A stretch of 64,000 bases of DNA from an uncultured Desulfobacterales bacterium (GTDB taxonomy: Bacteria > Desulfobacterota > Desulfobacteria > Desulfobacterales > JAHEIW01), in NCBI GenBank assembly GCA_947259495.1, contig CAMYLV010000030.1, forward strand, positions 1-64,000, read 5' to 3'. Below are positions 1-64,000 of the stretch, piece after piece; the first letter of the stretch is position 1; each line of letters starts with the position of its first letter. The notes below the pieces were generated by a model. It saw nothing but the letters and a program-made list of their open reading frames with translations. It had not been told where the DNA came from and ran no database searches. A program made the position numbers and the translations under genes.

Positions 1-1056
1 GGAATGACCATGGAAGGCGACATCGTCCGGATTGCCACCCTCGCCACACTGGCCCAGGAAGAAAAACTCAAACAGGCCCAGTTAAAGGCGGCCCAGCAAG
101 TCCAGAAACAGGCCGAGGCGCTTGAACCGCTGTTTACCGAATACATTCCGGTTAGCTATTCCAAGGCCAACACTGAGGTGTTGCCGCACGTACAGGCGAT
201 TCTGACCGAAGGCCGCGGCAAGGTCAATGTGGATGAACGCAACAACCAGATCATCATCACCGATACGGCCGTCAAAATTCGACAGGCCAAGCAAATTGTC
301 GAAAAGATCGACACGGTTACCCCCCAGGTGATTATCGAGGCCCGCATTGTGGAAGCCAACACCAACTTCTCAAGAGAAATCGGCTTCGATTGGGGTGAGG
401 TCACCCTCGGTCAGTTTGATTTGCCGTACACCAGCAGCTGGACGGCGGGTCCCACAGTGTTTACGGCCGACAATATTCCCAACACGCTGGTGGACACGGC
501 ATCGTTATCGTTTAGCCTTTTTAAAACCTCTGGAACGCCCTTTTCCATCGTAGATGCAACCCTGGCTGCCAGTGAAGTCGAAGGTAAAACCAACATTCTT
601 TCTTCGCCCAAGATTGTAACCCTTGACAACAAAAAAGCCAAAATCAAGCAGGGCATTGAAATCCCTTACCTGGAACGGGATGCCTCGGGTAACGCAACGG
701 TAAGATTCAAAGATGTTGATCTGCTGCTGGAGGTCACCCCGACGGTCACACCGGACGACCGCATCACGATGACGATTTTTGTGACCAAAAACGACCTGGT
801 GGACCCCACCGCCAGTGTGCCGGCGCTGTCGGTCAATGAGGCCGAAACCGAAATTTTAGTAGATGACGGCGATACGATTGTCATCGGCGGCGTCTTAAAA
901 TCGACCATTACGTGGGCTGAAAGAGGCATTCCGGGATTGCGTCGCATGGGTGTGCTGGGTTGGCTGTTTAAATTTCAGGCCGAAACCGATGCCAAAAATG
1001 AGCTGCTGATCTTTTTGACGCCGCGAATCGTAAAGCTGGAGCAGAAACGCCTTTGA
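1..1056 (+). CDS. pilQ: Type IV pilus secretin PilQ, C-terminal part (5' truncated by window edge)
   Basis: This is the outer-membrane secretin ring through which the type IV pilus exits. The reading frame is open from base 1, so the gene begins outside the window and only about 350 C-terminal residues are seen. Residues 45-115 form a secretin N1-type module with the usual run ending in 'VDERNNQIIITDT'. A secretin/GspD barrel domain follows, with the conserved 'VEANTNFSREIGFDWG' region, the 'ILSSPKIVTLDNKKA' strand and the C-terminal 'GIPGLRRMGVLGWLFK' and 'ELLIFLTPRIV' signatures. The pilus TPR lipoprotein that lies downstream on the other strand fits a pilus locus. Related secretins (GspD, HofQ) are less likely because the N1 spacing and the C-terminus read as PilQ. 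Confidence 0.9.
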   Translation, partial: GMTMEGDIVRIATLATLAQEEKLKQAQLKAAQQVQKQAEALEPLFTEYIPVSYSKANTEVLPHVQAILTEGRGKVNVDERNNQIIITDTAVKIRQAKQIVEKIDTVTPQVIIEARIVEANTNFSREIGFDWGEVTLGQFDLPYTSSWTAGPTVFTADNIPNTLVDTASLSFSLFKTSGTPFSIVDATLAASEVEGKTNILSSPKIVTLDNKKAKIKQGIEIPYLERDASGNATVRFKDVDLLLEVTPTVTPDDRITMTIFVTKNDLVDPTASVPALSVNEAETEILVDDGDTIVIGGVLKSTITWAERGIPGLRRMGVLGWLFKFQAETDAKNELLIFLTPRIVKLEQKRL

Positions 1057-1130
1057 TAGCCTAGCTTAGGCTTTAATAAATATCTAGACCGGCAGCACCG
1101 GTAGCATCCCAGAAGATAACACATCAAAAT

Positions 1131-1175
1131 GCGAATGCGGTCTTTGCGTTTTATCAGGCCGCATTCGCTTTTTTT
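1131..1175 (+). terminator. Rho-independent terminator after pilQ
   Basis: A perfect 10-bp inverted repeat (GCGAATGCGG at 1131-1140, CCGCATTCGC at 1159-1168) is followed at once by seven T residues. It lies 75 bp past the pilQ stop codon, in the right orientation to end pilQ transcription before the convergent TPR gene. Confidence 0.85.
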
Positions 1176-1302
1176 GCTAAAATCGAACGCTCAGGTTTGA
1201 TTTTTATTATTCACCATGGAGCGTACAGAGAAAAATAAAAAAATTAAGTCCTAGCGCTACTCAAATCTATAAGTTTAATCTCTGTGGTAAAAACGATCGT
1301 CG

Positions 1303-2070
1303 CTAAAAGTATTTTTTGACTTCCCTGGCCCCCTCCTCAGCCTGGTCGGCCAAGCCGGTTTCGGGCGCCAGCTCAATAGTTTTTTGGTAGGAACGATAGG
1401 CTTTTTCAAACTCCAGCGCCAGCTGATAGGCTCGACCCAGTTGAAAATGCAGGGACGCAGATTCAGGAACCAGTCGCACGGCTTTTTCCAATTTTTCAAC
1501 CGCTTCCGGTATTCGCCCCATGGCGATATAGGTTTCAGAAAGACCCTGGAGCCCTCTGACAAAATCGGGCCTGATGCTCAGGGCCTGGAGATAATTTCTT
1601 TCCGAGCGCTGCAAGTCCCCCTTGTAAAAATAGGCATTGCCCAAGTTGGAATAGGCAAAGTGCGGGGTAGCGTACAGGATATCATTGATGACCTTGCGAT
1701 AATAGAAAATCGCCTGGTCCCAGTCCTTTTTGCCGGCGTAAGCATTACCCAGGCTGTTCATCGCAGCACCGTAAGTTGGACTCAGCTCCAGGGCCTTTTT
1801 ATAGTGCACGATCGCCTCGTCATATCGTTCTTTGAGGGCGTATAAAAGTCCCAGGTCATATTGCAGCAGGTGATCGTTGGGATTTTTCTGTTCAGCCTTT
1901 TTAAACTCCTTTAAGGCCCCTGCAAAATTGCCCTGTTGCAAATAGGCTTCGCCCAGCCGCCGGGTGACTTCCGCCTCCTTTTTTTTCGTTTCAGCATTCG
2001 TCGTTGCGCACGCTGCAACAGCGACAGTTAGAACCATACATCCGAGCCAGACTAACAAATTTTGCTTCAT
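1303..2070 (-). CDS. TPR lipoprotein, PilF/PilW-like pilus assembly factor
   Basis: The protein has 255 residues. A lipoprotein signal peptide covers residues 1-20 with lipobox V-A-A-C and the acylated cysteine at residue 21, so it should be anchored in a membrane facing the periplasm. The rest is about six tetratricopeptide repeats from residue 35 to 235, with canonical W/L-G-Y-A-P spacing. In the PilF/PilW family such proteins help the PilQ secretin assemble, and pilQ lies next door. The ATG at 2070 is chosen because a GAGG ribosome site is nine bases upstream; an ATG six bases earlier would sit too close to it. The C-terminal residues are charged and lack further domains. A generic TPR lipoprotein remains possible. 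Confidence 0.8.
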   Translation of the reverse strand: MKQNLLVWLGCMVLTVAVAACATTNAETKKKEAEVTRRLGEAYLQQGNFAGALKEFKKAEQKNPNDHLLQYDLGLLYALKERYDEAIVHYKKALELSPTYGAAMNSLGNAYAGKKDWDQAIFYYRKVINDILYATPHFAYSNLGNAYFYKGDLQRSERNYLQALSIRPDFVRGLQGLSETYIAMGRIPEAVEKLEKAVRLVPESASLHFQLGRAYQLALEFEKAYRSYQKTIELAPETGLADQAEEGAREVKKYF

Positions 2071-2086
2071 TATCATTTACCTCAAT

Positions 2087-3589
2087 TTACCGTTTTTTAA
2101 GTTTCAGATGGCCGGCAATGTCTTCCGACACCCGGTGAACAAACATTTTAAGGGCTTTATCCGTTAACGGTTTGCCCGGTGCCGGCACCTGTCTGAGATC
2201 TCTGGGATGAACATAAACCGGGGCATTGATCAAATCCGCATCGGATTTGATGTTATACTCCGGCGGGAACTGTTGTTCAAAATACATCTCCTGAAATCCA
2301 GCAAACTTAAGCGCATGCGCGGTCGATTTTACAACAGCGACATCATCAGCAGCCACAACTCCCTGACGCACGGCCTTTACAAGCCCGGCCAACGATTCTC
2401 CGCCGTGGGTACAGGCAATGTGCCCGTTGCGATTGGCGATGATTTCCCAGTCCATGATGTCCTGCTCGGCGACTTCAGCAAAAAAAACCCGCTGCTGACC
2501 GGCCAGCTGATTGTATCTATCCACCAGATGGATTACCCGGGGCATGGAAACCGGGTTGCCGATCATCGCTGCCTGTGCCACACTGGGTTTTACGGTCACC
2601 GGCTTAAACTGGCGTTTTTGATTGGCCGGCTCAAGATAATAACGATAGACGGGATTGGCATGTTCGGATTGCACACCGAGTATTTTCGGGAGCCCGTCGG
2701 TCACGCCGGCTTCAAAAAATTTCAAAAACCCATTCATGACCGCAGTGATATTGCCCGCATTGCCGATCGGCACCACCACCGCCAGATGGGACACCTCATA
2801 TTCAAAATCCTGGGCAATCTCATAGCAATAGGACTCCTGACCCAGGATGCGCCAGGCATTTTTTGAATTTAATAGCGCCACATTGTAATTTTCCGATAAG
2901 GCCTCGACCACCTTCATACAGTCATCAAAGACACCTGGAATTTCAAAGACCGTGGCGCCGCTGCCCAGGGGTTGTGAAAGCTGCTGGGGGGTTACTTTCT
3001 TAAAGGGCAAAAGCACTGCGGATTTGATATGAGGCGCCAGATATGATGCATACAACGCGGCGGCAGCAGATGTATCACCGGTCGAGGCACAGATGGCCAA
3101 AACGTCAGACACTTTTCCGGTGCGCACCAGCATGTTAATGTAGCTCAGGGCACTGGCCATACCGCGATCCTTAAAAGAGGCACTGGGGTTCTGGCCGTCA
3201 TTTTTGAAATAAAACCGCAAACCGACTTTTTCCTGTAAACGGGCATTGGCTTCGACCACCGGGGTATGGCCCTCACCCAGATAGACGACAGCCTCCAGCG
3301 GTATCACAGGTCCGATAAACTCATGATATCGGTAGATACCCTTCAAAGCCGGTATGCCGAGCAGCTTGCGATAGTCAAATATGCGGCGCCAGGTGGCACT
3401 CGAAATCCGGGTTAAGCGACTGAAATTAAGATCATGAATCAAAAAAACCTGCCCGCATTCCGGGCAGACATACAAAAGTTCTTCAATCCCGAATTCCCGG
3501 CCGCAACCCACACAGCGATAAACCAACCGGCCTTCATGACGGGGAAGGATTTGAGATCGAATCTCCTTGGGAAAATCATCCAGTTTCAC
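2087..3589 (-). CDS. thrC: Threonine synthase
   Basis: This PLP enzyme converts O-phospho-L-homoserine to L-threonine. The N-terminus carries a rubredoxin-like zinc ribbon (Cys26, Cys29, Cys42, Cys45), found in one ThrC subgroup. The fold-type II core follows, with the PLP-binding lysine at residue 140 in '[11 protein letters not shown]' and a glycine-rich phosphate loop 'PIGNAGNIT' near residue 275. Length (500 residues) is normal for the zinc-ribbon form. The start is GTG at 3589, overlapping the serS stop codon by four bases (GTGA), which implies translational coupling downstream of serS. No regulatory leader is visible between the two. The assignment to ThrC rather than another fold-type II PLP enzyme rests on the lysine context and the overall length. 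Confidence 0.93.
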
Positions 3590-4860
3590 GATTGTATTTT
3601 TTCCAGTCCACTCATATAAGGTCGCAGTGCAGCTGGGATAAGAACGCTGCCGTCGGCCTGCTGAAAATTCTCAAGAATTGCGGCCACGCACCGACCCACT
3701 GCAAGCCCGGATCCATTGAGCGTATGGACGAGCTCGGTGCCTTTTTGGCCTTTTTTCTTAAAGCGGATGTTGGCGCGGCGCGCCTGAAAATTTTCAAAAT
3801 TGCTGCAGGATGAAATTTCGCGGTAAACGCCCTGGCCCGGCATCCAGACCTCAAGATCATAGGTTTTTGCGGCTGAAAATCCCAGATCGCCGGTACTCAG
3901 CTCAACGACTTGGTAGGGAAGTTCAAGTTTTTTTAAAATAGTTTCGGCATTGGCGCGCAGCGATTCAAGTTCGTCATAGGAGGTTTGCGGGGTTGTGAAT
4001 TTGACCAGCTCAACTTTGTTGAATTGATGCTGGCGGATTAACCCGCGCGTATCTTTCCCGTATGATCCCGCTTCGGATCTGAAGCAAGGCGTATAGGCCG
4101 TATAATATATCGGCAGCTGCGCTTCAGCCAGAATCTCGTCCTGATGAATATTGGTCACCGGCACTTCGGCAGTGGGGATCAGATAGTAATCCCAGTCTAC
4201 CAGTTTAAACAGGTCTTCTTCAAACTTCGGCAACTGCCCGGTATGGGTCATGCTTTGCCGGTTGACAATAAAAGGCGGCAGTGTTTCCGTATAGCCATGC
4301 ACCTGCGTATGAATATCGAGCATAAAATTAATGAGCGCTCTTTCCAGACGCGCGCCGACTCCAAAGTAAAGCGGAAAACGGGCCCCTGTAATTTTAGCGG
4401 CACGCTCAAAATCCAGGATGCCCAGCAGTGTTCCGATATCCCAGTGCGCTCTGGATTCGAAATTAAAAACAGGCGGTTCGCCAACGGTTTTAATAACAGG
4501 GTTATCGGTCTCATCCTTGCCCACCGGGACAGATGAATGAGGGATGTTTGGCATTTCCAGCAACATTTTCTCAAGTGTTTCCTGGGTTTCAGCCAAAGAT
4601 TTATCCAGCGCTTTAATCCTTGAGGAAACCTCACGCATTTGGGTGACAACGGTGTCGGCATTTTCACCGGCCTTTTTCATTTCCGCAATCTGATCGGAGA
4701 CCAAATTGCGTTGATGCCTCAGGGCTTCAAGCTCTTGTAAAATGATTCTGCGCTCTTCGTCACACGATTTAAAGGCATTCAGATCGGTCGAATGACCCCG
4801 CGCCAATAGAGCCTTTTGGACGATTTCTAAATTTTGCCTAACAAACTTGATTTCCAGCAT
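3586..4860 (-). CDS. serS: Seryl-tRNA synthetase
   Basis: The class II synthetase charges tRNA-Ser. Residues 1-110 form the long antiparallel coiled-coil arm that recognises the tRNA variable arm (rich in K/E/Q, for example 'EELRHQRN'-type heptads near residue 45). The catalytic core contains motif 2 ('[16 protein letters not shown]') and motif 3 ('[17 protein letters not shown]'). At 424 residues the length is standard. An AAGGA ribosome site lies a few bases upstream of the ATG. It is the first gene of a two-gene unit with thrC, which it overlaps by four bases. Motif 3 has Cys where Thr or another small residue is often found; this is not expected to affect activity. Confidence 0.96.
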
Positions 4861-5041
4861 TTATTTCCTTATAATAAAAGTTTCTAAGGACGTAAAAAAA
4901 TTTGACCGCACTGGGCTGGCGGATAGATGAAACATTGGCGCAGATAGCATGGTAGAGCTGTATAGTCAATGATTATTGACGATTAGCACGGCCTATGATT
5001 ATTCATCGATTTAAATTCAACCTCGTAGCAGGAGTTGCCAG

Positions 5042-5629
5042 ATGGATGAAATCCAAATTGCCAAAAACCAGATTCGTGAAGACATCGCCCAGAAAATTGC
5101 TGCACTATCGGCTAAGGAAGTCGCTGAAAAAACAAAAGCCATCGAAGACAGACTCTTTGATTTTGCCAATTTTCTGGAGTCAAAAATTGCGCTTATGTAT
5201 GCGAACAATGAAAATGAGGTTCAAACCGCAAGAATCCTCCTGCGCGCGCTCCATTCAAATAAAATCGTCGTCCTGCCGGCTTATAGCGCTGACAATTTTG
5301 AGATGACACTGAAAAAAGTCGACAACCTTAAAAAAGACCTTCAGGTGGGACCGCGCAATATTCCGCAGCCCCATGATAACCGCTGCAAGATTGTCCCAAT
5401 TGAAAAGATCGACATCGCAATCATTCCGGCGGTGGCCCTGGATGAAAAAGGGGGCAGGATCGGTTCCGGAGAAGGATATTATGACCGCTTGATTCCCAAT
5501 CTGGCCATCACCACCCGCAAGGTTGCACTTGCCCTCGAAGCTCAAATTGTCCCACAGGTACCCATTGAATCTCACGACAAGCACGTCGACATTATCATCA
5601 CCGAAGATCGTGTTATATATAAAATCTAA
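5042..5629 (+). CDS. 5-formyltetrahydrofolate cyclo-ligase family protein
   Basis: The 195-residue protein matches the family that converts 5-formyl-THF to 5,10-methenyl-THF using ATP. The C-terminal nucleotide- and folate-binding signature is present as 'GGRIGSGEGYYDR' (residues about 138-150), where the usual form is GxRLGYGGGYYDR. The preceding strand 'DIAIIPAVALDEKG' is also typical. An AGGAG ribosome site is about seven bases upstream of the ATG. The Tyr-Gly to Ser-Gly change in the loop is unusual but the tandem Gly-Tyr-Tyr-Asp-Arg is intact. The gene stands alone between serS (divergent) and the potassium channel gene (convergent). The 180 bp upstream of it hold no feature I recognise. 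Confidence 0.85.
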   Translation: MDEIQIAKNQIREDIAQKIAALSAKEVAEKTKAIEDRLFDFANFLESKIALMYANNENEVQTARILLRALHSNKIVVLPAYSADNFEMTLKKVDNLKKDLQVGPRNIPQPHDNRCKIVPIEKIDIAIIPAVALDEKGGRIGSGEGYYDRLIPNLAITTRKVALALEAQIVPQVPIESHDKHVDIIITEDRVIYKI

Positions 5630-5706
5630 AGAGAACAACCGACGAAACCTTAACGGCTATCCGCAAGTTAGCCGGTCATTTGCAGCCCCCATACCGCCAG
5701 ACCCTT

Positions 5707-6720
5707 TTATAGAACACCGGCTTGAGGGTTTAACGCCCAACCCAGTTTCTGCAGACTGGCAGGTTCGCCAACAGCGATGACCGTATCATCGGGCTTGATG
5801 ACCGCGTCGAAAGAAGGATTAAACTGCATGCTGCCATCGGGCTTCTTTATGGCAATGATAATAAGATTGAAGTTTTTACGGATGCCGGAGTCTTTCAGCT
5901 CGACATTGACCAGCTCAGACGCAGCGCTCACCGGAATTTCTTCCATCTGTATGTCCTTGTGTCGTTGGGCAAAGGCCAGATCCAGAAACGAAGTCACGGT
6001 CGGACGGATAATGCGATTGGCCATGCTCATCGCCCCCATCACATAAGGTGATTCCACCATGTTGGCACCGGCGGCACGCAATTTGATTATGGCGTTTCTC
6101 TCGCTCGCACGGGCCATAATGAACAGCTCCGGTGCCAGTTGTCTGGCGGTCAGCACCAAAAAGACGTTGTCCGTATCGGTCGCCAGAACAGCAACCAACC
6201 CCCTGGCGCGCTTGATACCGGCTTTTAGCAGATTGTTTTCATCCGTGGCATCATCGGCAATGTAAAGTACGTCATTTTCATCCATCACCGGAACCTGTTC
6301 TGAGGATTTTTCGATAACAGCAACATCGATGTCGGCTTCTTTCAGATGACGGCAAAGCACCTGGCCAATGCGCCCATACCCGCAAACGATATAATGATTA
6401 TTTAAGTGGTCTATCTTTTTATTCAATCTGCGCCTCCCCATAATAATTCTGATGCGGCCCTCAACCATAAATTGCACGACGGCTGCGGCAACATAGAGGG
6501 AAAATCCGACCCCGCAAAAAACGAGAAAAATCGTAAATATGCGGCCCCCTTCACCGACCTGATTGACTTCCTTAAAGCCGACGGTGGAAATGGTGATCAC
6601 CGTCATATAGAGGGCATCGATAAACGGCCAACCTTCAATCGCCATATATCCGGAGGTGCCCGCAGCAAGAATCAGGATCGATATCAAGATAGAAAAAACC
6701 AGGTGTCGCGTGCTATCCAT
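5707..6720 (-). CDS. Potassium channel with RCK (TrkA-N/TrkA-C) regulatory domain
   Basis: The protein has 337 residues: an N-terminal two-helix pore (membrane spans at about residues 7-27 and 62-87) with the pore helix and filter between them, then a TrkA-N Rossmann domain starting at 'YIVCGYGRIG' (residues 110-119) and a TrkA-C domain at about 250-330. This layout is that of MthK/Kch-type ligand-gated K+ channels. The selectivity filter reads T46-V47-G48-F49 followed by K-E rather than TVGYGD. The last acidic residue of the strand that normally binds nucleotide is retained as 'VAVIEKS'. It is transcribed away from pcm, and a shared 206-bp region lies between them. The function is clear at family level; ion selectivity is not proven by sequence. 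Confidence 0.85.
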   Translation of the reverse strand: MDSTRHLVFSILISILILAAGTSGYMAIEGWPFIDALYMTVITISTVGFKEVNQVGEGGRIFTIFLVFCGVGFSLYVAAAVVQFMVEGRIRIIMGRRRLNKKIDHLNNHYIVCGYGRIGQVLCRHLKEADIDVAVIEKSSEQVPVMDENDVLYIADDATDENNLLKAGIKRARGLVAVLATDTDNVFLVLTARQLAPELFIMARASERNAIIKLRAAGANMVESPYVMGAMSMANRIIRPTVTSFLDLAFAQRHKDIQMEEIPVSAASELVNVELKDSGIRKNFNLIIIAIKKPDGSMQFNPSFDAVIKPDDTVIAVGEPASLQKLGWALNPQAGVL

Positions 6721-6926
6721 ACATTATCCTAGCAATATTGCATCTTAATTTACCGGATCATATAATTATTGTAGTATTTTACAAAAGGATCAAGGTCTTT
6801 TTTTAAGGGTACAAAAATTGCCGGGCTAATCAAACCCGACTCTGCTCCGGCCGGCTTTCCAAAAATCATCAGACTGACGCCTCGATAATCTTGACCTGGA
6901 TGTACTGAGTTGGTAGATAAGCAAGC

Positions 6927-7595
6927 ATGAATAAGGAAGCCATTAAATATGAACGCCAACGGGACGAAATGGTCAGGCACCAGATCAAATCTCGTGGAAT
7001 AAAAGACCCCAACGTTGTGGCGGCGCTTCGCACCATACCCAGGCATCTATTTGTCAGTGAAGCTTTAAGAGATCAGGCTTACGGGGATTACCCGCTTCCC
7101 ATCGGTGAACAGCAAACCATTTCCCAGCCTTACATTGTTGCGGAAATGACGCAGGCTTTAGACCTTCACAAAGACGACCGCGTTCTGGAAATTGGGACCG
7201 GTTCGGGATACCAGGCGGCAGTTTTAGCGGAGATCGTATTCCGGGTTTACACGATCGAGAGAATCCGAGCGCTCTATATCCAGGCCCGCAATCTTCTCGA
7301 TAAGCTGCATTATCACAACATCGTTATGCGGTGCACTGACGGCACGGCGGGATGGCAGGCTGAAAGTCCATTTGACGCCATCATTGTGACCGCCGGTGCG
7401 CCGGAGGTTCCTGCAAAACTACTCGATCAGCTGGCTGAAGGAGGACGCATGATCGTGCCGGTGGGCAACCAACACTCCCAGGATCTGATCAAAATTATCA
7501 AAGATAAACGGGGAGTTCATAAATCCAATCTGGGGGGATGCCGATTTGTCAAACTTATCGGGGCGCAGGGCTGGAAGGAAAAAAGAACGGATTGA
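6927..7595 (+). CDS. pcm: Protein-L-isoaspartate O-methyltransferase
   Basis: The enzyme uses S-adenosylmethionine to methylate L-isoaspartyl residues and so starts repair of aged proteins. Visible motifs are 'PRHLFV' (residue 32 onward), 'GEQQTISQPYIVA', the SAM-binding loop 'EIGTGSGYQAAVLAEI' and the later strand 'FDAIIVTAGAPEVP'. Length (222 residues) is usual. The ATG at 6927 is the first possible start because an in-frame stop lies just upstream; no good ribosome site precedes it, and an internal ATG at 6969 ('MVRHQIKSRGI') is a possible alternative. The DUF368 gene starts four bases after the stop, so the two are probably co-transcribed. Confidence 0.93.
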   Translation: MNKEAIKYERQRDEMVRHQIKSRGIKDPNVVAALRTIPRHLFVSEALRDQAYGDYPLPIGEQQTISQPYIVAEMTQALDLHKDDRVLEIGTGSGYQAAVLAEIVFRVYTIERIRALYIQARNLLDKLHYHNIVMRCTDGTAGWQAESPFDAIIVTAGAPEVPAKLLDQLAEGGRMIVPVGNQHSQDLIKIIKDKRGVHKSNLGGCRFVKLIGAQGWKEKRTD

Positions 7596-7599
7596 ATCG

Positions 7600-8580
7600 G
7601 TGAAAATAAAAACACAGTCGACGTGGAAAGAAGCGTTTTTTGCAAGTCGGGGTCCGGATTCTATTAAAAAAGCCGGGGTGTTGTCTTTAAAGGGGCTGTG
7701 CATGGGTTCAGCGGATGTGATCCCCGGTGTTTCTGGCGGCACCATTGCGCTCATTACCGGAATTTATGAAGACCTGATCAAAGCCCTTAAATCCCTGGAT
7801 GCCACAACGGTTAAAAAGCTGCTGAAGCTTGACCTTAAAGGCGCCGTGGCAAGCATCCACATCCGTTTTTTACTTGCCCTGTTTGCCGGAATCGGCATTG
7901 CCATCATCAGTCTCGCAAGACTGATGAATTTTTTGATCAACCACTATCCGGTATTTACCTGGAGTCTTTTCTTTGGTCTGATTGCGGCATCAATATTGGT
8001 GGTCAGCCGGCAGGTGGCCTTCTGGACACTGCGTACCGGCATCAGCCTGGTGGTTGGAATCGCTGTTGCTGCCTTCATCGTGAATTTAATACCGATAACA
8101 ACTCCCGAGGCGCTCTGGTTTATTTTTTTGTGCGGCATCATCGCCATCTGTGCCATGATTCTACCCGGCATCAGCGGTGCGTTCATCTTGCTGATTTTAG
8201 GCAAATATGAGTTTATCACAGCCACTCTAAAAAACCCTTTTTTGCCGCAGCACTTTATCATTATTATCGTATTCTGTCTGGGGTGCCTGGTCGGGTTGCT
8301 CAGTTTTTCCAGGCTGCTGAACTATTTCCTCAACCATTTTCGCGGTCTGACAATGGCGTTTCTCACCGGTTTGATGGTAGGCGCCATGCCAAAAATCTGG
8401 CCGTGGAAGCAAATACTTGCAACCCAAATAATTCGTGGGCGTTCCCACGTCATCTGGGGTTCCAATATAATACCCGAAACCGTTAACGCCGAGGTGTGGG
8501 CTGCCATCGGTCTGGCAATCATCGGGTTTTTGGCGGTGATTGTTATTGAACGGTTGGCCAGAGTAAAAGACAGTGAATAG
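7600..8580 (+). CDS. DUF368 (PopT-type) polytopic membrane protein
   Basis: This integral membrane protein has about eight to ten predicted spans and the two family signatures 'ADVIPGVSGGTIALITG' near the N-terminus and 'LPGISGAFILLILGKY' in the middle, which look like an internal repeat of a re-entrant P-G-x-S-G loop. Proteins of the DUF368 family have been reported as translocases that recycle undecaprenyl phosphate across the cytoplasmic membrane; applying that role here is inference from family membership. The GTG at 7600, four bases after the pcm stop, is chosen; an in-frame ATG at 7546 would overlap pcm by 50 bases and add residues outside the family's usual start. The operon link with pcm has no obvious functional meaning. 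Confidence 0.8.
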   Translation: MKIKTQSTWKEAFFASRGPDSIKKAGVLSLKGLCMGSADVIPGVSGGTIALITGIYEDLIKALKSLDATTVKKLLKLDLKGAVASIHIRFLLALFAGIGIAIISLARLMNFLINHYPVFTWSLFFGLIAASILVVSRQVAFWTLRTGISLVVGIAVAAFIVNLIPITTPEALWFIFLCGIIAICAMILPGISGAFILLILGKYEFITATLKNPFLPQHFIIIIVFCLGCLVGLLSFSRLLNYFLNHFRGLTMAFLTGLMVGAMPKIWPWKQILATQIIRGRSHVIWGSNIIPETVNAEVWAAIGLAIIGFLAVIVIERLARVKDSE

Positions 8581-8673
8581 AACCCTGAAAATATCTTTTA
8601 TCTTCTCCCGGATCGGACTGGCTTTCGCTTAGACATTGTTTGTGCTTAATTTTTCTGACGGGCATGTTTTTTA

Positions 8674-8821
8674 TGAAAGGCGCTATGCAGATGATTACCC
8701 ATAAGCGACGCAGTGATCCGATATTTGGGATGATTAGCCCCAGGTATTTGGGCCGACCCATTGCGTTAGTTTAATCCCAAATATCGGGTCACCAGCATTT
8801 TAAAATTCATATCGCCTTTCA
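8674..8821. repeat. Large nested imperfect inverted repeat between convergent genes
   Basis: Outer arms TGAAAGGCG(C/A)TATG lie at 8674-8687 and, inverted, at 8808-8821. Inner 19-base arms with one mismatch lie at 8713-8731 and 8774-8792. The 42-base centre contains a further GCCC...GGGC pair. The element fills the 322-bp space between the DUF368 gene and the LysR gene, which converge here. No T-run follows either arm, so it is not a classical terminator. No other gene or RNA is recognised in this gap. Confidence 0.75.
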
Positions 8822-8902
8822 GGAAATGACATGGCCGGCTAAGGATTCGTAAGTTATTTCGGGAAAGACACATTAGAAGACATGGTTTGAAAAGACTATT
8901 TT

Positions 8903-9808
8903 TTATTTGCCTGGAAACTTTTCTTTGAGGAATTTGACAAATGTCTGATGCAACGGTGAGGAGCTGCGCTGCCTGTGCCAGGTTAGATAAAAACTCCGTT
9001 TAAGATGCAGGCCGTCTACCTTAAGCGCACTTAATTTGCCTGCCTGAAGATCTTCGGCAACTGCCAGCGTTGAAAGAACAGATACACCGGCTCCGTTTTT
9101 AATTCCCTGACAGATTGCCTGAGTGCTCCCCAGTTCGGCAATAACCTTTAAATCTTCGACAGCGTAGCCCCGGTCGCTGAGGCTTTGATGCAATGACTTT
9201 AAAGTCCCGGAGCCACGTTCCCTTAAAATGAAAGGCTCTGAGACGAGCTGTTTCAAAGACACATGTTTTTTACCCGCCCAGCGATGATGGGCCGGTACGA
9301 TAAGACGCATCTCATCTGAAATTAATTTTTTTTGATCAATCTTTTGGGTTTCTGCTCGTGCGCCAACAATCCCCAGCTCCAGACCTCCATCTAAAATGCC
9401 CTCGATAATATGAGCCGTATCTCCGATAGTTAAGGAAATGATGACGTCCGGATATTGGCGTTTAAAGTCAGCAATCAATTGGGGCATCATATATGTCCCG
9501 GGTATCGTGCTGCCGCCAATTACCAGGCGCCCCCGAATTTTTCCATTGTACTCCGCCAGCGCCATCTCGGTTTCATCGCGTAGAGCCAGGATTTTTTTGG
9601 CATAGCCATACAACAACTCGCCGGCTTTGGAGGGCGCCGCTTCTTTGGATAGACGATCAATTAGCCGACAGTCAAAATGATCTTCCAAATCTTTGATGTG
9701 ACTGCTGATGGTGGGCTGAGAGAGGTGCACGGCTTTCCCGGCTCTGGAAAAGCTCTTGAGCTCGATGACCTTGCAGAATATATTGAGCTGCCAAAGATCC
9801 ACAGGCAT
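8903..9808 (-). CDS. LysR-family transcriptional regulator
   Basis: The 301-residue protein has a winged helix-turn-helix at residues 1-65, with the recognition segment 'AVHLSQPTISSHIKDLE', followed by a periplasmic-binding-protein-like effector domain from residue 90. The linker and first effector strand ('GGSTIPGTYMMPQLI') resemble LysR regulators annotated as selenium-metabolism-associated, but no selenium gene is adjacent, so I give no symbol. It reads away from coaD's 3' end and has no divergent target gene within reach. The start ATG has only a weak ribosome site. The effector is unknown. Confidence 0.88.
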   Translation of the reverse strand: MPVDLWQLNIFCKVIELKSFSRAGKAVHLSQPTISSHIKDLEDHFDCRLIDRLSKEAAPSKAGELLYGYAKKILALRDETEMALAEYNGKIRGRLVIGGSTIPGTYMMPQLIADFKRQYPDVIISLTIGDTAHIIEGILDGGLELGIVGARAETQKIDQKKLISDEMRLIVPAHHRWAGKKHVSLKQLVSEPFILRERGSGTLKSLHQSLSDRGYAVEDLKVIAELGSTQAICQGIKNGAGVSVLSTLAVAEDLQAGKLSALKVDGLHLKRSFYLTWHRQRSSSPLHQTFVKFLKEKFPGK

Positions 9809-10006
9809 TAATTGTTATTTGTTATTCGTTATTAGAAGCGGATATACAAATTATCGCCTCCAACAAAAACGCATTTTCTCACGAATCAATCTAGCAAACC
9901 TGTATTGGCTGGTGTACACCGTCAGTTTAGGGTTCGAAACTCGAGTTATGATAAATCAGAATGAATCCTATTCCTCTTAAACGATTAATCAATAACCAAT
10001 AACCGT

Positions 10007-10028
10007 CGATTGCGATTTAACGCAATCG
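10007..10028. other. Short hairpin beyond coaD
   Basis: CGATTGCG (10007-10014) and CGCAATCG (10021-10028) form a perfect 8-bp stem with a six-base loop just past the coaD stop codon. There is no good T-run in the coaD direction, so it is at best a weak terminator or an mRNA 3' stabiliser. Confidence 0.4.
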
Positions 10029-10037
10029 AGGCCCTGT

Positions 10038-10550
10038 TTAATTTTTGCCGGTTTGTTCAGGGCCTGAAACGAGGTTAAATTTTTGTTTCAGCTTTTCTTG
10101 CACCAGCGACGGAACCATTCCATCAATATTGCCGCCGAATTGAATGGCTTCTTTAATAATCGAAGAACTTGTAAATATCCAGCGCAATCCGGTCATCAGA
10201 AACACCGTCTGCACCTCGCGATTCAACCGCCGGTTCATCAAGGCCATCTGGAATTCATACTCAAAATCAGACATAGCGCGCAGCCCCCGGAGAATCGCAT
10301 GGGCTTTTCTGTGGGCGGCATAGTTCACTAAAAGGCCGTCAAAGCTATCGATTTCAACGTTTTTAAATTTCTTCAAGCAATCTTTGAGCATCTCCAATCG
10401 TTCTTCGAGGTCAAAAAGATACTCCTTGTTTGGATTATACAAAATCGCAACGATAATCTTATTAAAAATTTTTAACCCTCTTTCAAGAATATCAAGATGG
10501 CCGTTGGTTACCGGATCAAAAGACCCCGGGTAGATTGCAATTTTAGGCAT
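10038..10550 (-). CDS. coaD: Phosphopantetheine adenylyltransferase
   Basis: CoaD transfers AMP from ATP to 4'-phosphopantetheine, the fourth step of coenzyme A synthesis. The nucleotidyltransferase signature is at the N-terminus: 'YPGSFDPVTNGHLDI' with the T-x-G-H motif (Thr15, Gly17-His18... in the run V-T-N-G-H). The C-terminal 'SSSIIKEA' motif that closes over ATP is at about residue 128. The 170-residue length is normal for the hexameric bacterial enzyme. It lies 96 bp downstream of rsmD on the same strand; the rsmD-coaD pair is a common bacterial arrangement, so the two probably share a transcript. The C-terminal tail past the ATP-closing helix is short and variable, as in other members. 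Confidence 0.96.
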   Translation of the reverse strand: MPKIAIYPGSFDPVTNGHLDILERGLKIFNKIIVAILYNPNKEYLFDLEERLEMLKDCLKKFKNVEIDSFDGLLVNYAAHRKAHAILRGLRAMSDFEYEFQMALMNRRLNREVQTVFLMTGLRWIFTSSSIIKEAIQFGGNIDGMVPSLVQEKLKQKFNLVSGPEQTGKN

Positions 10551-10646
10551 CTTACATCAATCCTTTTTTCTTTGGAGTATAGACGGCAAATGCTGAACGC
10601 AAACGGCAGATAAGAAATCATAATGGGACTGATTGATATTCTGGAT

Positions 10647-11207
10647 TCATACCATATAAATTAAAAAAGAAACAAGCGTTTTTCCATATCTTCGCTGGTC
10701 GGCAATTTTGAATTCAGACCGCTTTTCTGGAATCGGCTCCAGCGGCGAATGTTCGAGGGCCAGCCAGGCACCGTTTACCAGGCATTGGCTCATATCCAGA
10801 TTGGATAGGGTCGGCTGGACCATATCCCTATTGTAGGGCGGGTCTATGAAAACAAGATTGAAGGCGGGCTTGTGCGAACGGATGATATTTAAGTTATCTA
10901 ATATGTTCCATTTAATTGCGTTCGCGCGGCTCTCAAGCGAACACGTTTTAATATTTTTTTCTAAAGCGGCTAAAGCCGCTTTATGATCTTCTGCAAAAAA
11001 AACAAATTGAGCACCCCGGCTTAAAGCCTCAATACCCATCGCTCCGGTTCCGGCATACAGATCGAGGACGCGGGCACCCCGAACGCCATCGCCAAGGATA
11101 TTGAAAATGGACTCCCGCACCCGGTCAGCTGTCGGCCGCGTATCTGTCCCGGGCACCGTTACCAGCTTTCTACCCTTCAACTCCCCACCAATGATCCGTA
11201 TGGTCAA
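10647..11207 (-). CDS. rsmD: 16S rRNA (guanine(966)-N(2))-methyltransferase
   Basis: RsmD methylates G966 of 16S rRNA using S-adenosylmethionine. The N-terminus 'RIIGGELKGRKL' and 'TRPTADRVRESIFNIL' are diagnostic for the family, followed by the SAM motif 'LDLYAGTGAMGIEALSRGA' and the catalytic 'DPPY' motif near residue 125. At 186 residues it has the usual length. It is followed by coaD on the same strand. Upstream (11208-11256) there is little space before a palindromic repeat that separates it from ntrX, so it either has a compact promoter there or is read through from ntrX. Confidence 0.95.
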   Translation of the reverse strand: MTIRIIGGELKGRKLVTVPGTDTRPTADRVRESIFNILGDGVRGARVLDLYAGTGAMGIEALSRGAQFVFFAEDHKAALAALEKNIKTCSLESRANAIKWNILDNLNIIRSHKPAFNLVFIDPPYNRDMVQPTLSNLDMSQCLVNGAWLALEHSPLEPIPEKRSEFKIADQRRYGKTLVSFLIYMV

Positions 11208-11256
11208 AACTTCTTTCCCTTTTAAAACAAGAAGTTTACAATTTATATTTGAAAAG

Positions 11257-11402
11257 TAAAACCTATCTCAAAAATAGTGGATAAGGGTTCAGGGCAAGGC
11301 GTACCGCGGATTGAAAACGGAGCGCCACGTAGTACGTGAGTATTTCAATTCGTGGTAGAACGCAGCCCTGGAGTCTTAGACGCATTTTTGAGATAGGTTT
11401 TA
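11257..11402. repeat. Nested palindromic repeat with 19-bp terminal inverted repeats; supplies the ntrX stop codon
   Basis: Perfect 19-base terminal arms (TAAAACCTATCTCAAAAAT at 11257-11275; its complement at 11384-11402) enclose further nested arms: CAGGGC...GCCCTG, GATTGAAA...TTTCAATT-like, and a central CACGTAGTACGTG. The right arm contains the stop codon of ntrX (11400-11402). A shorter relative with the same terminal arm lies at 61662-61727. There is no coding capacity. The structure fits a miniature inverted-repeat element or a REP-type sequence. Confidence 0.85.
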
Positions 11403-12758
11403 GTTGAGGCTTTTGATTTTCTTGTGCAAATAACTCCTCCCCACCTTCAGCGCCTTAGCGGTTTTTGTAATATTGTTCTCATTTTGGACCAATTTTACTT
11501 TTATAAATTCCTTTTCAAACGCTTTGCGCGCTTCTTTGAAATTGTCTAATTTCATAAATGGTGCCGAAGCCGCATACGATGGGTTGGTTAAACCACCGGG
11601 ACGATATGAATCCGGTATTTCCGTCACATCAATGACATCTTTATCAACCATGATAGCCAGCCGTTCAACCAGGTTACGCAACTCCCTGACGTTTCCGGGC
11701 CAGGCATAATTGCTCAAAATGCTGATCGCCGCGGGACTCATCATTTTACGCTTGCTGCGATTCTGAACAGCAAACTCGACTAAAAAGGCCTCGACCAATA
11801 GTGGAAGATCCTCGATTCGCTCTCTTAAAGGTGGAACATTAATGGGAATCACATTCAAACGATAATAGAGATCCTCTCGAAATGTCGCCTTTTCGATTTC
11901 TTTTTCCAGGTTTTTGTTGGAGGTAGCAATCACCCTTACATCAATGCCAATCTGTCGGCTTCCGCCCACCCGCTGGATCTTTTGTTCCTGCAGAACCCGC
12001 AGTATTTTGGCCTGAGAGCTTAAGCTCATATCTCCAATTTCATCCAGAAATATGGTGCCGTTATTGGCCAGCTCAAACTTGCCTTTTTTTTTGGCGGTTG
12101 CACCGGGAAATGAGCCTTTTTCGTGTCCGAACATTTCACTTTCCAAGAGTTCGTCCCGGATAGCCGCACAGCTGACATCAATCAGCGGCTGCTCGGCCCG
12201 CGGGCTGAGTTGGTGGATGGTGCGCGCCACCAGTTCTTTGCCAGTGCCGTTTTCTCCGCTAATCAGTATCCAGGTGTCCGTCGGCGCTGCGACGTCAATA
12301 TTTTTTCTTAAAACCTTTGTCCTTTCAGATTCTCCGTCAATGGAATGTTTTTCCAGCGTCTTGGTACGAAGATATTTATTTTCTTCTTCCAGGCGCTTAA
12401 AATTTAACGCATTGTTTATGGTTAAAATTATCTTATCAATGGAAAGCGGCTTTTCAACCAGATCAAAGGCGCCTAGCTTGGTGGCTTTAACCGCTGTTTC
12501 GATCGTCCCGTGGCCGGTGATGATAACGACCTGAATTTGGGAATTGTATTTTTTAATTTCCTTTAGCGTTTCAATTCCATCCATTCCCGGCATCCAGATA
12601 TCGAGCAAAACCAGGTCCGGTGATTCTGATTCAATGGCTTTTAGCGCCTCATAACCGTTGACGGCTGTTGAAACCTCAAAGCCCTCATCAGAAAGCAAAC
12701 CGCTCAAAGATTGAACAATCGACTGTTCATCATCAACAATCAACACTGATGCTAGCAT
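11400..12758 (-). CDS. ntrX: NtrX/AtoC-type sigma-54-dependent response regulator with altered GAFTGA motif
   Basis: The 452-residue protein has a receiver domain (residues 1-120, phosphoacceptor in 'DLVLLDIWMPGMDG'), a central AAA+ domain (about 145-375: Walker A 'GENGTGKELVART', Walker B region 'GTIFLDEIGDMS') and a C-terminal Fis-type DNA-binding helix pair ('NITKTAKALKVGRSYLHKKI'). It pairs with the NtrY-like sensor upstream. The loop that contacts sigma-54, normally GAFTGA, reads G-S-F-P-G-A (12099-12116, Pro218). The Thr of this motif is known to be critical for sigma-54 contact in PspF/NtrC, so the protein may not activate sigma-54 in the usual way. Its stop codon lies inside a palindromic repeat. 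Confidence 0.9.
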   Translation of the reverse strand: MLASVLIVDDEQSIVQSLSGLLSDEGFEVSTAVNGYEALKAIESESPDLVLLDIWMPGMDGIETLKEIKKYNSQIQVVIITGHGTIETAVKATKLGAFDLVEKPLSIDKIILTINNALNFKRLEEENKYLRTKTLEKHSIDGESERTKVLRKNIDVAAPTDTWILISGENGTGKELVARTIHQLSPRAEQPLIDVSCAAIRDELLESEMFGHEKGSFPGATAKKKGKFELANNGTIFLDEIGDMSLSSQAKILRVLQEQKIQRVGGSRQIGIDVRVIATSNKNLEKEIEKATFREDLYYRLNVIPINVPPLRERIEDLPLLVEAFLVEFAVQNRSKRKMMSPAAISILSNYAWPGNVRELRNLVERLAIMVDKDVIDVTEIPDSYRPGGLTNPSYAASAPFMKLDNFKEARKAFEKEFIKVKLVQNENNITKTAKALKVGRSYLHKKIKSLN

Positions 12759-12831
12759 TTACCCATACTCCTTACAAAAAGATTTACTTTATCGAATACC
12801 GATAGCTAAGACAGTGAAAGTACTGCTTAAG

Positions 12832-12897
12832 GCATGGGGCCTGAAGTGTTGACAACAAACTCATTTTACACCATGCGCCCTGCACCAAGCCCCATGC
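12832..12897. other. Stem-loop between ntrY and ntrX
   Basis: GCATGGGGC (12832-12840) pairs with GCCCCATGC (12889-12897) across a 48-base loop in the 142-bp gap between ntrY and ntrX. It could modulate read-through from the kinase to the regulator gene. No T-run follows the stem. Confidence 0.45.
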
Positions 12898-12900
12898 TGA

Positions 12901-15132
12901 TTACACCGGCAACTCGATTACGAATTTCGCCCCGCGGGGTGCGTTGTCCTGCACATTTATCATCCCATTGTGATCCGCGATAATGGTGTTGACAATTGTC
13001 AGCCCCAGTCCCATTCCCGTCTTTTTGGTGGAAAAATTGGGCTGAAACAAGCGGGTCTTATTTTCATCGGAAATACCTGGCCCATCATCGGCAATTTCCA
13101 TTCGAACCTTTTTTAAAATCGGATCATGAGCCACGCTAATGTTAATATTGCCGGGGCCTTTTATTGCGCCAATCGCATTGTCAATCAGGTTAATTAACGC
13201 CTGCTTCATCTGCTGGCGATCGATATTTAGAATCGGGATGTCACGGGTATTGTTTGTTTTAAATTTAATACTGGGATGCCCTTCCCGGTAGAGGGCTACG
13301 GTTTCTTCAATTATCGGTATCAAATGACAGGGAACGGGATTCGCGCTGGGAAAACGAGCAAATGACGAAAATTCATTCACCAAATTGCGAATCAGCTCCA
13401 CCTGACTGATGATGGTTTCAGTACAGTCTTCAAAAATGGTGTCATCCACAAACTGTGCGTACTTTCGTTTGAGCCGCTGCGCTGAGAGGATAATCGGTGT
13501 CAACGGATTTTTTACCTCATGGGCGATGCGCCGCGCGACTTCACGCCAGGCTGCCATGCGCTGGCCTTTTTCCAGTTCGGTCAGATCATCAAATACCATC
13601 AAGGTCCCCATGTGTCGTCCGGCATCGTCTTTGAGCGCATTGACAGAGACCAGAAAGCTTCTCGGTCTGCCCTCAATGGTAAGCTTCAGCGGCAATTCAA
13701 CAGTGTCTCCGCTGGACAAAGAAAGGTTATCCAAAATTTCATTGGCCAGTTCCAAAAAGGGGCCGTCTAATAAGTTTTTATAGCTTTTGGTCAGGATTTG
13801 CTCGGATTTGAGATTCAGCATCTTTTCAGCTGATTTATTCATCGTCGATATAATGCCCCTGGCATCCAGCGTGACAACGCCGGCGGATACGCTTTTTAAC
13901 ACGATTTCCATAAACTGCCGTTTCTCTTCAATTTCAATATTCTGACGACGCAACATCCGGGCAGAGAGCTCCAGTTGCTCTCGGCCTATTCGAAGATCCT
14001 GGGTCATCTGGTTGAAGGATTCAACCAGGCTGCCAAACTCATCATCGCTCACCGGATCAATGATATAGCCAAGATCGCCATCTGCCACCCGCCGCGTGCC
14101 TTCGGCCAACTCTTTGATCGGAAGGCTAATCGACCGGGCCATAAAAAATCCAAACCACACGGCACAAAATAAAACCAGCAAGGCAACAATTGAAAGCGAT
14201 ATGTAATAGGTAATCTGTATCGGCTTTTTCAGCAGTTTTATCTGCTGGTATTCCGTAAAACCTGTGCGAATAAACTGCAGATTTTCAGAAAGCTCACGGG
14301 GGATCAGTATGGTGACTACAACAAATCCGACAGCCTCGTCGGGTTGCACCCCAAATGGAATGGTCCCCACGGTTTTGATGAACTCACCAGACGGAATGGC
14401 TTGCGAAATCGATCGAATCCCGTCCGCAGGCAATTCCTTTTGCATATCTTCAGCTGAGATGATGCCAAAATATTCGTTTTCTAGCTTGGGTGCCAGAGCG
14501 AAGGTTAGGCGCTCAGTATTGCGCGCGTAGACCTCGACAGCGTCAAGGTTAAATTCCCGTTGGACAACTCGAATGTAATGCGAAAGGGCTTTGCGGCTTT
14601 TATCATCCAACAAATTTTTAGTTTTAATCTGGTAAGATATGCGTTCAAGGAAAAATCGGTTGTTCTCCTCTGTCCGGCTGTACAGGCGTCCGCCCACCCA
14701 CAATGAATTATCAAGCGCCTGTTCGACCGGCACGTTAAACCAAAACTCAATGCTGGCGGTAATAAAATTAAGCGCAAAGAAAAATAAGACAATGGTCGGC
14801 AACAGGGTCAGTGAAACAAAAGCGATGACCAGTTTGGTCCGAATTTTAGCGCCCAGGACATTGCGCCTGCGGTCATAGATCAGTTTCACCAGATTTCGAA
14901 AAACCAGATAGATCATTAAGATCAGCAGGAGCAAATTGATGTTGATCAGGATGAACATCAACACCGTATTTGAGACGGCAATATCGGCACCGAATTTGAT
15001 GATTCGGCTTTCGACCAACGTCAAAAGGGCAACCACGAACAGAATAACCAGAATCAGAATAAATTCGCGCTTGCGTCGTTTGCGTTCTTTTTCCGAAAGT
15101 GAAGATTTCCTTTTAAATCTGGGCCTTTTCAT
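12901..15132 (-). CDS. ntrY: NtrY-type membrane histidine kinase
   Basis: The 743-residue sensor has an Arg/Lys-rich N-terminus, three or four membrane spans (about residues 25-45, 55-75, 105-125 and 300-325), an extracytoplasmic region between the last two, a HAMP domain ('RSISLPIKELAEGTRRVADGD'), a PAS domain at about 405-510, and the kinase core with phospho-accepting His538 in 'RIAHEVKNPLTPI' and ATP-binding boxes 'NLIDNAIGAI', 'DDGPGIS' and 'GMGLGLTIV'. This is the NtrY layout; it signals to NtrX, encoded downstream. A DUF4390 gene precedes it by 36 bp, a common pairing in related genomes. Named roles include nitrogen and envelope/redox sensing; the ligand here is unknown. Confidence 0.9.
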   Translation of the reverse strand: MKRPRFKRKSSLSEKERKRRKREFILILVILFVVALLTLVESRIIKFGADIAVSNTVLMFILININLLLLILMIYLVFRNLVKLIYDRRRNVLGAKIRTKLVIAFVSLTLLPTIVLFFFALNFITASIEFWFNVPVEQALDNSLWVGGRLYSRTEENNRFFLERISYQIKTKNLLDDKSRKALSHYIRVVQREFNLDAVEVYARNTERLTFALAPKLENEYFGIISAEDMQKELPADGIRSISQAIPSGEFIKTVGTIPFGVQPDEAVGFVVVTILIPRELSENLQFIRTGFTEYQQIKLLKKPIQITYYISLSIVALLVLFCAVWFGFFMARSISLPIKELAEGTRRVADGDLGYIIDPVSDDEFGSLVESFNQMTQDLRIGREQLELSARMLRRQNIEIEEKRQFMEIVLKSVSAGVVTLDARGIISTMNKSAEKMLNLKSEQILTKSYKNLLDGPFLELANEILDNLSLSSGDTVELPLKLTIEGRPRSFLVSVNALKDDAGRHMGTLMVFDDLTELEKGQRMAAWREVARRIAHEVKNPLTPIILSAQRLKRKYAQFVDDTIFEDCTETIISQVELIRNLVNEFSSFARFPSANPVPCHLIPIIEETVALYREGHPSIKFKTNNTRDIPILNIDRQQMKQALINLIDNAIGAIKGPGNINISVAHDPILKKVRMEIADDGPGISDENKTRLFQPNFSTKKTGMGLGLTIVNTIIADHNGMINVQDNAPRGAKFVIELPV

Positions 15133-15168
15133 GGCATTCGTGGTGGATTGTTCATCAACAGGCTGAAA

Positions 15169-15744
15169 TCAAAAGGTAAAATCGATGGTGTACCAATCCG
15201 TCTCAAAGTCCCATAAAGACATAAAAAACAGAATGTAATGCAGATATAAAGGGAGGGTTTTTTTGCTGACTTCAGCCTTCACTCTCAGCTGGTATTGCTC
15301 GCCCTTTTCGAGCCTGTTTAATGGAATAATTTTTAAACTATCGATTTCCGTCATCCATTTCTTTGCTTCATTAAATGACTCGGTGACTTCGGGATTATTC
15401 TCTTTCCAGGAACGTGTGACGGTGAATTCTTTTTTAAGATTATCGTAAATGATCGTGTGGGTGACCTCAAGATTGGCGATATCTTTGTCAAACCAAAAAC
15501 TGCGTACACGATTCAATTTCGCGAAAAAAGAAAATGTAGAGGGTACGCCGCTTAAAATGGCCTTTTTCATCTCTTCCCGGAAGGCCCCTTTGAGATTCAA
15601 AAAAAGCAGCAGATCTTCACGGGTATTGGAGACAGTGATATTGGTCAGGGTCGCATCCTGGGCATATCCAGCATGGGCGGAAATGAAAAGCAGGCCCAAA
15701 ACCAGAAAGAAGACGGATTGTGTCCGTTTAAGCAACGAAATCAT
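15169..15744 (-). CDS. DUF4390 secreted protein, upstream partner of ntrY
   Basis: This 191-residue protein has a signal peptide (hydrophobic residues 9-25, likely cut after 'HAGYAQ') and a beta-rich mature domain of the DUF4390 family. Its opening strand 'TLTNITVSNTREDLLLFLNLKGAF' region and the later 'PLYLHYILFFMSLWDFETDWYTIDF' region (split here) are typical. It is the first gene of a DUF4390-ntrY-ntrX unit on the minus strand, 36 bp from ntrY. A role as a periplasmic input for the NtrY sensor is a reasonable inference from the conserved pairing but is not shown by the sequence. Confidence 0.75.
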   Translation of the reverse strand: MISLLKRTQSVFFLVLGLLFISAHAGYAQDATLTNITVSNTREDLLLFLNLKGAFREEMKKAILSGVPSTFSFFAKLNRVRSFWFDKDIANLEVTHTIIYDNLKKEFTVTRSWKENNPEVTESFNEAKKWMTEIDSLKIIPLNRLEKGEQYQLRVKAEVSKKTLPLYLHYILFFMSLWDFETDWYTIDFTF

Positions 15745-15860
15745 TTGATAAAGGTATCGCTAATTAAAATTCAGCCCTTGCTTCATTATCCGTTAACGCA
15801 TCGTCACGAAAAAATGATGAACATTAGAAATGCTGCTCAACATTCCGCTCGGCGCCTACA

Positions 15861-15930
15861 CATTACTTCGGTTGCAAGATTTAGGTATTTCCTTAACTTC
15901 GCATTAATTTTTATGCAAGATTTAGGTATT
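15861..15930. repeat. Two tandem copies of the 'TGCAAGATTTAGGTATT' repeat
   Basis: Two related 28-29 base copies (15861-15888 and 15902-15930) share the core TGCAAGATTTAGGTAT. They are diverged members of the dispersed family seen at 21147-21222, 25023-25067, 25215-25277 and 48364-48390 (core CATTAATTTTCATGCAAG). They occupy part of the 385-bp gap between the divergent DUF4390 and comM genes. No gene is seen in the rest of the gap. Confidence 0.65.
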
Positions 15931-16129
15931 AAATAGCTGAAACCTATTTAAATAGCAAGTGATTTTGACCACCACCGCGGCGTGTTGTGCGCATCGGCCT
16001 GTGTCTGCAGGGGAACAACTGAGTGGTCAACAAAAAGATTGTCGCCGACAGTTGGAAGTGCTATAGCTCTCAGCAGTCTGCGGTTGGCCTTTGGGCCAGC
16101 CCGGTTAACCCAAGCCAGGGAGAAGGCTG

Positions 16130-17665
16130 TTGCTTGCCAAAGTCCTCAGCAGTGCTGTTCTGGGAATTGATGCCTATCCGGTCGAGGTGGAGGTGGACAT
16201 CACTTCCGGTCTGCCCACCTTCACAACGGTCGGTCTTCCGGAAGCCGCGGTCAAGGAAAGCAAAGAACGCGTCAAATCGGCGGTGAACAACTCGGGCTAT
16301 CGGTTTCCGGCCGACCGTATAACGGTTAACCTGGCGCCGGCCGACATTAAAAAGGAAGGAACCGGTTTTGATCTGCCCATCGCGCTGGGCATCCTGGCTG
16401 CCACCGGCATTATCCCCCAGGATCAGCTTTCCCGCTATCTAGTATTAGGTGAACTCTCGCTGGACGGACGCATTAAGCCGGTTAGAGGGTCTTTGCCGAT
16501 GGCACTGGCCGCTAAAGCGGCCGGCTATTCAGCCATCATCGTTCCTTTTGAGAATAAAGGGGAAGCTGCGGTGATCCAGGACATTGAGGTTTTAGCGGCC
16601 AAAACGCTGTCTGAGATTGTGGGGTTTTTAAGGGGGTTTACCCAGATCACACCAGAGCAGACCAATATTACCCAATTATTTGCAAGTGACGGTCATTATG
16701 CCATTGATTATGCCGAGGTGATGGGCCAGGAACATGCCAAACGGGCCCTGGAAATCGCTGCCGCTGGCGGCCATAATCTGGTGATGATCGGCCCGCCGGG
16801 TTCCGGAAAGACCATGCTGGCCAAACGACTGCCGACCATCCTGCCGCCGATATCCTTTGAAGAAGCCCTGGAAACCACCAAAATATTCAGTGTTATCGGT
16901 TTATTGTCCAAAGGGCAGGCCCTGGTGACGACCCGGCCGTTTCGCTCGCCCCACCACACCATTTCCGATGCCGGTCTGATCGGTGGCGGTCATATTCCCA
17001 GACCCGGCGAGGTGAGCCTGGCGCACAACGGGGTACTGTTTTTAGATGAAATGCCGGAGTTTAAAAAACACGTCCTGGAAGTGCTGCGGCAACCGATTGA
17101 GGATTTGCAAGTGACCATTTCCCGGGCCAGGTCAACCCTGACCTATCCGGCTAATTTTATGCTGGTAGCTGCCATGAACCCCTGTCCTTGTGGCTATTTA
17201 TCAGACCCCAAACACGAATGCCGCTGCACCCATCAACAGATTCACCGCTACCGCTCTAAGATTTCCGGGCCGCTTTTAGACCGTATCGACATGCATGTGG
17301 AAGTACCGGCCGTGCCCTACAAAGACCTGATGCAGGATCATGCGGCCGAGCCCTCTGAAACCATTCGCCAGCGCGTGGCCCGGGCACGTGCAACCCAGGC
17401 GGACCGCCTGTCGCGCACCAAAATTTTTTGCAACGCCCAGATGAGCAGCCGCCACATCAAGCGACATTGTCAGGTCGACGATGCTTCCTGCCGGCTGCTG
17501 GAATCGGCCATCGACAAACTGGGGCTGTCGGCCCGCGCTTACAACCGCATCCTAAAGATTGCCCGCACCATTGCCGACCTTGATAAATGCGCAGCTATCG
17601 GTTCCGCCCACATCTCCGAAGCCATCCAGTACCGCAATCTAGACCGCGGTAAACAATTCAAATAA
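16130..17665 (+). CDS. comM: YifB/ComM family Mg-chelatase-like AAA+ ATPase
   Basis: This 511-residue protein has the N-terminal ChlI-like fold ('LSSAVLGIDAYPVEVEVDI', 'GLPTFTTVGLPEAAVKESK'), the AAA+ core with Walker A 'GPPGSGKTMLAKRLP' near residue 220 and Walker B 'LFLDEMPEF' near 300, the 'NPCPCGY' loop with Cys residues, and the C-terminal Mg-chelatase helical domain. In naturally transformable bacteria ComM is a hexameric helicase that helps branch migration of incoming DNA. The start is TTG at 16130, supported by a strong AGGGAGAAGG ribosome site and by the family's usual N-terminus. aceK begins 24 bp downstream, so the two may be co-transcribed although their roles are unrelated. Confidence 0.92.
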   Translation: MLAKVLSSAVLGIDAYPVEVEVDITSGLPTFTTVGLPEAAVKESKERVKSAVNNSGYRFPADRITVNLAPADIKKEGTGFDLPIALGILAATGIIPQDQLSRYLVLGELSLDGRIKPVRGSLPMALAAKAAGYSAIIVPFENKGEAAVIQDIEVLAAKTLSEIVGFLRGFTQITPEQTNITQLFASDGHYAIDYAEVMGQEHAKRALEIAAAGGHNLVMIGPPGSGKTMLAKRLPTILPPISFEEALETTKIFSVIGLLSKGQALVTTRPFRSPHHTISDAGLIGGGHIPRPGEVSLAHNGVLFLDEMPEFKKHVLEVLRQPIEDLQVTISRARSTLTYPANFMLVAAMNPCPCGYLSDPKHECRCTHQQIHRYRSKISGPLLDRIDMHVEVPAVPYKDLMQDHAAEPSETIRQRVARARATQADRLSRTKIFCNAQMSSRHIKRHCQVDDASCRLLESAIDKLGLSARAYNRILKIARTIADLDKCAAIGSAHISEAIQYRNLDRGKQFK

Positions 17666-17689
17666 ACTTTTATCAATGCAATTAAAAAA

Positions 17690-19456
17690 ATGCCGCAAAA
17701 CTTTACCAATAGCCGACTCGCGAATATGGGTGCCAAAGCAATCAGGGAAACCTATGAAAGCTACCGGACCCAGTTCGATGCGGTCACAGCACGTGCCAAA
17801 TTAAGGTTTAAGACACGTGATTGGCAGGGCATGAGGGCCGATGCAGCCGCAAGACTAGACATATATAAAAAGGAAGTCGATATAATTGAGACGGCCATTC
17901 GTCATTTGTTGGGTGATCGCGTTGAGGACAAACAGGTCTGGGCAAACTTAAGGTCAGCATTCGCCGGTCTTGTGAACCAGCGCAATGATCGGGAGCTGGC
18001 CGAAACATTTTATAATTCAGTCACCCGGCGCATATTTGCCACTGTTGGTGTCGATTCGCAAATTGAATTTGTCGACACCGATTCTGGCACCTCCCCCGCT
18101 CCGGCAAAATTTGAAGCCCACCGGTCATATAAAGGCGCAAGATCTGTAGCTCGCCTGATTCGCAAAATCCTGTCCGCTTATCCGTTGGCCACCGGATTTC
18201 AGAACCTCAAGTTAGATGCCGGAAGGGTGGCCGAAAAAATTGAAGTGCACCTGCATAAAATGGGATTACCGGCTGAGATCGATCGCATTGAAATGGCCAC
18301 TAATGTTTTTTTTCGCGGGATGGGTGCCTATCTAATGGGTCGCTTTTTCTGTGGTCATAATCTCATCCCGCTTGCAATTGCTTTGCTGAATTCATCTGAA
18401 GGCATCGTTGTGGATGCTGTCCTTTTGCAAGAGGATGATATCAGCATTTTATTCAGCTTCACACGTTCCTATTTTCATGTTGCATCTGCAAAACCTTCTG
18501 ATTTGATTCGCTTCCTTAAAACCATCTTACCTCACAAGCGCATTGCTGAACTGTATACTGCGATCGGCTTTAACAAACACGGCAAAACCATACTCTACCG
18601 GGAACTACTGGGCCACCTATCGGAGTGCAGTGATGAACGCTTCGAAATCTCTCGCGGAGAGAGCGGCCTGGTTATGATCGTCTTTAACATGCCCAATGAT
18701 GACTTGGTATTCAAGCTAATCAGGGACCGCTTCGGTACACCGAAAAAAATCACGCGGCCGCAAGTTATGGAAAAATATAAGCTGGTTTTCAACCATGACC
18801 GGGCCGGTCGGTTGATAGATGCGCAGGCTTTCGAACATTTAAAATTTGATGGTTGTTTTTTTTCACCGAACTTGCTCACGCAACTGCAATCCGAAGCTGC
18901 TCAAACGGTGAAAATAAAAGAGGATCATGTGATATTAACCCATACCTATGTGGAACGCCGTGTGACGCCTTTTGATATTCACCTGCAGGAGGCAGACCCT
19001 GCTGCGGCACGCAGAGCTGTTATTGACTTTGGCGCTGCGATTAAAGATCTGGCTGTCAGCAATATTTTCCCCGGCGATATTCTGTTAAAAAATTTTGGCG
19101 TTACCCGTCACGGCCGTGTTGTTTTCTATGACTATGATGAACTGTGTCTGCTGACGGCCTGCAATTTTCGAAAAATCCCGGAATCCTCCTGCTATGATGA
19201 TGAACTTGCATCCGAGCCATGGTATTTCGTTAATGAAAATGATGTTTTCCCGCAAGAATTTAAAAGATTTCTGGGACTACCCGATCATTTACTGGAAATT
19301 TTTTTAGAACACCATTCCGATCTGCTGGATGTCGGTTTCTGGCATAAAGCCCAGGAGGCGATCAGAGCCGGTGAACTGCCCCATATATTTCCCTACGCGC
19401 AAAACCGGCGGCTAAAACAGCAGTGGGACATTGACTTCAACTCAAATTGGCCTTAA
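17690..19456 (+). CDS. aceK: Isocitrate dehydrogenase kinase/phosphatase
   Basis: AceK phosphorylates and dephosphorylates isocitrate dehydrogenase, sending isocitrate into the glyoxylate shunt when the dehydrogenase is off. The 588-residue protein has the N-terminal regulatory half and the kinase-like C-terminal half with 'GLVMIVFNMP' and 'VFKLIRDRFG' (ATP-binding lysine), then 'GDILLKNFGVTRHGRVVFYDYDEL', here read as the catalytic 'LLKNFG' and metal-binding 'DYDEL' (quoted in parts). Length matches the enterobacterial enzyme. It precedes aceB and aceA on the same strand, the reverse of the E. coli aceBAK order. No clear ribosome site precedes the ATG; an internal ATG at 17726 is possible. 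The target dehydrogenase gene is not in this window. Confidence 0.93.
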   Translation: MPQNFTNSRLANMGAKAIRETYESYRTQFDAVTARAKLRFKTRDWQGMRADAAARLDIYKKEVDIIETAIRHLLGDRVEDKQVWANLRSAFAGLVNQRNDRELAETFYNSVTRRIFATVGVDSQIEFVDTDSGTSPAPAKFEAHRSYKGARSVARLIRKILSAYPLATGFQNLKLDAGRVAEKIEVHLHKMGLPAEIDRIEMATNVFFRGMGAYLMGRFFCGHNLIPLAIALLNSSEGIVVDAVLLQEDDISILFSFTRSYFHVASAKPSDLIRFLKTILPHKRIAELYTAIGFNKHGKTILYRELLGHLSECSDERFEISRGESGLVMIVFNMPNDDLVFKLIRDRFGTPKKITRPQVMEKYKLVFNHDRAGRLIDAQAFEHLKFDGCFFSPNLLTQLQSEAAQTVKIKEDHVILTHTYVERRVTPFDIHLQEADPAAARRAVIDFGAAIKDLAVSNIFPGDILLKNFGVTRHGRVVFYDYDELCLLTACNFRKIPESSCYDDELASEPWYFVNENDVFPQEFKRFLGLPDHLLEIFLEHHSDLLDVGFWHKAQEAIRAGELPHIFPYAQNRRLKQQWDIDFNSNWP

Positions 19457-19468
19457 GATTTTTGAAAG

Positions 19469-19506
19469 TCATTACGTCGGAACGTTATTATGGAAAGCGG
19501 TGAAAC
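19469..19506 (+). repeat. Partial copy of the modular repeat (shared module only), upstream of aceB
   Basis: The sequence at 19477-19506 matches the end of the elements at 34726-34827 and 55258-55363: core GGAACNTTATTATGGAAA followed by GCGGT. Only the shared module is present; neither the hairpin module nor the AT-rich module follows. It ends about 18 bp before the aceB ribosome site and could lie in the aceB leader. Confidence 0.65.
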
Positions 19507-19540
19507 ACCCAGATGACGCTGAAAAGGAGGGATATTGACC

Positions 19541-21139
19541 ATGAGCGGCCCACTTAAAGTTGACAATATTGAAATTCTTGGACCCGTTAGCGAAGCGTTT
19601 TCTCAAATCTTGACACCCGGCGCACTTAAATTCTTAGGTGCTCTGGCACGCGAATTCGAACCTCAGCGCAAATCACTGCTGCAACACCGTCAAGAGGTCC
19701 AGGCTGAGATCGATGGCGGAAAGTTACCCGATTTTTTGCCGGAAACCCGGTCGATTCGTGAAAGCGATTGGAAAGCTGCGTCGATTCCGGATGATTTAAA
19801 GGATCGGCGGGTGGAAATCACAGGACCGGTGGACCGCAAAATGATCATCAATGCGTTGAATTCCGGTGCCAGTACGTACATGGCTGATTTCGAGGACTCG
19901 CACTCGCCGACGTGGAAGGGAACGCTTGAGGGGCAAATAAATCTTCGCGATGCAGTCAACGATACGATTTCTTATATTAATCCGCAAGGCAAGGCCTACG
20001 AACTGAATCAGGATGTCGCCACCCTCATCGTCAGACCGCGTGGCTGGCACCTGGTCGAAAAACATGTCACAGTTGATAGCGAGCCGATCTCCGCCAGTAT
20101 ATTTGATTTCGGTCTTTATTTTTACCACAATGCCAAGGCCTTGCTGGCTAAAGGGTCCGGACCCTATTTTTATCTTCCTAAAATAGAAAGTCATCTGGAA
20201 GCCCGCTTGTGGAATGATATCTTCGTTCGAGCGCAGGAGATGATCGGCATTCCCAACGGAACCATCAAAGCCACCGTATTGATCGAAACCATTTTGGCGG
20301 CATTCGAAGTTGATGAAATTATCTACGAACTTAAAGAGCACATGGCCGGTTTGAATTGCGGCCGCTGGGATTATATCTTCAGCTTTATCAAGCGTTTTAA
20401 AAACGTGCCGGGTTATATCTTTCCCGACCGCGCTCAAATTACCATGACCCGTCATTGCATGCACGCGTACTCACTTCTGGTCATTCAAACCTGTCATCGG
20501 CGCGGGACCCATGCGCTCGGCGGCATGGCGGCCCAGATTCCCATAAAAAATGATCCTGAAGCCAATGCTGCCGCACTGAAAAAGGTGAAAGAAGACAAGG
20601 TTCGGGAAGCAAGAGACGGTCATGACGGCACCTGGGTGGCCCACCCGGGCTTGATGCAGATCGCCAAAGAAGAATTCGACAAGGTCATGCCGCAGCCCCA
20701 TCAGATCGATAAATTGCGTCAAGACGTCACCATAACAACCTCTGATCTGCTGAAGGTGCCTGAAGGTACCATTACCGAAGAAGGGCTGCGCACCAACATC
20801 GATGTCGGAATTCAATACATGGCCAACTGGCTCAGCGGCCTCGGCTGCGTTCCCATATACAACCTGATGGAAGACGCCGCTACCGCCGAAATCTCCCGAA
20901 CCCAGGTATGGCAATGGATTCATCATCCCGAGGGTGTTCTGTCGGACGGCCGCAAAGTGACCCTCGAACTTTTCCGGGAAATCATGGATGAGGAATTGCA
21001 AAAAATCAAAAAAACGATTGGCGAGGAACGTTTCGCCATAGGCAATTATGCGTTGGCCTCCCGGCTTTTCGACGACATTATTGCCAATGAAGAGCTGGAA
21101 GAGTTTTTAACGCTGCGCGCCTATGAGTATCTAGATTAA
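19541..21139 (+). CDS. aceB: Malate synthase A
   Basis: The enzyme condenses glyoxylate with acetyl-CoA to give malate, the second glyoxylate-shunt step. The protein is 532 residues, matching the short isoform A. Signatures include '[14 protein letters not shown]', '[16 protein letters not shown]', '[11 protein letters not shown]' and the C-terminal '[16 protein letters not shown]' containing the catalytic Asp. The ATG at 19541 lies ten bases after a strong AAGGAGG site; an in-frame TTG at 19535 is closer (four bases) and cannot be excluded. It lies between aceK and aceA on the plus strand and is preceded by a partial repeat element. Confidence 0.95.
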
Positions 21140-21146
21140 TCATTGA

Positions 21147-21222
21147 CCTGAATTATGCATGAAAATAGATGAGAATATTTTACTTAATATGTAAATCGGA
21201 ATATTAATATGGAAAACAGTAC
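21147..21222 (-). repeat. Full AT-rich form of the modular repeat, between aceB and aceA
   Basis: On the minus strand this reads module 1 (TTTCCATATTAATATTCCGA) followed by TTTACATATTAAGTAAAA, TATTCTCAT, ATTTTCATGCA and ATTCAGG. It is nearly identical over about 60 bases to 25215-25277. It fills most of the 101-bp aceB-aceA gap and ends just before the aceA ribosome site, as the copy before aceB does. Confidence 0.75.
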
Positions 21223-21240
21223 AACGAAAGGGTGAAAAAC

Positions 21241-22581
21241 ATGCCAAAAACGATCGAAGAAAAGGCCATTGAACTCTGTAAAAGACTCTCCTGCCATGAA
21301 ATTGATGTGGATGATGCCGAAACCATGCGAAACGAATGGGAAACCGACCCCCGTTGGAAAGGTATCACCCGGCCGTACACGCCTGAAGAAGTGCTGAAAC
21401 TGCGCGGGACCCTGAAAATTGAATACACCTTTGCAAAAGCCGGTGCCAAGCGCTTTTGGTATTTACTTCAGACCGAAGATTACATCCCTGCTTTAGGCGC
21501 TTTAACCGGTAATCAGGCCGTTCAACAGGTGGAAGCAGGCCTTAAGGCCATTTACCTCAGTGGCTGGCAAGTCGCTGCAGACGCAAATCTGGCCGGTGAA
21601 ATGTACCCCGACCAGAGTCTTTACCCGGCCAACAGCGTCCCTGAAGTCGTCCGGCGAATTAATAATGCCCTGCGTCGCGCTGACCAGATTCAGGTGCTGG
21701 ATGCGCGCAAACGCGGCCCCTATTGGTTTGCACCCATAATTGCCGACGGTGAAGCCGGCTTCGGCGGACCTCTGAATGCATTTGAACTAATGAAACAAAT
21801 GATAAATGCCGGTGCAGCCGGTGTTCACTTTGAGGACCAGCTGGCTTCGGCTAAAAAATGCGGCCATTTGGGCGGTAAGGTTCTGGTGCCCACTCAGGAA
21901 TTCATCACGAAACTGGTCGCTGCCCGCCTGGCGGCCGATGTCTGCGGTGTTCCGACCATTTTAATCGCCCGCACCGATGCCGATGCCGCCCGTCTGCTTA
22001 CCAGTGACATCGATGAGCGCGACCGGGCCTTTATCATGGATGATAACCGCACCTCCGAGGGTTTCTATCCCATCAAAAATGGTGTTGATGCAGCAATTGC
22101 CCGCGGTCGGGCCTACGCCCCTTATGCCGATATGGTGTGGTGTGAGACGTCACGACCCGATCTTGAAGAAGCCAAACGATTTGCTGAAGGCATTAAGGCC
22201 GACTATCCGGACAAATTCCTGGCCTACAACTGCTCGCCTTCTTTTAACTGGAAAGGCAACCTAAGCGACAGCCAAATCGCCTCATTTCAAAGGGAGCTGG
22301 CTGCGATGGGATATCGGTTTCAGTTTGTCACGCTGGCCGGTTTTCACGCTCTTAACCTGGGCATGTTCGAACTGGCGCACAGCTATCAAAACGATGGTAT
22401 GTTGGCCTACTCCAGATTCCAGCAAGAAGAGTTCGCCCATGGCAAAGAGGATGGCTACATGGCCATTACCCATCAAAAGTTTGTTGGGACCGGTTATTAT
22501 GACCGTGTGATGAACTGTATTACCGAAGGCGAGAGTTCCGTGGAAGCACTGGAAGAGTCCACGGAAAAAGCCCAATTTTGA
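21241..22581 (+). CDS. aceA: Isocitrate lyase
   Basis: The enzyme splits isocitrate into glyoxylate and succinate, the first step of the glyoxylate shunt. The 446-residue protein carries the catalytic '[13 protein letters not shown]' motif (Cys nucleophile/base) near residue 210, the metal-binding 'ADGEAGFGG' loop, '[12 protein letters not shown]' and '[10 protein letters not shown]'. These are canonical, so it is not a methylisocitrate lyase (PrpB). The ATG at 21241 is chosen with AAAGGG eight bases upstream; an in-frame GTG at 21232 overlaps that site. It is the last gene of the aceK-aceB-aceA unit and is followed by a GC-rich hairpin. Confidence 0.96.
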
Positions 22582-22621
22582 TTTAACGGTTCAATGGATA
22601 TGAACTGATAGGCCTGTGATA

Positions 22622-22651
22622 CAGGGGGAGGACCGCACGTCCTCTCCCCTG
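22622..22651 (+). terminator. GC-rich hairpin after aceA
   Basis: CAGGGGGAGGAC and GTCCTCTCCCCTG form a stem with a five-base loop 41 bp past the aceA stop. The following sequence is T-rich only later (TTTTG at 22660), so termination strength is uncertain. It may serve both aceA and the convergent OmpA-family gene. Confidence 0.55.
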
Positions 22652-22666
22652 ATTGATAATTTTGAT

Positions 22667-23758
22667 CTAATTTAAGCCACCCACTGCAATTTCAACCCGC
22701 CGGTTTTGGGCACGGCCTTGTTCGGTATTGTTGCTCGCAATCGGATTGGCTTTGCCGTAGTAATTCACTACGATGCGTTCCTGATTAATGTTGTGCTTGG
22801 TCATGAGATACTTTGCGGCACTATCGGCTCTGCGTTTGGATAAGCCCAAATTATATTCCGCGCTTCCGATACCGTCGGTGTATCCGACCAACATGACATA
22901 GGCATTCGGGTTGTTCTGCAAAAATGTTCCGACCTCATCCAGTTCACTTTGAAACTCCGGACGGATATCGGATCTGTTGAAAGCAAAAAGACCATTCTGC
23001 GCTCTGAGGCCGGCAATTCTTGCCTCGGTGGTCGTTTCCACAACCGCAGATGCCTTGACCGTGTACAACGCTCCGGTCATATATCCCGGGTTGTTGACAA
23101 ATGCCTCAATTGGTATAACCCGCGAACAGGCGTTGGCCTTTGCCATATCGCCCAATCGCTTTTCGGACTGCCAGGTCGTCGCACTGCTGATCATATAGAA
23201 ACAGACGTCGTGCTGTTGTGCGAGTTCCTGGGTATAATCCTCCGGCAGTTTGACATCCGTCAATTTGTCGAAAGAACCGTCGCTGAAAATAAACACGGCG
23301 GTTTTACCGGACAGCTTTTCCAATACCGGCCCGATTTCACGAATTCCTTCCGGTAAAGGTGTTCGTCCCTTGGGCTCTGCCGGCAGGCTGTCAATGGCCG
23401 CGGCAAACTTTGCAGGATCATAGGGCCCCATGGGGTAGACCTCTTGAAATGGGGTGTAGAGGTATAAACCGGCATTGTAGCCCAGATCCGGCAGCACTTT
23501 TTGCCGCTCTCCGAGGATTTTTCGGACGACATCGTATTTGGTTTCTTTAGTGCCTTTGTTAATAAATTCCTTCATCGAACCGGAAGAATCGAATAGAATG
23601 ATAAAGTTGTCCGCGGTTCTTATGAAGTCTTCTTTCTGAATTACTTTTTCAACGATATCTTTTTCGGTGATAATCTCTGCGGCTGGAAGCGTACTGGCAA
23701 AAAATCCGAGCAGCATGATCCCGAAGACCATTGGAAAAACAGTTGATTTAAAGTGCAT
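22667..23758 (-). CDS. VWA-domain protein with C-terminal OmpA peptidoglycan-binding domain
   Basis: A signal peptide (residues 1-27, cut near 'TLPAA') leads into a von Willebrand A domain with the metal-ion-dependent adhesion motif D57-S-S-G-S61, matching 'TPLPEG' and 'FIFSDGSFD' further metal loops. The last 110 residues form an OmpA-like domain ('FNRSDIRPEF', 'LVGYTDGIGSAEYNLGLSKRRA', 'YYGKANPIASN') that normally binds peptidoglycan. The protein should be periplasmic or outer-membrane associated. A GGAGG ribosome site is seven to eight bases upstream of the ATG. It stands alone and converges on aceA. Fusions of VWA and OmpA are found in many Gram-negative genomes but have no single known role. 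Confidence 0.88.
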   Translation of the reverse strand: MHFKSTVFPMVFGIMLLGFFASTLPAAEIITEKDIVEKVIQKEDFIRTADNFIILFDSSGSMKEFINKGTKETKYDVVRKILGERQKVLPDLGYNAGLYLYTPFQEVYPMGPYDPAKFAAAIDSLPAEPKGRTPLPEGIREIGPVLEKLSGKTAVFIFSDGSFDKLTDVKLPEDYTQELAQQHDVCFYMISSATTWQSEKRLGDMAKANACSRVIPIEAFVNNPGYMTGALYTVKASAVVETTTEARIAGLRAQNGLFAFNRSDIRPEFQSELDEVGTFLQNNPNAYVMLVGYTDGIGSAEYNLGLSKRRADSAAKYLMTKHNINQERIVVNYYGKANPIASNNTEQGRAQNRRVEIAVGGLN

Positions 23759-24181
23759 GGTGACACCTCCTTTTTAGGTTTCAATAACAGGGCAAGCATT
23801 AATTTGAAGTTAGAATTTCGAATTTAGAAACTCACGCAAGGAAATGCTTTAGCGAAGTTCATTCGAAAAAAAGTTTTTCGTTTGTTTTTTCAAATTGTCG
23901 AGGAACTAAAATAGCACAAAGAAAAACTATAATTAATAGTAATGCCTAGTATCGGTTTTGTCTACCGCTTCTCTAAAAAAACTTAGACGCAAGCATTATC
24001 CCATTATTTTAAAAACTTAAGGACGAAAGCGGAGAGATTAACAGACATTTAGATTTATGTCTTTTATACTTCTTTTTGGATAGAAAGAAATGTTTGCTTC
24101 GAGGTAAAAGGAGTATGGCGCACAGCGAACCATTTTTTCATAATGACACCCCCTTAAACTTGACCCGTTGGGCAGAAGAAA
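23759..24181. other. 423-bp gap, probable promoter region for the VWA-OmpA gene
   Basis: The ribosome site of the VWA-OmpA gene is at its left end. The rest is AT-rich with a short CGAAAAA...TTTTTCG inverted repeat at about 23863-23880. No gene, tRNA or recognisable repeat was found. A 26-codon open frame at 24115-24195 was considered and set aside. Confidence 0.5.
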
Positions 24182-24991
24182 TTATTTATGTGTGAACTCT
24201 GTATTAATTTCATCGAATCCCGGGCGCACAAATTTGCGGGCTTCCGGAAATATTTTCTCCACCCGCTTGCGCAGCCGCTCAAGGTGCACGATAATGGCCA
24301 TAATTTGATCCTGGTGAGAAGGAAAAAAGCGGTGCATATGCCCCCAGGCGGCCATGGAACGGTCGATGGCAATCAGTGCCACTTTGGCAGAGCCGTCTGA
24401 ATCCTTTGGAAACTCGTCTAATAAATCCTCAGAATTACCCACCGTGCCCCGCACGGCTCGCATCAGTTTGACGTAGATGAAATGGTGGTACCAGTATATG
24501 ATTTCGACCATCTCATCCAGGGTGGGCGGCCCATCCAGATCATCACTTTTTTGCAGTTCGGCGGCATTCTGCACGTGCTCTTCGTCGACAATCCGTAGCG
24601 AGGGAATATATTCCGATTCAAAAAATTCATCCACCATTTGATAGTATTTTTTGGCGGCCCGGCAGCATTCATGATTGTTAGCGATTTTGTCTTTGACAGC
24701 TTCGTTCCGAGATGATTCTTCAAAATCGATGGCATCAAGGTCGATGCCCAGCTCTTCGGCGGTTTCCTCCAGCATTTCCCGTGTTGCTTTAAAAATATCA
24801 GAAATGCTTTGCCAAAACTTCTCATTGGTTATATCACTGACTTCAGGATCGTCTGAATACTCCCGGGTCATGGCGAAGTTCATGCAGCGCGCGCTAAATG
24901 GGCAGCGCTCACACCACCGATCACAATAATTGTAAATTCCGGATATAAAATTTTTGTTTTCAGCCAGCTTCTTGATGTCTTCCTTATTCAT
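24182..24991 (-). CDS. Hypothetical protein with N-terminal Cys motif (C-x3-C-x2-C-x5-C)
   Basis: I do not recognise this 269-residue protein. The N-terminus contains 'YCDRWCERCPFSARC' (Cys23, Cys27, Cys30, Cys36), spaced like a metal or Fe-S site. A Cys-Cys pair follows at about residue 109. The rest is predicted mostly helical and acidic, with tryptophan- and histidine-rich segments ('YWYHHFIYVK', 'WGHMHRFFPSHQD'). There is no signal peptide or membrane span, so it is probably cytoplasmic. It is a single-gene unit on the minus strand, between a gap and a repeat-rich region. Its length and clean codon phase argue that it is a real gene. No function is proposed. Confidence 0.7.
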   Translation of the reverse strand: MNKEDIKKLAENKNFISGIYNYCDRWCERCPFSARCMNFAMTREYSDDPEVSDITNEKFWQSISDIFKATREMLEETAEELGIDLDAIDFEESSRNEAVKDKIANNHECCRAAKKYYQMVDEFFESEYIPSLRIVDEEHVQNAAELQKSDDLDGPPTLDEMVEIIYWYHHFIYVKLMRAVRGTVGNSEDLLDEFPKDSDGSAKVALIAIDRSMAAWGHMHRFFPSHQDQIMAIIVHLERLRKRVEKIFPEARKFVRPGFDEINTEFTHK

Positions 24992-25022
24992 GAATACGAT
25001 CCTTACTGAATATGTGCCTTTT

Positions 25023-25067
25023 TATGCCGCTTTCCACATTAATTTTCATGCAAGATTCAGGTTATAC
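25023..25067 (+). repeat. Hybrid copy of the modular repeat
   Basis: CCGCTTTCCA, the start of the shared module, is joined directly to CATTAATTTTCATGCAAG and ATTCAGGTTATAC, the end of the AT-rich form. The middle part is missing. The last 30 bases repeat exactly at 25248-25277, in the same direction. Confidence 0.7.
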
Positions 25068-25077
25068 CTGGATTTTG

Positions 25078-25180
25078 CACGAGTTGGAGGCTTTCATATG
25101 CAAGGCACTTAAGGGCGAAGCTATAGTATACTATGCTTCGCCCTTAATAACGCAGCAGATGGAAGGCTCCAGCTCGCCCA
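25078..25180. repeat. Nested palindrome with a near-perfect 39-base core
   Basis: The core at 25109-25147 pairs TTAAGGGCGAAG with CTTCGCCCTTAA around an ATAGTATACTAT centre. Outer arms GAGTTGGAGGCTT and AAGGCTCCAGCTC extend the structure to about 100 bases. It lies between the two direct copies of the AT-rich repeat. There is no coding capacity. Confidence 0.8.
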
Positions 25181-25214
25181 TAGGGTGAGATTAGATGAGA
25201 AATAAAAAAGATTA

Positions 25215-25277
25215 TTATCCGATTTACACAATAAGTAAAATATTCTCATTAATTTTCATGCAAGATTCAGGTTATAC
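25215..25277 (+). repeat. AT-rich form of the modular repeat upstream of the universal stress protein gene
   Basis: The sequence runs from TCCGATTTACA through AAGTAAAATATTCTCATT to TTTCATGCAAGATTCAGG and TTATAC. It matches the inverted copy at 21147-21222 over about 60 bases. It lies about 60 bp upstream of the usp start, so it may be in the promoter or leader. The remaining 24992-25339 gap holds only this and the two preceding repeats. Confidence 0.75.
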
Positions 25278-25339
25278 TTGGCACCTCCGATCCAAATCGT
25301 CAATTGGAAATTCTATAAGCGGTATAAAGGACGCCAGTC

Positions 25340-25816
25340 ATGATTACAATTCAAAATATCCTGGTTCCAGTTGATTTTACAGAAGCCGCAGTGTATGCCA
25401 CCCGCTATGCCGCCGCTCTGGCTCAGGCCCAACAGGCCAAGCTCTATGTGCTGCATGTCAAAGCGCCCTTTCCGGTCCACGGGCGGATTGCGGCCGGATC
25501 ATTGGAGGATGTCCAGAAACGGCGGATTAAAAAAGAACAGGCCGAGCTTCCTGAATTGATTCCAGCGAGCGTTAAAGATTCGATCGTCGTAGAAGAAATT
25601 CAGGTTATCGGCATACCGATTGCGCGTGTCATTGTTGAAAAGGCCCGACAGCTAAAGGTGGATGTGATTGTGATGGCCGCTCAAGGACGTGAAGGCTGGA
25701 TACGCTTTTTTAAGGAAAATGTGATTCAACAGGTCATCCAGGATGCCCCCTGCTCGGTGTTTGCGGTTCGCTGCCCGCATAACGAAGCGGCAGCGGGGGA
25801 TAAAGCCCAACCCTAA
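25340..25816 (+). CDS. Universal stress protein (UspA family)
   Basis: The 158-residue protein has the UspA alpha/beta fold: N-terminal strand 'ILVPVDFTEAAVYATRYAAALA', 'KLYVLHVKAPFP', the 'IARVIVEKARQLKVDVIVMAAQG' region and a last strand 'PCSVFAVRC'. The usual ATP-binding loop (G-x2-G-x9-G-S/T) is only partly kept: 'GREGWIRFFKENVIQQV' has Glu-Asn at the Gly-Ser position, so it may not bind ATP. Such proteins act in cytoplasmic stress responses. It precedes a small kinase gene on the same strand by 82 bp; no stable operon link is evident. Confidence 0.9.
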   Translation: MITIQNILVPVDFTEAAVYATRYAAALAQAQQAKLYVLHVKAPFPVHGRIAAGSLEDVQKRRIKKEQAELPELIPASVKDSIVVEEIQVIGIPIARVIVEKARQLKVDVIVMAAQGREGWIRFFKENVIQQVIQDAPCSVFAVRCPHNEAAAGDKAQP

Positions 25817-25898
25817 ACAGCAGTCTATCTTTTGCGAGACTTAACGTTTATTATCACCCATCCCGCAATGTGATTTGATATGCCAAACCTATAAGCTC

Positions 25899-26537
25899 AT
25901 GAAATTTTCTCTGATTGCTATGTCCGGCTCGGGCAAATCCTACTGGTCGACAAAACTGGCCAATCGCGGTTTTAGGCATTTTGACTGTGACCGGATGATT
26001 GCTTCAAAATTTGGGCCCGTGTTAACACGCTCTGATGGGTCCGTTCTGTCGCTGGGAGAATGGATGGGCTTTCCGTATCAACTCGGCTACCAGAAGCGTG
26101 AAGCCCAATATCTGGAATATGAAAAAAAAGTGCTTCAGGAAATTTTTGCAGCCATCGAAAGCGACCCTGTCAACCCGGAATCAAAAATTGTTATCGATAC
26201 AACCGGTAGTGTCATTTACACCGGAAACGAATTTTTAGATAAGCTGCGCCGCTTCACAACGGTTGTTTATCTAAAAATCGCTTTCGAAATGAAGGACCAG
26301 ATGTTGCGGGCTTACCGGGCCGATCCCCGCCCGGTTTTGTGGCAGGGTAAATTTGTCCGGAAACCACAGGAAAAAATTGCGGATGCGCTGGCCCGCTGCT
26401 ACCCCGAACTGCTGGCTGAACGGGAGCGCCTGTATAAGCGCTATGCGCATGTCAGCATCCCGTATAGCCAATATCGAAAAAGGGGTTGGGGAGTGGCCGA
26501 TTTCCTGGATGCCATTGAGATGCGCCGGCGACGATAG
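25899..26537 (+). CDS. Small P-loop kinase, shikimate-kinase-like
   Basis: The protein has 212 residues and begins with a P-loop 'LIAMSGSGKSYWSTKLA' directly at the N-terminus, then 'FRHFDCDRMIASKFG' in the position of the shikimate-kinase acidic motif, 'IVIDTTGSVIYTG' and an Arg-rich lid 'RADPRPVLWQGKF'. The general plan is a nucleoside/shikimate-type kinase, but the substrate cannot be told and a true AroK is unlikely given the longer insert at 50-90. An in-frame TTG at 25875 is possible; ATG 25899 gives the normal P-loop position. There is no clear operon partner. Confidence 0.6.
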   Translation: MKFSLIAMSGSGKSYWSTKLANRGFRHFDCDRMIASKFGPVLTRSDGSVLSLGEWMGFPYQLGYQKREAQYLEYEKKVLQEIFAAIESDPVNPESKIVIDTTGSVIYTGNEFLDKLRRFTTVVYLKIAFEMKDQMLRAYRADPRPVLWQGKFVRKPQEKIADALARCYPELLAERERLYKRYAHVSIPYSQYRKRGWGVADFLDAIEMRRRR

Positions 26538-26610
26538 ACTCACACAAACCTTGCGCTCAACCGGTATCGTTTTACAGGCTCGAGCTCAGCCCTTTGCCAT
26601 CATCAATTGT

Positions 26611-26639
26611 TTGACAGCGACCCCAGATTTTGGCATGTT
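26611..26639 (+). promoter_or_regulatory. Possible sigma-70-like promoter before the DUF362 gene
   Basis: A perfect TTGACA (26611-26616) is followed after 17 bases by CATGTT, which matches the -10 consensus at only three of six positions. It lies 60 bp upstream of the DUF362 start. This is suggestive only. Confidence 0.25.
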
Positions 26640-26698
26640 TAGGGAACATTGTGGTAGTTGCGGTATTTCCGAACTGCTAAATAACAGAGGACAAAAAA

Positions 26699-27859
26699 AT
26701 GGATAACAAGGTTTATATTGTTGCGTGCAACGATTATGCTGAAATCGAAGAAAAGCTCACCACCCTGATGAATTTGATGGGCGGAATGCAGCGTTTTGCG
26801 GAACGGGGCGAGAACATTGTATTGAAAGTCAATTTGCTGCGGGAAGCCAGGCCAGAAGCAGCGGTCTCCACACATCCGCTTCTGGTTGCGGCTGTGGCCC
26901 GCCTGGCCAAAGAAAAGGGGGCCAAACCCATCATCGCCGATTCTCCTGGAGGGGGCTACCGCTACAATGCGAAAACGCTGGATAAAATCTATCATACCTG
27001 CGGCATGCACGAGGCTGCCCGGCAGGCCGGAATTGAAGTCAACTGGGACACAACCTCCCGACCCGTTTCCTACGCCGCGGGCCAGCTCACCAAACACTTT
27101 GACATCATCACCCCGGTGTATGAGGCCCAGGCGGTATTTAATTTGTGCAAGATGAAGACCCACGTGTTTACCGGTATGACCGGAGCTGTCAAAAACATTT
27201 TCGGGGTAATTCCCGGTTTGTCCAAGCCCGGTTATCATGCCAAGCTTCATGATGTCCAGCGGTTTGCCGGTATGCTGCTGGATCTGGCCGGATATCTCTC
27301 GCCACGACTGACAATCATGGACGCTGTTGTGGCTATGGAGGGCAACGGTCCGGGTGCGGGAGATCCGCGGTCGGTCGGTTTGCTTCTGGGTTCTGAAAAT
27401 CCGTTGGCCCTGGATGTGGTTGCCGGCGAAATCATGAACCTGGATCGATCCAAAAATCCCATCCTTGTAGAGGCTGAACGGCGGGCTCTCAAACCCAATC
27501 GTTTAGAAGAAATTGAAATCATTGGCGCTGACCTGGCAAGTGTGAAAGTGCCGGATTTTAAACAACCGCAAACATCAGCCCGAAGATTCGGACTGGATCC
27601 GGCACCCTGGTATCAGCGCATGATTGAACCGATGTTTAAAAATGCGTTTACCGTCAGGCCGAAAGTCATGTGGCACCGATGCATCGCCTGTGGCACGTGT
27701 ATCGAAGGCTGTCCGGTGGAGGCCATCAGCTTCGTTAAGGAGCGCGCTTTCATCGATGATGACAAGTGTATCCGCTGTTATTGCTGCCATGAGGTATGCC
27801 CGGAAGAGGCCATCGGTTTATACAGCAGCTGGTTGTACCGGTTGGTCGGCCCGACCTGA
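26699..27859 (+). CDS. DUF362 protein with two C-terminal 4Fe-4S clusters
   Basis: This 386-residue protein has a DUF362 domain (about 1-290) with the family's 'FNLCKMKTHVFTGMTGAVKNIFG' region (seen in two parts: 'NLCKMKTHVFTGMTGA' and 'VKNIFG') and a bacterial ferredoxin domain at about 320-375 with two Cys sets, 'CIACGTCIEGCP' and 'CIRCYCCHEVCP'. Related proteins act as electron-transfer or Fe-S carrier proteins in anaerobes; no enzyme activity is established for the family. There is no signal peptide. It is a single plus-strand gene converging on the metallophosphoesterase gene. The fused ferredoxin suggests a redox role. Confidence 0.85.
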   Translation: MDNKVYIVACNDYAEIEEKLTTLMNLMGGMQRFAERGENIVLKVNLLREARPEAAVSTHPLLVAAVARLAKEKGAKPIIADSPGGGYRYNAKTLDKIYHTCGMHEAARQAGIEVNWDTTSRPVSYAAGQLTKHFDIITPVYEAQAVFNLCKMKTHVFTGMTGAVKNIFGVIPGLSKPGYHAKLHDVQRFAGMLLDLAGYLSPRLTIMDAVVAMEGNGPGAGDPRSVGLLLGSENPLALDVVAGEIMNLDRSKNPILVEAERRALKPNRLEEIEIIGADLASVKVPDFKQPQTSARRFGLDPAPWYQRMIEPMFKNAFTVRPKVMWHRCIACGTCIEGCPVEAISFVKERAFIDDDKCIRCYCCHEVCPEEAIGLYSSWLYRLVGPT

Positions 27860-27942
27860 TCACTCGGCAAGGCCGTTCTGATTCCCGCTCAGGGGGGAGA
27901 GACCGCTTTGCTAATATGGCAGCGGGCTCTTGGTACGAATCT

Positions 27943-29139
27943 TTAGGAGGAAACCAATTTGATTAAGGTTATTTCAGAAGGTGAGCCCACGCGCACCGGC
28001 GGTCCCCAGTAACCGGTGCCGCGACTGACATAAATCTGAGTGTTTTGATGGGTGTGCAAACCGTAAACGTAAGGCTGGGTAAAACCGACCAGTAAATTCC
28101 ATGGAAAAAACTGGCCGCCGTGGGTGTGGCCCGAAATCTGCAAATCGTATCCGGCGCGGTCGGCAGCAAAAATGTTTTTGGGCTGGTGGGCCAGCAGGAT
28201 TTTAACATCTGCCGGTGGCGCGCCATTCATGGCCTTTTGCGGATCCGAGCGGTGACTGGGCAAAAAATTGCCGCCGCGATAGTCGGTCACGCCGGCCAGC
28301 AGGAGTTTGGCCTGACCCCGGGCAATAACCTGATGTTCATTCAACAACACGGTATAGCCCAGGCGCTTGACTTCCTGAATCCATTCAATCACGCCTGAAT
28401 AATATTCGTGATTGCCCGTCACAAAAAAATTCCCCGAAACAGAATGAATCTGCGCCAAAGGCGCCACATCATATCCGAGCTGATCAACCGAGCCGTCCAC
28501 CAGATCGCCGGTTAAGGCCACAATATCTGCATCAAGGGTGTTCACCACCGTTACGATTTCTTCCACACTGGCACGCCGAAAAGTGGGATTGACATGGATG
28601 TCGGTAATCTGCACGATTCTGAAGCCTTCCAGCTCCGGCGGCAGATTGTCGATTGGAATCGGCACCCTTTTTACCTGAGGCGTCTGCTTGGCTTCGGCAA
28701 CGCCGTAACCGGTTGAGAGAGCCGCTGCAGCCAGAATCCCGTAATTCATCGAGTTAACAAGAAACCCGCGGCGGGATGGGTTTTCAATTGGACGGGTTTT
28801 TGCCCGGCGCCGGACCGGTTCGACAACCCGCGCCTTGATTATTTTAAAGGCAGCAACCGGCAGCCACACCAGGTCACGGATCACCAAATAGGAAAATACG
28901 AAGCTCAAAAAACCCACCCCCAGATACCCGGCCCAGGTCAGCAGATGAAGGCCCGGGCTGTCGAATCCGGATCGGCGCAGCACAATCGTCAAAACCGGCG
29001 CAAATATGGTGGCAACGATCCCCACCGCAATCGCGATTTTCCAGCGGCGCCTGAAGGATGCCTTTCCAAAAAGACGCCAGGTGATATAGCACGCCAGCAG
29101 GGCGGATATGACAAAAAAAATGACAAAAAACTTAACCAT
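27943..29139 (-). CDS. Membrane-anchored metallophosphoesterase (YkuE/YaeI-like)
   Basis: Three membrane spans lie in the first 105 residues (about 2-20, 34-54, 66-88). A twin-Arg motif S-R-R-G-F-L (Arg123-Arg124) is followed by another hydrophobic stretch (132-148), and the metallophosphoesterase domain starts at about 165. Its metal ligands are in 'ITDIHVNP', 'LTGDLVDG', 'TGNHEYY' and 'SGHTHGGQFFP'. YkuE/YaeI-type enzymes are secreted phosphoesterases, often Tat-dependent. The internal twin-Arg motif before a fourth span suggests the catalytic domain faces the periplasm. Substrate (lipid A precursor or other phosphoester) is unknown. It is divergent from the AsmA-like gene. Confidence 0.85.
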   Translation of the reverse strand: MVKFFVIFFVISALLACYITWRLFGKASFRRRWKIAIAVGIVATIFAPVLTIVLRRSGFDSPGLHLLTWAGYLGVGFLSFVFSYLVIRDLVWLPVAAFKIIKARVVEPVRRRAKTRPIENPSRRGFLVNSMNYGILAAAALSTGYGVAEAKQTPQVKRVPIPIDNLPPELEGFRIVQITDIHVNPTFRRASVEEIVTVVNTLDADIVALTGDLVDGSVDQLGYDVAPLAQIHSVSGNFFVTGNHEYYSGVIEWIQEVKRLGYTVLLNEHQVIARGQAKLLLAGVTDYRGGNFLPSHRSDPQKAMNGAPPADVKILLAHQPKNIFAADRAGYDLQISGHTHGGQFFPWNLLVGFTQPYVYGLHTHQNTQIYVSRGTGYWGPPVRVGSPSEITLIKLVSS

Positions 29140-29381
29140 GATAAACCTTGGCGCTTATATTTTAGCGGTATTAATCTTTCCAATAAGATTATACACTAAG
29201 CATTAAATTACAACCGCCAAGTGGATCTATTTTGATTATCCTCTTTGTGTATTATGTTGTAAGTAGCCCTGATCTGAACCTTCATCATTAAGAGTTGCAA
29301 TTCCGCATTAAATGGACCGCGAATACAAACTACTGAATTTAAAGGACGGAGATCTGAGCAGGCGATCTCTGATTAAATAAG

Positions 29382-32300
29382 ATGAGAAAAAAACCGATAT
29401 TTTTCGGAACCGCGATTGCCGTGGTTTTTGTCATTTTTGCCGGGCTGGTGTTTCTGCCGGCGATATTGTCCAGCGACATGTTAAAACCCCGCATCCTGCA
29501 AGCCGTTAATCAGCGTTTGCCGGGAAAGCTGCAGGTTGCCAACTGGCGGTTTAAATGGTTCAGCGGTATTGAGGCCAAAGGCATCACATACGATCATCAA
29601 AAGGAAAACCTGTTTGTCGAAGTAGCCGCGTTAAAGGGATATCGAGGGTTGGTTCAGCTGATAGTCAATGCCCGCAATCTGGGCGGCTTTGAAATCATCA
29701 GACCGGACGTAATTTTTTATCTTTCTGATAAACAGCAATCTGCTTTATCCAAGAAGGACAAATCCCCCGGGGATGCCAGGCTGCCGGCCTTCGCCGGCAT
29801 ACTCAAAATCACCGATGGCACCATCCGAACGGTGAATCTTACAGGTAATGAAAAAACGGTTATCAAAGACCTCGATCTTTTTCTGGACGTATCGGATATC
29901 GAAAAGCCCATCACCTACCGTGTTTTGCTGACCTCCGGTGACACCATCGGACGCTTGGCCGGTGAAGGCACCCTGATCCTGTCTGCGGATAATCCCCTTA
30001 ATCTGAGTGCCATTCAATCCGATGCCCGCTTGAAAATCACTAATTGGGAACTCGAAGATACCCTGGCGATACTGGCCTCCCACGGCGACTATCCCTTTGG
30101 CAAAGGGCGCCTCAATGCCGACCTGAGCGTGCAGGGCAGTTCGGCTGAGGCCTTGAAGCTCAGGGGTAATTTATCTGTGAGTCGACTCGAGCTCTGGGGC
30201 GGCCCCCTGAAAACGGATCATCCCCGAATCAAAGTATTCTCTACGAAAATAGACGCAGCCATCACCCGGGGCAGCCTGTCGCTAAAGCAATTGGAATTCG
30301 AGTCCTCTGTGGCTAAAGGGTCCGCCCAGGGTAGCATTGCCGATCAGGGCGCTAAACAATTTAGCGGTTCAGCCAGCATCAATCTGGCCGAGGTTTTCTC
30401 CCAGCTGCCGCGCACGTTAAAGCTGCGCGAAGATACGACGCTGTCTGAGGGCACGCTCCTGTTGTCTTATAGCGTCAAAACCACCGACACGGTCACTGCA
30501 TTTGACAGCAGCGCCAGAATCGACCGGCTAAAAGGTGTCAGCAACGGCAAACCCATCGCCTGGAATCAACCCATCTCACTGAAGGCACGCGGCGAAAAGC
30601 GGCCAAACGGAATCCATATAGACAACCTGTCGCTGCGCTCTGCCTTTATCAATGCAGACGGCCAAGGAGATCTCGCCAATATGCAGGCAACACTCACAGC
30701 GGATCTGGCAGCCGCGCTCAGAGAATTAAAAAAATTTGTCGACATCAGCGAATGGGAGGGTTCCGGCAAACTGTTTGCCAGAGTTGACATCAAAGAAACA
30801 GCGCCCGATATAAACGCTGCATCACTGAATCTGGATATCCGCAAGCTTGCATTGAACCGCCATGGTCGCGCCATCCTTCCTGCACAGGATGTCAAAGCCG
30901 ATTTAACGACCACAGTGCGGAAAGCTGCGCAGTTGAGCGCCAGTGAATTTCAACAGCCGAATTTAACCGTTCAATCGTCCCTGGCCGAAGGAAATTTCAG
31001 GGCCGATCGCTTTCAGTTAGATGATAGTGGAAATATGCCCTCAGCTAAGAATCTCGCGGTTGACGCCAATTTTAATTTACAACAGATTTCAGACCTGCTG
31101 CGCAATTTTGGCAAACTTTCCGCTGCCACCCGGCTGGCGGGTAACGCTCACCTCCAAACCAGCGGCTCGCTGGATGCCCAACAACTGACGCTCAACAGCA
31201 CCCGCGTCGACACCCGTAACTTTCAATACCGCGATGGAAAAAAATCGATCCGTGAAGACCGCCTGGCCCTGCAAACCAAAGGCAAACTCAATTTTACCAC
31301 CCGCTCCGCCTGGCTGGCACCGATTGACATTAACGGCTCAGCGGGTACGATCACCATACCCCGGTTTACGGTCAACGATTGGTCCGACTTTCAAAAAGAC
31401 GTGAAAACACAGGCGCAGGCAGAACTTGACCTGGAAAAACTGTTCAAGGCCTATGGGGATTTTATTGAACTGCCGGAAAAAACCCGGGTTGCCGGCAAAG
31501 GGAAGTTTGGCCTTGATGTGGATTTTTCATCCAAGACGGCTCAATTTTTAAAAGTTCGCGCCGACCTTTCTCAGTTTCGGCTAACATCCGACATCCTGCC
31601 CCCGATTGCCGAGGATCACGTTAAACTGACGGCGGATTTAAAGCGCAGACCGGACAGCAAGGTTCTAACGATCGAAAACATTCAGCTCAATTCGACTCCT
31701 TTGTCGGTTTCGGCGGCAGGAAATCTCAACCAGGCCGACAATCAAAACAAATTGGACGCCACCGGCAGCATCAACCTGGATCTGAAAATGCTTTCACCCT
31801 ACCTTGAAAAAATTGCCGGCCCCCAGCAGATTACCATAACCGGTCAAGGTGATAATCCCTTCAAACTCAAAATGATCTCCGGGGGTCAGCGCTGGGCGAA
31901 TTCGTTCAAACACACAGATTTTACAGGCGCCATTCGCGCAGATTCAATCGACGCTTTCGGTCTGGGTATTTCGGCCACCGAAATTCCCATACGGGTGGCC
32001 AATGAATCGGCCATCGCAAAATTGGCTGCTACGGCCAACGGCGGCCAGTTAAATCTGCAGCCGACCCTTAATCTGCAAAAAGAACCGTATATGCTCACGC
32101 TGCCGCAAGATACCTACATTTTAAAAGATGTTGAAATCACAGACATCATGGCCGAACGCCTGATGTCCAAAATTCACCCGGTTTTCCGGGGCTCGGTGCA
32201 GGCTGAAGGGCATGTTGATCTGTATATGCAACATTTTAACTGGCCGCTGGACAATAAGCACAGGGACAAAACGGATTTTGCCGGGACGCTGCGATTGAAA

Positions 32301-32723
32301 GGCGTTCGCATCAATTCCACCAAACTGCTGACCGGACTACTGGCCTTGGTCGGCGTTCGCGGAAATGAAATGGATTTTGGAGATCTGGATATCGACTTTG
32401 TGGCCCGCAATGGGCGCATTGAAACCTCTCCCATCCGGCTTGAAATCGATGGTTATCCAATCGAGATGCACGGCTCGGTGGGCTTTGATAAGAGCCTTGA
32501 CTATATTGCCAAACTTCCAATTACCCCCAAGCTGGTGGGAGATAAGGCTTACGCTTACCTTGAAGGCGTCACCATCGACGTTCCTATCCACGGCAATTCA
32601 TCCAATCCGGACATTGACAAAGGCACCTTGCAGAAGGCCTCCGCCAGCCTGGCGCAGCAGGCGCTTCAAAAATCGGTAGAAAAAGGTGTGCAAAATGTTC
32701 TCGAACAACTGCTTAAAAAATAG
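29382..32723 (+). CDS. Large AsmA-like (TamB/YhdP-type) envelope protein
   Basis: This 1113-residue protein has a single N-terminal membrane anchor (residues 6-27) and a very long periplasmic region of repeating beta strands. The start ('ILQAVNQRLPGKLQVANWRFKWFSGIEAKG') has the AsmA N-terminal signature, quoted here in parts: 'AVNQRLPGKLQV' and 'WFSGIEAKGITYDH'. The C-terminal region has the 'FAGTLRLKGVRIN' and 'IRLEIDGYPIEMHGSVG' runs found in AsmA-like C-termini. Such repeating-beta-groove proteins bridge the inner and outer membrane and are thought to move phospholipid. The SRPBCC gene begins 43 bp downstream, so co-transcription is likely. The exact subfamily is not resolved. Confidence 0.8.
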   Translation: MRKKPIFFGTAIAVVFVIFAGLVFLPAILSSDMLKPRILQAVNQRLPGKLQVANWRFKWFSGIEAKGITYDHQKENLFVEVAALKGYRGLVQLIVNARNLGGFEIIRPDVIFYLSDKQQSALSKKDKSPGDARLPAFAGILKITDGTIRTVNLTGNEKTVIKDLDLFLDVSDIEKPITYRVLLTSGDTIGRLAGEGTLILSADNPLNLSAIQSDARLKITNWELEDTLAILASHGDYPFGKGRLNADLSVQGSSAEALKLRGNLSVSRLELWGGPLKTDHPRIKVFSTKIDAAITRGSLSLKQLEFESSVAKGSAQGSIADQGAKQFSGSASINLAEVFSQLPRTLKLREDTTLSEGTLLLSYSVKTTDTVTAFDSSARIDRLKGVSNGKPIAWNQPISLKARGEKRPNGIHIDNLSLRSAFINADGQGDLANMQATLTADLAAALRELKKFVDISEWEGSGKLFARVDIKETAPDINAASLNLDIRKLALNRHGRAILPAQDVKADLTTTVRKAAQLSASEFQQPNLTVQSSLAEGNFRADRFQLDDSGNMPSAKNLAVDANFNLQQISDLLRNFGKLSAATRLAGNAHLQTSGSLDAQQLTLNSTRVDTRNFQYRDGKKSIREDRLALQTKGKLNFTTRSAWLAPIDINGSAGTITIPRFTVNDWSDFQKDVKTQAQAELDLEKLFKAYGDFIELPEKTRVAGKGKFGLDVDFSSKTAQFLKVRADLSQFRLTSDILPPIAEDHVKLTADLKRRPDSKVLTIENIQLNSTPLSVSAAGNLNQADNQNKLDATGSINLDLKMLSPYLEKIAGPQQITITGQGDNPFKLKMISGGQRWANSFKHTDFTGAIRADSIDAFGLGISATEIPIRVANESAIAKLAATANGGQLNLQPTLNLQKEPYMLTLPQDTYILKDVEITDIMAERLMSKIHPVFRGSVQAEGHVDLYMQHFNWPLDNKHRDKTDFAGTLRLKGVRINSTKLLTGLLALVGVRGNEMDFGDLDIDFVARNGRIETSPIRLEIDGYPIEMHGSVGFDKSLDYIAKLPITPKLVGDKAYAYLEGVTIDVPIHGNSSNPDIDKGTLQKASASLAQQALQKSVEKGVQNVLEQLLKK

Positions 32724-32766
32724 GTAAACCCAAAACCGAGAAAAAGACCCGCTTGGCCACAACATC

Positions 32767-33174
32767 ATGTTCAAAATTTCCCTGCCCATCATCAAAGTGA
32801 GCCGCGTCATCCATGCGACACCTGAAAAATTGTGGAATTTGCTTACCGACACGAGGCGTTGGACCGAGTGGGGCCCCTCGATCACTGCAGTTCAATCTGA
32901 GAACAGATATATTCGGGCCGGCACAACAGGTCGCATCAGAACGTTCTTTGGCTTTTGGGCGCCTTTTATCGTCACCGAATGGGCGCATCGGCAATATTGG
33001 TCATGGCGTGTTTATAACATTCGGGCAACCGGTCATCGCATCGAAATCATAGATGCCGGCTGTTGCCGGCTTGTATTTGAGGTGCCGTTTTGGGCCGGCC
33101 CTTATGTCATTGTCTGTAAATTAGCTGCGAATCGGATTGCGCGGTGTCTGGAAACCGCTAATTCGCGCAACTGA
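32767..33174 (+). CDS. SRPBCC (START-like) family protein
   Basis: The 135-residue protein has the pattern of a polyketide-cyclase/START-like lipid-binding domain: 'VIHATPEKLWNLLTDTRRWTEWGPSI' at the start (here 'ATPEKLWNLLTDTRRWTEW') and a beta-rich core with an aromatic segment 'EWAHRQYWSWRVYNI'. It is one domain with no signal peptide. It follows the AsmA-like gene by 43 bp and precedes a hypothetical gene. A role in binding a hydrophobic ligand is a family-level statement; no ligand is indicated. Confidence 0.7.
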   Translation: MFKISLPIIKVSRVIHATPEKLWNLLTDTRRWTEWGPSITAVQSENRYIRAGTTGRIRTFFGFWAPFIVTEWAHRQYWSWRVYNIRATGHRIEIIDAGCCRLVFEVPFWAGPYVIVCKLAANRIARCLETANSRN

Positions 33175-33292
33175 AAACTAATGAACAATGATTGACACGC
33201 CATTTTCACTTCTTTATACTTCTTTAGCTTTGGATGGATCGACCGCGCTCCAGTCTGATTGAACACAAACCATCAAGATACCCACATCGTCT

Positions 33293-33829
33293 ATGCCAAA
33301 AATCGTTGACCTTTTTGACTATCGCACAAAAGCCGCTGAACAGCGGGCTTTCGGGCCCTGGCAGAAACGCTTCGGCGAAGTCTACGATGCCAAGACCTGC
33401 CTGTCGGATTTATCCGATAAAACCCTTTTTTTTCTGGCCCAGCCCGGCGAAGACAGCTCAATTGCCTATTATGAAATGATAATGGGTGTTTTGGATTTAG
33501 GACCGGCCACCAAGTTCAACTATTTGCCGACCGAACAACAGATGCAGGTGGTTGATATCCATCTGTTTTTGGCGGACCATATGCGCTTTGAAATGATGCG
33601 CCGTCTGGAATGGCTCGCTGCACATGCCTGTCAAAACAGCAGCATCATTGCTCTGGTCCAGAATCACAGGCAGATGCGCGACAACTGCAGAGATAATCCG
33701 CCGGGGCTGTCACCGTCCCATCCAGGCCACACGACCTACCAGAAACTGATCCCCCGGGAAAAAGAGGTGTTCATCCGCCAATTGTTGCGGGAAGCATTGG
33801 AAAAATTTGAGGAGCGAATCGAATCCTAA
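33293..33829 (+). CDS. Hypothetical protein
   Basis: I do not recognise this 178-residue protein. It is cytoplasmic by appearance, with no signal peptide or membrane span. It begins 'MPKIVDLFDYRTKAAE' and contains an aromatic/acidic core 'FFLAQPGEDSSIAYYEMI' followed by long amphipathic helices 'LADHMRFEMMRRLEWLAAHA' and 'EKEVFIRQLLREALEKFEE'. The Cys residues are not arranged as a metal motif. It lies downstream of the SRPBCC gene and ends at a repeat with a bidirectional hairpin. Conserved-looking composition and a normal codon phase support it as real. Confidence 0.65.
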   Translation: MPKIVDLFDYRTKAAEQRAFGPWQKRFGEVYDAKTCLSDLSDKTLFFLAQPGEDSSIAYYEMIMGVLDLGPATKFNYLPTEQQMQVVDIHLFLADHMRFEMMRRLEWLAAHACQNSSIIALVQNHRQMRDNCRDNPPGLSPSHPGHTTYQKLIPREKEVFIRQLLREALEKFEERIES

Positions 33830-33889
33830 CTACGGTAAGCTAATATTAGCAGCTAACTCTGTATAGAGAAGGTGCCACAACCAAACAGA

Positions 33890-33990
33890 TATACCGCTTG
33901 TCATAATAATGTTCCGAAAAAAATGATGGCGGCATAAGTGTTGTAGAAAAAAAACGTCCCGCAATCGGAACGTTTTTTTGACAACCACTA
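33890..33990 (+). repeat. Modular repeat, hairpin form (copy A), between convergent genes
   Basis: Module 1 (TATACCGCTTGTCATAATAA then TGTTCCGA) is followed by GGCATAAGTG and a palindrome at 33937-33989: AGTGTTGTAGAAAAAAAACG paired with CGTTTTTTTGACAACCACT around CCCGCAATCGG. The A-run, stem and T-run read as an intrinsic terminator on both strands. It is about 95 percent identical by eye to copy D at 59227-59328. It separates the hypothetical gene from the convergent B3/B4 gene. Confidence 0.85.
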
Positions 33991-34030
33991 TAAAAACCAC
34001 GAAGAACACGAAGAACATAAAGAAAGACAA

Positions 34031-34684
34031 TTAAGAAACTTCCACCCCTTCAACCGTTCCCCCGCCGTATTCAGCCATGGTTTCAGCCGCAATGGCCAGT
34101 CCGTCTTTTAAAAAATGGCTTTCGATACCGGGGACCGCATAGGCATAAAAAAGAACCCGAACGGTATCCTCGCGCACGCGGGTTTTTTCATCAGCCCCCT
34201 GGCACAGGACGCAGACAATTTCTGCCTCATCCCGCAGCACAATCTCGTCTGCTTTACAGATAAACTCGCGCCCGCCCATGCCGGCACAAGCTTCGCCCTC
34301 AACTGCAACATCCAATGTCAGGCTGCCGTCAAAGCGATCAAAATCGGTGACGGCCACCAGTATGCCGGCACACATTTCGGCCATAAAATGCGCATCCACG
34401 ATCAGATCGTAACGCGGAAAACCGCTGTGAATGGTGCGCTTCAAATGTTTGGTCAACGGGCATTCAAATCCGAAGCTTTGAAAAAAATTGGCATAGGTGT
34501 CAATCCGGTTGGTAATTTCGGCCAGGGTTTGCCGCTTTCTCATCTTCCGCAGCAGTTTGCGCTTGTGCTGATCAAACCCGGCTGGATTTTCATGATTCTG
34601 GCACCCGCTAATCAGCGCGAGACCAAAACCGACGCCGGGATATTTTGCCTGATATTTTGTTGACATGCTAAATTCGGGAAACAT
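34031..34684 (-). CDS. B3/B4-domain protein (related to PheT beta-subunit editing domain)
   Basis: The protein matches stand-alone B3/4 domain proteins, which are related to the editing/tRNA-binding domain of phenylalanyl-tRNA synthetase beta. The motif-bearing core is at 'RIDTYANFFQSFGFECPLTKHLKRTI', quoted as 'RIDTYANFFQSFGF' and 'PLTKHLKRTI', then 'VDAHFMAEMCAGILVAVTDFD'-type (here 'MAEMCAGILVAVTDFDRFDG') and 'YAYAVPGIESHFLK'. ATG 34684 (start MFPEFSM) is preferred because GAGGG lies nine bases upstream; ATG 34666 is also possible. The frame extends upstream to 34756, but that part lies in repeat B and is not native. It is bracketed by repeat copies A and B. Confidence 0.7.
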   Translation of the reverse strand: MFPEFSMSTKYQAKYPGVGFGLALISGCQNHENPAGFDQHKRKLLRKMRKRQTLAEITNRIDTYANFFQSFGFECPLTKHLKRTIHSGFPRYDLIVDAHFMAEMCAGILVAVTDFDRFDGSLTLDVAVEGEACAGMGGREFICKADEIVLRDEAEIVCVLCQGADEKTRVREDTVRVLFYAYAVPGIESHFLKDGLAIAAETMAEYGGGTVEGVEVS

Positions 34685-34725
34685 GGCCTTTGCCCTCGCT
34701 GGTGAATTGCCTTTTTTCAGTGTAT

Positions 34726-34827
34726 AGGGGTTGTCAAAAAAACGTCCGGTATACAACCGTTTTTTCTACAACCCCTTATGCCGCACTTCCGTATTCCGGA
34801 ACATTATTATGGAAAACGGTATAAAAC
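34726..34827 (-). repeat. Modular repeat, hairpin form (copy B), between potC and the B3/B4 gene
   Basis: On the minus strand it reads module 1 (ATACCGTTTTCCATAATAAT then GTTCCG), then GGCATAAGGGG and the palindrome with AAAAAACGG...ACGTTTTTTTGACAACCCC. It lies between potC and the B3/B4 gene, both on the minus strand, where its hairpin could end potABCD transcription. It points opposite to copy A on the other side of the B3/B4 gene. Confidence 0.8.
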
Positions 34828-34843
34828 TTAACCAAGTATTCGC

Positions 34844-35641
34844 TTAACCGACTGTCATGCGTCGGGCGACACGCCGCTGAAGCAGGCCGACCAATACGAG
34901 AATCAAAGCAGCCAGCAGTAAAAGCAGCGTGGATATGGCAGGCAGCATGGGTTCTATCTCATAACGAATGACATCCCACATCTTTTTAGGAAGGGTTACC
35001 GCAGTTGATCCACAAATAAACAGGGCAATCACAACCTCGTCAAACGCAATCATGAAAGCAAAGATGGCTCCCGTAAAAACACCGGGCCTGATGATTGGAA
35101 AAGTAACTTTCGTAAATGTTTGAAATCGACTGGCGCCCAATATGCGGGCGGCATGTTCGAGACTGCGATCAAACCCGCGCAGCGTAGCAGAAATGGGTAG
35201 AACTGAAAACGGCAGAGTTAGAGGCGTGTAAGCCAGAACGAGTCCGAGCTTGGTTCCGAGCAGGCCAAATTTGGCAAGGCTGATGTAAAAGGCCAATGCC
35301 ATAACAATCAGAGGGACAATCATCGGGGAAATGATAAATGCATTGATGAGGCCCTTTCCCTTAAAGCGGCCCCAGACCAATCCGAGGGAAGCTAAAAGAC
35401 CCAGGAACGTGGAAAAGACCGCTGTCATGACAGATACTTGCAAAGAGTTTAAAACCGCGCTCTGCCAGGCCGGGTGGTTGAAAAATTTGCGATATTGATC
35501 CAGACCGATTTTGCTGGGTGGAAATTCGATAATTTCAGCCGAACCCAGGGACATAGGAATCAACAACAATACGGGTGCAATCAGAAACAAAATTGCCGAT
35601 CCGGAAACAATCCAAAGCGGCCATCTTGACCGACTGCTCAT
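34844..35641 (-). CDS. potC: ABC transporter permease, spermidine/putrescine type (PotC-like)
   Basis: The 266-residue permease has six predicted spans and the ABC importer coupling motif near 'EHAARILGASRFQTFTKVTFPIIRPG' (seen as 'AARILGASRFQTFTKVTFP', the EAA-type loop). Its closest look is PotC of polyamine importers. The ATG at 35641 overlaps the potB stop by four bases (ATGA), so translation is probably coupled. The frame is open further upstream but that extends into potB. It is the last gene of potA-D-B-C. No terminator sits before the next gene except repeat B. Substrate is inferred from the partner binding protein only. Confidence 0.85.
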   Translation of the reverse strand: MSSRSRWPLWIVSGSAILFLIAPVLLLIPMSLGSAEIIEFPPSKIGLDQYRKFFNHPAWQSAVLNSLQVSVMTAVFSTFLGLLASLGLVWGRFKGKGLINAFIISPMIVPLIVMALAFYISLAKFGLLGTKLGLVLAYTPLTLPFSVLPISATLRGFDRSLEHAARILGASRFQTFTKVTFPIIRPGVFTGAIFAFMIAFDEVVIALFICGSTAVTLPKKMWDVIRYEIEPMLPAISTLLLLLAALILVLVGLLQRRVARRMTVG

Positions 35642-36507
35642 GTTTTTAGCCCTCCCCAGAGGCGCTCCACCCCCAAATAGCGATTGTAAATCGCAAAAAC
35701 AACCAGCGTGGCCAGCAAAAGGATAACCGACAGGGCCGACGCAAACGGCCAATTTAACAGGTCCACGACCTGAATCTGAATCAAGTTGGAAATCATCTGC
35801 TCCTTGCGCCCGCCCAGCAAGGCCGGTGTGATAAAAAATCCCAACGCCATAATAAAAACCAGCAGCGCCCCGGCACCGATGCCCGGCAGGCTCAGCGGAA
35901 AAGACACCCGCCAGAATGTCTGCCAGCGGGTGGCGCCCAGGTTTTGGGCCGCTTTTTCAAGGTTCAGATCGATTCCCATCATGACCGAGTAAATGGGGAA
36001 CACGATATAGGGCACAAAAATATGCGTCATACCGACCATCACGCCAAACTTGTTGTGCAGAAGCTTAAAAGGTGAGTCAACTAACCCGAGATAGGTGAGC
36101 ACCGTGTTGACCACACCGCTGCGCTGCAAAACGATAATCCAGGAATAATTGCGAACCAGAAGACTGATCATAAAAGAAAGGGTTATCGCCAATAAGAAAA
36201 AGTTGCGAATGCCGGGTTTGGCGCGCCGCAGCACATAGGCAATGGGATATCCCACGATCAAGGCCGACAAGGTGGATAAAACGCTAATTTGAAACGTAAT
36301 CCATAATACCCGCGAATATAAGGGCGTTTCAAAAAAATAGAGATAATGCTTTAGGGTAAAATCAGGACTGAACAAACTTTTGATCAGAATGCTTGAAATC
36401 GGATAGATAAAAAGCAGAAAAAGCGCCAGCAGGGCCGGAATCACCAGGATAAGCTGTCTGAAACTTTGCCGGTGCCAGAGGCTGCTGGTGGTGCTTTTAT
36501 AGTGCAT
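35638..36507 (-). CDS. potB: ABC transporter permease, spermidine/putrescine type (PotB-like)
   Basis: The 289-residue inner-membrane permease has six spans; the cytoplasmic EAA loop is 'AQNLGATRWQTFWRVSFPLSLPGI', quoted as 'AQNLGATRWQTFWRVSFPL'. The N-terminal 'LVIPALLALFLLFIYPISSIL' span is typical of PotB/PotH-type permeases. It overlaps potC by four bases and is preceded by a strong hairpin that separates it from potD. The partner components are encoded in the same unit. As with potC, a polyamine or related amine substrate is inferred from family and context. Confidence 0.85.
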   Translation of the reverse strand: MHYKSTTSSLWHRQSFRQLILVIPALLALFLLFIYPISSILIKSLFSPDFTLKHYLYFFETPLYSRVLWITFQISVLSTLSALIVGYPIAYVLRRAKPGIRNFFLLAITLSFMISLLVRNYSWIIVLQRSGVVNTVLTYLGLVDSPFKLLHNKFGVMVGMTHIFVPYIVFPIYSVMMGIDLNLEKAAQNLGATRWQTFWRVSFPLSLPGIGAGALLVFIMALGFFITPALLGGRKEQMISNLIQIQVVDLLNWPFASALSVILLLATLVVFAIYNRYLGVERLWGGLKT

Positions 36508-36545
36508 GATGTTTCGGCTGCTTCAAATTCGTTAAAGGGTTGCCT

Positions 36546-36576
36546 GACCGGGGGAAGCAGCAAACCTCCCCCGGTC
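36546..36576. other. Strong hairpin between potD and potB
   Basis: GACCGGGGGA (36546-36555) and TCCCCCGGTC (36567-36576) form a perfect 10-bp stem with an 11-base loop just past the binding-protein gene. There is no T-run, so it is not a terminator; such stems often protect the upstream mRNA and keep binding-protein levels above those of the membrane parts. The liv locus has the same arrangement. Confidence 0.6.
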
Positions 36577-36611
36577 TGATTAAACATCTCATTTGTGGTT
36601 TAACATTGCGC

Positions 36612-37709
36612 TTAAGAAATTAGCCAGGTCTTCCACTTCTCAGTCAAAGGTGCCAGATTCGGTCCCCAGTAATCCGCATCATGAGCAAACTGCTTTTTCA
36701 GGTTTTCAGGATAGGACGGCAGCTCTTTGGCTCTCTCCGGCGTGATATAATTAAAAGCTTTGAGGTTGGTGGGGCCATAGGCAATGAATTTCTGCATTTG
36801 CTCGCCCTGGCGCTCTGCAGAAATCGCAAAATTGATGAATTTCATCGCCAGCTCTCGGTTGGGGTTGCCCTTGGGGATGGCCCACCAATCCAGATCCAGA
36901 CAGCCCCCTTCCCAGACGATCTCCAGAGGCACACCCTTTCCCTGGGCCACATTAACGCGTCCGTTCCAGGCGGATGCGTAGTGCGCCTCGGCACTCGTCA
37001 ACAGTTGAATCTGTTGAGCCCCGTTTTTCCACCAAACCGTGATTTGGTCTTTGATCGCATCCATTTTCTTAAAGGCCCGCTCGACGTGAATGGGGTAAAC
37101 CTTGTCCATGGGCACACCGTCAGCTAGCAAAGCGAACTCCAAATTAAATGGAGCCTGATCCTGCAGCGCCCGCGGTCCCGGAAAGTTTTTCACATCCCAG
37201 AAATCAGCCCAGCTGGAGCAGGGTTTCTTATCGCCAAGGGCTTTTTTGTTATAAGCCAGAGACGTCGTCCAGAAAATGTTGCCGATGGCCGCTTTGCGAA
37301 TGGCCTTCTTGTCGATACCCTCGAGGTTGACCACACTGGTATCGATGGGTTCTAATAGATTTTCCAGTTCGCCGCGGGCAACATGGCGGGTTTCCAAATC
37401 CACCACATCCCATTCATAAGATTTTGCGTCGACCTGAGCTTTAACTTTGGCAATATCCGGACCGGATGCTTCGATGATTTTCACGCCGAATTTATCCGCA
37501 AAAGGCTGAATGAGCGCTTTGCGTTGAGATTCCTGATAGGAACCGCCGTAGGAGCAAACCTTCAGGGTGCCGCCCTTAGCCATGGTGGTGTGAACAAATG
37601 GTCCCACTGACGCCGTCACCAAAGCTGCACCGGTCGCCGCGCCGGTTGTGACGATAAATTCACGACGGGTCATGCCCTTCTTGTTTTGGGTTTCCTTTTT
37701 CTTTTTCAT
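36612..37709 (-). CDS. potD: Tat-exported polyamine-type substrate-binding protein (PotD/YdcS-like)
   Basis: The 365-residue precursor begins with a Tat signal: Arg15-Arg16 in 'TRREFIV' then a hydrophobic stretch and a cleavage region near 'HTTMAKG'. The mature protein is a PBP2-family binding protein ('LKVCSYGGSYQESQRKALIQPF', here in parts 'KVCSYGGSYQESQRKA', and 'ETRHVARGELENLLEPID'), typical of spermidine/putrescine or YdcS-like carriers. GGAGG lies seven bases before the ATG. It is the second gene of the potA-D-B-C unit. Folding before export through Tat is unusual for this family but not rare. Confidence 0.85.
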   Translation of the reverse strand: MKKKKETQNKKGMTRREFIVTTGAATGAALVTASVGPFVHTTMAKGGTLKVCSYGGSYQESQRKALIQPFADKFGVKIIEASGPDIAKVKAQVDAKSYEWDVVDLETRHVARGELENLLEPIDTSVVNLEGIDKKAIRKAAIGNIFWTTSLAYNKKALGDKKPCSSWADFWDVKNFPGPRALQDQAPFNLEFALLADGVPMDKVYPIHVERAFKKMDAIKDQITVWWKNGAQQIQLLTSAEAHYASAWNGRVNVAQGKGVPLEIVWEGGCLDLDWWAIPKGNPNRELAMKFINFAISAERQGEQMQKFIAYGPTNLKAFNYITPERAKELPSYPENLKKQFAHDADYWGPNLAPLTEKWKTWLIS

Positions 37710-37751
37710 TCCACACCTCCTTATTTGTTCGGGTTATGGACAACGATACAT

Positions 37752-38837
37752 TTACTTTAAAGCAATTCCGTGGCGTGTTCGCCAGCCGATGGTAATATCA
37801 CCTCCGATCTTGAAATTTTGGACACTGGGTCCGCTTTGCACCTTTACATCGACGATTATCCCTGCCGCCAGGCTGACGCGATAAATTCTGGCTTCACCAA
37901 CATAGACAATCTCTTCGATTCGGCCACTAAAACGATTGATAATATCATTGGAATCATCTGCATCGGCGGTGAGGATTTGAATTTTTTCGGGACGGATGGC
38001 AACCGAAACCTCTTCGCCGGCATCGGCCTGATTGAATTTTGCAACCCAAACTTTCAGGCCCTCTTCGGTCTCGACAGCGGTTCGGTCACCATTGGTTTCC
38101 GCAATTTGTCCTTTTAAAAAATTGGACTCACCAATAAAATCGGCCACGAAAAGATTGGCCGGGGTCTCATACAGCGCCACCGGCGTATCCAGCTGGACAA
38201 TTTTCCCTTCGTTCATAATGGCGATGCGATCCGACATCGTCAGCGCCTCTTCCTGGTCGTGGGTGACATAAATAACGGTAATGTCCAGAGACTCCTGAAG
38301 ATGCTTGATTTCCAGCCGCATGTGGTCACGCAGTTTCTTGTCCAGCGCGCCCAGGGGCTCATCCATCAACAGGATTTTGGGTTTAAAAACAATGGCCCGG
38401 GCCAGAGCAATGCGTTGTTGTTGCCCGCCACTCAGTTGATGCGGGTAACGGCTCTCAAATCCCGGCAATTTGACCAGTTCGAGTGCTTCCGTGACCGCCC
38501 GGTGAATTTTATTGCCGGGGGTTTTGCGCATTTTCAGTGGAAAGGCAATGTTGTCAGATACGGTCATGTGGGGAAAGAGCGCATAGTTTTGAAAAACCAT
38601 GCCAATGCCGCGATTATTCGGCGCAACCGTGGTGATATCGTCATTTTCCAGCAAAATCTCACCTCGGTCAGGGATTTCAAAACCGGCAATCATATTCAAT
38701 GAGGTGGTCTTGCCCGACCCGCTGGGGCCCAGCAACGTCAGAAACTCGCCGTGCTGAATGCTCAAGGATACGTTATCAACCGCTCTGACATCCCCAAATA
38801 ATTTTGAGACATTGATAAGCTCAAGCTGATGTCCCAT
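37752..38837 (-). CDS. potA: ABC transporter ATP-binding protein (PotA-like)
   Basis: The 361-residue ATPase has Walker A 'GPSGSGKTTSLNM', signature 'LSGGQQQRIALARAI', Walker B 'ILLMDEPLGALD' and the His switch 'VTHDQEEA', followed by a TOBE-type regulatory domain from about 250. These are hallmarks of polyamine/sugar-type importer ATPases. ATG 38837 has GGAGG 11 bases upstream; an in-frame TTG at 38855 would overlap that site. It is the first gene of a potA-D-B-C unit on the minus strand. The next gene upstream on that strand is the FAD dehydrogenase, 276 bp away. Confidence 0.9.
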   Translation of the reverse strand: MGHQLELINVSKLFGDVRAVDNVSLSIQHGEFLTLLGPSGSGKTTSLNMIAGFEIPDRGEILLENDDITTVAPNNRGIGMVFQNYALFPHMTVSDNIAFPLKMRKTPGNKIHRAVTEALELVKLPGFESRYPHQLSGGQQQRIALARAIVFKPKILLMDEPLGALDKKLRDHMRLEIKHLQESLDITVIYVTHDQEEALTMSDRIAIMNEGKIVQLDTPVALYETPANLFVADFIGESNFLKGQIAETNGDRTAVETEEGLKVWVAKFNQADAGEEVSVAIRPEKIQILTADADDSNDIINRFSGRIEEIVYVGEARIYRVSLAAGIIVDVKVQSGPSVQNFKIGGDITIGWRTRHGIALK

Positions 38838-39113
38838 CTTGCGGTTTTCCTCCAATAGACGGCACGCATATTAAAGAAAAAATAACCCTTTAGAGATAAG
38901 TCAAGTTAAGGCAAACATGTTGATAGACCACGCTCGGCCTGTTGCGGTGCGGAGCGCTAAAAAACCCTGCTGAGAATGGGCAACCATAATTCCATACCTG
39001 ATACCTTTGACCAGGTCAAGAAGACAACTCATGCGAGGAAGCGAGTTGTCAAAAATTAGCACAAGAAATGAAACCGCTTCTAAAATTTATAAGAATAACG
39101 CTTCAGATTTATT

Positions 39114-40499
39114 TCACGGAAAAATCTTGCCTGGATTGAGAATTCCATTGGGATCAAACAACGCCTTGATCTGCTTCATCCAATCCAGGCTTTTGCCGTG
39201 CTCGGCGGTCATGTACTTTTTCTTCCCCAGGCCCACGCCGTGCTCTCCGGTGGCGGTCCCGCCCAGATCGAGCGCTTTAGACACCAGGCGTTGGACCAGT
39301 TTGTCAATTTGCGCCCATTGCTTTTCGTCACCTTTCTTGCCGGGAATATTAAAATGCACGTTGCCGTCACCGGCATGACCGAAGGTATATCCCATAATGC
39401 CGGTCGCATTCATCTCTTCTCCGATTAAGGCAATCATTTCCGGGTAGGCCGTATTGGGAACGGCCACGTCAACCACCAGCGTACCGCAATCCGGATGGGT
39501 GCGAATAATCATCTCCCCCAGCGCATGCCGGGCCTTGAAAATGTGGTCCCGCTCCGCCTTGCCCAAACCGGATCTGAATTCCGTACACCCCTGTTCGTTA
39601 CAAATTTCCCGGCCCATATCCAAAATCTCCACCAGGTGGCCGGCGGTGGAACTGTGAAACTCAACAAACAGGGTGGGCGAGACATTCAGGCCCAGCTGCT
39701 CTTCGCGATTCATGAGTTCAATGCATTCGGGCCCCAGCAACTCCAGTGCGGCCGGGTTGAGGCCGGAGCGAATGATTTCAAAAACCGCTTTGCTGGCCGC
39801 TGCGACGGATGGAAAGGTGGCAATAGCGGCCGAATACTCTACCGGAAAACCCACCAGGCGCAGGGTGGCGCCGACCACAACGCCCAGTGTCCCTTCGGAT
39901 CCCACCATCAGATGAATCAAATCATAGCCCGAAGATGTTTTGGCTGCGCGGGTGCCCAGCTCGATGATTTCGCCGTTGGCCAAAACGACTTCCAGCCGCA
40001 AAACATAATCCTTGGTGGAGCCGTAATAAACCGTGCGGGTCCCGCTGGCGTTATTGGCAATCATGCCGCCCACGGTGGCCCGGGCCCCGGGATCGGGCGG
40101 GAAAAACAGGCCGGTGTGCCGCAGTTTTTCGTTTAGGTCCTGATAAATGACCCCGGGCTCCACATCAGCCTGAAAATCTTCGGCGCGGATGTTCAAGATA
40201 CGGTTCATCTGGGAAAAATCCAAAACGATGCCCTTTTGAACGGGAATCGGATTTCCTTCCAGGCTCGATCCGGAGCCCCAGCCGGTTATCGGAATCCGGT
40301 GGGCATTGGCATATCTTAGTATGGCCGCCACCTCGCTGCGATCCACCGGCCAGGCGACCGCCTCCGGTCGGCGGGCCGGGTGCTGCGATTGATCTTTGGC
40401 GTGCAGGTCGAGAACCGAATCGCCGGTGGAAAAGCGATCCCGCGCGACCATGGCCTGCAAATTTTTTAAATGGTTTTGATCCAGAGAATTGAATTTCAA
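39114..40499 (-). CDS. FAD-linked D-2-hydroxyacid (D-lactate/glycolate-type) dehydrogenase
   Basis: The 461-residue protein has an N-terminal PCMH-type FAD-binding domain ('ITGWGSGSSLEGNPIPV', 'FPPDPGARATVGGMIANNASGTRTVYYG') and a C-terminal GlcD/FAD-oxidase domain ('YTFGHAGDGNVHFNIP', 'GEHGVGLGKKKYM'). The signature His and the glycine-rich loops are present. Such enzymes oxidise D-lactate, glycolate or D-2-hydroxyglutarate to the 2-oxo acid, passing electrons to a carrier. A GGAGG ribosome site lies five bases upstream of the ATG. It is divergent from livK and 276 bp upstream of the pot unit. Exact substrate cannot be read. Confidence 0.85.
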   Translation of the reverse strand: MKFNSLDQNHLKNLQAMVARDRFSTGDSVLDLHAKDQSQHPARRPEAVAWPVDRSEVAAILRYANAHRIPITGWGSGSSLEGNPIPVQKGIVLDFSQMNRILNIRAEDFQADVEPGVIYQDLNEKLRHTGLFFPPDPGARATVGGMIANNASGTRTVYYGSTKDYVLRLEVVLANGEIIELGTRAAKTSSGYDLIHLMVGSEGTLGVVVGATLRLVGFPVEYSAAIATFPSVAAASKAVFEIIRSGLNPAALELLGPECIELMNREEQLGLNVSPTLFVEFHSSTAGHLVEILDMGREICNEQGCTEFRSGLGKAERDHIFKARHALGEMIIRTHPDCGTLVVDVAVPNTAYPEMIALIGEEMNATGIMGYTFGHAGDGNVHFNIPGKKGDEKQWAQIDKLVQRLVSKALDLGGTATGEHGVGLGKKKYMTAEHGKSLDWMKQIKALFDPNGILNPGKIFP

Positions 40500-40710
40500 C
40501 CTAACCTCCTGTGGGCGCTGGAAGAAGGCCCCGGAAGTGTTCTTCCTTTTGAATATGTCTTGACTTCAGGGTGTAACCTATATAGGAAAGAATATCAAAA
40601 CAAAAAATGAATCGCATTCAGTTAAACCGCAAAAAGCATACAACGGTTTAGCAAAATACAAATCAGGCACCCGTGTTAACGTTCAACCCAAACGTGGAAG
40701 GAGGGTCATG

Positions 40711-41937
40711 ATGAAAAAAAATATGTTTATCATCAGTTTAACATTGCTGGTGGGCCTTTTTGCCATCTCCTCGATTTTGATGCCGCTAGATGCCCGGGCA
40801 AAGAACATCAAAGTCGGAGTTATCGACTGTTACAGCGGGCCTGCAGCTGTTTTTGGAAAAGATGCCCTCAACGGATTCAAGCTGGCTTTAAAGGAAATTA
40901 ACCAGCAAGGCGTTTTGGGCAAAAAAATTGAGTTCACCACCCGCGATACCAAGTTTAAGGTGGATCTGGCACTGAACTTTGCAAAAGAATTGGTACTGCG
41001 AGAAGATGTCGATATTCTCGTCGGTACCATTAACAGCGGGGCGGCGCTGGCCGTATCGGAAGCGGTGGCCAAAAGAGAAAAAGTGCCGTTTATCGCCTGG
41101 ATTTCCAAAAGTGAAAACATCACCGGCAAAAAAGGTCATCGTTATGTGTTCTCGGCCGGCGAAAATACAGCCATGGCCGGTAAATCCGGCGGGGTTGCGC
41201 TGGCCACTAAACCCTATACCACTTACTGGATTGCCGGGGACGATTATGAATACGGACATGCGATTGCCGATGCGGCCTGGAGGAACCTCAAAGCGCGAAA
41301 ACCGGAAGTGGAGATCATCGGTAAATCCTGGTGGAAGCCGGGTGAACCCGATCTGATTCCCTACATCACCTCCATTTTGGCCGCCAAACCGGACGCGGTC
41401 ATCTTTGCCACCGGCGGTCGCAGTATGACCAATATTATGAAAGCTATCAAGGCCACCGGCATGGCCGACAAAGTGGCGATTTATATTCACAGTGCCACCG
41501 ATCACGCGGTATTAAAACCGCTGGGCATGGAAGCACCCGAAGGGGTGATGGGCACCATCGACTACCACTTTTATTATCCGGATATTTCGACCAACCGGCG
41601 CTTTGTCAATGCCTATAAAGCTGCTTATGGCAACCCGCCCGGTTTTCCGGCCTTTCAAGCTTATATCACAGCTTATTTCATTGCCGAAGCATACAAAAAA
41701 GCCGGTTCCCTGGATACCGAAAAATTTATTGATGCCCTTGAAGGCTTACAGATTCAGAGCCCGGCGGGCAGGATTGAAATGCGCGCCTGCGATCATCAGG
41801 CGATTTTGCCCATGTATCTGGGCGTAACCAAGCTATCGCCTGAACTGGGTGTTGCTATTTCTTCGGATATCTATACCTTGCGGGGAACGGAAGTGATGCC
41901 GTCCTGCCAGGAGATTATGGAAGCCCGGGGTCAATAA
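40711..41937 (+). CDS. livK: Branched-chain amino acid-type substrate-binding protein (LivK-like)
   Basis: The 408-residue precursor has a signal peptide (residues 1-30, cut near 'DARAKN') and a periplasmic type I binding fold: 'VGVIDCYSGPAAVFGKDALNGFK', here as 'IDCYSGPAAVFGKDAL', 'LREDVDILVGTINSG' and 'YHFYYPDIS'. It supplies the LivHMGF permease encoded downstream. Strong AAGGAGG is six bases before ATG 40711 (a further ATG at 40708 sits three bases away and is less likely). The ligand may be a branched-chain or other amino acid; the neighbouring gabT suggests an amine or amino acid substrate. A possible promoter region lies in the 208-bp divergent gap. Confidence 0.85.
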   Translation: MKKNMFIISLTLLVGLFAISSILMPLDARAKNIKVGVIDCYSGPAAVFGKDALNGFKLALKEINQQGVLGKKIEFTTRDTKFKVDLALNFAKELVLREDVDILVGTINSGAALAVSEAVAKREKVPFIAWISKSENITGKKGHRYVFSAGENTAMAGKSGGVALATKPYTTYWIAGDDYEYGHAIADAAWRNLKARKPEVEIIGKSWWKPGEPDLIPYITSILAAKPDAVIFATGGRSMTNIMKAIKATGMADKVAIYIHSATDHAVLKPLGMEAPEGVMGTIDYHFYYPDISTNRRFVNAYKAAYGNPPGFPAFQAYITAYFIAEAYKKAGSLDTEKFIDALEGLQIQSPAGRIEMRACDHQAILPMYLGVTKLSPELGVAISSDIYTLRGTEVMPSCQEIMEARGQ

Positions 41938-41983
41938 ACAGCCGGTTCATTACATTTACCCGCCCGCTCTCTTAAAAACGGCC

Positions 41984-42020
41984 GGTCCTGCTCGGTGAGT
42001 CACTGACACCGAGCAGGACC
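41984..42020. other. Strong hairpin between livK and livH
   Basis: GGTCCTGCTCGGTG (41984-41997) and CACCGAGCAGGACC (42007-42020) form a perfect 14-bp stem with a nine-base loop. No T-run follows. It probably stabilises livK mRNA or attenuates the permease genes, like the stem after potD. Confidence 0.7.
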
Positions 42021-42131
42021 GCACCCTGTAGCGCTCCGACGGGCAGGTAATATATTAATGGCGTATCATAATTTCACAAGCCAGCGGACAGAGAGTAAGT
42101 GAAAGGTGATGAAAACTGAAGGATGAAGCAC

Positions 42132-42195
42132 CTATCTGTCGTCTGTCCTCTGTTTTCTGATCTCTGCTCTCTGACCTCTGTCATCTGCCCTCTAC
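42132..42195. repeat. Low-complexity CTCTGNNCT-type tract between livK and livH
   Basis: The tract consists of imperfect short repeats of a pyrimidine-rich unit (for example CTGTCCTCTGTTTTCTGATC and CTCTGACCTCTGTCATCTGC). Its complement resembles the purine-rich tract inside the hybrid kinase gene at 51966-52056 (ACAGAGGACAGAAAACAG type). The rest of the 41938-42262 gap has no other gene or element besides the hairpin. Confidence 0.65.
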
Positions 42196-42262
42196 CCAAC
42201 CTGCATTATGGCTGAAAAACGCATGTCGATAAATACAAGGATTCGCTAAGGAATTAGCAACT

Positions 42263-43159
42263 ATGGAAGGTGGACAGACAATAACCCTTGCGGCCTTGAG
42301 CATTACACTTTTAGTCGGTCTGAGCCGTGCTATGATTCTGTTCATTGTCACCTCCGGCCTCAGTTTTGTGCTCGGTGTGCTGCGGGTGCCGAATGTGGCC
42401 CACGGCTCCCTCTATATGATCGGTGCTTTTGCAGCCTACAGCATTTCCGCGCTGTTCGGCAGCGGTTCGGTCGGCTTCTGGCTGGCCCTGATTTTTGCAC
42501 CCCTGGTGGTTGCACTGATCAGCCTGATTGCGGAGCGTTCATTGTTCTGTCATCTCTACGAGCGCGAGCACCTGATGCTGCTGCTGTTTACCTTTGCCCT
42601 GATGCTGATCCTGGGCGATTTAACCAAAATCGTGTGGGGCGCCGACTATCGCTCCATTATGCCACCAAGCCTGCTCCAGGGATTCGTAACCATTTTTGAC
42701 TCCCCGTTTCCCAAATACAATCTGTTTCTGCTGATCATCGGTCCGCTGGTGGCCATCGGGCTGTGGCTGTTTTCCACCAAAACCAAAATGGGCAAAATCG
42801 CCCGGGCCGCCGCCGTCGATATGGAGATGGTCGGCGCCATCGGAATTAATGTCAGCTGGGTGTTTGCTTTTGCATTCGTCCTGGGCTGTCTGCTGGCCGG
42901 ATTGGGCGGCGCCCTGGTCTCACCGACCATCAGTGTCACGCTGGGAATGGATCACGACATCATTATCGAAGCTTTTCTGATCGTCACCATCGGCGGGTTG
43001 GGAAACATGTGGGGTGCGCTGGTCGGTTCGCTGATATTCGGCATCACCCAATCATTCGGCGTCTTGTTGTGGCCGCAGTTTGCCATCGTGTTTCCCTATC
43101 TTGCGGTGGTGATTATTTTGACCCTGAAACCGACCGGTTTGCTGAAATCGGTATGGTAG
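42263..43159 (+). CDS. livH: Branched-chain amino acid ABC permease (LivH-like)
   Basis: The 298-residue membrane protein has about eight spans with the family signatures 'GLSFVLGVLRVPNVAHGSLYMIGAF', here in parts 'LRVPNVAHGSLYMIGAF', and the cytoplasmic loop 'RAAAVDMEMVGAIGIN'. It is one of two permeases of the Liv importer. An AAGGA site lies ten bases before the ATG. The following livM begins 13 bp downstream with a good ribosome site. The gene is in a plus-strand unit livK-H-M-G-F, after the hairpin and low-complexity tract that separate it from livK. Confidence 0.88.
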   Translation: MEGGQTITLAALSITLLVGLSRAMILFIVTSGLSFVLGVLRVPNVAHGSLYMIGAFAAYSISALFGSGSVGFWLALIFAPLVVALISLIAERSLFCHLYEREHLMLLLFTFALMLILGDLTKIVWGADYRSIMPPSLLQGFVTIFDSPFPKYNLFLLIIGPLVAIGLWLFSTKTKMGKIARAAAVDMEMVGAIGINVSWVFAFAFVLGCLLAGLGGALVSPTISVTLGMDHDIIIEAFLIVTIGGLGNMWGALVGSLIFGITQSFGVLLWPQFAIVFPYLAVVIILTLKPTGLLKSVW

Positions 43160-43172
43160 AAAGGAGCTGGCG

Positions 43173-44138
43173 TTGTTTGGTGAGTTGATACGGCAAAAAT
43201 CGTTCGGCGTCAGCCTCGCTGTTTTCTTGGTTCTGCTTTTGGCGCCGTCATTCCTGCCCAGATTCTACATCTATCTTCTGGCCGTTATTTTTGTAACTGC
43301 GCTGCTGGCCATGAGCTTAAATTTATGCGTGGGCCATGGCATGCTGTTTCAATTTCATCATGGCGTCTTTTACGGCGTCGGCGCCTATACGGCCGGGTTG
43401 TTGTTGGCCAAAACTTCCATACCGTGGTGGATGGCGTTTGTGGCCGGACCCCTGGCGGCCGCTTTTGCCGGTTTGCTGATCGGCTTGTTCTGTATCCGTT
43501 TAAACAAACTGTATTTCGGTATGCTGCAGATCTCTTTGGGATCCCTGATCTGGGCCATTGCATTTCGCTGGTACGGCCTCACCGGCGGCGATGACGGAAT
43601 TCATGGGATACCGATCCCTGATTTTATCGCATCGACCACCGGTTCTTATTATTTTGTTTTGATTGTTCTGGGAATTTGTTTGTTCCTGATGTATTTGATC
43701 TTAAAATCACCCTTCGGCTCCACCCTGCAGGCCATCCGCGACAACCCGGAGCGTTGTGCTGCCGTGGGTATCCATGTGCGTCACCACCAGCTCAAAACCA
43801 TTGTCATCGCCACCTTTTTCGGTGGTGTCGCCGGGGTGCTCTTTGTGGTGGTGGAAGGGTCGATTTTCCCGGACCTGCTGTTCTGGGTCTTGTCCCTTGA
43901 AATCTTCATTATGTGTCTGCTGGGCGGATGGTTTACATTTGCCGGGCCCATTTTAGGGGCAGCCATAATTGTTTCCCTGAGGACTTTCGTGGGAACCTAC
44001 ACCGAATACTGGACCCTTATTCTGGGCGTCATTTTAATTTTACTGATTTTCTTTCTGCCGGAAGGCATCATGGGCTATAATTACCGGCAACTTTTCCGCT
44101 CCCGGACGAAATATGCACACGATAGCCAGATGGAGTAA
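43173..44138 (+). CDS. livM: Branched-chain amino acid ABC permease (LivM-like)
   Basis: The 321-residue permease has about nine spans and LivM signatures 'LCVGHGMLFQFHHGVFYGVGAYTAG', here as 'HHGVFYGVGAYTAGLLLAK', and the loop 'IRDNPERCAAVGIHVRHHQ'. The TTG at 43173 is supported by AAGGAG six bases upstream and is the only start close to the expected N-terminus. It forms the membrane channel with LivH, driven by LivG and LivF. The stop is followed after three bases by the livG start, so translation is close-coupled. The C-terminal tail is Arg/Lys-rich and cytoplasmic by appearance. Confidence 0.88.
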   Translation: MFGELIRQKSFGVSLAVFLVLLLAPSFLPRFYIYLLAVIFVTALLAMSLNLCVGHGMLFQFHHGVFYGVGAYTAGLLLAKTSIPWWMAFVAGPLAAAFAGLLIGLFCIRLNKLYFGMLQISLGSLIWAIAFRWYGLTGGDDGIHGIPIPDFIASTTGSYYFVLIVLGICLFLMYLILKSPFGSTLQAIRDNPERCAAVGIHVRHHQLKTIVIATFFGGVAGVLFVVVEGSIFPDLLFWVLSLEIFIMCLLGGWFTFAGPILGAAIIVSLRTFVGTYTEYWTLILGVILILLIFFLPEGIMGYNYRQLFRSRTKYAHDSQME

Positions 44139-44141
44139 CGA

Positions 44142-44876
44142 ATGCTTCGGGTTGAGGATTTGCATAAATCATTTGATGACTTTAAAGCCGTAAACGGTGC
44201 GCATCTCACCGTGGAAAGCGGACAGCTGGTGGCGGTGATCGGGCCCAACGGGGCCGGCAAAACCACATTGTTCAACCTGATTACCGGCCAGTTGCAGCCC
44301 GGTCGCGGCAGGATCCTATTAAACGATGAAGATATCAGCAAATTGCCGCCGCATGTCATCTGCCGTAAAGGCATCGCCCGCTCATTTCAAATTGCCAATG
44401 TTTTTCCACGGCTTTCGGTTTTCCGCAATGTGCAGGTATCGGTGCTGTCCCAGCAGAAACTCAGCAACAAACTTTTTCGGCCGGCATCACAGATAGCCGT
44501 TGAGGAGACCGGTCGCATCCTGGAAAGCGTCGGTCTTGTGGATAAAAAAATGGATCTGGCCGGCTCACTGTCCCATGGCGACAAGCGCATTCTGGAAATT
44601 GCCATCGCGCTGGGAAATGAACCGGAATTGCTGATTTTAGACGAACCCACAGCCGGCATGTCACCGGATGAGACCGCCACCACCATGGCGCTGATTCAAC
44701 GCCTGGCCGCCGATCAGGGCCTGACGATTTTGTTTTGCGAACATGACATGGAAGTAGTTTTTGGCACGGCGCAAAGCATCATGGTCATGCAGCAGGGAGG
44801 CACCATCGTCCAGGGCGATCCGCAAACTGTGAGACACAACACCGAAGTCCAAGAAGCCTACCTGGGAGACGAATGA
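44142..44876 (+). CDS. livG: Branched-chain amino acid ABC ATPase (LivG-like)
   Basis: The 244-residue ATPase has Walker A 'GPNGAGKTTLFNLI', the signature 'SLSHGDKRILEIAIAL' (SHGDKR in place of the commoner SYGxQR), Walker B 'LLILDEPTAGMS' and a typical LivG C-terminus 'VQEAYLGDE'. It energises the importer formed by LivH and LivM. It overlaps livF by four bases (ATGA), so the two ATPases are probably made in equal amounts. Length is standard (about 240-255). The gene follows livM after three bases. No unusual insertion is seen. Confidence 0.9.
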   Translation: MLRVEDLHKSFDDFKAVNGAHLTVESGQLVAVIGPNGAGKTTLFNLITGQLQPGRGRILLNDEDISKLPPHVICRKGIARSFQIANVFPRLSVFRNVQVSVLSQQKLSNKLFRPASQIAVEETGRILESVGLVDKKMDLAGSLSHGDKRILEIAIALGNEPELLILDEPTAGMSPDETATTMALIQRLAADQGLTILFCEHDMEVVFGTAQSIMVMQQGGTIVQGDPQTVRHNTEVQEAYLGDE

Positions 44877-45571
44877 TGCTCACGGTTAAAGGAATTCACA
44901 CCTACTATGGGTTAAGCCATGTTCTTTTTGATGTGTCCTTAAAAGTAAAAGCCGGGCAGGTTGTCTGTCTGCTGGGACGTAACGGCGCCGGCAAGACCAC
45001 CACGTTTCGGAGCATCATGGGGTTGAACGCCCCGGCCCGGGGGCACATACACTTTCATGATGTGGATGTAACCGGCACACCGCCCTATAAACTGGTCCGT
45101 CAAGGCATGGGCTGGGTGCCCGATGACCGCCGCATCTTTGCCGATCTGACCGTGGGTGAGAACCTGGAAATTGCCGAACGTAAAAGCACTGCGGGTGAAC
45201 AATGGGACAAACAAAAAGTATATGATTTGTTTCCCGCCCTTAAAGAAATGGATGGCCGCAAGGGGGGACTGCTCAGCGGCGGCGAGCAAAAGATGCTGGC
45301 CATCGGGCGGGCCTTAATGACCAATCCGCAGTTTCTCTTGCTCGATGAGCCCACCGAAGGACTGGCACCGGTGTTGGTCAAAACTCTGGGCGAGCGCATT
45401 AAAAAACTCAAAGAAGTCGGTTTAACGGTTCTGCTGGCCGAACAAAATGTCAAATTTACGCTAACCCTGAGCGATTACGGCTACATTATCGACAACGGCA
45501 GGATTTGCTACCAGGGGCCGGTTGAAGAACTGGTGGATAATGAGGAGGTTAAAAATATCTGCGGCATCTAA
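44873..45571 (+). CDS. livF: Branched-chain amino acid ABC ATPase (LivF-like)
   Basis: The 232-residue ATPase has Walker A 'GRNGAGKTTTFRSIMG', signature 'LLSGGEQKMLAIGRAL', Walker B 'LLLDEPTEGLAP' and the switch 'LLAEQNVKFTL', characteristic of LivF. It ends the livKHMGF unit. The stop codon (45569-45571) touches the first base of a palindromic element that could end transcription. gabT starts 247 bp further and may have its own promoter in the repeat region. The start ATG at 44873 is fixed by the four-base overlap with livG. Confidence 0.9.
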   Translation: MMLTVKGIHTYYGLSHVLFDVSLKVKAGQVVCLLGRNGAGKTTTFRSIMGLNAPARGHIHFHDVDVTGTPPYKLVRQGMGWVPDDRRIFADLTVGENLEIAERKSTAGEQWDKQKVYDLFPALKEMDGRKGGLLSGGEQKMLAIGRALMTNPQFLLLDEPTEGLAPVLVKTLGERIKKLKEVGLTVLLAEQNVKFTLTLSDYGYIIDNGRICYQGPVEELVDNEEVKNICGI

Positions 45572-45715
45572 GTTTTCATTTCAGAAATGGCCCTTTTCCG
45601 CAATCTCTGCGTCAGACTCAAATTTTAATCTTCGACATACTACAAGTATGCCTCCGGTTAAAATCTGATTCTTCCTTGACCTTGCAAAAAATTGCTCAAT
45701 TCTGAAATGAAAACT
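45571..45715. repeat. Nested palindrome with 16-bp terminal arms, abutting the livF stop codon
   Basis: AGTTTTCATTTCAGAA (45571-45586) is perfectly inverted at 45700-45715. Inside are AATTTTAATC...GGTTAAAATC and a central CATACT-ACA-AGTATG. The layout (terminal arms, second arms, symmetrical centre with AGTA/TACT) is the same as in the elements at 11257-11402 and 25078-25180, although the sequences differ. It probably serves as a transcription end region for liv. Confidence 0.75.
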
Positions 45716-45818
45716 ACATAACCAAATAAAAAAATCTGAAGTTTTAAAAGTGTGTGTCTAAAAAAAATTTACTTTTATTTGGCGCGCGGGCGTCACAAAG
45801 CTTTGGAATGGGGGACGC

Positions 45819-47084
45819 ATGAGCCAGACAATGAAGACGGATCAACTGGAGCAGTTACGAAATGAGGTCATCACATCAGGCCACGTCAGCGCGACGAGCC
45901 TTTATGTGGAATCCGCCAAGGGTGCCGTTATCCGGGATGTGGAAGGACGGGAATACATCGATTTTGCCGGCGGCATTGCAGTCATGAATGTGGGGCATAG
46001 CCATCCAAAAGTCGTCGCCGCCATCAAAGATCAGGCTGATAAATTTACGCACACCTGTTTTATGGTAACTCCATATGATTCGGCGGTTCAACTGGCCGAA
46101 AAACTCTGCCGAATCACCCCCGGCGACTTTCCTAAAAAGACGCTGCTTGTCAACAGCGGGGCCGAGGCGGTTGAAAACGCCGTCAAAATCGCCCGGCACT
46201 ATACCAAACGGCCGGCCATCATCGTATTTGAAAACGCTTACCACGGCCGCACCCTGCTGACCATGACCATGACCAGCAAGGTCAAACCCTACAAATTCGG
46301 TTTCGGTCCCTTCGCACCGGAGGTCTACCGCATGCCCTACGGCGATGTCGTCGGGCCTGAAAAGCTCAACGACTTTTTTGTCAAACACGTCAACCCTGAG
46401 GCCGTGGCTGCGGTGGTGGCCGAGCCGGTCCAGGGCGAAGGCGGTTTTATCGCCCCCCCGCCCGGCTATTTTCAGAAACTGGTGCAAATTTGTCACGACA
46501 ACGGCATCCTGTTTGTGGCCGATGAAATCCAGAGCGGCATGGGACGCACCGGCAAGATGTTTGCCATCGAGCACTGGGAAGTGGAACCCGACCTGATAAC
46601 GGTGGCCAAGAGCCTGGCTGCCGGCATGCCGTTGAGTGCGGTGGTCGGCCGGCAGGATATTATGGACGCGGTTCATCCGGGTGGTTTGGGTGGAACCTAT
46701 GGCGCCAATCCGGTGGCCTGCCGGGCGGCCCTTGCTGTTTTAGAAATATTTGAAGAAGAAAATCTCTTGGAAAAAGCAGTCGCCCTGGGACAGAAGCTGA
46801 CCGCTCGTTTTGAGAAATGGCAGGAACAATTTGCCATTATCGGTGAAATCCGGGGACTGGGCGCCATGTTGGGGCTGGAACTGGTAAAAGGCCCGCATAA
46901 AGAACCGGCTACTGAAGAAGCCAAAAAACTGGTCAGTGAATGCCTCAAGAAGGGATTGGTGATCTTAGCCTGCGGCAGCTACGGCAATATCATCCGTATA
47001 TTAGCACCGCTTGTGATTAGTGATGCCCAGCTGGAAAAAGGCCTTGCCATATTGGAAGTGGGACTCCGCAACATTTCCGAATAG
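45819..47084 (+). CDS. gabT: 4-aminobutyrate (GABA) aminotransferase
   Basis: This class III PLP transaminase moves the amino group of GABA to 2-oxoglutarate, giving succinate semialdehyde. Visible are the glycine-rich PLP phosphate site 'NSGAEAVENAVKIAR', Asp235 in 'FVADEIQSGMGRTG' and the Schiff-base Lys264 in 'DLITVAKSLAAGMPLS'. The 421-residue length is normal. The sequence reads as GabT, though other omega-transaminases (5-aminovalerate, diaminobutyrate) share these motifs. Position after livKHMGF, and near a polyamine importer, points to amine or GABA use. A succinate semialdehyde dehydrogenase is not seen nearby. Confidence 0.85.
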   Translation: MSQTMKTDQLEQLRNEVITSGHVSATSLYVESAKGAVIRDVEGREYIDFAGGIAVMNVGHSHPKVVAAIKDQADKFTHTCFMVTPYDSAVQLAEKLCRITPGDFPKKTLLVNSGAEAVENAVKIARHYTKRPAIIVFENAYHGRTLLTMTMTSKVKPYKFGFGPFAPEVYRMPYGDVVGPEKLNDFFVKHVNPEAVAAVVAEPVQGEGGFIAPPPGYFQKLVQICHDNGILFVADEIQSGMGRTGKMFAIEHWEVEPDLITVAKSLAAGMPLSAVVGRQDIMDAVHPGGLGGTYGANPVACRAALAVLEIFEEENLLEKAVALGQKLTARFEKWQEQFAIIGEIRGLGAMLGLELVKGPHKEPATEEAKKLVSECLKKGLVILACGSYGNIIRILAPLVISDAQLEKGLAILEVGLRNISE

Positions 47085-47109
47085 GAGCGCTGAACACCTC
47101 AAGCAGAAT

Positions 47110-48213
47110 TTACTCAGCAGATTTCTTCCGGGAATCGTCTTCATCTGACCGAGACGGCATCACATTCGGCAGCACATCCTGAAACGCTACACCATAGATA
47201 TCCCATACAGTCACAAACAGGGCCGCGATAATCGGGCCGATTATAATGCCCACCACACCGAACATGATAATGCCGCCCAGGGTCCCGAAAAGAATCATCA
47301 GCTCGTGCATCTGGGTGTCCCTGCCCACCAGAATGGGGCGCAGCAGGTTATCGATGCTGCCCACGACCGCCCCGCAGAACACGCCCAACCCGATGGCTTT
47401 GCCCGGGTGTCCTGTAGCGGCCAGAATAATAACCGCCGGGACCCACACCAGAGCGGTACCGATTCCGGGGATAAAGGATAGCACCGCCATAATGGTGCCC
47501 CAAAACACCGCGCTGTGAATTCCCACTACGGCAAAGGCCGCTCCGGCCAGTGTACCTTGCAAGAGGCCGATCACCGCCGTGCCTTTAAGCGTGGCGCGGG
47601 TGACCGAGGTGAATTTATTCAGCATCCGGCGTTCATCATGATCCTCTAAAGGCAGATAATAGAGAATTTTATCAATCAACTTATCGCCGTCCATAAAGAA
47701 AAAAAACATCGTGTACAGCATAATAAACAGCATAAATATGAAGTTGGCCGTACCGAGGGTTACGGATGAAAGCCGGCTGATCAGAAAACCACTGATACGG
47801 CCCACCATTTCGCCGGCTTTCTTTAATATCAGACTACGGTAGGGCTCGATGCGATCATAAAACGGCAGGGATTTGAGGGCCGTGGAGACGGCGTCGGGCT
47901 CGGCAAGCTGCTTCTGCACCCATGGTTTGGCGGCTTCGCCGACCTTAATCGCCTGGCCGGTGACAATCCCCAGCAACCCACCCAGCGGTAAAATAACAAC
48001 AACGACAATCAGAAAAAGGGTCACAAGGGAGGCCAGGCTGCGCCGACCTTTAAACCAGCGTTCAAAACGCCGGTACAAGGGATAGGACAGGGCTGAAAAA
48101 ATGCCGGCCAGAAAAATGGCCATCAAAAACTGGCGGATCATCGACAAAAAAAGGGCCGATATAAAAAAAACCAGCAGCAGCAATACCCATTTATTAATCG
48201 CGTCTTTGTTCAT
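47110..48213 (-). CDS. AI-2E family (PerM-type) membrane transporter
   Basis: This 367-residue membrane protein has about seven to eight spans with the family patterns: paired spans near the N-terminus ('LFLSMIRQFLMAIFLAGIFSAL', given in part 'RQFLMAIFLAGIFSALSYPL'), a long central loop, and the C-terminal 'GIGTALVWVPAVIILAATGH' and 'DNLLRPILVGRD' runs. The family includes exporters of small molecules, with autoinducer-2 export proposed for one member; substrate is not known here. ATG 48213 has GAGGG eight bases upstream, while TTG 48228 overlaps that site. It converges on gabT with 25 bp between. Confidence 0.85.
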   Translation of the reverse strand: MNKDAINKWVLLLLVFFISALFLSMIRQFLMAIFLAGIFSALSYPLYRRFERWFKGRRSLASLVTLFLIVVVVILPLGGLLGIVTGQAIKVGEAAKPWVQKQLAEPDAVSTALKSLPFYDRIEPYRSLILKKAGEMVGRISGFLISRLSSVTLGTANFIFMLFIMLYTMFFFFMDGDKLIDKILYYLPLEDHDERRMLNKFTSVTRATLKGTAVIGLLQGTLAGAAFAVVGIHSAVFWGTIMAVLSFIPGIGTALVWVPAVIILAATGHPGKAIGLGVFCGAVVGSIDNLLRPILVGRDTQMHELMILFGTLGGIIMFGVVGIIIGPIIAALFVTVWDIYGVAFQDVLPNVMPSRSDEDDSRKKSAE

Positions 48214-48363
48214 GGCAAAATCCCTCAAAAAGCAGGCTAGTTTTTAGTCAGACTATAATCAACTTGTAATGATTATTGCAATAAATTATATGAAGACTTA
48301 CCATTATGGCCAAATAACTAATTTTTGCACGCGTCCTCCAGGGGCGGACAAGTCGGAGGTTTT

Positions 48364-48390
48364 CATATTCTCATTAATTTTCATGCAAGA
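48364..48390 (+). repeat. Truncated copy of the AT-rich repeat upstream of the hybrid kinase
   Basis: The bases CATATTCTCATTAATTTTCA then TGCAAGA match the middle of the copies at 21147-21222 and 25215-25277. The end (AAGAGG) seems to form the ribosome site of the kinase gene, six bases before its ATG. Confidence 0.6.
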
Positions 48391-48398
48391 GGTTCATC

Positions 48399-51300
48399 AT
48401 GTCGCGATGGATGGGTTGTCTCATCATCCTACCACTAATTTTTGTAATTTTACCACATGCCGGGGCGGGCACTTCGGACCCTGACGCCACCCACTCGGTG
48501 CTGTTGCTTTTGATGGTTGTCGCCGCAGCACTTATCGGAAGCCTGCTGGTTTTTTTGCGACGGCGCTTAAAGCGCGCCAGAAGCGGCCTGCTTTCCTCCG
48601 AGCGCGGATCGACTCAAAAATTAAGCATTTTAATCATTTTAGCCGGCTGCTTTATCATCCTGGTATCGGCCCTGGCCTGGTTTGCTCTTGGTCGCGTCAA
48701 GGAGAAAATTCAGGCCGATGTGGGTGATGCCCTGCAGATCGTTTTGCAGACCACTCAGGAGTCGCTGAATCTGTGGGTCGAATCCAATAAATTTCAACTG
48801 ACCCGTCTGGCCGAGGATCCGCGTCTGATTTCTTTGACCGAACACCAGTTGCAGATACCCCGCAACAGGGTTTCTTTGTCGGAAAGCAAAATTTTAGAGA
48901 ACTTGCGCGAATTTTTCAAGCGCAACAGAGATCAGTTTGGGGAGGCCGGATTTTTCGTCATTTCCCCTGATTTTGTTAATATCGCTTCCATGCGCGACAG
49001 TAACATGGGGGAAAAAAACCTGGTTGCCAACCAGGCGTTGGATCTTCTCAACCGGGCGTTCGTGGGTGAGACCGTTATGATTCCACCCATATGGTCGGAC
49101 ATCCCATTGAGCTCAACTTCTGAAGTTAAATCCAAAACCTCTCCCACCATGTTTTTTGCGGCACCCATTAAAAACAAACAGAGCAAGGTTATAGCCGTGG
49201 TCGCCCAGCGTATCGATCCTGCCCGGGATTTTAGCCGGATCAATCAGCTGGGCAGGATCGGCCAAAGCGGGGAAACATATTCCTTTGGCAGATACGGCAA
49301 GCTGCTTTCCAAAAGCCGTTTTGATGATGATCTGCGCAAATTCGGCCTGATCGGCAAGGACGAAGGGAGCATTTTAGCGGTCAGCCTTCGGGACCCCGGC
49401 GGTGATATGACCAGAGGCTTCACGCCGTCGGTGCCCAGATACCAGCAGCCGCTGACCCTGATGGCCCGGGAAGCGACCAGGGGCAACTCCGGTCTTAACG
49501 TGGCCGGTTACCGGGATTACCGCGGTATTCGGGTATACGGCGCCTGGTTATGGGACCACCAGCTGCAAATCGGGCTGGCCACCGAAATCGATGAGGCCGA
49601 TGCCCTCGGTCCCTATTATACCACGCGCACGGTAATTTTGACGGTGCTGGGAATAACGGTTTTGCTGGCACTGGGCGCACTGGTGTTTGCGGTAATCATC
49701 GAAGAGCGTGCCAGCCGCGCCTTGCAGAAATCCCATGACGAGCTTGAACTCCGCGTTGAGGAAAGAACCGCCGAGCTGTCTGAAAGTGAGGAAAGATTCT
49801 CGCTGGCCGTAAAGGCCGCCGGGGGCGGCCTCTGGGACCTGGAGCCGCAGACCGGCAAGACCTGGTATTCGGAGCGCTTCAAAGAATTGCTGGGCTATTC
49901 CGGCGATGAAAGTGGAGATGCATTCCCCGGCTGGGAAAACAGCCTGCACCCCGCTAACCACGACACCATTGTCGCCAAATTACAAGACCACCTAGACAAG
50001 CGCACCCCCTTCAATGAAGTGATTCGACTGAGATGTAAATCCGGCGAATACCGCTGGTATCGCACAATGGGTCAGGCCCTTTGGGATGAGAGCGGCCGGG
50101 CCTACCGCATGGCCGGCTCCATTGTCGATATTACCGAAGGAAGAGTCGCACAAGAGCAAGTTCGCAAGCTGTCACGGGCAACCGAAAACAGTCCGGCTTC
50201 GGTGGTGATTACCGCCAAGGACGGCACCATTGAATATGTTAATCCCACTTTTTGCGAGGTCACCGGTTATTCCGCCGAAGAAGCCATTGGAAACAATCCC
50301 CGGGTCTTAAAGTCCGGCAATCTTCCAACATCTTTTTACAAAAAACTCTGGGAAACTATCCTTTCCGGCCAAACCTGGAGGGGTGATTTTATCAACAAAA
50401 AAAAATCCGGTGAAGAATACTGGGAAAGCGCCTCGATTTCACCCATTAAAAATGATGAAGGTGAGATCACCCATTTCGTGGCGGTAAAACAGGACATCAC
50501 CGCACGCAAACACATGGAAGAAGAGCTCATCGAAGCCAAACAAGCGGCCGATGAGGCTAATAAAGCCAAGGGTGATTTTCTGGCCAATATGAGCCATGAG
50601 ATTCGCACGCCCATGAATGCGGTCATCGGTATGTCCCACCTGGCGCTCAAAACAGATCTGTCGCCCAAACAGCGGGATTACCTGAAAAAAATCCAGTCAT
50701 CGGCCAATGCGCTTTTAGGCATCATCAATGACATTTTAGATTTCTCCAAAATTGAAGCCGGCAAAATGGACATCGAGACCGTCGACTTCAATCTGGAAGA
50801 TGTGATGGATAACCTGGCCAACCTGATAACGGTCAAGGCCCAGGAAAAAAAAGATCTGGAGGTGCTGTTCAATACCAATTGGGAGGTGCCCCGTTTCCTG
50901 GTCGGCGACCCCCTGAGACTGGGACAGGTACTGATCAATCTGGCCAACAATGCGGTCAAATTCACCGATTCCGGTGAAATTGTGGTGTCCACTGAGCTGC
51001 TCAAGCGCAATGAGGACCTGGTCACCTTACAATTTTCGGTCAAAGACACCGGAATCGGCCTGACCGAGGAACAGGCGGGTAAACTGTTTCAGTCTTTTTC
51101 ACAGGCCGACACCTCGACCACCCGCAAATACGGCGGTACCGGTCTGGGGCTGGCGATCAGCAAAAAGTTGGTCAACATGATGGACGGTGACATCTGGGTG
51201 GAGAGCGAATACGGTCAGGGCACCACCTTTAATTTTACCGCCAGCTTTCGTCTGGGCAAAGAGCGTGCTAAAAAACGCTTTGCACCCTTACCCGATTTGC

Positions 51301-52883
51301 GCGGTCTCAAAGCCCTGGTGGTTGACGATAACGCAACGTCCAGAGAAATTTTAAAAGATATGCTCGAATCCTTTACCTTCGAGGTCACCGTGGCCGCATC
51401 CGGACCGGAGGGCATCACCGAGCTGGAAAACGCACAGAAAGACCAACCTTTCGAGCTGGTGGTCATGGACTGGAAGATGCCCGGGATGGACGGCATCGAG
51501 GCCGCCCGGCGAATCAAAAGTCACCCCGGATTAGCCAAAATCCCACCCATTATCCTGGTCACCGCCTACGGTCGCGAAGAGCTGATGCAACGGGCCGAAC
51601 AGGTGGGACTGGACGGTTTTCTGCTCAAGCCGGTCAGCCCGTCGTTGCTGTTTGACGCCAGCATGCAGGCCTTTGGCCAGGCCGTACCCGAGGAATCAAG
51701 GGTTGGCCGAAAAGGGCAAAAAAAAGCCGAGGTATTGAAACACATCCAGGGCGCGCACGTGCTGCTGGTGGAAGACAACGAAATCAACCAGCAGGTGGCC
51801 AGAGAAATTCTTGAAGGCGCCGGTCTCATCGTCAGTCTGGCCAACAACGGCCAGGAAGCCGTCGATGCAATAAAGGAAAATGAATATGATGCCGTGCTCA
51901 TGGATGTCCAGATGCCGGTAATGGACGGGTACACCGCCACTCGCAAAATACGTGAATGGGAGCTGGAAAACAGAGGACAGAAAACAGAGAACAGAAAACA
52001 GAAAATGGAGGACAGAAAAGAAGGTTCGGCCCTCAGCCCTCAGTCCTCAGCACTACCCATTATCGCCATGACGGCGCATGCCATGGCCGGCGATGCGGAA
52101 AAAAGTATAGCAGCCGGCATGAGCGACCATGTCACCAAACCGATCGACCCCAACCAGCTGTTTGGCACCCTCCAAAAATGGATCCAGCCGGATAAAAAGC
52201 GTGTCACTGTCGAGCAGCAAAGGGAACCCGGCGCTGCAGAATCCCTGGCAGAGACAGTGCCCGCAGGGGAGGGATTACCCGAATCCCTGCCCGGTTTTGA
52301 CCTGGAAGACGGCCTCAAACGCTTGCAGGGAAACGAAAAATTGTATCGTAAGCTGCTGCTGGATTTTGGTGTCAAATATGCAGACACAGCCGACGAAATC
52401 CGCCAGGCGCTGGAGGCTAAAGATCTTGAGCAGGCCCACAGCCTGGTTCACGATCTCAAAGGGCTGGCCGGAAGCCTGGCGGCCACAGATCTACAGACGG
52501 CGGCCGTCGAATTGGAAAGGCTGGTAAAAGGCGGTCTCCAGAAGGGATTCTCCAAAGAGAAGCTGAATCAGACTTTCGCTGAACTGGAAAATGCGCTGCC
52601 CGCGGCGCTCGAGTCGGTCCGGGCTCTGGGTACACCGGTTTCTGAAAAACCCGCCAAACCGCCTGCCGCAGCGCTGGCGGAAATACCCTCTGAACTGGCC
52701 AGGCAAGCCGCCGATCGTATTCGCGATGCGGCCGAAATGGGCGATGTCACCCGCATCAAATCGATTGCCGAAGAATTCAGATCCAAATCCGAGGCCTTTG
52801 CACCGATCGCTGATCGCTTCATTCAAATGGCCTCAGATTTCGATTTTGACGGGGTTTTAAGGATAGCAGACGAATTGAATTAA
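48399..52883 (+). CDS. Hybrid sensor histidine kinase (Cache-like sensor, 2 PAS, HisKA, HATPase, 2 receivers, Hpt)
   Basis: A 1494-residue membrane phosphorelay protein. Hydrophobic spans lie at about 4-20, 32-53, 76-98 and 411-434; between the last two is a large periplasmic region with Cache-like features. A short coiled coil (436-465) leads to PAS domains at about 465-585 and 595-715. HisKA has phospho-accepting His733 ('[16 protein letters not shown]'); the ATPase motifs include '[14 protein letters not shown]' and '[14 protein letters not shown]'. Receiver 1 has Asp1024 ('[12 protein letters not shown]'), receiver 2 Asp1169 ('[12 protein letters not shown]'), and the Hpt has His1351 ('[10 protein letters not shown]'). 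Receiver 2 holds a roughly 30-residue low-complexity insert (from residue 1190). Its output partner is not nearby. The ribosome site lies in a repeat fragment. Confidence 0.9.
51966..52056 (+). repeat. In-frame low-complexity insertion in receiver domain 2 of the hybrid kinase
   Basis: A purine-rich tract of the ACAGAGGACAGAAAACAG type, followed by a CCTCAGYCCTCAG part, encodes a Lys/Asn/Gln/Arg-rich stretch ('[20 protein letters not shown]') then '[10 protein letters not shown]'. It interrupts the receiver fold between the '[11 protein letters not shown]' helix and the '[12 protein letters not shown]' strand. It resembles the intergenic tract at 42132-42195 on the opposite strand. Confidence 0.8.
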
Positions 52884-52903
52884 TAGCGATGAGCCTATAA
52901 TAA

Positions 52904-52931
52904 AAGGCCCGGTTCCAGAGAACCGGGCCTT
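52904..52931. terminator. Bidirectional terminator between the hybrid kinase gene and norB
   Basis: AAGGCCCGGTTC (52904-52915) and its perfect complement (52920-52931) form a 12-bp stem with a four-base loop. On the minus strand the stem is followed by TTATTATAG; on the plus strand T-richness is weaker. It lies between convergent genes and probably ends both. Confidence 0.8.
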
Positions 52932-52963
52932 CATGTATTTAGCGAAGGTTTACACAATGCAGA

Positions 52964-55237
52964 TCACAGCTCGATTCCCAATCGCTCCCACACGGACTCA
53001 TCGTCTTTGATTTCCGCCGCTTTGAGGCGCGGGTAGGTCGTAATCAGAAAATACGCCAGCGGCAGGACCCCCAGAACAATGATGATGACGTCCGGGATAA
53101 CGCGCAGGGTCCCGAGGAGGACAACCGAGCTTTTCTCGAAGAAATCCGCACTACGGGCCACCCAGAAACCATCGGTAAAAGAGACCCAGGCCTGCATGGC
53201 ACCGATCGGCAGCAGGGTGCCAAACGCCAGCAGAAACAGCCCGCCGTTGAGCCCCCAGAAGGAAAGCTTCAGGATGCCGTCTTTCCAGTGAGCCTTGTCC
53301 ACCAGGCCGCGCCAGGAGAACAGCAGCAGCGCGACGGAAAGCATGCCGTAGGTCCCGAACATGGCCGTGTGGCCGTGGTGCATCGTCAGGTAGGTGCCGT
53401 GTTCGTAGAAATTGATAATCGGCAAATTGATCAGAAAGCCGAAGATTCCGGCCCCCAGAAAGTTCCAGAAGGAGGCGGCCACCAGAAAATACATGGGCCA
53501 TTTGTATGAAAAGGCCCTGCCCTCTTTGCGAATGTCGCGGTACTCCATTAAACCGCGTACCACCAGCGTCAGGAGCGGCACGGGCTCCATGGAAGAGAAT
53601 ATGGCCCCCCATCCAATCCAGAAAGAAGCACCGCCGTACCAGAAATAATGGTGGGCGGTTCCGATAATGCCGCTTAAAAATGTGAGGGCTGCGGTAAAAT
53701 AGGCCACCCTTAAGGCGGCTTTTGCCGTGGCCAGCCCCATGGCCACCATCAGCAACGCGATGACCGCAATACCGAAGAATTCAAAGATACTCTCCACCCA
53801 GAGGTGGACCACAAACCAACGCCAGTAATCCGCCATGGTCAGGTGGGTGCTCGGGCCGTAAAAAAGCCCAAAGCCGAAAAAGGCTACCACCATGACGGCG
53901 CTGAAGACGTAAAACCAGATCAAGGCGCTGAATTCATCCTTGTGGCGCTTTAGATGGCCGCCAACGGCCCGGTACACGATCAAAAGCCAGAAAATCAGGC
54001 CGCCAAACAGCAGAATTTGCCACAGGCGCCCCAGTTCCAGAAATTCCCAGCCCTGATGGCCCAGCCAGAACCACCAGTCACCCAGCATCCCCTTGATGCC
54101 CAGAACCTCCCCGGTGAGGCTGCCCACGGCAACCAGCAGAACGGCGCCGAAAAGCAGCTTGACCAGCAGGCTCTGCCTGGCGGGCTCTTTGCCGCCGATA
54201 ATCGGTGCCAGATAGATAGCGGAAGCCAGCCAGGTGGTGGCGATCCAGAAGACCATCAATTGTAAATGCCAGGTTTTGGCCCAGCTGTAAGGGATCAGTT
54301 TGGCCACAATGGGAATGAAAAAACTGGCCGGATGAATGGTGTAATGCGCCAGTAGTCCGCCGAAGCTGGTCTGGAGTAAAAATAACAGCGTCACCACCAC
54401 AAAAAATTTGGCGGCTTGAAACTGACTGTTGGTCAACGGCATGTCGATCAGCTTTTCTGCCAGGGCCGTCCCCTTGGCTTCGCCATACCATAAACCATAA
54501 CGATGTATCAGATAGACAAATATGCCCAAAACCAGCAGCAGGGCCAGAACACCGGCAATGGAATAGAAGTAGGCTTGGGTAGTGGGGACATTGCCCACGC
54601 GTTTGTCGGGCGGCCAATTGTTGGTGTATGAGAAATCTTCGCCCGGGCGCAGGGTTGAGGCCACCCACGCCGTCCAGAAAAAAAAGCGGGATACCTGCAG
54701 CCGTTGCTGCGCATCGCCGATGGTGTCGGGCAGAAAACCATAGCGGACCTCACCGTCCTTAAAGGTTTTTTGCCAGTGCTTAACCACGCGTTCCAGGCCC
54801 TCGACCTGGGCATCGGTGAGCTTCAGAGTGTCGCTGCCGGCGTCATAGCGGTTGGTTTTAAGCTCTGTCTTGGTTTTGACATCGACGATTTCTTTTTGCA
54901 GATCATCGAGCTGGGCATAAGATTTGCCGTGCTCCGCCATGGCCAGGTAATCACCGACGGCCTCGGCGATGATATGCAGAGATGTGGCGGAAAATTCCGA
55001 CCCCCTCTGGGAACCGTGACCCCAGACCGCCCCCTGATCCATCAGGCCGTAACGCTGATAAACATTCTGGCCGGCCATGATATCCGAGCGCTCAAAAAGG
55101 ACATTGCCGTTGGTGTCGACGACTTTTCCCGGATACGGCGGCAGGTCTTTTTTCATGGCGACACCGCCGCCCAGGAGGACGGCCATGGCGAAAATAAAAC
55201 AAAAAATCGCTGCCCATTTTAATGTTTTAAGTGACAT
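52964..55237 (-). CDS. norB: Quinol-dependent nitric oxide reductase (qNOR)
   Basis: The single-subunit reductase converts two NO to N2O, using quinol. The 757 residues include an extended N-terminal region (about 1-225, with a periplasmic segment 'GQNVYQRYGLMDQGAVWGHG') and about twelve catalytic-core spans. Heme and iron ligands are visible: His324 in 'KTWHLQLMVFW', His478 and Glu482 in 'HLWVESIFE', His529-His530 in 'GTAHHYFWYG', and His620/621/623 in 'MHHGHTAMFGTYG'. All ligands expected for a functional NOR are present. A partner NorC gene is not seen, which fits qNOR. An FNR-like palindrome lies 198 bp upstream, with repeat C between it and the gene. Confidence 0.93.
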   Translation of the reverse strand: MSLKTLKWAAIFCFIFAMAVLLGGGVAMKKDLPPYPGKVVDTNGNVLFERSDIMAGQNVYQRYGLMDQGAVWGHGSQRGSEFSATSLHIIAEAVGDYLAMAEHGKSYAQLDDLQKEIVDVKTKTELKTNRYDAGSDTLKLTDAQVEGLERVVKHWQKTFKDGEVRYGFLPDTIGDAQQRLQVSRFFFWTAWVASTLRPGEDFSYTNNWPPDKRVGNVPTTQAYFYSIAGVLALLLVLGIFVYLIHRYGLWYGEAKGTALAEKLIDMPLTNSQFQAAKFFVVVTLLFLLQTSFGGLLAHYTIHPASFFIPIVAKLIPYSWAKTWHLQLMVFWIATTWLASAIYLAPIIGGKEPARQSLLVKLLFGAVLLVAVGSLTGEVLGIKGMLGDWWFWLGHQGWEFLELGRLWQILLFGGLIFWLLIVYRAVGGHLKRHKDEFSALIWFYVFSAVMVVAFFGFGLFYGPSTHLTMADYWRWFVVHLWVESIFEFFGIAVIALLMVAMGLATAKAALRVAYFTAALTFLSGIIGTAHHYFWYGGASFWIGWGAIFSSMEPVPLLTLVVRGLMEYRDIRKEGRAFSYKWPMYFLVAASFWNFLGAGIFGFLINLPIINFYEHGTYLTMHHGHTAMFGTYGMLSVALLLFSWRGLVDKAHWKDGILKLSFWGLNGGLFLLAFGTLLPIGAMQAWVSFTDGFWVARSADFFEKSSVVLLGTLRVIPDVIIIVLGVLPLAYFLITTYPRLKAAEIKDDESVWERLGIEL

Positions 55238-55257
55238 TTACACCTCCTGTGGTTTTA

Positions 55258-55363
55258 AAGTGGTTGTCAAAAAAACGTCCGGTTATTCCAACGTTTTTTT
55301 CTACAACCACTTATGCCCCGATTCCGTGAATCGGAACACTATTATGGAAAGCGGTATAAAACC
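55258..55363 (-). repeat. Modular repeat, hairpin form (copy C), upstream of norB
   Basis: On the minus strand module 1 (TATACCGCTTTCCATAATAG then TGTTCCGA) leads into GGAATCGGGGCATAAGTG and the palindrome with AAAAAAACG...ACGTTTTTTTGACAACCAC. It lies between lutC and norB, both on the minus strand, so its hairpin could stop lut transcription before norB. It also separates norB from the FNR-like site. Confidence 0.85.
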
Positions 55364-55434
55364 AGGATCTGTCTCTGGTCTCGTTAATTTATTTTTAGGA
55401 TAGCTTATTATATTACCCCACAGCTGAAGGCAGT

Positions 55435-55448
55435 TTGACTTAGATCAA
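55435..55448 (-). promoter_or_regulatory. FNR/DNR-type palindrome upstream of norB
   Basis: TTGAC-TTAG-ATCAA (55435-55448) differs by one base from the TTGAT-N4-ATCAA consensus bound by FNR/DNR regulators that control NO and nitrogen-oxide genes. It is 198 bp from the norB start with copy C in between. The rest of the 506-bp gap to lutC is AT-rich without other recognised elements. Confidence 0.55.
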
Positions 55449-55743
55449 GGATCAGGTTTTTTTTAAAGAACCGGCTTTTTATTTTACCCGAAAGGCAATC
55501 CGTATAGAACAGCCCGATTACAAATATCTTCTTAAATCGTTTGCTATGCCGCCTCGAATGCCAGGGCGCTCGCTTCTTTATCAGGTTTTAATTAAATGCA
55601 GGTCGGTGTCGACAGGGTTGATTCGAAATAAACAGATCGGCTTTTTTTAATAATTCTTGGCCATTGCCGGATAATTTACATCAATCTCAGGATTTGTAAA
55701 GACTTTTACGCTTTACTTTCAGCTTCTAAGCTGCTTTTCGATC

Positions 55744-56496
55744 TTACGCGGATATCACAAAAAGATGGACTTCCCGGGGGCCATGGGCGCCATGCACCAT
55801 GGTGGCCTCGATATCGGCGGTTTTACTGGGGCCGGACACAAATGTCAGGCAATTGGTTAAACCTTCCCGGCGCTCATGCGGGTCCCATTTTAGCAAGGCA
55901 AAAAGCTCTTTTAGGTCGGCAATAATCTGGTCGAGTTTGATGACGGCAATATGAATGGCCGGTACCAGTGATACGGAGCGCGCCTGCCCGGGCCGTGCCC
56001 GCATCACCAGGGTGGCAGTGTCCGCCATGCAAAAATCAGCTGATGTAATTCCAATGTAGGCGTCAATAACCTGCTGCCGGAGATCTTCATCCGCGGTTGA
56101 CTTCGACCCGGTGACAAACATAGGTACCTTCTGTTCAGACAGGGCGGCCGGCAGATTCAGGCGTTCAACAAGCGGATGAGCCCAGGCCACCACACTTTTT
56201 TGGTCTCCCCATTCGGGATCTTTTGCCCGGACCAGTCCGGCGATGGCACCGGTCACCGCGCTGATGTCATCACAGGAAATAACCTGCAGGTTGATGGGCC
56301 CGGCGGCTTCAATCAAGGTTTCGAGCAGTTTTTTTCTTTCCGCAGCGTTGCGGTTTTTGATGTGCTCCAATATGGCCCGGCTTTCAGCGGACATTTCGCT
56401 GTTGAACAAATCGGCCTTTTGCCGGGATTCTGCAAACGGTTTGCCCAGCGCCATTTTGATGCGGTTGATAAATTCTTTCTGATTGGCTGTGCCCAT
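55744..56496 (-). CDS. lutC: LutC-type LUD-domain protein (lactate utilisation)
   Basis: LutC is one of three proteins (LutABC) that oxidise L-lactate to pyruvate. This 250-residue LUD-domain protein has the family runs 'YIGITSADFCMADTATLVM', 'RSVSLVPAIHIAVIKLDQI' and 'LTFVSGPSKTADIEATMVHG'. ATG 56496 gives the usual N-terminus ('MGTANQKEFINRIKMALGK'). The frame is open upstream to a TTG at 56613, which would add 39 residues with a poor ribosome site. It is the last gene of lutA-lutB-lutC. Repeat C lies between it and norB. Confidence 0.85.
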   Translation of the reverse strand: MGTANQKEFINRIKMALGKPFAESRQKADLFNSEMSAESRAILEHIKNRNAAERKKLLETLIEAAGPINLQVISCDDISAVTGAIAGLVRAKDPEWGDQKSVVAWAHPLVERLNLPAALSEQKVPMFVTGSKSTADEDLRQQVIDAYIGITSADFCMADTATLVMRARPGQARSVSLVPAIHIAVIKLDQIIADLKELFALLKWDPHERREGLTNCLTFVSGPSKTADIEATMVHGAHGPREVHLFVISA

Positions 56497-56642
56497 CTGA
56501 TGTCTGTACCTTTCAACCAATTGCACAAGGAGATTTCTATTGCGCAAATAAGCTTGTATTCCGTCGCAGCCGGATTGCTTTTTTTCTGTTAAATCCAGAA
56601 AGGGGCGATACAAACAGATCCCGTTAATCCTGTAAATCCAGT

Positions 56643-58070
56643 CTAAAAGCCTTTCCTCCAGCGTTGGATAAAACTTTCCTTCGCCAACGGCCTTAAATCA
56701 CGCCCTTGCGTCCAGCCACTGACGGGCGGCGGCAGACGGCGAATCATGCCGTCTCGCTGCGGCATCAGCTTTTGCACCAGAGCCGCCAGTCGCAGAACAA
56801 AATCATAAACGGTCCGTTTGCGTATCATCATGGACCAGGCCTGCCATAAAAGCTTTTCTTTACGGTCCGCCGGCTTCACCCCCCAGGCCGGGTCGCCTTC
56901 GGCCAGCTTTGCTCGCAACGCCAGCAACATGCGCGGCAGATCGATATTGACTGCACAGGCCTCCTGGCACGCGCCGCACAAGGTCTCTCCCAAACACAGG
57001 TCCTTGGCGCGGTTGATCCCCACCAGCAACGGTGTGACCACGGCGCCCACCGGTCCGGTATAGGCGTATCCGTAAGAATGCCCGCCAATCTTAGCGTAGA
57101 CCGGACACACATTCAGACAGGCCGCACAGCGGATGCAGCACAGCATCTCACGAAATTCCGCATCGGCCAGAATCCGACTGCGCCCATTATCCAGAATGAC
57201 CAGGTGAAACTCCTGCGGACCGTCGACCTGATCCGCCTGGCGGGGCCCTCCGATATAGCTGACATAGGTGGCCATATTCTGCGCAGCGGCCCCCCGGCAA
57301 AGCAGTCTTAGAAGGATATCGTGATCTTCCAGGCGGGCGGCGACGCGCTCCATGCCCATGAAAGCCATGTGGACTTTCGGCAGGGTTGTCGACATGCGGA
57401 TGTTGCCTTCGTTTGACACGGTTGTAATGTGTCCGGTCTCTGCGCAGGCAATGTTGCAGCCGGATGTGCCCATATCAGCCGCCAGAAATTTTTGGCGCAA
57501 AGCCTTTCGGGCGATCCAGGTCAATTTCGGTGGATCATCCTCATACGGAATATCGAGCTTAGCGGCAAAGAGGCTGCCGACATCGTTACGGGTTTTGTGA
57601 ATGGCCGGCGCGATGATGTGAGATGGGGTCTCACCGGCGAGCTGGATGATGTACTCACCCAGATCTGTTTCGGACACTTCAATACCGGCATCCATAAGCG
57701 CAGCGTTTAAATCGATCTCTTCGCTCACCATGGACTTGCCTTTGACCACCCGCCTGACCTGATGCCGCCGGGCGACCTCCAGACAATAATCAACCGCGGC
57801 CCGGCTGTCTTTGGCAAAAAACACATGACCGCCGTTTTTTAGGATGTTGGCCGCCAGGGTTTCCAGCACAACGTCCAGGTTTTCAATGGTTTTCATCCGG
57901 ATCTCATGGGCTTTTAAGCGCAGATCCGGTCCCTCCGGGAGCTGACGGTAGCATTCGGCAGTGCCACGGCCAAAGCGGTTCTGCAAATCCGCCAGCGCCC
58001 TTTGCAGGACCTGATTTTTAATGGCCTTTCTGGCCTCAGCCACATAATTTTCGGTTGTTATTTTTGTCAT
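56643..58070 (-). CDS. lutB: LutB-type iron-sulfur protein (lactate utilisation)
   Basis: This 475-residue protein has the LUD domain in its first 300 residues and then a 4Fe-4S module with Cys sets 'CCIRCAACLNVCPVY' and 'CGACQEACAVN', as in LutB (YkgF). LutA, LutB and LutC together oxidise L-lactate. 'SGCNIACAETGHITTVSNEGN' (part: 'CNIACAETGHITTVSNEG') and 'GGHSYGYAYTGPVGAV' are typical of the family. The lutA gene lies 296 bp upstream, separated by a large inverted repeat, and lutC 30-150 bp downstream. The Arg-rich C-terminus is normal for the family. Confidence 0.9.
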   Translation of the reverse strand: MTKITTENYVAEARKAIKNQVLQRALADLQNRFGRGTAECYRQLPEGPDLRLKAHEIRMKTIENLDVVLETLAANILKNGGHVFFAKDSRAAVDYCLEVARRHQVRRVVKGKSMVSEEIDLNAALMDAGIEVSETDLGEYIIQLAGETPSHIIAPAIHKTRNDVGSLFAAKLDIPYEDDPPKLTWIARKALRQKFLAADMGTSGCNIACAETGHITTVSNEGNIRMSTTLPKVHMAFMGMERVAARLEDHDILLRLLCRGAAAQNMATYVSYIGGPRQADQVDGPQEFHLVILDNGRSRILADAEFREMLCCIRCAACLNVCPVYAKIGGHSYGYAYTGPVGAVVTPLLVGINRAKDLCLGETLCGACQEACAVNIDLPRMLLALRAKLAEGDPAWGVKPADRKEKLLWQAWSMMIRKRTVYDFVLRLAALVQKLMPQRDGMIRRLPPPVSGWTQGRDLRPLAKESFIQRWRKGF

Positions 58071-58073
58071 TTT

Positions 58074-58364
58074 ATATTTTTTTTAACCGCAGACGCCCGC
58101 AGACTTACGCGGATCTTTTGTTCGGCCGACATTGTCCGAACAAAAATTTCAATCGCTTCGCGATAGCATAATATAGCATCAGGGGTGCTTATGCCCTCAT
58201 ACAATAAATTCATTACTTCACCGCAGCTAAAATTATGCAAACAAATCTAAAGTAGCACCTTTAATTTTGCCCGAAGGACGTGCAAGGTTTCCTCCCGACA
58301 GGTCGTCGGGAGGAAAAAAACTGTCTGCGAACGTCTGCGTGTGTCTGCGGTTAATATAAAAAAT
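58074..58364. repeat. Large inverted-repeat element filling the lutA-lutB gap
   Basis: Arms of about 32 bases (58074-58105; 58332-58364) contain AACCGCAGAC and GCAGAC units facing inwards; on the right GTCTGCGG followed by TTAATATAAAAAAT mirrors the left. Inside are two perfect hairpins: TTTTGTTCGG...CCGAACAAAA (58116-58145) and CCTCCCGAC-AGGTC-GTCGGGAGG (58291-58313). The element runs from three bases after the lutB start to two bases before the lutA stop codon, so it occupies the whole gap. Confidence 0.75.
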
Positions 58365-58366
58365 CA

Positions 58367-59095
58367 TTAGCAGGCTAATATCTGTGCTAAATGCATCACC
58401 TTAATATCAGAGCCCAGGCGGCTAAGTTTACCCCGGATGTTCATCAGGCAACCCATATCACAGCCCACCACCGCATCGGCTTTGGTAGCCATAATGTTTT
58501 TAGCCTTATCAGTGACCATGGCGTCTGAAATATCGGGATATTTAACGGAAAAGGTACCGCCGAATCCGCAGCAATAATCCGAATCCCGCATTTCAATAAA
58601 ATCCATACCGGAAACATGCTGCAAAAGTGTACGCGGCTGTTGCCTGACACCGATCCCGCGTAGCAAATGACAGGAGTCATGATAGGTTACCCGGCCATCA
58701 AAGCGCGCACCCAGGGCCTCAACCCGGAGCACGTCTACCAGATATTCGCTAAATTCATAAGTGCGCCGTGCCAGATTCCGGGCGCGCGCTAACCATTGCG
58801 AATCGTTTTGAAACAGCTCCGCATAATGGTGACGCACCATGTTCACGCAGGAACCCGATGGGCAGACAATTATTTCTGAATTTTCGAATACTTCAATGAA
58901 ATGCTGTGCGGCAGTCCGGGCCTGGCGGCGATATCCGGAATTGAACGCCGGTTGTCCACAACAGGTTTGATCGCCGGGGCAGGTTAGAGAAATCCCCAGG
59001 CGACGAAGCACGCGCACCATGGCTTCGGCCACCGCGGGATAATGGGTGTCCACTATACACTGGATGAATAAAGTAACCGGCTGTTCGTTGCTCAT
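58367..59095 (-). CDS. lutA: LutA-type cysteine-rich (CCG) protein
   Basis: The 242-residue protein has two CCG domains: 'LTCPGDQTCCGQPAFNSGYR' near residue 40 and 'DSDYCCGFGGTFSVKYPD' near 180, which bind iron-sulfur or heterodisulfide-type clusters. This is LutA (YkgE), the third L-lactate oxidation protein. The spacing matches the lactate family rather than HdrB or GlpC. It leads the lutA-lutB-lutC unit. Its 3' end touches the inverted-repeat element. On its 5' side the 373-bp divergent gap to the GGDEF gene holds copy D, and no other element is clear there. Confidence 0.9.
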   Translation of the reverse strand: MSNEQPVTLFIQCIVDTHYPAVAEAMVRVLRRLGISLTCPGDQTCCGQPAFNSGYRRQARTAAQHFIEVFENSEIIVCPSGSCVNMVRHHYAELFQNDSQWLARARNLARRTYEFSEYLVDVLRVEALGARFDGRVTYHDSCHLLRGIGVRQQPRTLLQHVSGMDFIEMRDSDYCCGFGGTFSVKYPDISDAMVTDKAKNIMATKADAVVGCDMGCLMNIRGKLSRLGSDIKVMHLAQILAC

Positions 59096-59226
59096 TTTAG
59101 ATTTTTCAGTAAAATCTTCATGTTTTTATTCGCCCGAACGCACACTGAGAAAACCATAAAAAATTAGCCTCTGTAATGGTTGAATTCAATCTCTGTGGTC
59201 AATAGCCGAAGATGCGTGAACCGAAA

Positions 59227-59328
59227 TTATACCGTTTGTCATAATCATGTTCCGAAAAAAGGATGGCGGCATAAGTGTTGTAGTAAAAAAACGTCCCGCA
59301 ATCGGAACGTTTTTTTGACAACCACTTT
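59227..59328 (+). repeat. Modular repeat, hairpin form (copy D), between lutA and the GGDEF gene
   Basis: It reads TTATACCGTTTGTCATAATC then ATGTTCCGA, GGCATAAGTG and the palindrome GTAGTAAAAAAACGTCCCGC with ATCGGAACGTTTTTTTGACA and ACCACTT. It is nearly identical to copy A at 33890-33990. With copy C it brackets the lut operon. It lies in the 373-bp divergent gap, where no other element is clear. Confidence 0.85.
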
Positions 59329-59468
59329 AAATGTGAACGCTACAATGAACCGCTAAAAAAATCCAGCGCAAAATCTCATCGGAAAAAACAGGACAACGAT
59401 CTTCAATATGACCTGAAAGGCTTGCGCTAAAAATTATTTCTGATAAGATATTGCGAGCTTAGGAGATT

Positions 59469-60575
59469 ATGGCCATGTCGGAACAAAGAACGGCTCTGTT
59501 GGAACTCATTGATAAAATAGAGCACATGGGACAATTTCAAGACCGCATCGATTTCCCGGCCACCATCGGGCAAATCTGGGATGTTTTTTTAGATGATGTG
59601 CGCAGCTTAATCGATATCGAGGTTTGCGCATTTTTTGTCGTTGATGACGCTTCCCATGAATTTATTTTAGAATATGTCTATCCCCATGATAGAAAAAAAA
59701 TCTGTGAAAAAGAAGTCGATTATCAAATTGAATGCGGCATATTTTCCTGGATAATCAATCGTAGACAGCCGGCGCTGATACCCGCCCTGGCATTTGAAGA
59801 CGGCAAATCAATAGTCATGTTGCCGCTTGCCACCATAAAAAGAACGCTGGGTGTGGTTATGGTTAAAACACCCATAAAAGAAAACTCTATAACGCAAGAA
59901 AACATAAAGCTTCTGACAATGCTGGCCAAACAATACTCACTGGTACTGGAAAATACCCTGTTGTATGAGCGCTTGAAGCGAAAGCACAAATCGCTGGAAA
60001 AAGCCAATGGCGAGATAAGGCTTTTATCCAGAAAAGATTCGCTGACCGGCTGCTATAATCGCGGCTACCTCAACGAACACCTGCAGCATGAAATTAAAAG
60101 GGCCTCGCGTTATCATCACCCGCTTTCGGTTGCTTTGTGTGACATTGACCATTTCAAGCGGGTAAACGACTCATTCGGTCATCTGTGCGGCGATATGGTG
60201 CTCAAGGAATTTGTGCAGCGCATCCTGTCTTTGATCCGTTCTGACATGGACTGGCTTGCACGTTATGGCGGAGAAGAGTTTTTACTGGTCTTGCCCGAGA
60301 CCAATTTTAAAAATGCCAATCGTCTGGCCGAAAGGCTTCGCAAGCAAATCTCAAAAAAGAAATTTAGCTGGGAAGGCGAAAAGGTTTCCATCACGGCCAG
60401 CTTCGGGGTAACCGGCATTGACAAGAGTCGGACCTTGAAAGATTTTTCACTGGAGGATCTCATCGAAATGGCAGATCAGTATCTTTACCAGGCGAAGAAT
60501 TCTGGAAGGGATAAGGTAGTCAGTGGACCTTTTGACCCTGAATATTGCGTGAAAAGCAATAAGAAGTCGAAATAA
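59469..60575 (+). CDS. GAF-GGDEF diguanylate cyclase
   Basis: The 368-residue protein has an N-terminal GAF-like domain (about 20-165), a short helical linker and a GGDEF domain (about 200-350). The active site is R-Y-G-G-E-E-F (residues 265-271), a functional variant; the domain start 'SRKDSLTGCYNRGYLNEHLQ' is typical. It should make cyclic-di-GMP, probably in response to a small molecule bound by GAF. There is no membrane span. Two starts fit: ATG 59469 (three bases from AGGAG) and ATG 59475 (nine bases). It converges on a stand-alone receiver gene. Confidence 0.88.
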   Translation: MAMSEQRTALLELIDKIEHMGQFQDRIDFPATIGQIWDVFLDDVRSLIDIEVCAFFVVDDASHEFILEYVYPHDRKKICEKEVDYQIECGIFSWIINRRQPALIPALAFEDGKSIVMLPLATIKRTLGVVMVKTPIKENSITQENIKLLTMLAKQYSLVLENTLLYERLKRKHKSLEKANGEIRLLSRKDSLTGCYNRGYLNEHLQHEIKRASRYHHPLSVALCDIDHFKRVNDSFGHLCGDMVLKEFVQRILSLIRSDMDWLARYGGEEFLLVLPETNFKNANRLAERLRKQISKKKFSWEGEKVSITASFGVTGIDKSRTLKDFSLEDLIEMADQYLYQAKNSGRDKVVSGPFDPEYCVKSNKKSK

Positions 60576-60586
60576 ATTTTAAACAC

Positions 60587-60976
60587 TTAGCGACCGAATT
60601 TCTTTTTTTGCTTTATTTTTTCAAACCCCGCTTCAACAACCGGTTGAATTTTGTTAAGTTTGATTGGCTTGGTCAGATAATTGTCAAAGCCGACCTGTTT
60701 TAGCTTATTTAGATCGTACAAATCCGCATATCCAGTTAAGGCAATGATGACCGATTGTGAATTTTTCTCTCTGATTCGCTGGCAAAACTCAACACCGTCC
60801 ATATCGAGCATAATCAGATCCGTTATGATCACCGGAAAATCCTCTTTTCTCATGAGGGCAAGCGCAACTTCCGGTGATTCAGCCTCGGCCACTGAATAAC
60901 CTACCTTGCTCAGTAGTTTATTCAGCAGATCTCTTTGAAAATCTTCATCATCGACGACCAAAATTTTCTTTTTCAT
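60587..60976 (-). CDS. Stand-alone response-regulator receiver protein
   Basis: The 129-residue protein is a single receiver domain. The acid pair at residues 9-10 in 'VVDDEDFQR', the phosphoacceptor Asp53 in 'VIITDLIMLDMDG', the 'IALTGYA' switch Thr and the conserved Lys in 'YLTKPIKL' are all present. There is no output domain, so it should act in a phosphorelay or by protein contact. It converges on the diguanylate cyclase gene with 11 bp between them. A link to it or to a distant kinase is possible but not shown. The upstream 239 bp contain no other feature I can name. Confidence 0.9.
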   Translation of the reverse strand: MKKKILVVDDEDFQRDLLNKLLSKVGYSVAEAESPEVALALMRKEDFPVIITDLIMLDMDGVEFCQRIREKNSQSVIIALTGYADLYDLNKLKQVGFDNYLTKPIKLNKIQPVVEAGFEKIKQKKKFGR

Positions 60977-61215
60977 TTTAAAACACCCAATTTAGAATGA
61001 TCTCAAACAAGCGTGCGGTTACAACGGAGATGTTCGGCCCTTTTGGATGGTTGTCGGAAAGTTCCATTGCCGAGATCCTTTATTAATTGGATTAGACCGC
61101 CAAACGGGAACACTGTTTGGGTGTGACAATCACTTGTTTTACATAGTAAAATCGATATTAAAGGTTTTTTATAGCAATGTCAATTTAACAACGTTTTTGA
61201 CAGCAAACCGCCGCA

Positions 61216-61629
61216 TTATTTCTTTTCCAGCTTTACGGCTATCGCATAGCGTCCGGGCCCTACATAAACCAGGCCGAAAAAAACAGCGGCAAGGCCTAAA
61301 GACCACAGCATCAGTGTATCGTAGCCGGGCTTTTGAAAATATATGAAAAAATATAAACCGAATATGATAAATAAAATAATACAGGCAGCCCTAAAAAAAT
61401 AGCCGAAAACAAAGCTCACGGCGCCCAACGTTTCCAGGAATAAAATGGCAAAGCCAAACAGCACCGGCGGAAAACCGATATTAATGGCACTGAAACTCAT
61501 TCCGACATTTTTCCATTGTAGCAAACCGTCGAATAGCTTTGGCAAGGCATGCACAAAGAGCACGGCGGTTAAGCCCAATCGAATAATCAGCAGGCCAAAA
61601 TGAATTCTTCGCTCCTGTGAATCAAACAT
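61216..61629 (-). CDS. DoxX family membrane protein
   Basis: The 137-residue protein has four membrane spans and the DoxX/terminal-quinol-oxidase-like pattern: 'FGLLIIRLGLTAVLFVHALPKLFDG' (part 'IIRLGLTAVLFVHALPKLF'), 'GFPPVLFGFAILFLETLGAV' and a C-terminal pair ending 'GRYAIAVKLEKK'. Some members act with redox or sulfur enzymes, but most have no known role. It is a single minus-strand gene; the 248-bp divergent gap to lgt holds a palindromic element. A family-level assignment only. Confidence 0.8.
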   Translation of the reverse strand: MFDSQERRIHFGLLIIRLGLTAVLFVHALPKLFDGLLQWKNVGMSFSAINIGFPPVLFGFAILFLETLGAVSFVFGYFFRAACIILFIIFGLYFFIYFQKPGYDTLMLWSLGLAAVFFGLVYVGPGRYAIAVKLEKK

Positions 61630-61661
61630 GTTGCCTCCAAAATGTGTTCCTAGCGAAAAGT

Positions 61662-61727
61662 TATCTCAAAAATCGTAGATCTCACCCCTCGCTTGAAAGC
61701 GGGGGCGTTAGATGCATTTTTGAGATA
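61662..61727. repeat. Short relative of the TATCTCAAAAAT element
   Basis: Perfect 12-base arms TATCTCAAAAAT (61662-61673) and ATTTTTGAGATA (61716-61727) enclose an inner hairpin CCCCTCGCTT-GAA-AGCGGGGG. The arms match the ends of the 146-bp element at 11257-11402, but the interior is different and shorter. It lies in the 248-bp gap between the DoxX gene and lgt. Confidence 0.75.
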
Positions 61728-61877
61728 TCTTCTAGTATTCCACACCTCAGGAATATTTCAACTAAAAATTGAGTCCATCAATTCTTTACCAATCGATTCA
61801 AGGTGATACTTTGACATTAAAAAATATATACCATATTATGGCCAGATATGAAGGAAAGGAGCCGCAGACCACTATAG

Positions 61878-62732
61878 ATGAGCGAATTTTGGGATTGGTG
61901 GCAGCACCTGCCGCAACACATAAGCCCGGTTATATTTGAAATCGGCTGGTTCAGGGTCCAGTATTATGGATTGTCGTATATTGTGGCCTTTGCCCTGACC
62001 TATTATCTGGTGCTTTACCGCGTCAAGCATGAAAACCGCTTCACATTCACAAAGAATCAGGTTACCGATATCACCACCTACGCCATCCTTGGACTGATTA
62101 TTGGCGCGCGTATCGGCTATGTGTTATTCTACAATTTGGCCTATTATCTGCGCCACCCGCTTGAAATCTTGTTGCCGTTTTCGTTTTCAAACGGCTTTAG
62201 CTTTACCGGCATCTCCGGCATGTCCTACCATGGAGGTCTAATCGGGGCATTGCTTGCCGTCACGTGGTATGTCCACAAAACAAAACTAGATTTCTGGGAT
62301 GTGACGGATTTATATCTTACCGTGGTGCCCCTTGGATATACCTTTGGCCGGCTCGGAAATTTTATGAACGGGGAGTTATTCGGGCGGGCAACCACCGCAC
62401 CGATCGGCATGTATTTTCCCCAGGCACCCGATAAAGCACTGCGGCATCCATCCCAGCTATACGAAGCCTTCTTTGAGGGAATTTTTCTTTTTGTCATCTT
62501 TTGGAGCATCCGCAAAATTAAAAAACCCAAAGGGGCTATGCTGGCCTTGTATGTGATCGGCTACGGGACCGTGAGGTTTTTCATCGAATTCTTCCGCCAA
62601 CCCGACGCCCATATCGGCTTTATCTTTCTATCCTTTTCCATGGGACAGATTCTTTGTGCGCTGATGATCGCAGGCGGAATTGGCCTGTATCTGTATTTGC
62701 AGCAAACCGAGCAACGGTTAAAAAATCCATGA
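61878..62732 (+). CDS. lgt: Prolipoprotein diacylglyceryl transferase
   Basis: Lgt adds diacylglycerol to the lipobox cysteine of prolipoproteins in the inner membrane. The 284-residue protein has about seven spans and the conserved patterns 'FRVQYYGLSYIVAF', 'ARIGYVLFYNL', 'SYHGGLIGALLAV', 'GRLGNFMNGELFGRAT' and 'RHPSQLYEAFFEG'. Catalytic His and Arg residues are kept. ATG 61878 is the first start after an in-frame stop just upstream; no strong ribosome site precedes it. It is followed by a flavin reductase gene 10 bp downstream, and by an M24 peptidase gene overlapping that one, so the three may form one unit. Confidence 0.94.
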   Translation: MSEFWDWWQHLPQHISPVIFEIGWFRVQYYGLSYIVAFALTYYLVLYRVKHENRFTFTKNQVTDITTYAILGLIIGARIGYVLFYNLAYYLRHPLEILLPFSFSNGFSFTGISGMSYHGGLIGALLAVTWYVHKTKLDFWDVTDLYLTVVPLGYTFGRLGNFMNGELFGRATTAPIGMYFPQAPDKALRHPSQLYEAFFEGIFLFVIFWSIRKIKKPKGAMLALYVIGYGTVRFFIEFFRQPDAHIGFIFLSFSMGQILCALMIAGGIGLYLYLQQTEQRLKNP

Positions 62733-62742
62733 GAGGAGGCAA

Positions 62743-63312
62743 ATGGTGAAAAAAACACTCGGCGGAATCAATGTGCTTTATCCAACCCCCACGACCATAG
62801 TGGGCGCAATTGTTGAAGGCAAACCCAACTTCATCACCATCGCCCACATCGGTATCGTTAATCACGCTAAACCTTTTCTGATATCGTTAAGCATGGGTAA
62901 ACCCCACTATACCAATGCCGGCATCAAGGAAAACAAAGCCTTCAGCGTCAACATCCCATCGGAAGATTCAGTCATTGCCACCGATTACGTGGGCCTGGTA
63001 AGCGGCAAGAAAACGGATAAATCCGATGTATTTGACATTTTTTACGGTCGCCTGGAAACCGCACCGATGATCAGTGAGTGCCCACTCAACATGGAATGCA
63101 AGCTCTTTGATGTCTACAACACCCCCATCCACGATCTGTTTATTGGTGAAATTGTCGAAACCTACGCCGAGGAATCCGTGCTGAAAGACGGCAAGGTGGA
63201 CCTGGGCAGTGTAAAGCCCTTATTGTTTGATATGAGCAGTGTGCGGTATTGGTCGATCGGCCAAACGGTAGCCAAATGCTGGAATGTCGGCAAAAAAATG
63301 AAGCAAAAATAA
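62743..63312 (+). CDS. Flavin reductase / flavoredoxin family protein
   Basis: The 189-residue protein has the flavin-reductase-like (split barrel) fold: 'YPTPTTIVGAIVEGKPNFITIAHIGIV' (part 'PTTIVGAIVEGKPNFITIAH'), 'KPFLISLSMGKPHYTNAGIKEN' (part 'SLSMGKPHYTNAGIKEN') and 'FSVNIPSEDSVIATDYVG'. This is the flavoredoxin subgroup, which binds FMN and carries electrons in anaerobes. A strong AGGAGG site is three to four bases upstream of the ATG. The stop codon shares one base with the M24 peptidase start (TAATG). Confidence 0.88.
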   Translation: MVKKTLGGINVLYPTPTTIVGAIVEGKPNFITIAHIGIVNHAKPFLISLSMGKPHYTNAGIKENKAFSVNIPSEDSVIATDYVGLVSGKKTDKSDVFDIFYGRLETAPMISECPLNMECKLFDVYNTPIHDLFIGEIVETYAEESVLKDGKVDLGSVKPLLFDMSSVRYWSIGQTVAKCWNVGKKMKQK

Positions 63313-64000
63313 TGCAACCCGTCCCCCGCCAGGAAATACACCAGCGCATCAGCAGATTCCAGGTACAGCTGGCCGTCCACCAGCTGGATGGAGCCTTTAT
63401 TCTGCAAAACGCAGATCTGTTTTACTTCAGCGGAACCATTCAATCCTCTGTTTTGTTTGTACCCGCTCACGGTGACCCCATCCTTATGGTTCAAAAAAAC
63501 CTCAAGCGGGCCGAGCTTGAATCTGCATTAAAAAATATCATCCCGGTTAAAAATAAAAATAAGGTTCCGCAAATCTTAAATGATTTCGGGTTCAATCGAT
63601 TAGAGCGGTCCGGCCTTGAAATGGATGTCCTGCCGGCCAACCTGTATCTCTGGTTTCAGCAATCCTTTCCGCAATGCAGCTGGAGGGATGTATCCAACAT
63701 CATCCGCAGATTGCGTATGGTTAAGTCGGACTACGAGATTGCACAGATTAAAAAGGCAACCGCTGTTTTGCACAAGGGGTTAACGGAACTCAAAAGTGTA
63801 ATTCGAGAGGGGATTACCGAACTGGAAATCGACGGGCATCTGGCCATGATCGCCCGGCGGGAAGGCCATATGGGCACGTTGCGAATGCGCGGCTGGAACC
63901 AGGAAATGACCTACGCACATGTGCTGGCCGGTGACAGCGGCGCGACCGTTTCGCTGTTGAACAGCCCCCATGGCGGCACCGGTAACACGCCGGCTATGGC
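63312..64000 (+). CDS. M24 family (Xaa-Pro-type) peptidase, 3' truncated by window edge
   Basis: About 229 residues of a longer protein are seen. The N-terminal creatinase-like domain covers about residues 10-130 ('ISRFQVQLAVHQLDGAFIL' is its opening), followed by 'IIRRLRMVKSDYEIAQIKKA', the typical entry into the metallopeptidase domain. The visible part ends before the metal ligands. It should cleave N-terminal Xaa-Pro or similar peptides, or be a related non-peptidase; family members cannot be told apart from this part. The ATG overlaps the flavin reductase stop by one base, implying coupled translation. Confidence 0.8.
   Translation, partial: MQPVPRQEIHQRISRFQVQLAVHQLDGAFILQNADLFYFSGTIQSSVLFVPAHGDPILMVQKNLKRAELESALKNIIPVKNKNKVPQILNDFGFNRLERSGLEMDVLPANLYLWFQQSFPQCSWRDVSNIIRRLRMVKSDYEIAQIKKATAVLHKGLTELKSVIREGITELEIDGHLAMIARREGHMGTLRMRGWNQEMTYAHVLAGDSGATVSLLNSPHGGTGNTPAM

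Follow-up and report, generated by a model that had tools for sequence, protein, structure and literature searches.

The dispersed repeats of the window, by which is meant the whole stretch of 64,000 nucleotides of DNA that was analysed, are with high probability explained by two families of elements, referred to here as F1 and F2, of which the first is derived from IS630, and whose copies have become nested and have undergone deletions. On the basis of its terminal sequences, which match those of an IS630-family element, F1 is a MITE of the IS630 type. F2 is a second MITE-type family, which is unrelated to F1 and is flanked by 5-bp AT-rich target duplications. In the earlier note on this DNA, the repeats were interpreted as one module recombining with two different second modules. 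This interpretation is not borne out, as the four fusions in this genome are joined at different bases and two independent families are sufficient to account for them.

Copies of F1 and F2 in the window and in related genomes

F1 is an element of about 100 bp in which a sequence referred to as module 1 is followed by a hairpin, and four full copies of it (copies A to D), which are 97-99 bp in length and without a transposase gene, are present in the window (Table 1). The sharing of module 1 and a hairpin by the repeats at 33890, 34726, 55258 and 59227, which had been described earlier, is confirmed, as these are the four full F1 copies, two of them on the minus strand. The module 1 sequence given for them is also present, except that TTGTCATAAT and not TTTCCATAAT is found in those at 33890 and 59227. 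The ends of F2 read CCTGAATYTTGCAYG. A solitary module 1, a short F2 and a pair of degraded F2 ends are further elements which were not included in the earlier list.

Table 1. Positions of F1, F2 and their remnants in the window
Feature	Position	Strand	Remarks
Two degraded F2 ends in tandem	15861-15936	+	
Solitary F1 left end (module 1), no hairpin	19472-19509 (about)	-	24/27 bases to left end of L276
Remnant of long F2 (AT-rich block)	21146-21200	-	Inverted-repeat pair with 25218-25272, 89%
F1 left end (module 1) fused to F2 remnant	21196-21222	-	22/27 bases to left end of L276; best of 500 shuffles 18
F1 left-end remnant TATGCCGCTTTCCA	25023-25036	+	Stretch missing from G003 and G004
End of first, truncated F2 copy	25037-25061	+	
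Long F2 element, 205 bp	25067-25271	+	Target duplication TTATA at 25062-25066 and 25272-25276
F1 copy A	33892-33990	+	TA at 33890-33891 and 33991-33992; base-resolved empty site in G005
F1 copy B	34725-34821	-	TA at 34723-34724 and 34822-34823
Short F2	48318-48390	+	Ends 8 bases before ATG of a 1494-aa open frame
F1 copy C	55258-55356	-	TA at 55256-55257 and 55357-55358
F1 copy D	59230-59327	+	TA at 59228-59229 and 59328-59329

A profile constructed from copies A to D detects all four of them again in the window (E-values of 7e-32 to 3e-34), but as this result is circular, the independent evidence for F1 is provided by the genome-wide count of a pattern. The 16-base pattern of the hairpin arm (GTTGTAGNAAAAAACG) has 120 matches in the 4.44-Mb genome of the window (G000), nested F1 copies being counted twice by it, versus 0 for the reversed control, and a chance origin of the repeats is ruled out by this difference. 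The search for A-type copies of F1 gave 29 rows at an identity of at least 92%, one of them partial, and since most of the A-type copies carry one extra A relative to the arm pattern, the true number of F1 copies is probably above 120. Across six genomes of the family, the arm pattern has 51 further matches in G005 and a single one in each of G003 and G004, with none in G001 and G002. G003 gives also one match of the reversed control, and it holds many A-type copies despite its single arm-pattern match. A scan of contigs for F1 found at least 55 stretches, and all of those listed come from MAGs named Desulfobacterales, Desulfobacteraceae or Deltaproteobacteria. Window positions 25038-25280, which cover the long F2, have several matches in G003, G004 and G005, and the long F2 is also matched in part (query 7038-7227) in G002, which belongs to a different genus of the family and where the F1 arm pattern is not found.

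Other repeats are also present in the window. A third repeat of about 150 bp at 11254-11405, with the inverted ends AAAACCTATCTCAAAAAT ... ATTTTTGAGATAGGTTTT and a shorter related copy at 61656-61740, looks from these features like another small MITE-like element. In addition, there are a 46-base inverted repeat (of the TTAACCGCAGACG... type), whose arms at 58077-58122 and 58315-58360 lie 192 bases apart, and a pair of CTGT-rich low-complexity repeats in opposite orientation at 42135-42171 and 51966-52002.

Element ends, target sites and candidate transposases

The parentage of F1 is indicated by the ends of IS630-family elements. A search for transposases over 291 genomes of the order gave 11 that matched, and in three of these the transposase frame is open over 342-343 aa (L262, L263 and L264). 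The last 30 bases of copy A agree with the right ends of these three loci at 29, 26 and 28 positions, respectively, and when the three flanking bases (TAA) are included, the agreement is 32, 28 and 31 of 33, for which the best of 200 shuffles reached 21-22. In L262, the matching right end includes the stop codon of the transposase. The transposase of L264 is assigned to IS630 by NCBIfam (NF033545, 213.7 bits) and to DDE_3 by Pfam, and both ends of this insertion sequence were located; for L262 and L263, the left end was sought and not found. At another locus, L276 in G005, the left end of F1 is joined to the 3' end of a transposase and an IS630 right end, and it reads as a deletion derivative of IS630 of the kind expected of a deletion intermediate. 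Module 1 of copies A, B, C and D agrees with the left end of L276 at 24, 26, 26 and 23 of 27 bases, whereas the best of 500 shuffles gave 17-18. From the end matches to L262-L264 and L276 it follows that module 1 corresponds to the left end of the insertion sequence, and the hairpin to its right end together with an inverted copy of itself. G005 also contains two DDE_3 (IS630) copies, which are truncated, score above the cut-off and have F1-like ends. No IS630 transposase (PF13358/DDE_3) was found in G000 at E<=0.001, and none in G003 and G004.

The retrieved loci together contain 141 distinct full F1 copies, of which 115 are flanked by TA at both ends, the commonest target being TTTAAA; TA is missing from one or both sides in the other 26, some of which are nested, truncated or mis-bounded. 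The Correia or NEMIS elements of Neisseria are likewise TA-flanked MITEs, and their ends presumably resemble the right end of F1, in a different host. If copy A is removed together with one TA, the junction with the orthologous sequence of G005 is free of gaps (82.5% identity over 120 bp, with one gap elsewhere); the empty-site evidence for this copy is from G005, its site being not alignable in G003 and G004. The F1 copy in L092 similarly splits a long F2, which stays intact on contig C46 (a single locus, represented by both L039 and L050) and in G005 (L203), and after the removal of one TA the comparison is again gap-free, at 93.75% with the C46 copy and 90.8% with L203. Copy B is missing at the orthologous place in G003, G004 and G005, with the junction not aligned to the base. 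Since copy A is lacking in the gap of G005 and copy B in those of all three relatives, neither of them is conserved at its site.

These observations also bear on the explanation that the hairpin is retained as a transcription terminator or an RNA element, and that its spread is secondary. The folding energies of copies A to D (z of -3.3 to -6.6 versus shuffles) and the T-run closing the stem are in accordance with this. However, Rfam matched 0 families in the window at the gathering score, the gaps between predicted open frames in which the four copies lie are of the convergent, tandem and divergent kinds, and copies A and B are, as indicated above, not conserved in relatives, due to which this explanation is considered very unlikely. 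Another class of repeats with a high copy number, a hairpin and a location between open frames is the REP or REPIN-type palindrome moved by a Y1 (RAYT) transposase, and genes for Y1_Tnp are indeed present in 4/4 genomes of the genus, with three of them in G000. Nevertheless, F1 or F2 sequence occurs within about 1.5 kb at 0/3 Y1 loci of G000, and F1 is near only 2/16 such loci of the relatives, both in the F1-rich G005. With F1 having the ends of IS630 and TA at its flanks, it is extremely unlikely that the repeats are of this type. The Y1_Tnp (RAYT-like) genes of G000 (L213, L217 and L221) are open frames of 279-338 aa with no F1 or F2 nearby. There are also reports of insertion sequences that use REP palindromes as targets (PMC1525189).

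The evidence for the mobility of F2 comes from its flanks. All 60 candidate pairs of F2 ends were kept in this analysis, plainly spurious ones included, and 7 of them share all five flanking bases versus 1.3 expected on re-pairing, while 15 share four of the five versus 8.1 expected, so that at least four bases are shared in 22/60 pairs versus about 9.4 expected. A target duplication of 4-5 bp is a property of the IS1380 family. In G003, a transposase of this family (L230; NF033539, 187.1 bits with a cut-off of 180) is flanked by the two places of this locus that score best for the F2 end, at 20/29 and 18/29 (next best 17), although the match is partly circular because resemblance to F2 was what served to locate these ends. 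The flanks at L230, TATTA and TATCA, agree at 4/5 bases. Judged by these sequences, a transposase of the IS1380 family is the most likely agent of F2 movement, but this assignment is weaker than the one of F1 to IS630. No IS1380 transposase (PF13701) was found in G000 at E<=0.001.

The proposal that these repeats constitute a mobilisable intergenic family is thus upheld for F1 by its terminal repeats, its TA flanks, the empty site in a relative and the parent-like IS630 transposases in relatives.

Fusions of F1 with F2 and F1 copies nested within F1

Four fusions of F1 and F2 were read in G000 (those at 21147 and 25023 of the window, L041 and L291), and they have four different junctions. At 21147-21222, on the minus strand, module 1 is followed by the AT-rich block, and the first 14 bases of module 1 (13/14 matching), at 25023-25036, adjoin the end of this block, both in agreement with what had been described. 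However, ATTATTATCCGATTTACA at 25215, which had been read as a module 1 end, belongs to the native interior of the long F2, and close versions of it are present in L032 and at the 21147 site of a relative. Further, F1 sits within F2 at L092, a piece of F2 lies within the left end of F1 (at CCATAATA) in L291, and in L060 an F1 follows immediately after an F2. The junctions of the four fusions differ, and the apparent swaps can be explained by the insertion of two families near or into each other, followed by deletions.

The site of the 21147 fusion illustrates this. In G004, this site retains a 248-bp F2 with degraded ends; in G003 (L206) only ACCTGAATTCAGG is left, which equals both F2 ends fused and is apparently the scar of a near-complete loss of F2; and in G000 a part of F2 is fused to the left end of F1. 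Most simply, these represent one old insertion with three fates. For the region at 25023, the whole stretch is missing from G003 and G004.

If the chimera of an F1 left end and an F2 end were itself mobile, then true module swapping would be creating new transposons, and its copies would have a fixed junction. The order of F1 left end and then F2 right end is indeed common to three of the fusions in G000 (21147, 25023 and L041), and both outer ends of the chimera are ends of transposons. However, these three junctions differ from each other, and that of L291 is different again. In a search of four genomes with the 21147 chimera, in which 40 candidates were scored in each, only one other place was covered to more than 90%, viz. 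L256, and its match is at shuffle level, while the local history described above, with an F2 in G004 and fused F2 ends in G003, is sufficient to explain the 21147 sequence. A shared junction, which the earlier note had proposed to look for, is absent among the retrieved loci, to which this comparison extended; as far as these loci extend, this refutes a modular element, whereas the mobility of each family is supported, and it is very improbable that the chimera is mobile. The locus L256 (G003:C347:25710-25784) is a remnant of F2, followed directly downstream by an open frame that starts with MYKQFFRLKENPF, and it covers most of the 21147 chimera (>90%) at 76%. It is rejected as a fifth fusion, as its module 1 part agrees at 14/27 bases, a value reached by 68% of 500 shuffles (profile E of 1.3), and overlaps the start of the open frame.

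F1 copies are also nested within one another. Twelve such copies were read in G000 (L282-L287, L289, L290, L292-L294 and L108), 11 of them via a junction pattern with 13 matches, two of which are coincidental targets, and L108 in addition; L113 is a truncated case. Each nested copy lies in the hairpin loop of another F1 copy, where its position hardly varies, and in 10/12 of them the inner copy belongs to one sub-lineage, while the outer copies are of several types. The left junction has native loop bases (TG or TT) and no TA in 12/12 nested copies, and the right junction has TA in 11/12, a pattern that a simple TA-duplicating insertion would not produce. The outer right end is lost at L114/L285 and L294. 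In the retrieved loci, the diagnostic motif of the inner sub-lineage (GTT[CT]CGAAATACAG[AT]AGTGC) occurs in 11/11 contexts either nested or with an extra F1 end. For the 10 doubles with this inner sub-lineage, likewise from the retrieved loci, the mean similarity is 0.955 for the inner and 0.863 for the outer copies, and the two are uncorrelated (Mantel r -0.13, p 0.72). Amplification of the doubles as one unit is, on its own, not in accordance with this result, although for the pairs L105/L292 and L290/L293 such an amplification is possible. A tentative suggestion, which we consider considerably less probable than not, is that one sub-lineage of F1 has become a loop resident of its own family, spreading by entry into one and the same point of the loop (AACGTTTG^AATAYCG) in further members of F1 instead of into ordinary genomic TA sites. 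Two routes are possible for this, viz. repeated insertion that is directed at the loop and does not duplicate TA, and gene conversion between copies. This sub-lineage represents a concrete and testable oddity concerning the spread of an element within its own family.

Relation to known elements and proposed history

The BOX elements of pneumococcus (which has BOX/RUP/SPRITE clusters) are built of A, B and C modules, whereas F1 and F2 are two separate families. The closest known element that was found is RUP of pneumococcus, an intergenic repeat of 107 bp which is described as present in about 108-110 copies per genome, with ends like those of IS630-Spn1, a TA target and a predicted RNA fold; IS630-Spn1 has been proposed as the element that moves it, and small pneumococcal repeats which have inserted into each other are described as well (PMC2229807, PMC3049150). 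To the extent of these descriptions, RUP resembles F1 in its near-equal size, intergenic location, IS630-type ends and TA target. F1 is set apart from it, by description, in its different host, in the long hairpin formed by the inverted copy of its right end and in its nested doubles, and also in that no IS630 transposase was found in its host genome G000. The earlier statement that no family of this structure has been described is therefore correct only in part, as an IS630-type MITE of similar size and the insertion of repeats into repeats are on record. Literature searches on MITEs of Desulfobacter, on MITEs that are chimeric, nested or of the IS1380 type, and on self-insertion brought up nothing closer than RUP.

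Based on these results, F1 would have been derived from an insertion sequence of the IS630 family (Tc1/mariner-like) through internal deletion, and, being non-autonomous, it would have relied on an IS630 transposase acting in trans, which placed it into TA sites and preferentially into TTTAAA. F2, an unrelated miniature transposon, would most likely have been moved by a transposase of the IS1380 family. Copies of the two families would then have landed beside or inside one another, and the subsequent loss of the intervening DNA, for which we infer slippage or microhomology, would have produced the apparent module swaps. As neither an IS630 nor an IS1380 transposase was found in G000, both families are probably immobile here at present, and it is from the relatives that we infer the mobilising enzymes, viz. 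that F1 and F2 were presumably moved by parent-like transposases of these relatives.

F1 and F2 are thus two new families of MITEs, an already known type of element, from a lineage that had not been studied, and for one of them the parent is clear. For F1, an IS630 lineage as the parent, an intermediate stage of deletion and an empty site are all available, so that the path from an insertion sequence to a MITE is traceable in this case. A repeat of unknown nature and modular appearance is in this way resolved into two identifiable element families in uncultured bacteria of the Desulfobacterales type, and in the host, a marine bacterium resembling sulfate reducers, the repeat modules are explained by the ends of two tiny mobile elements that carry no genes.
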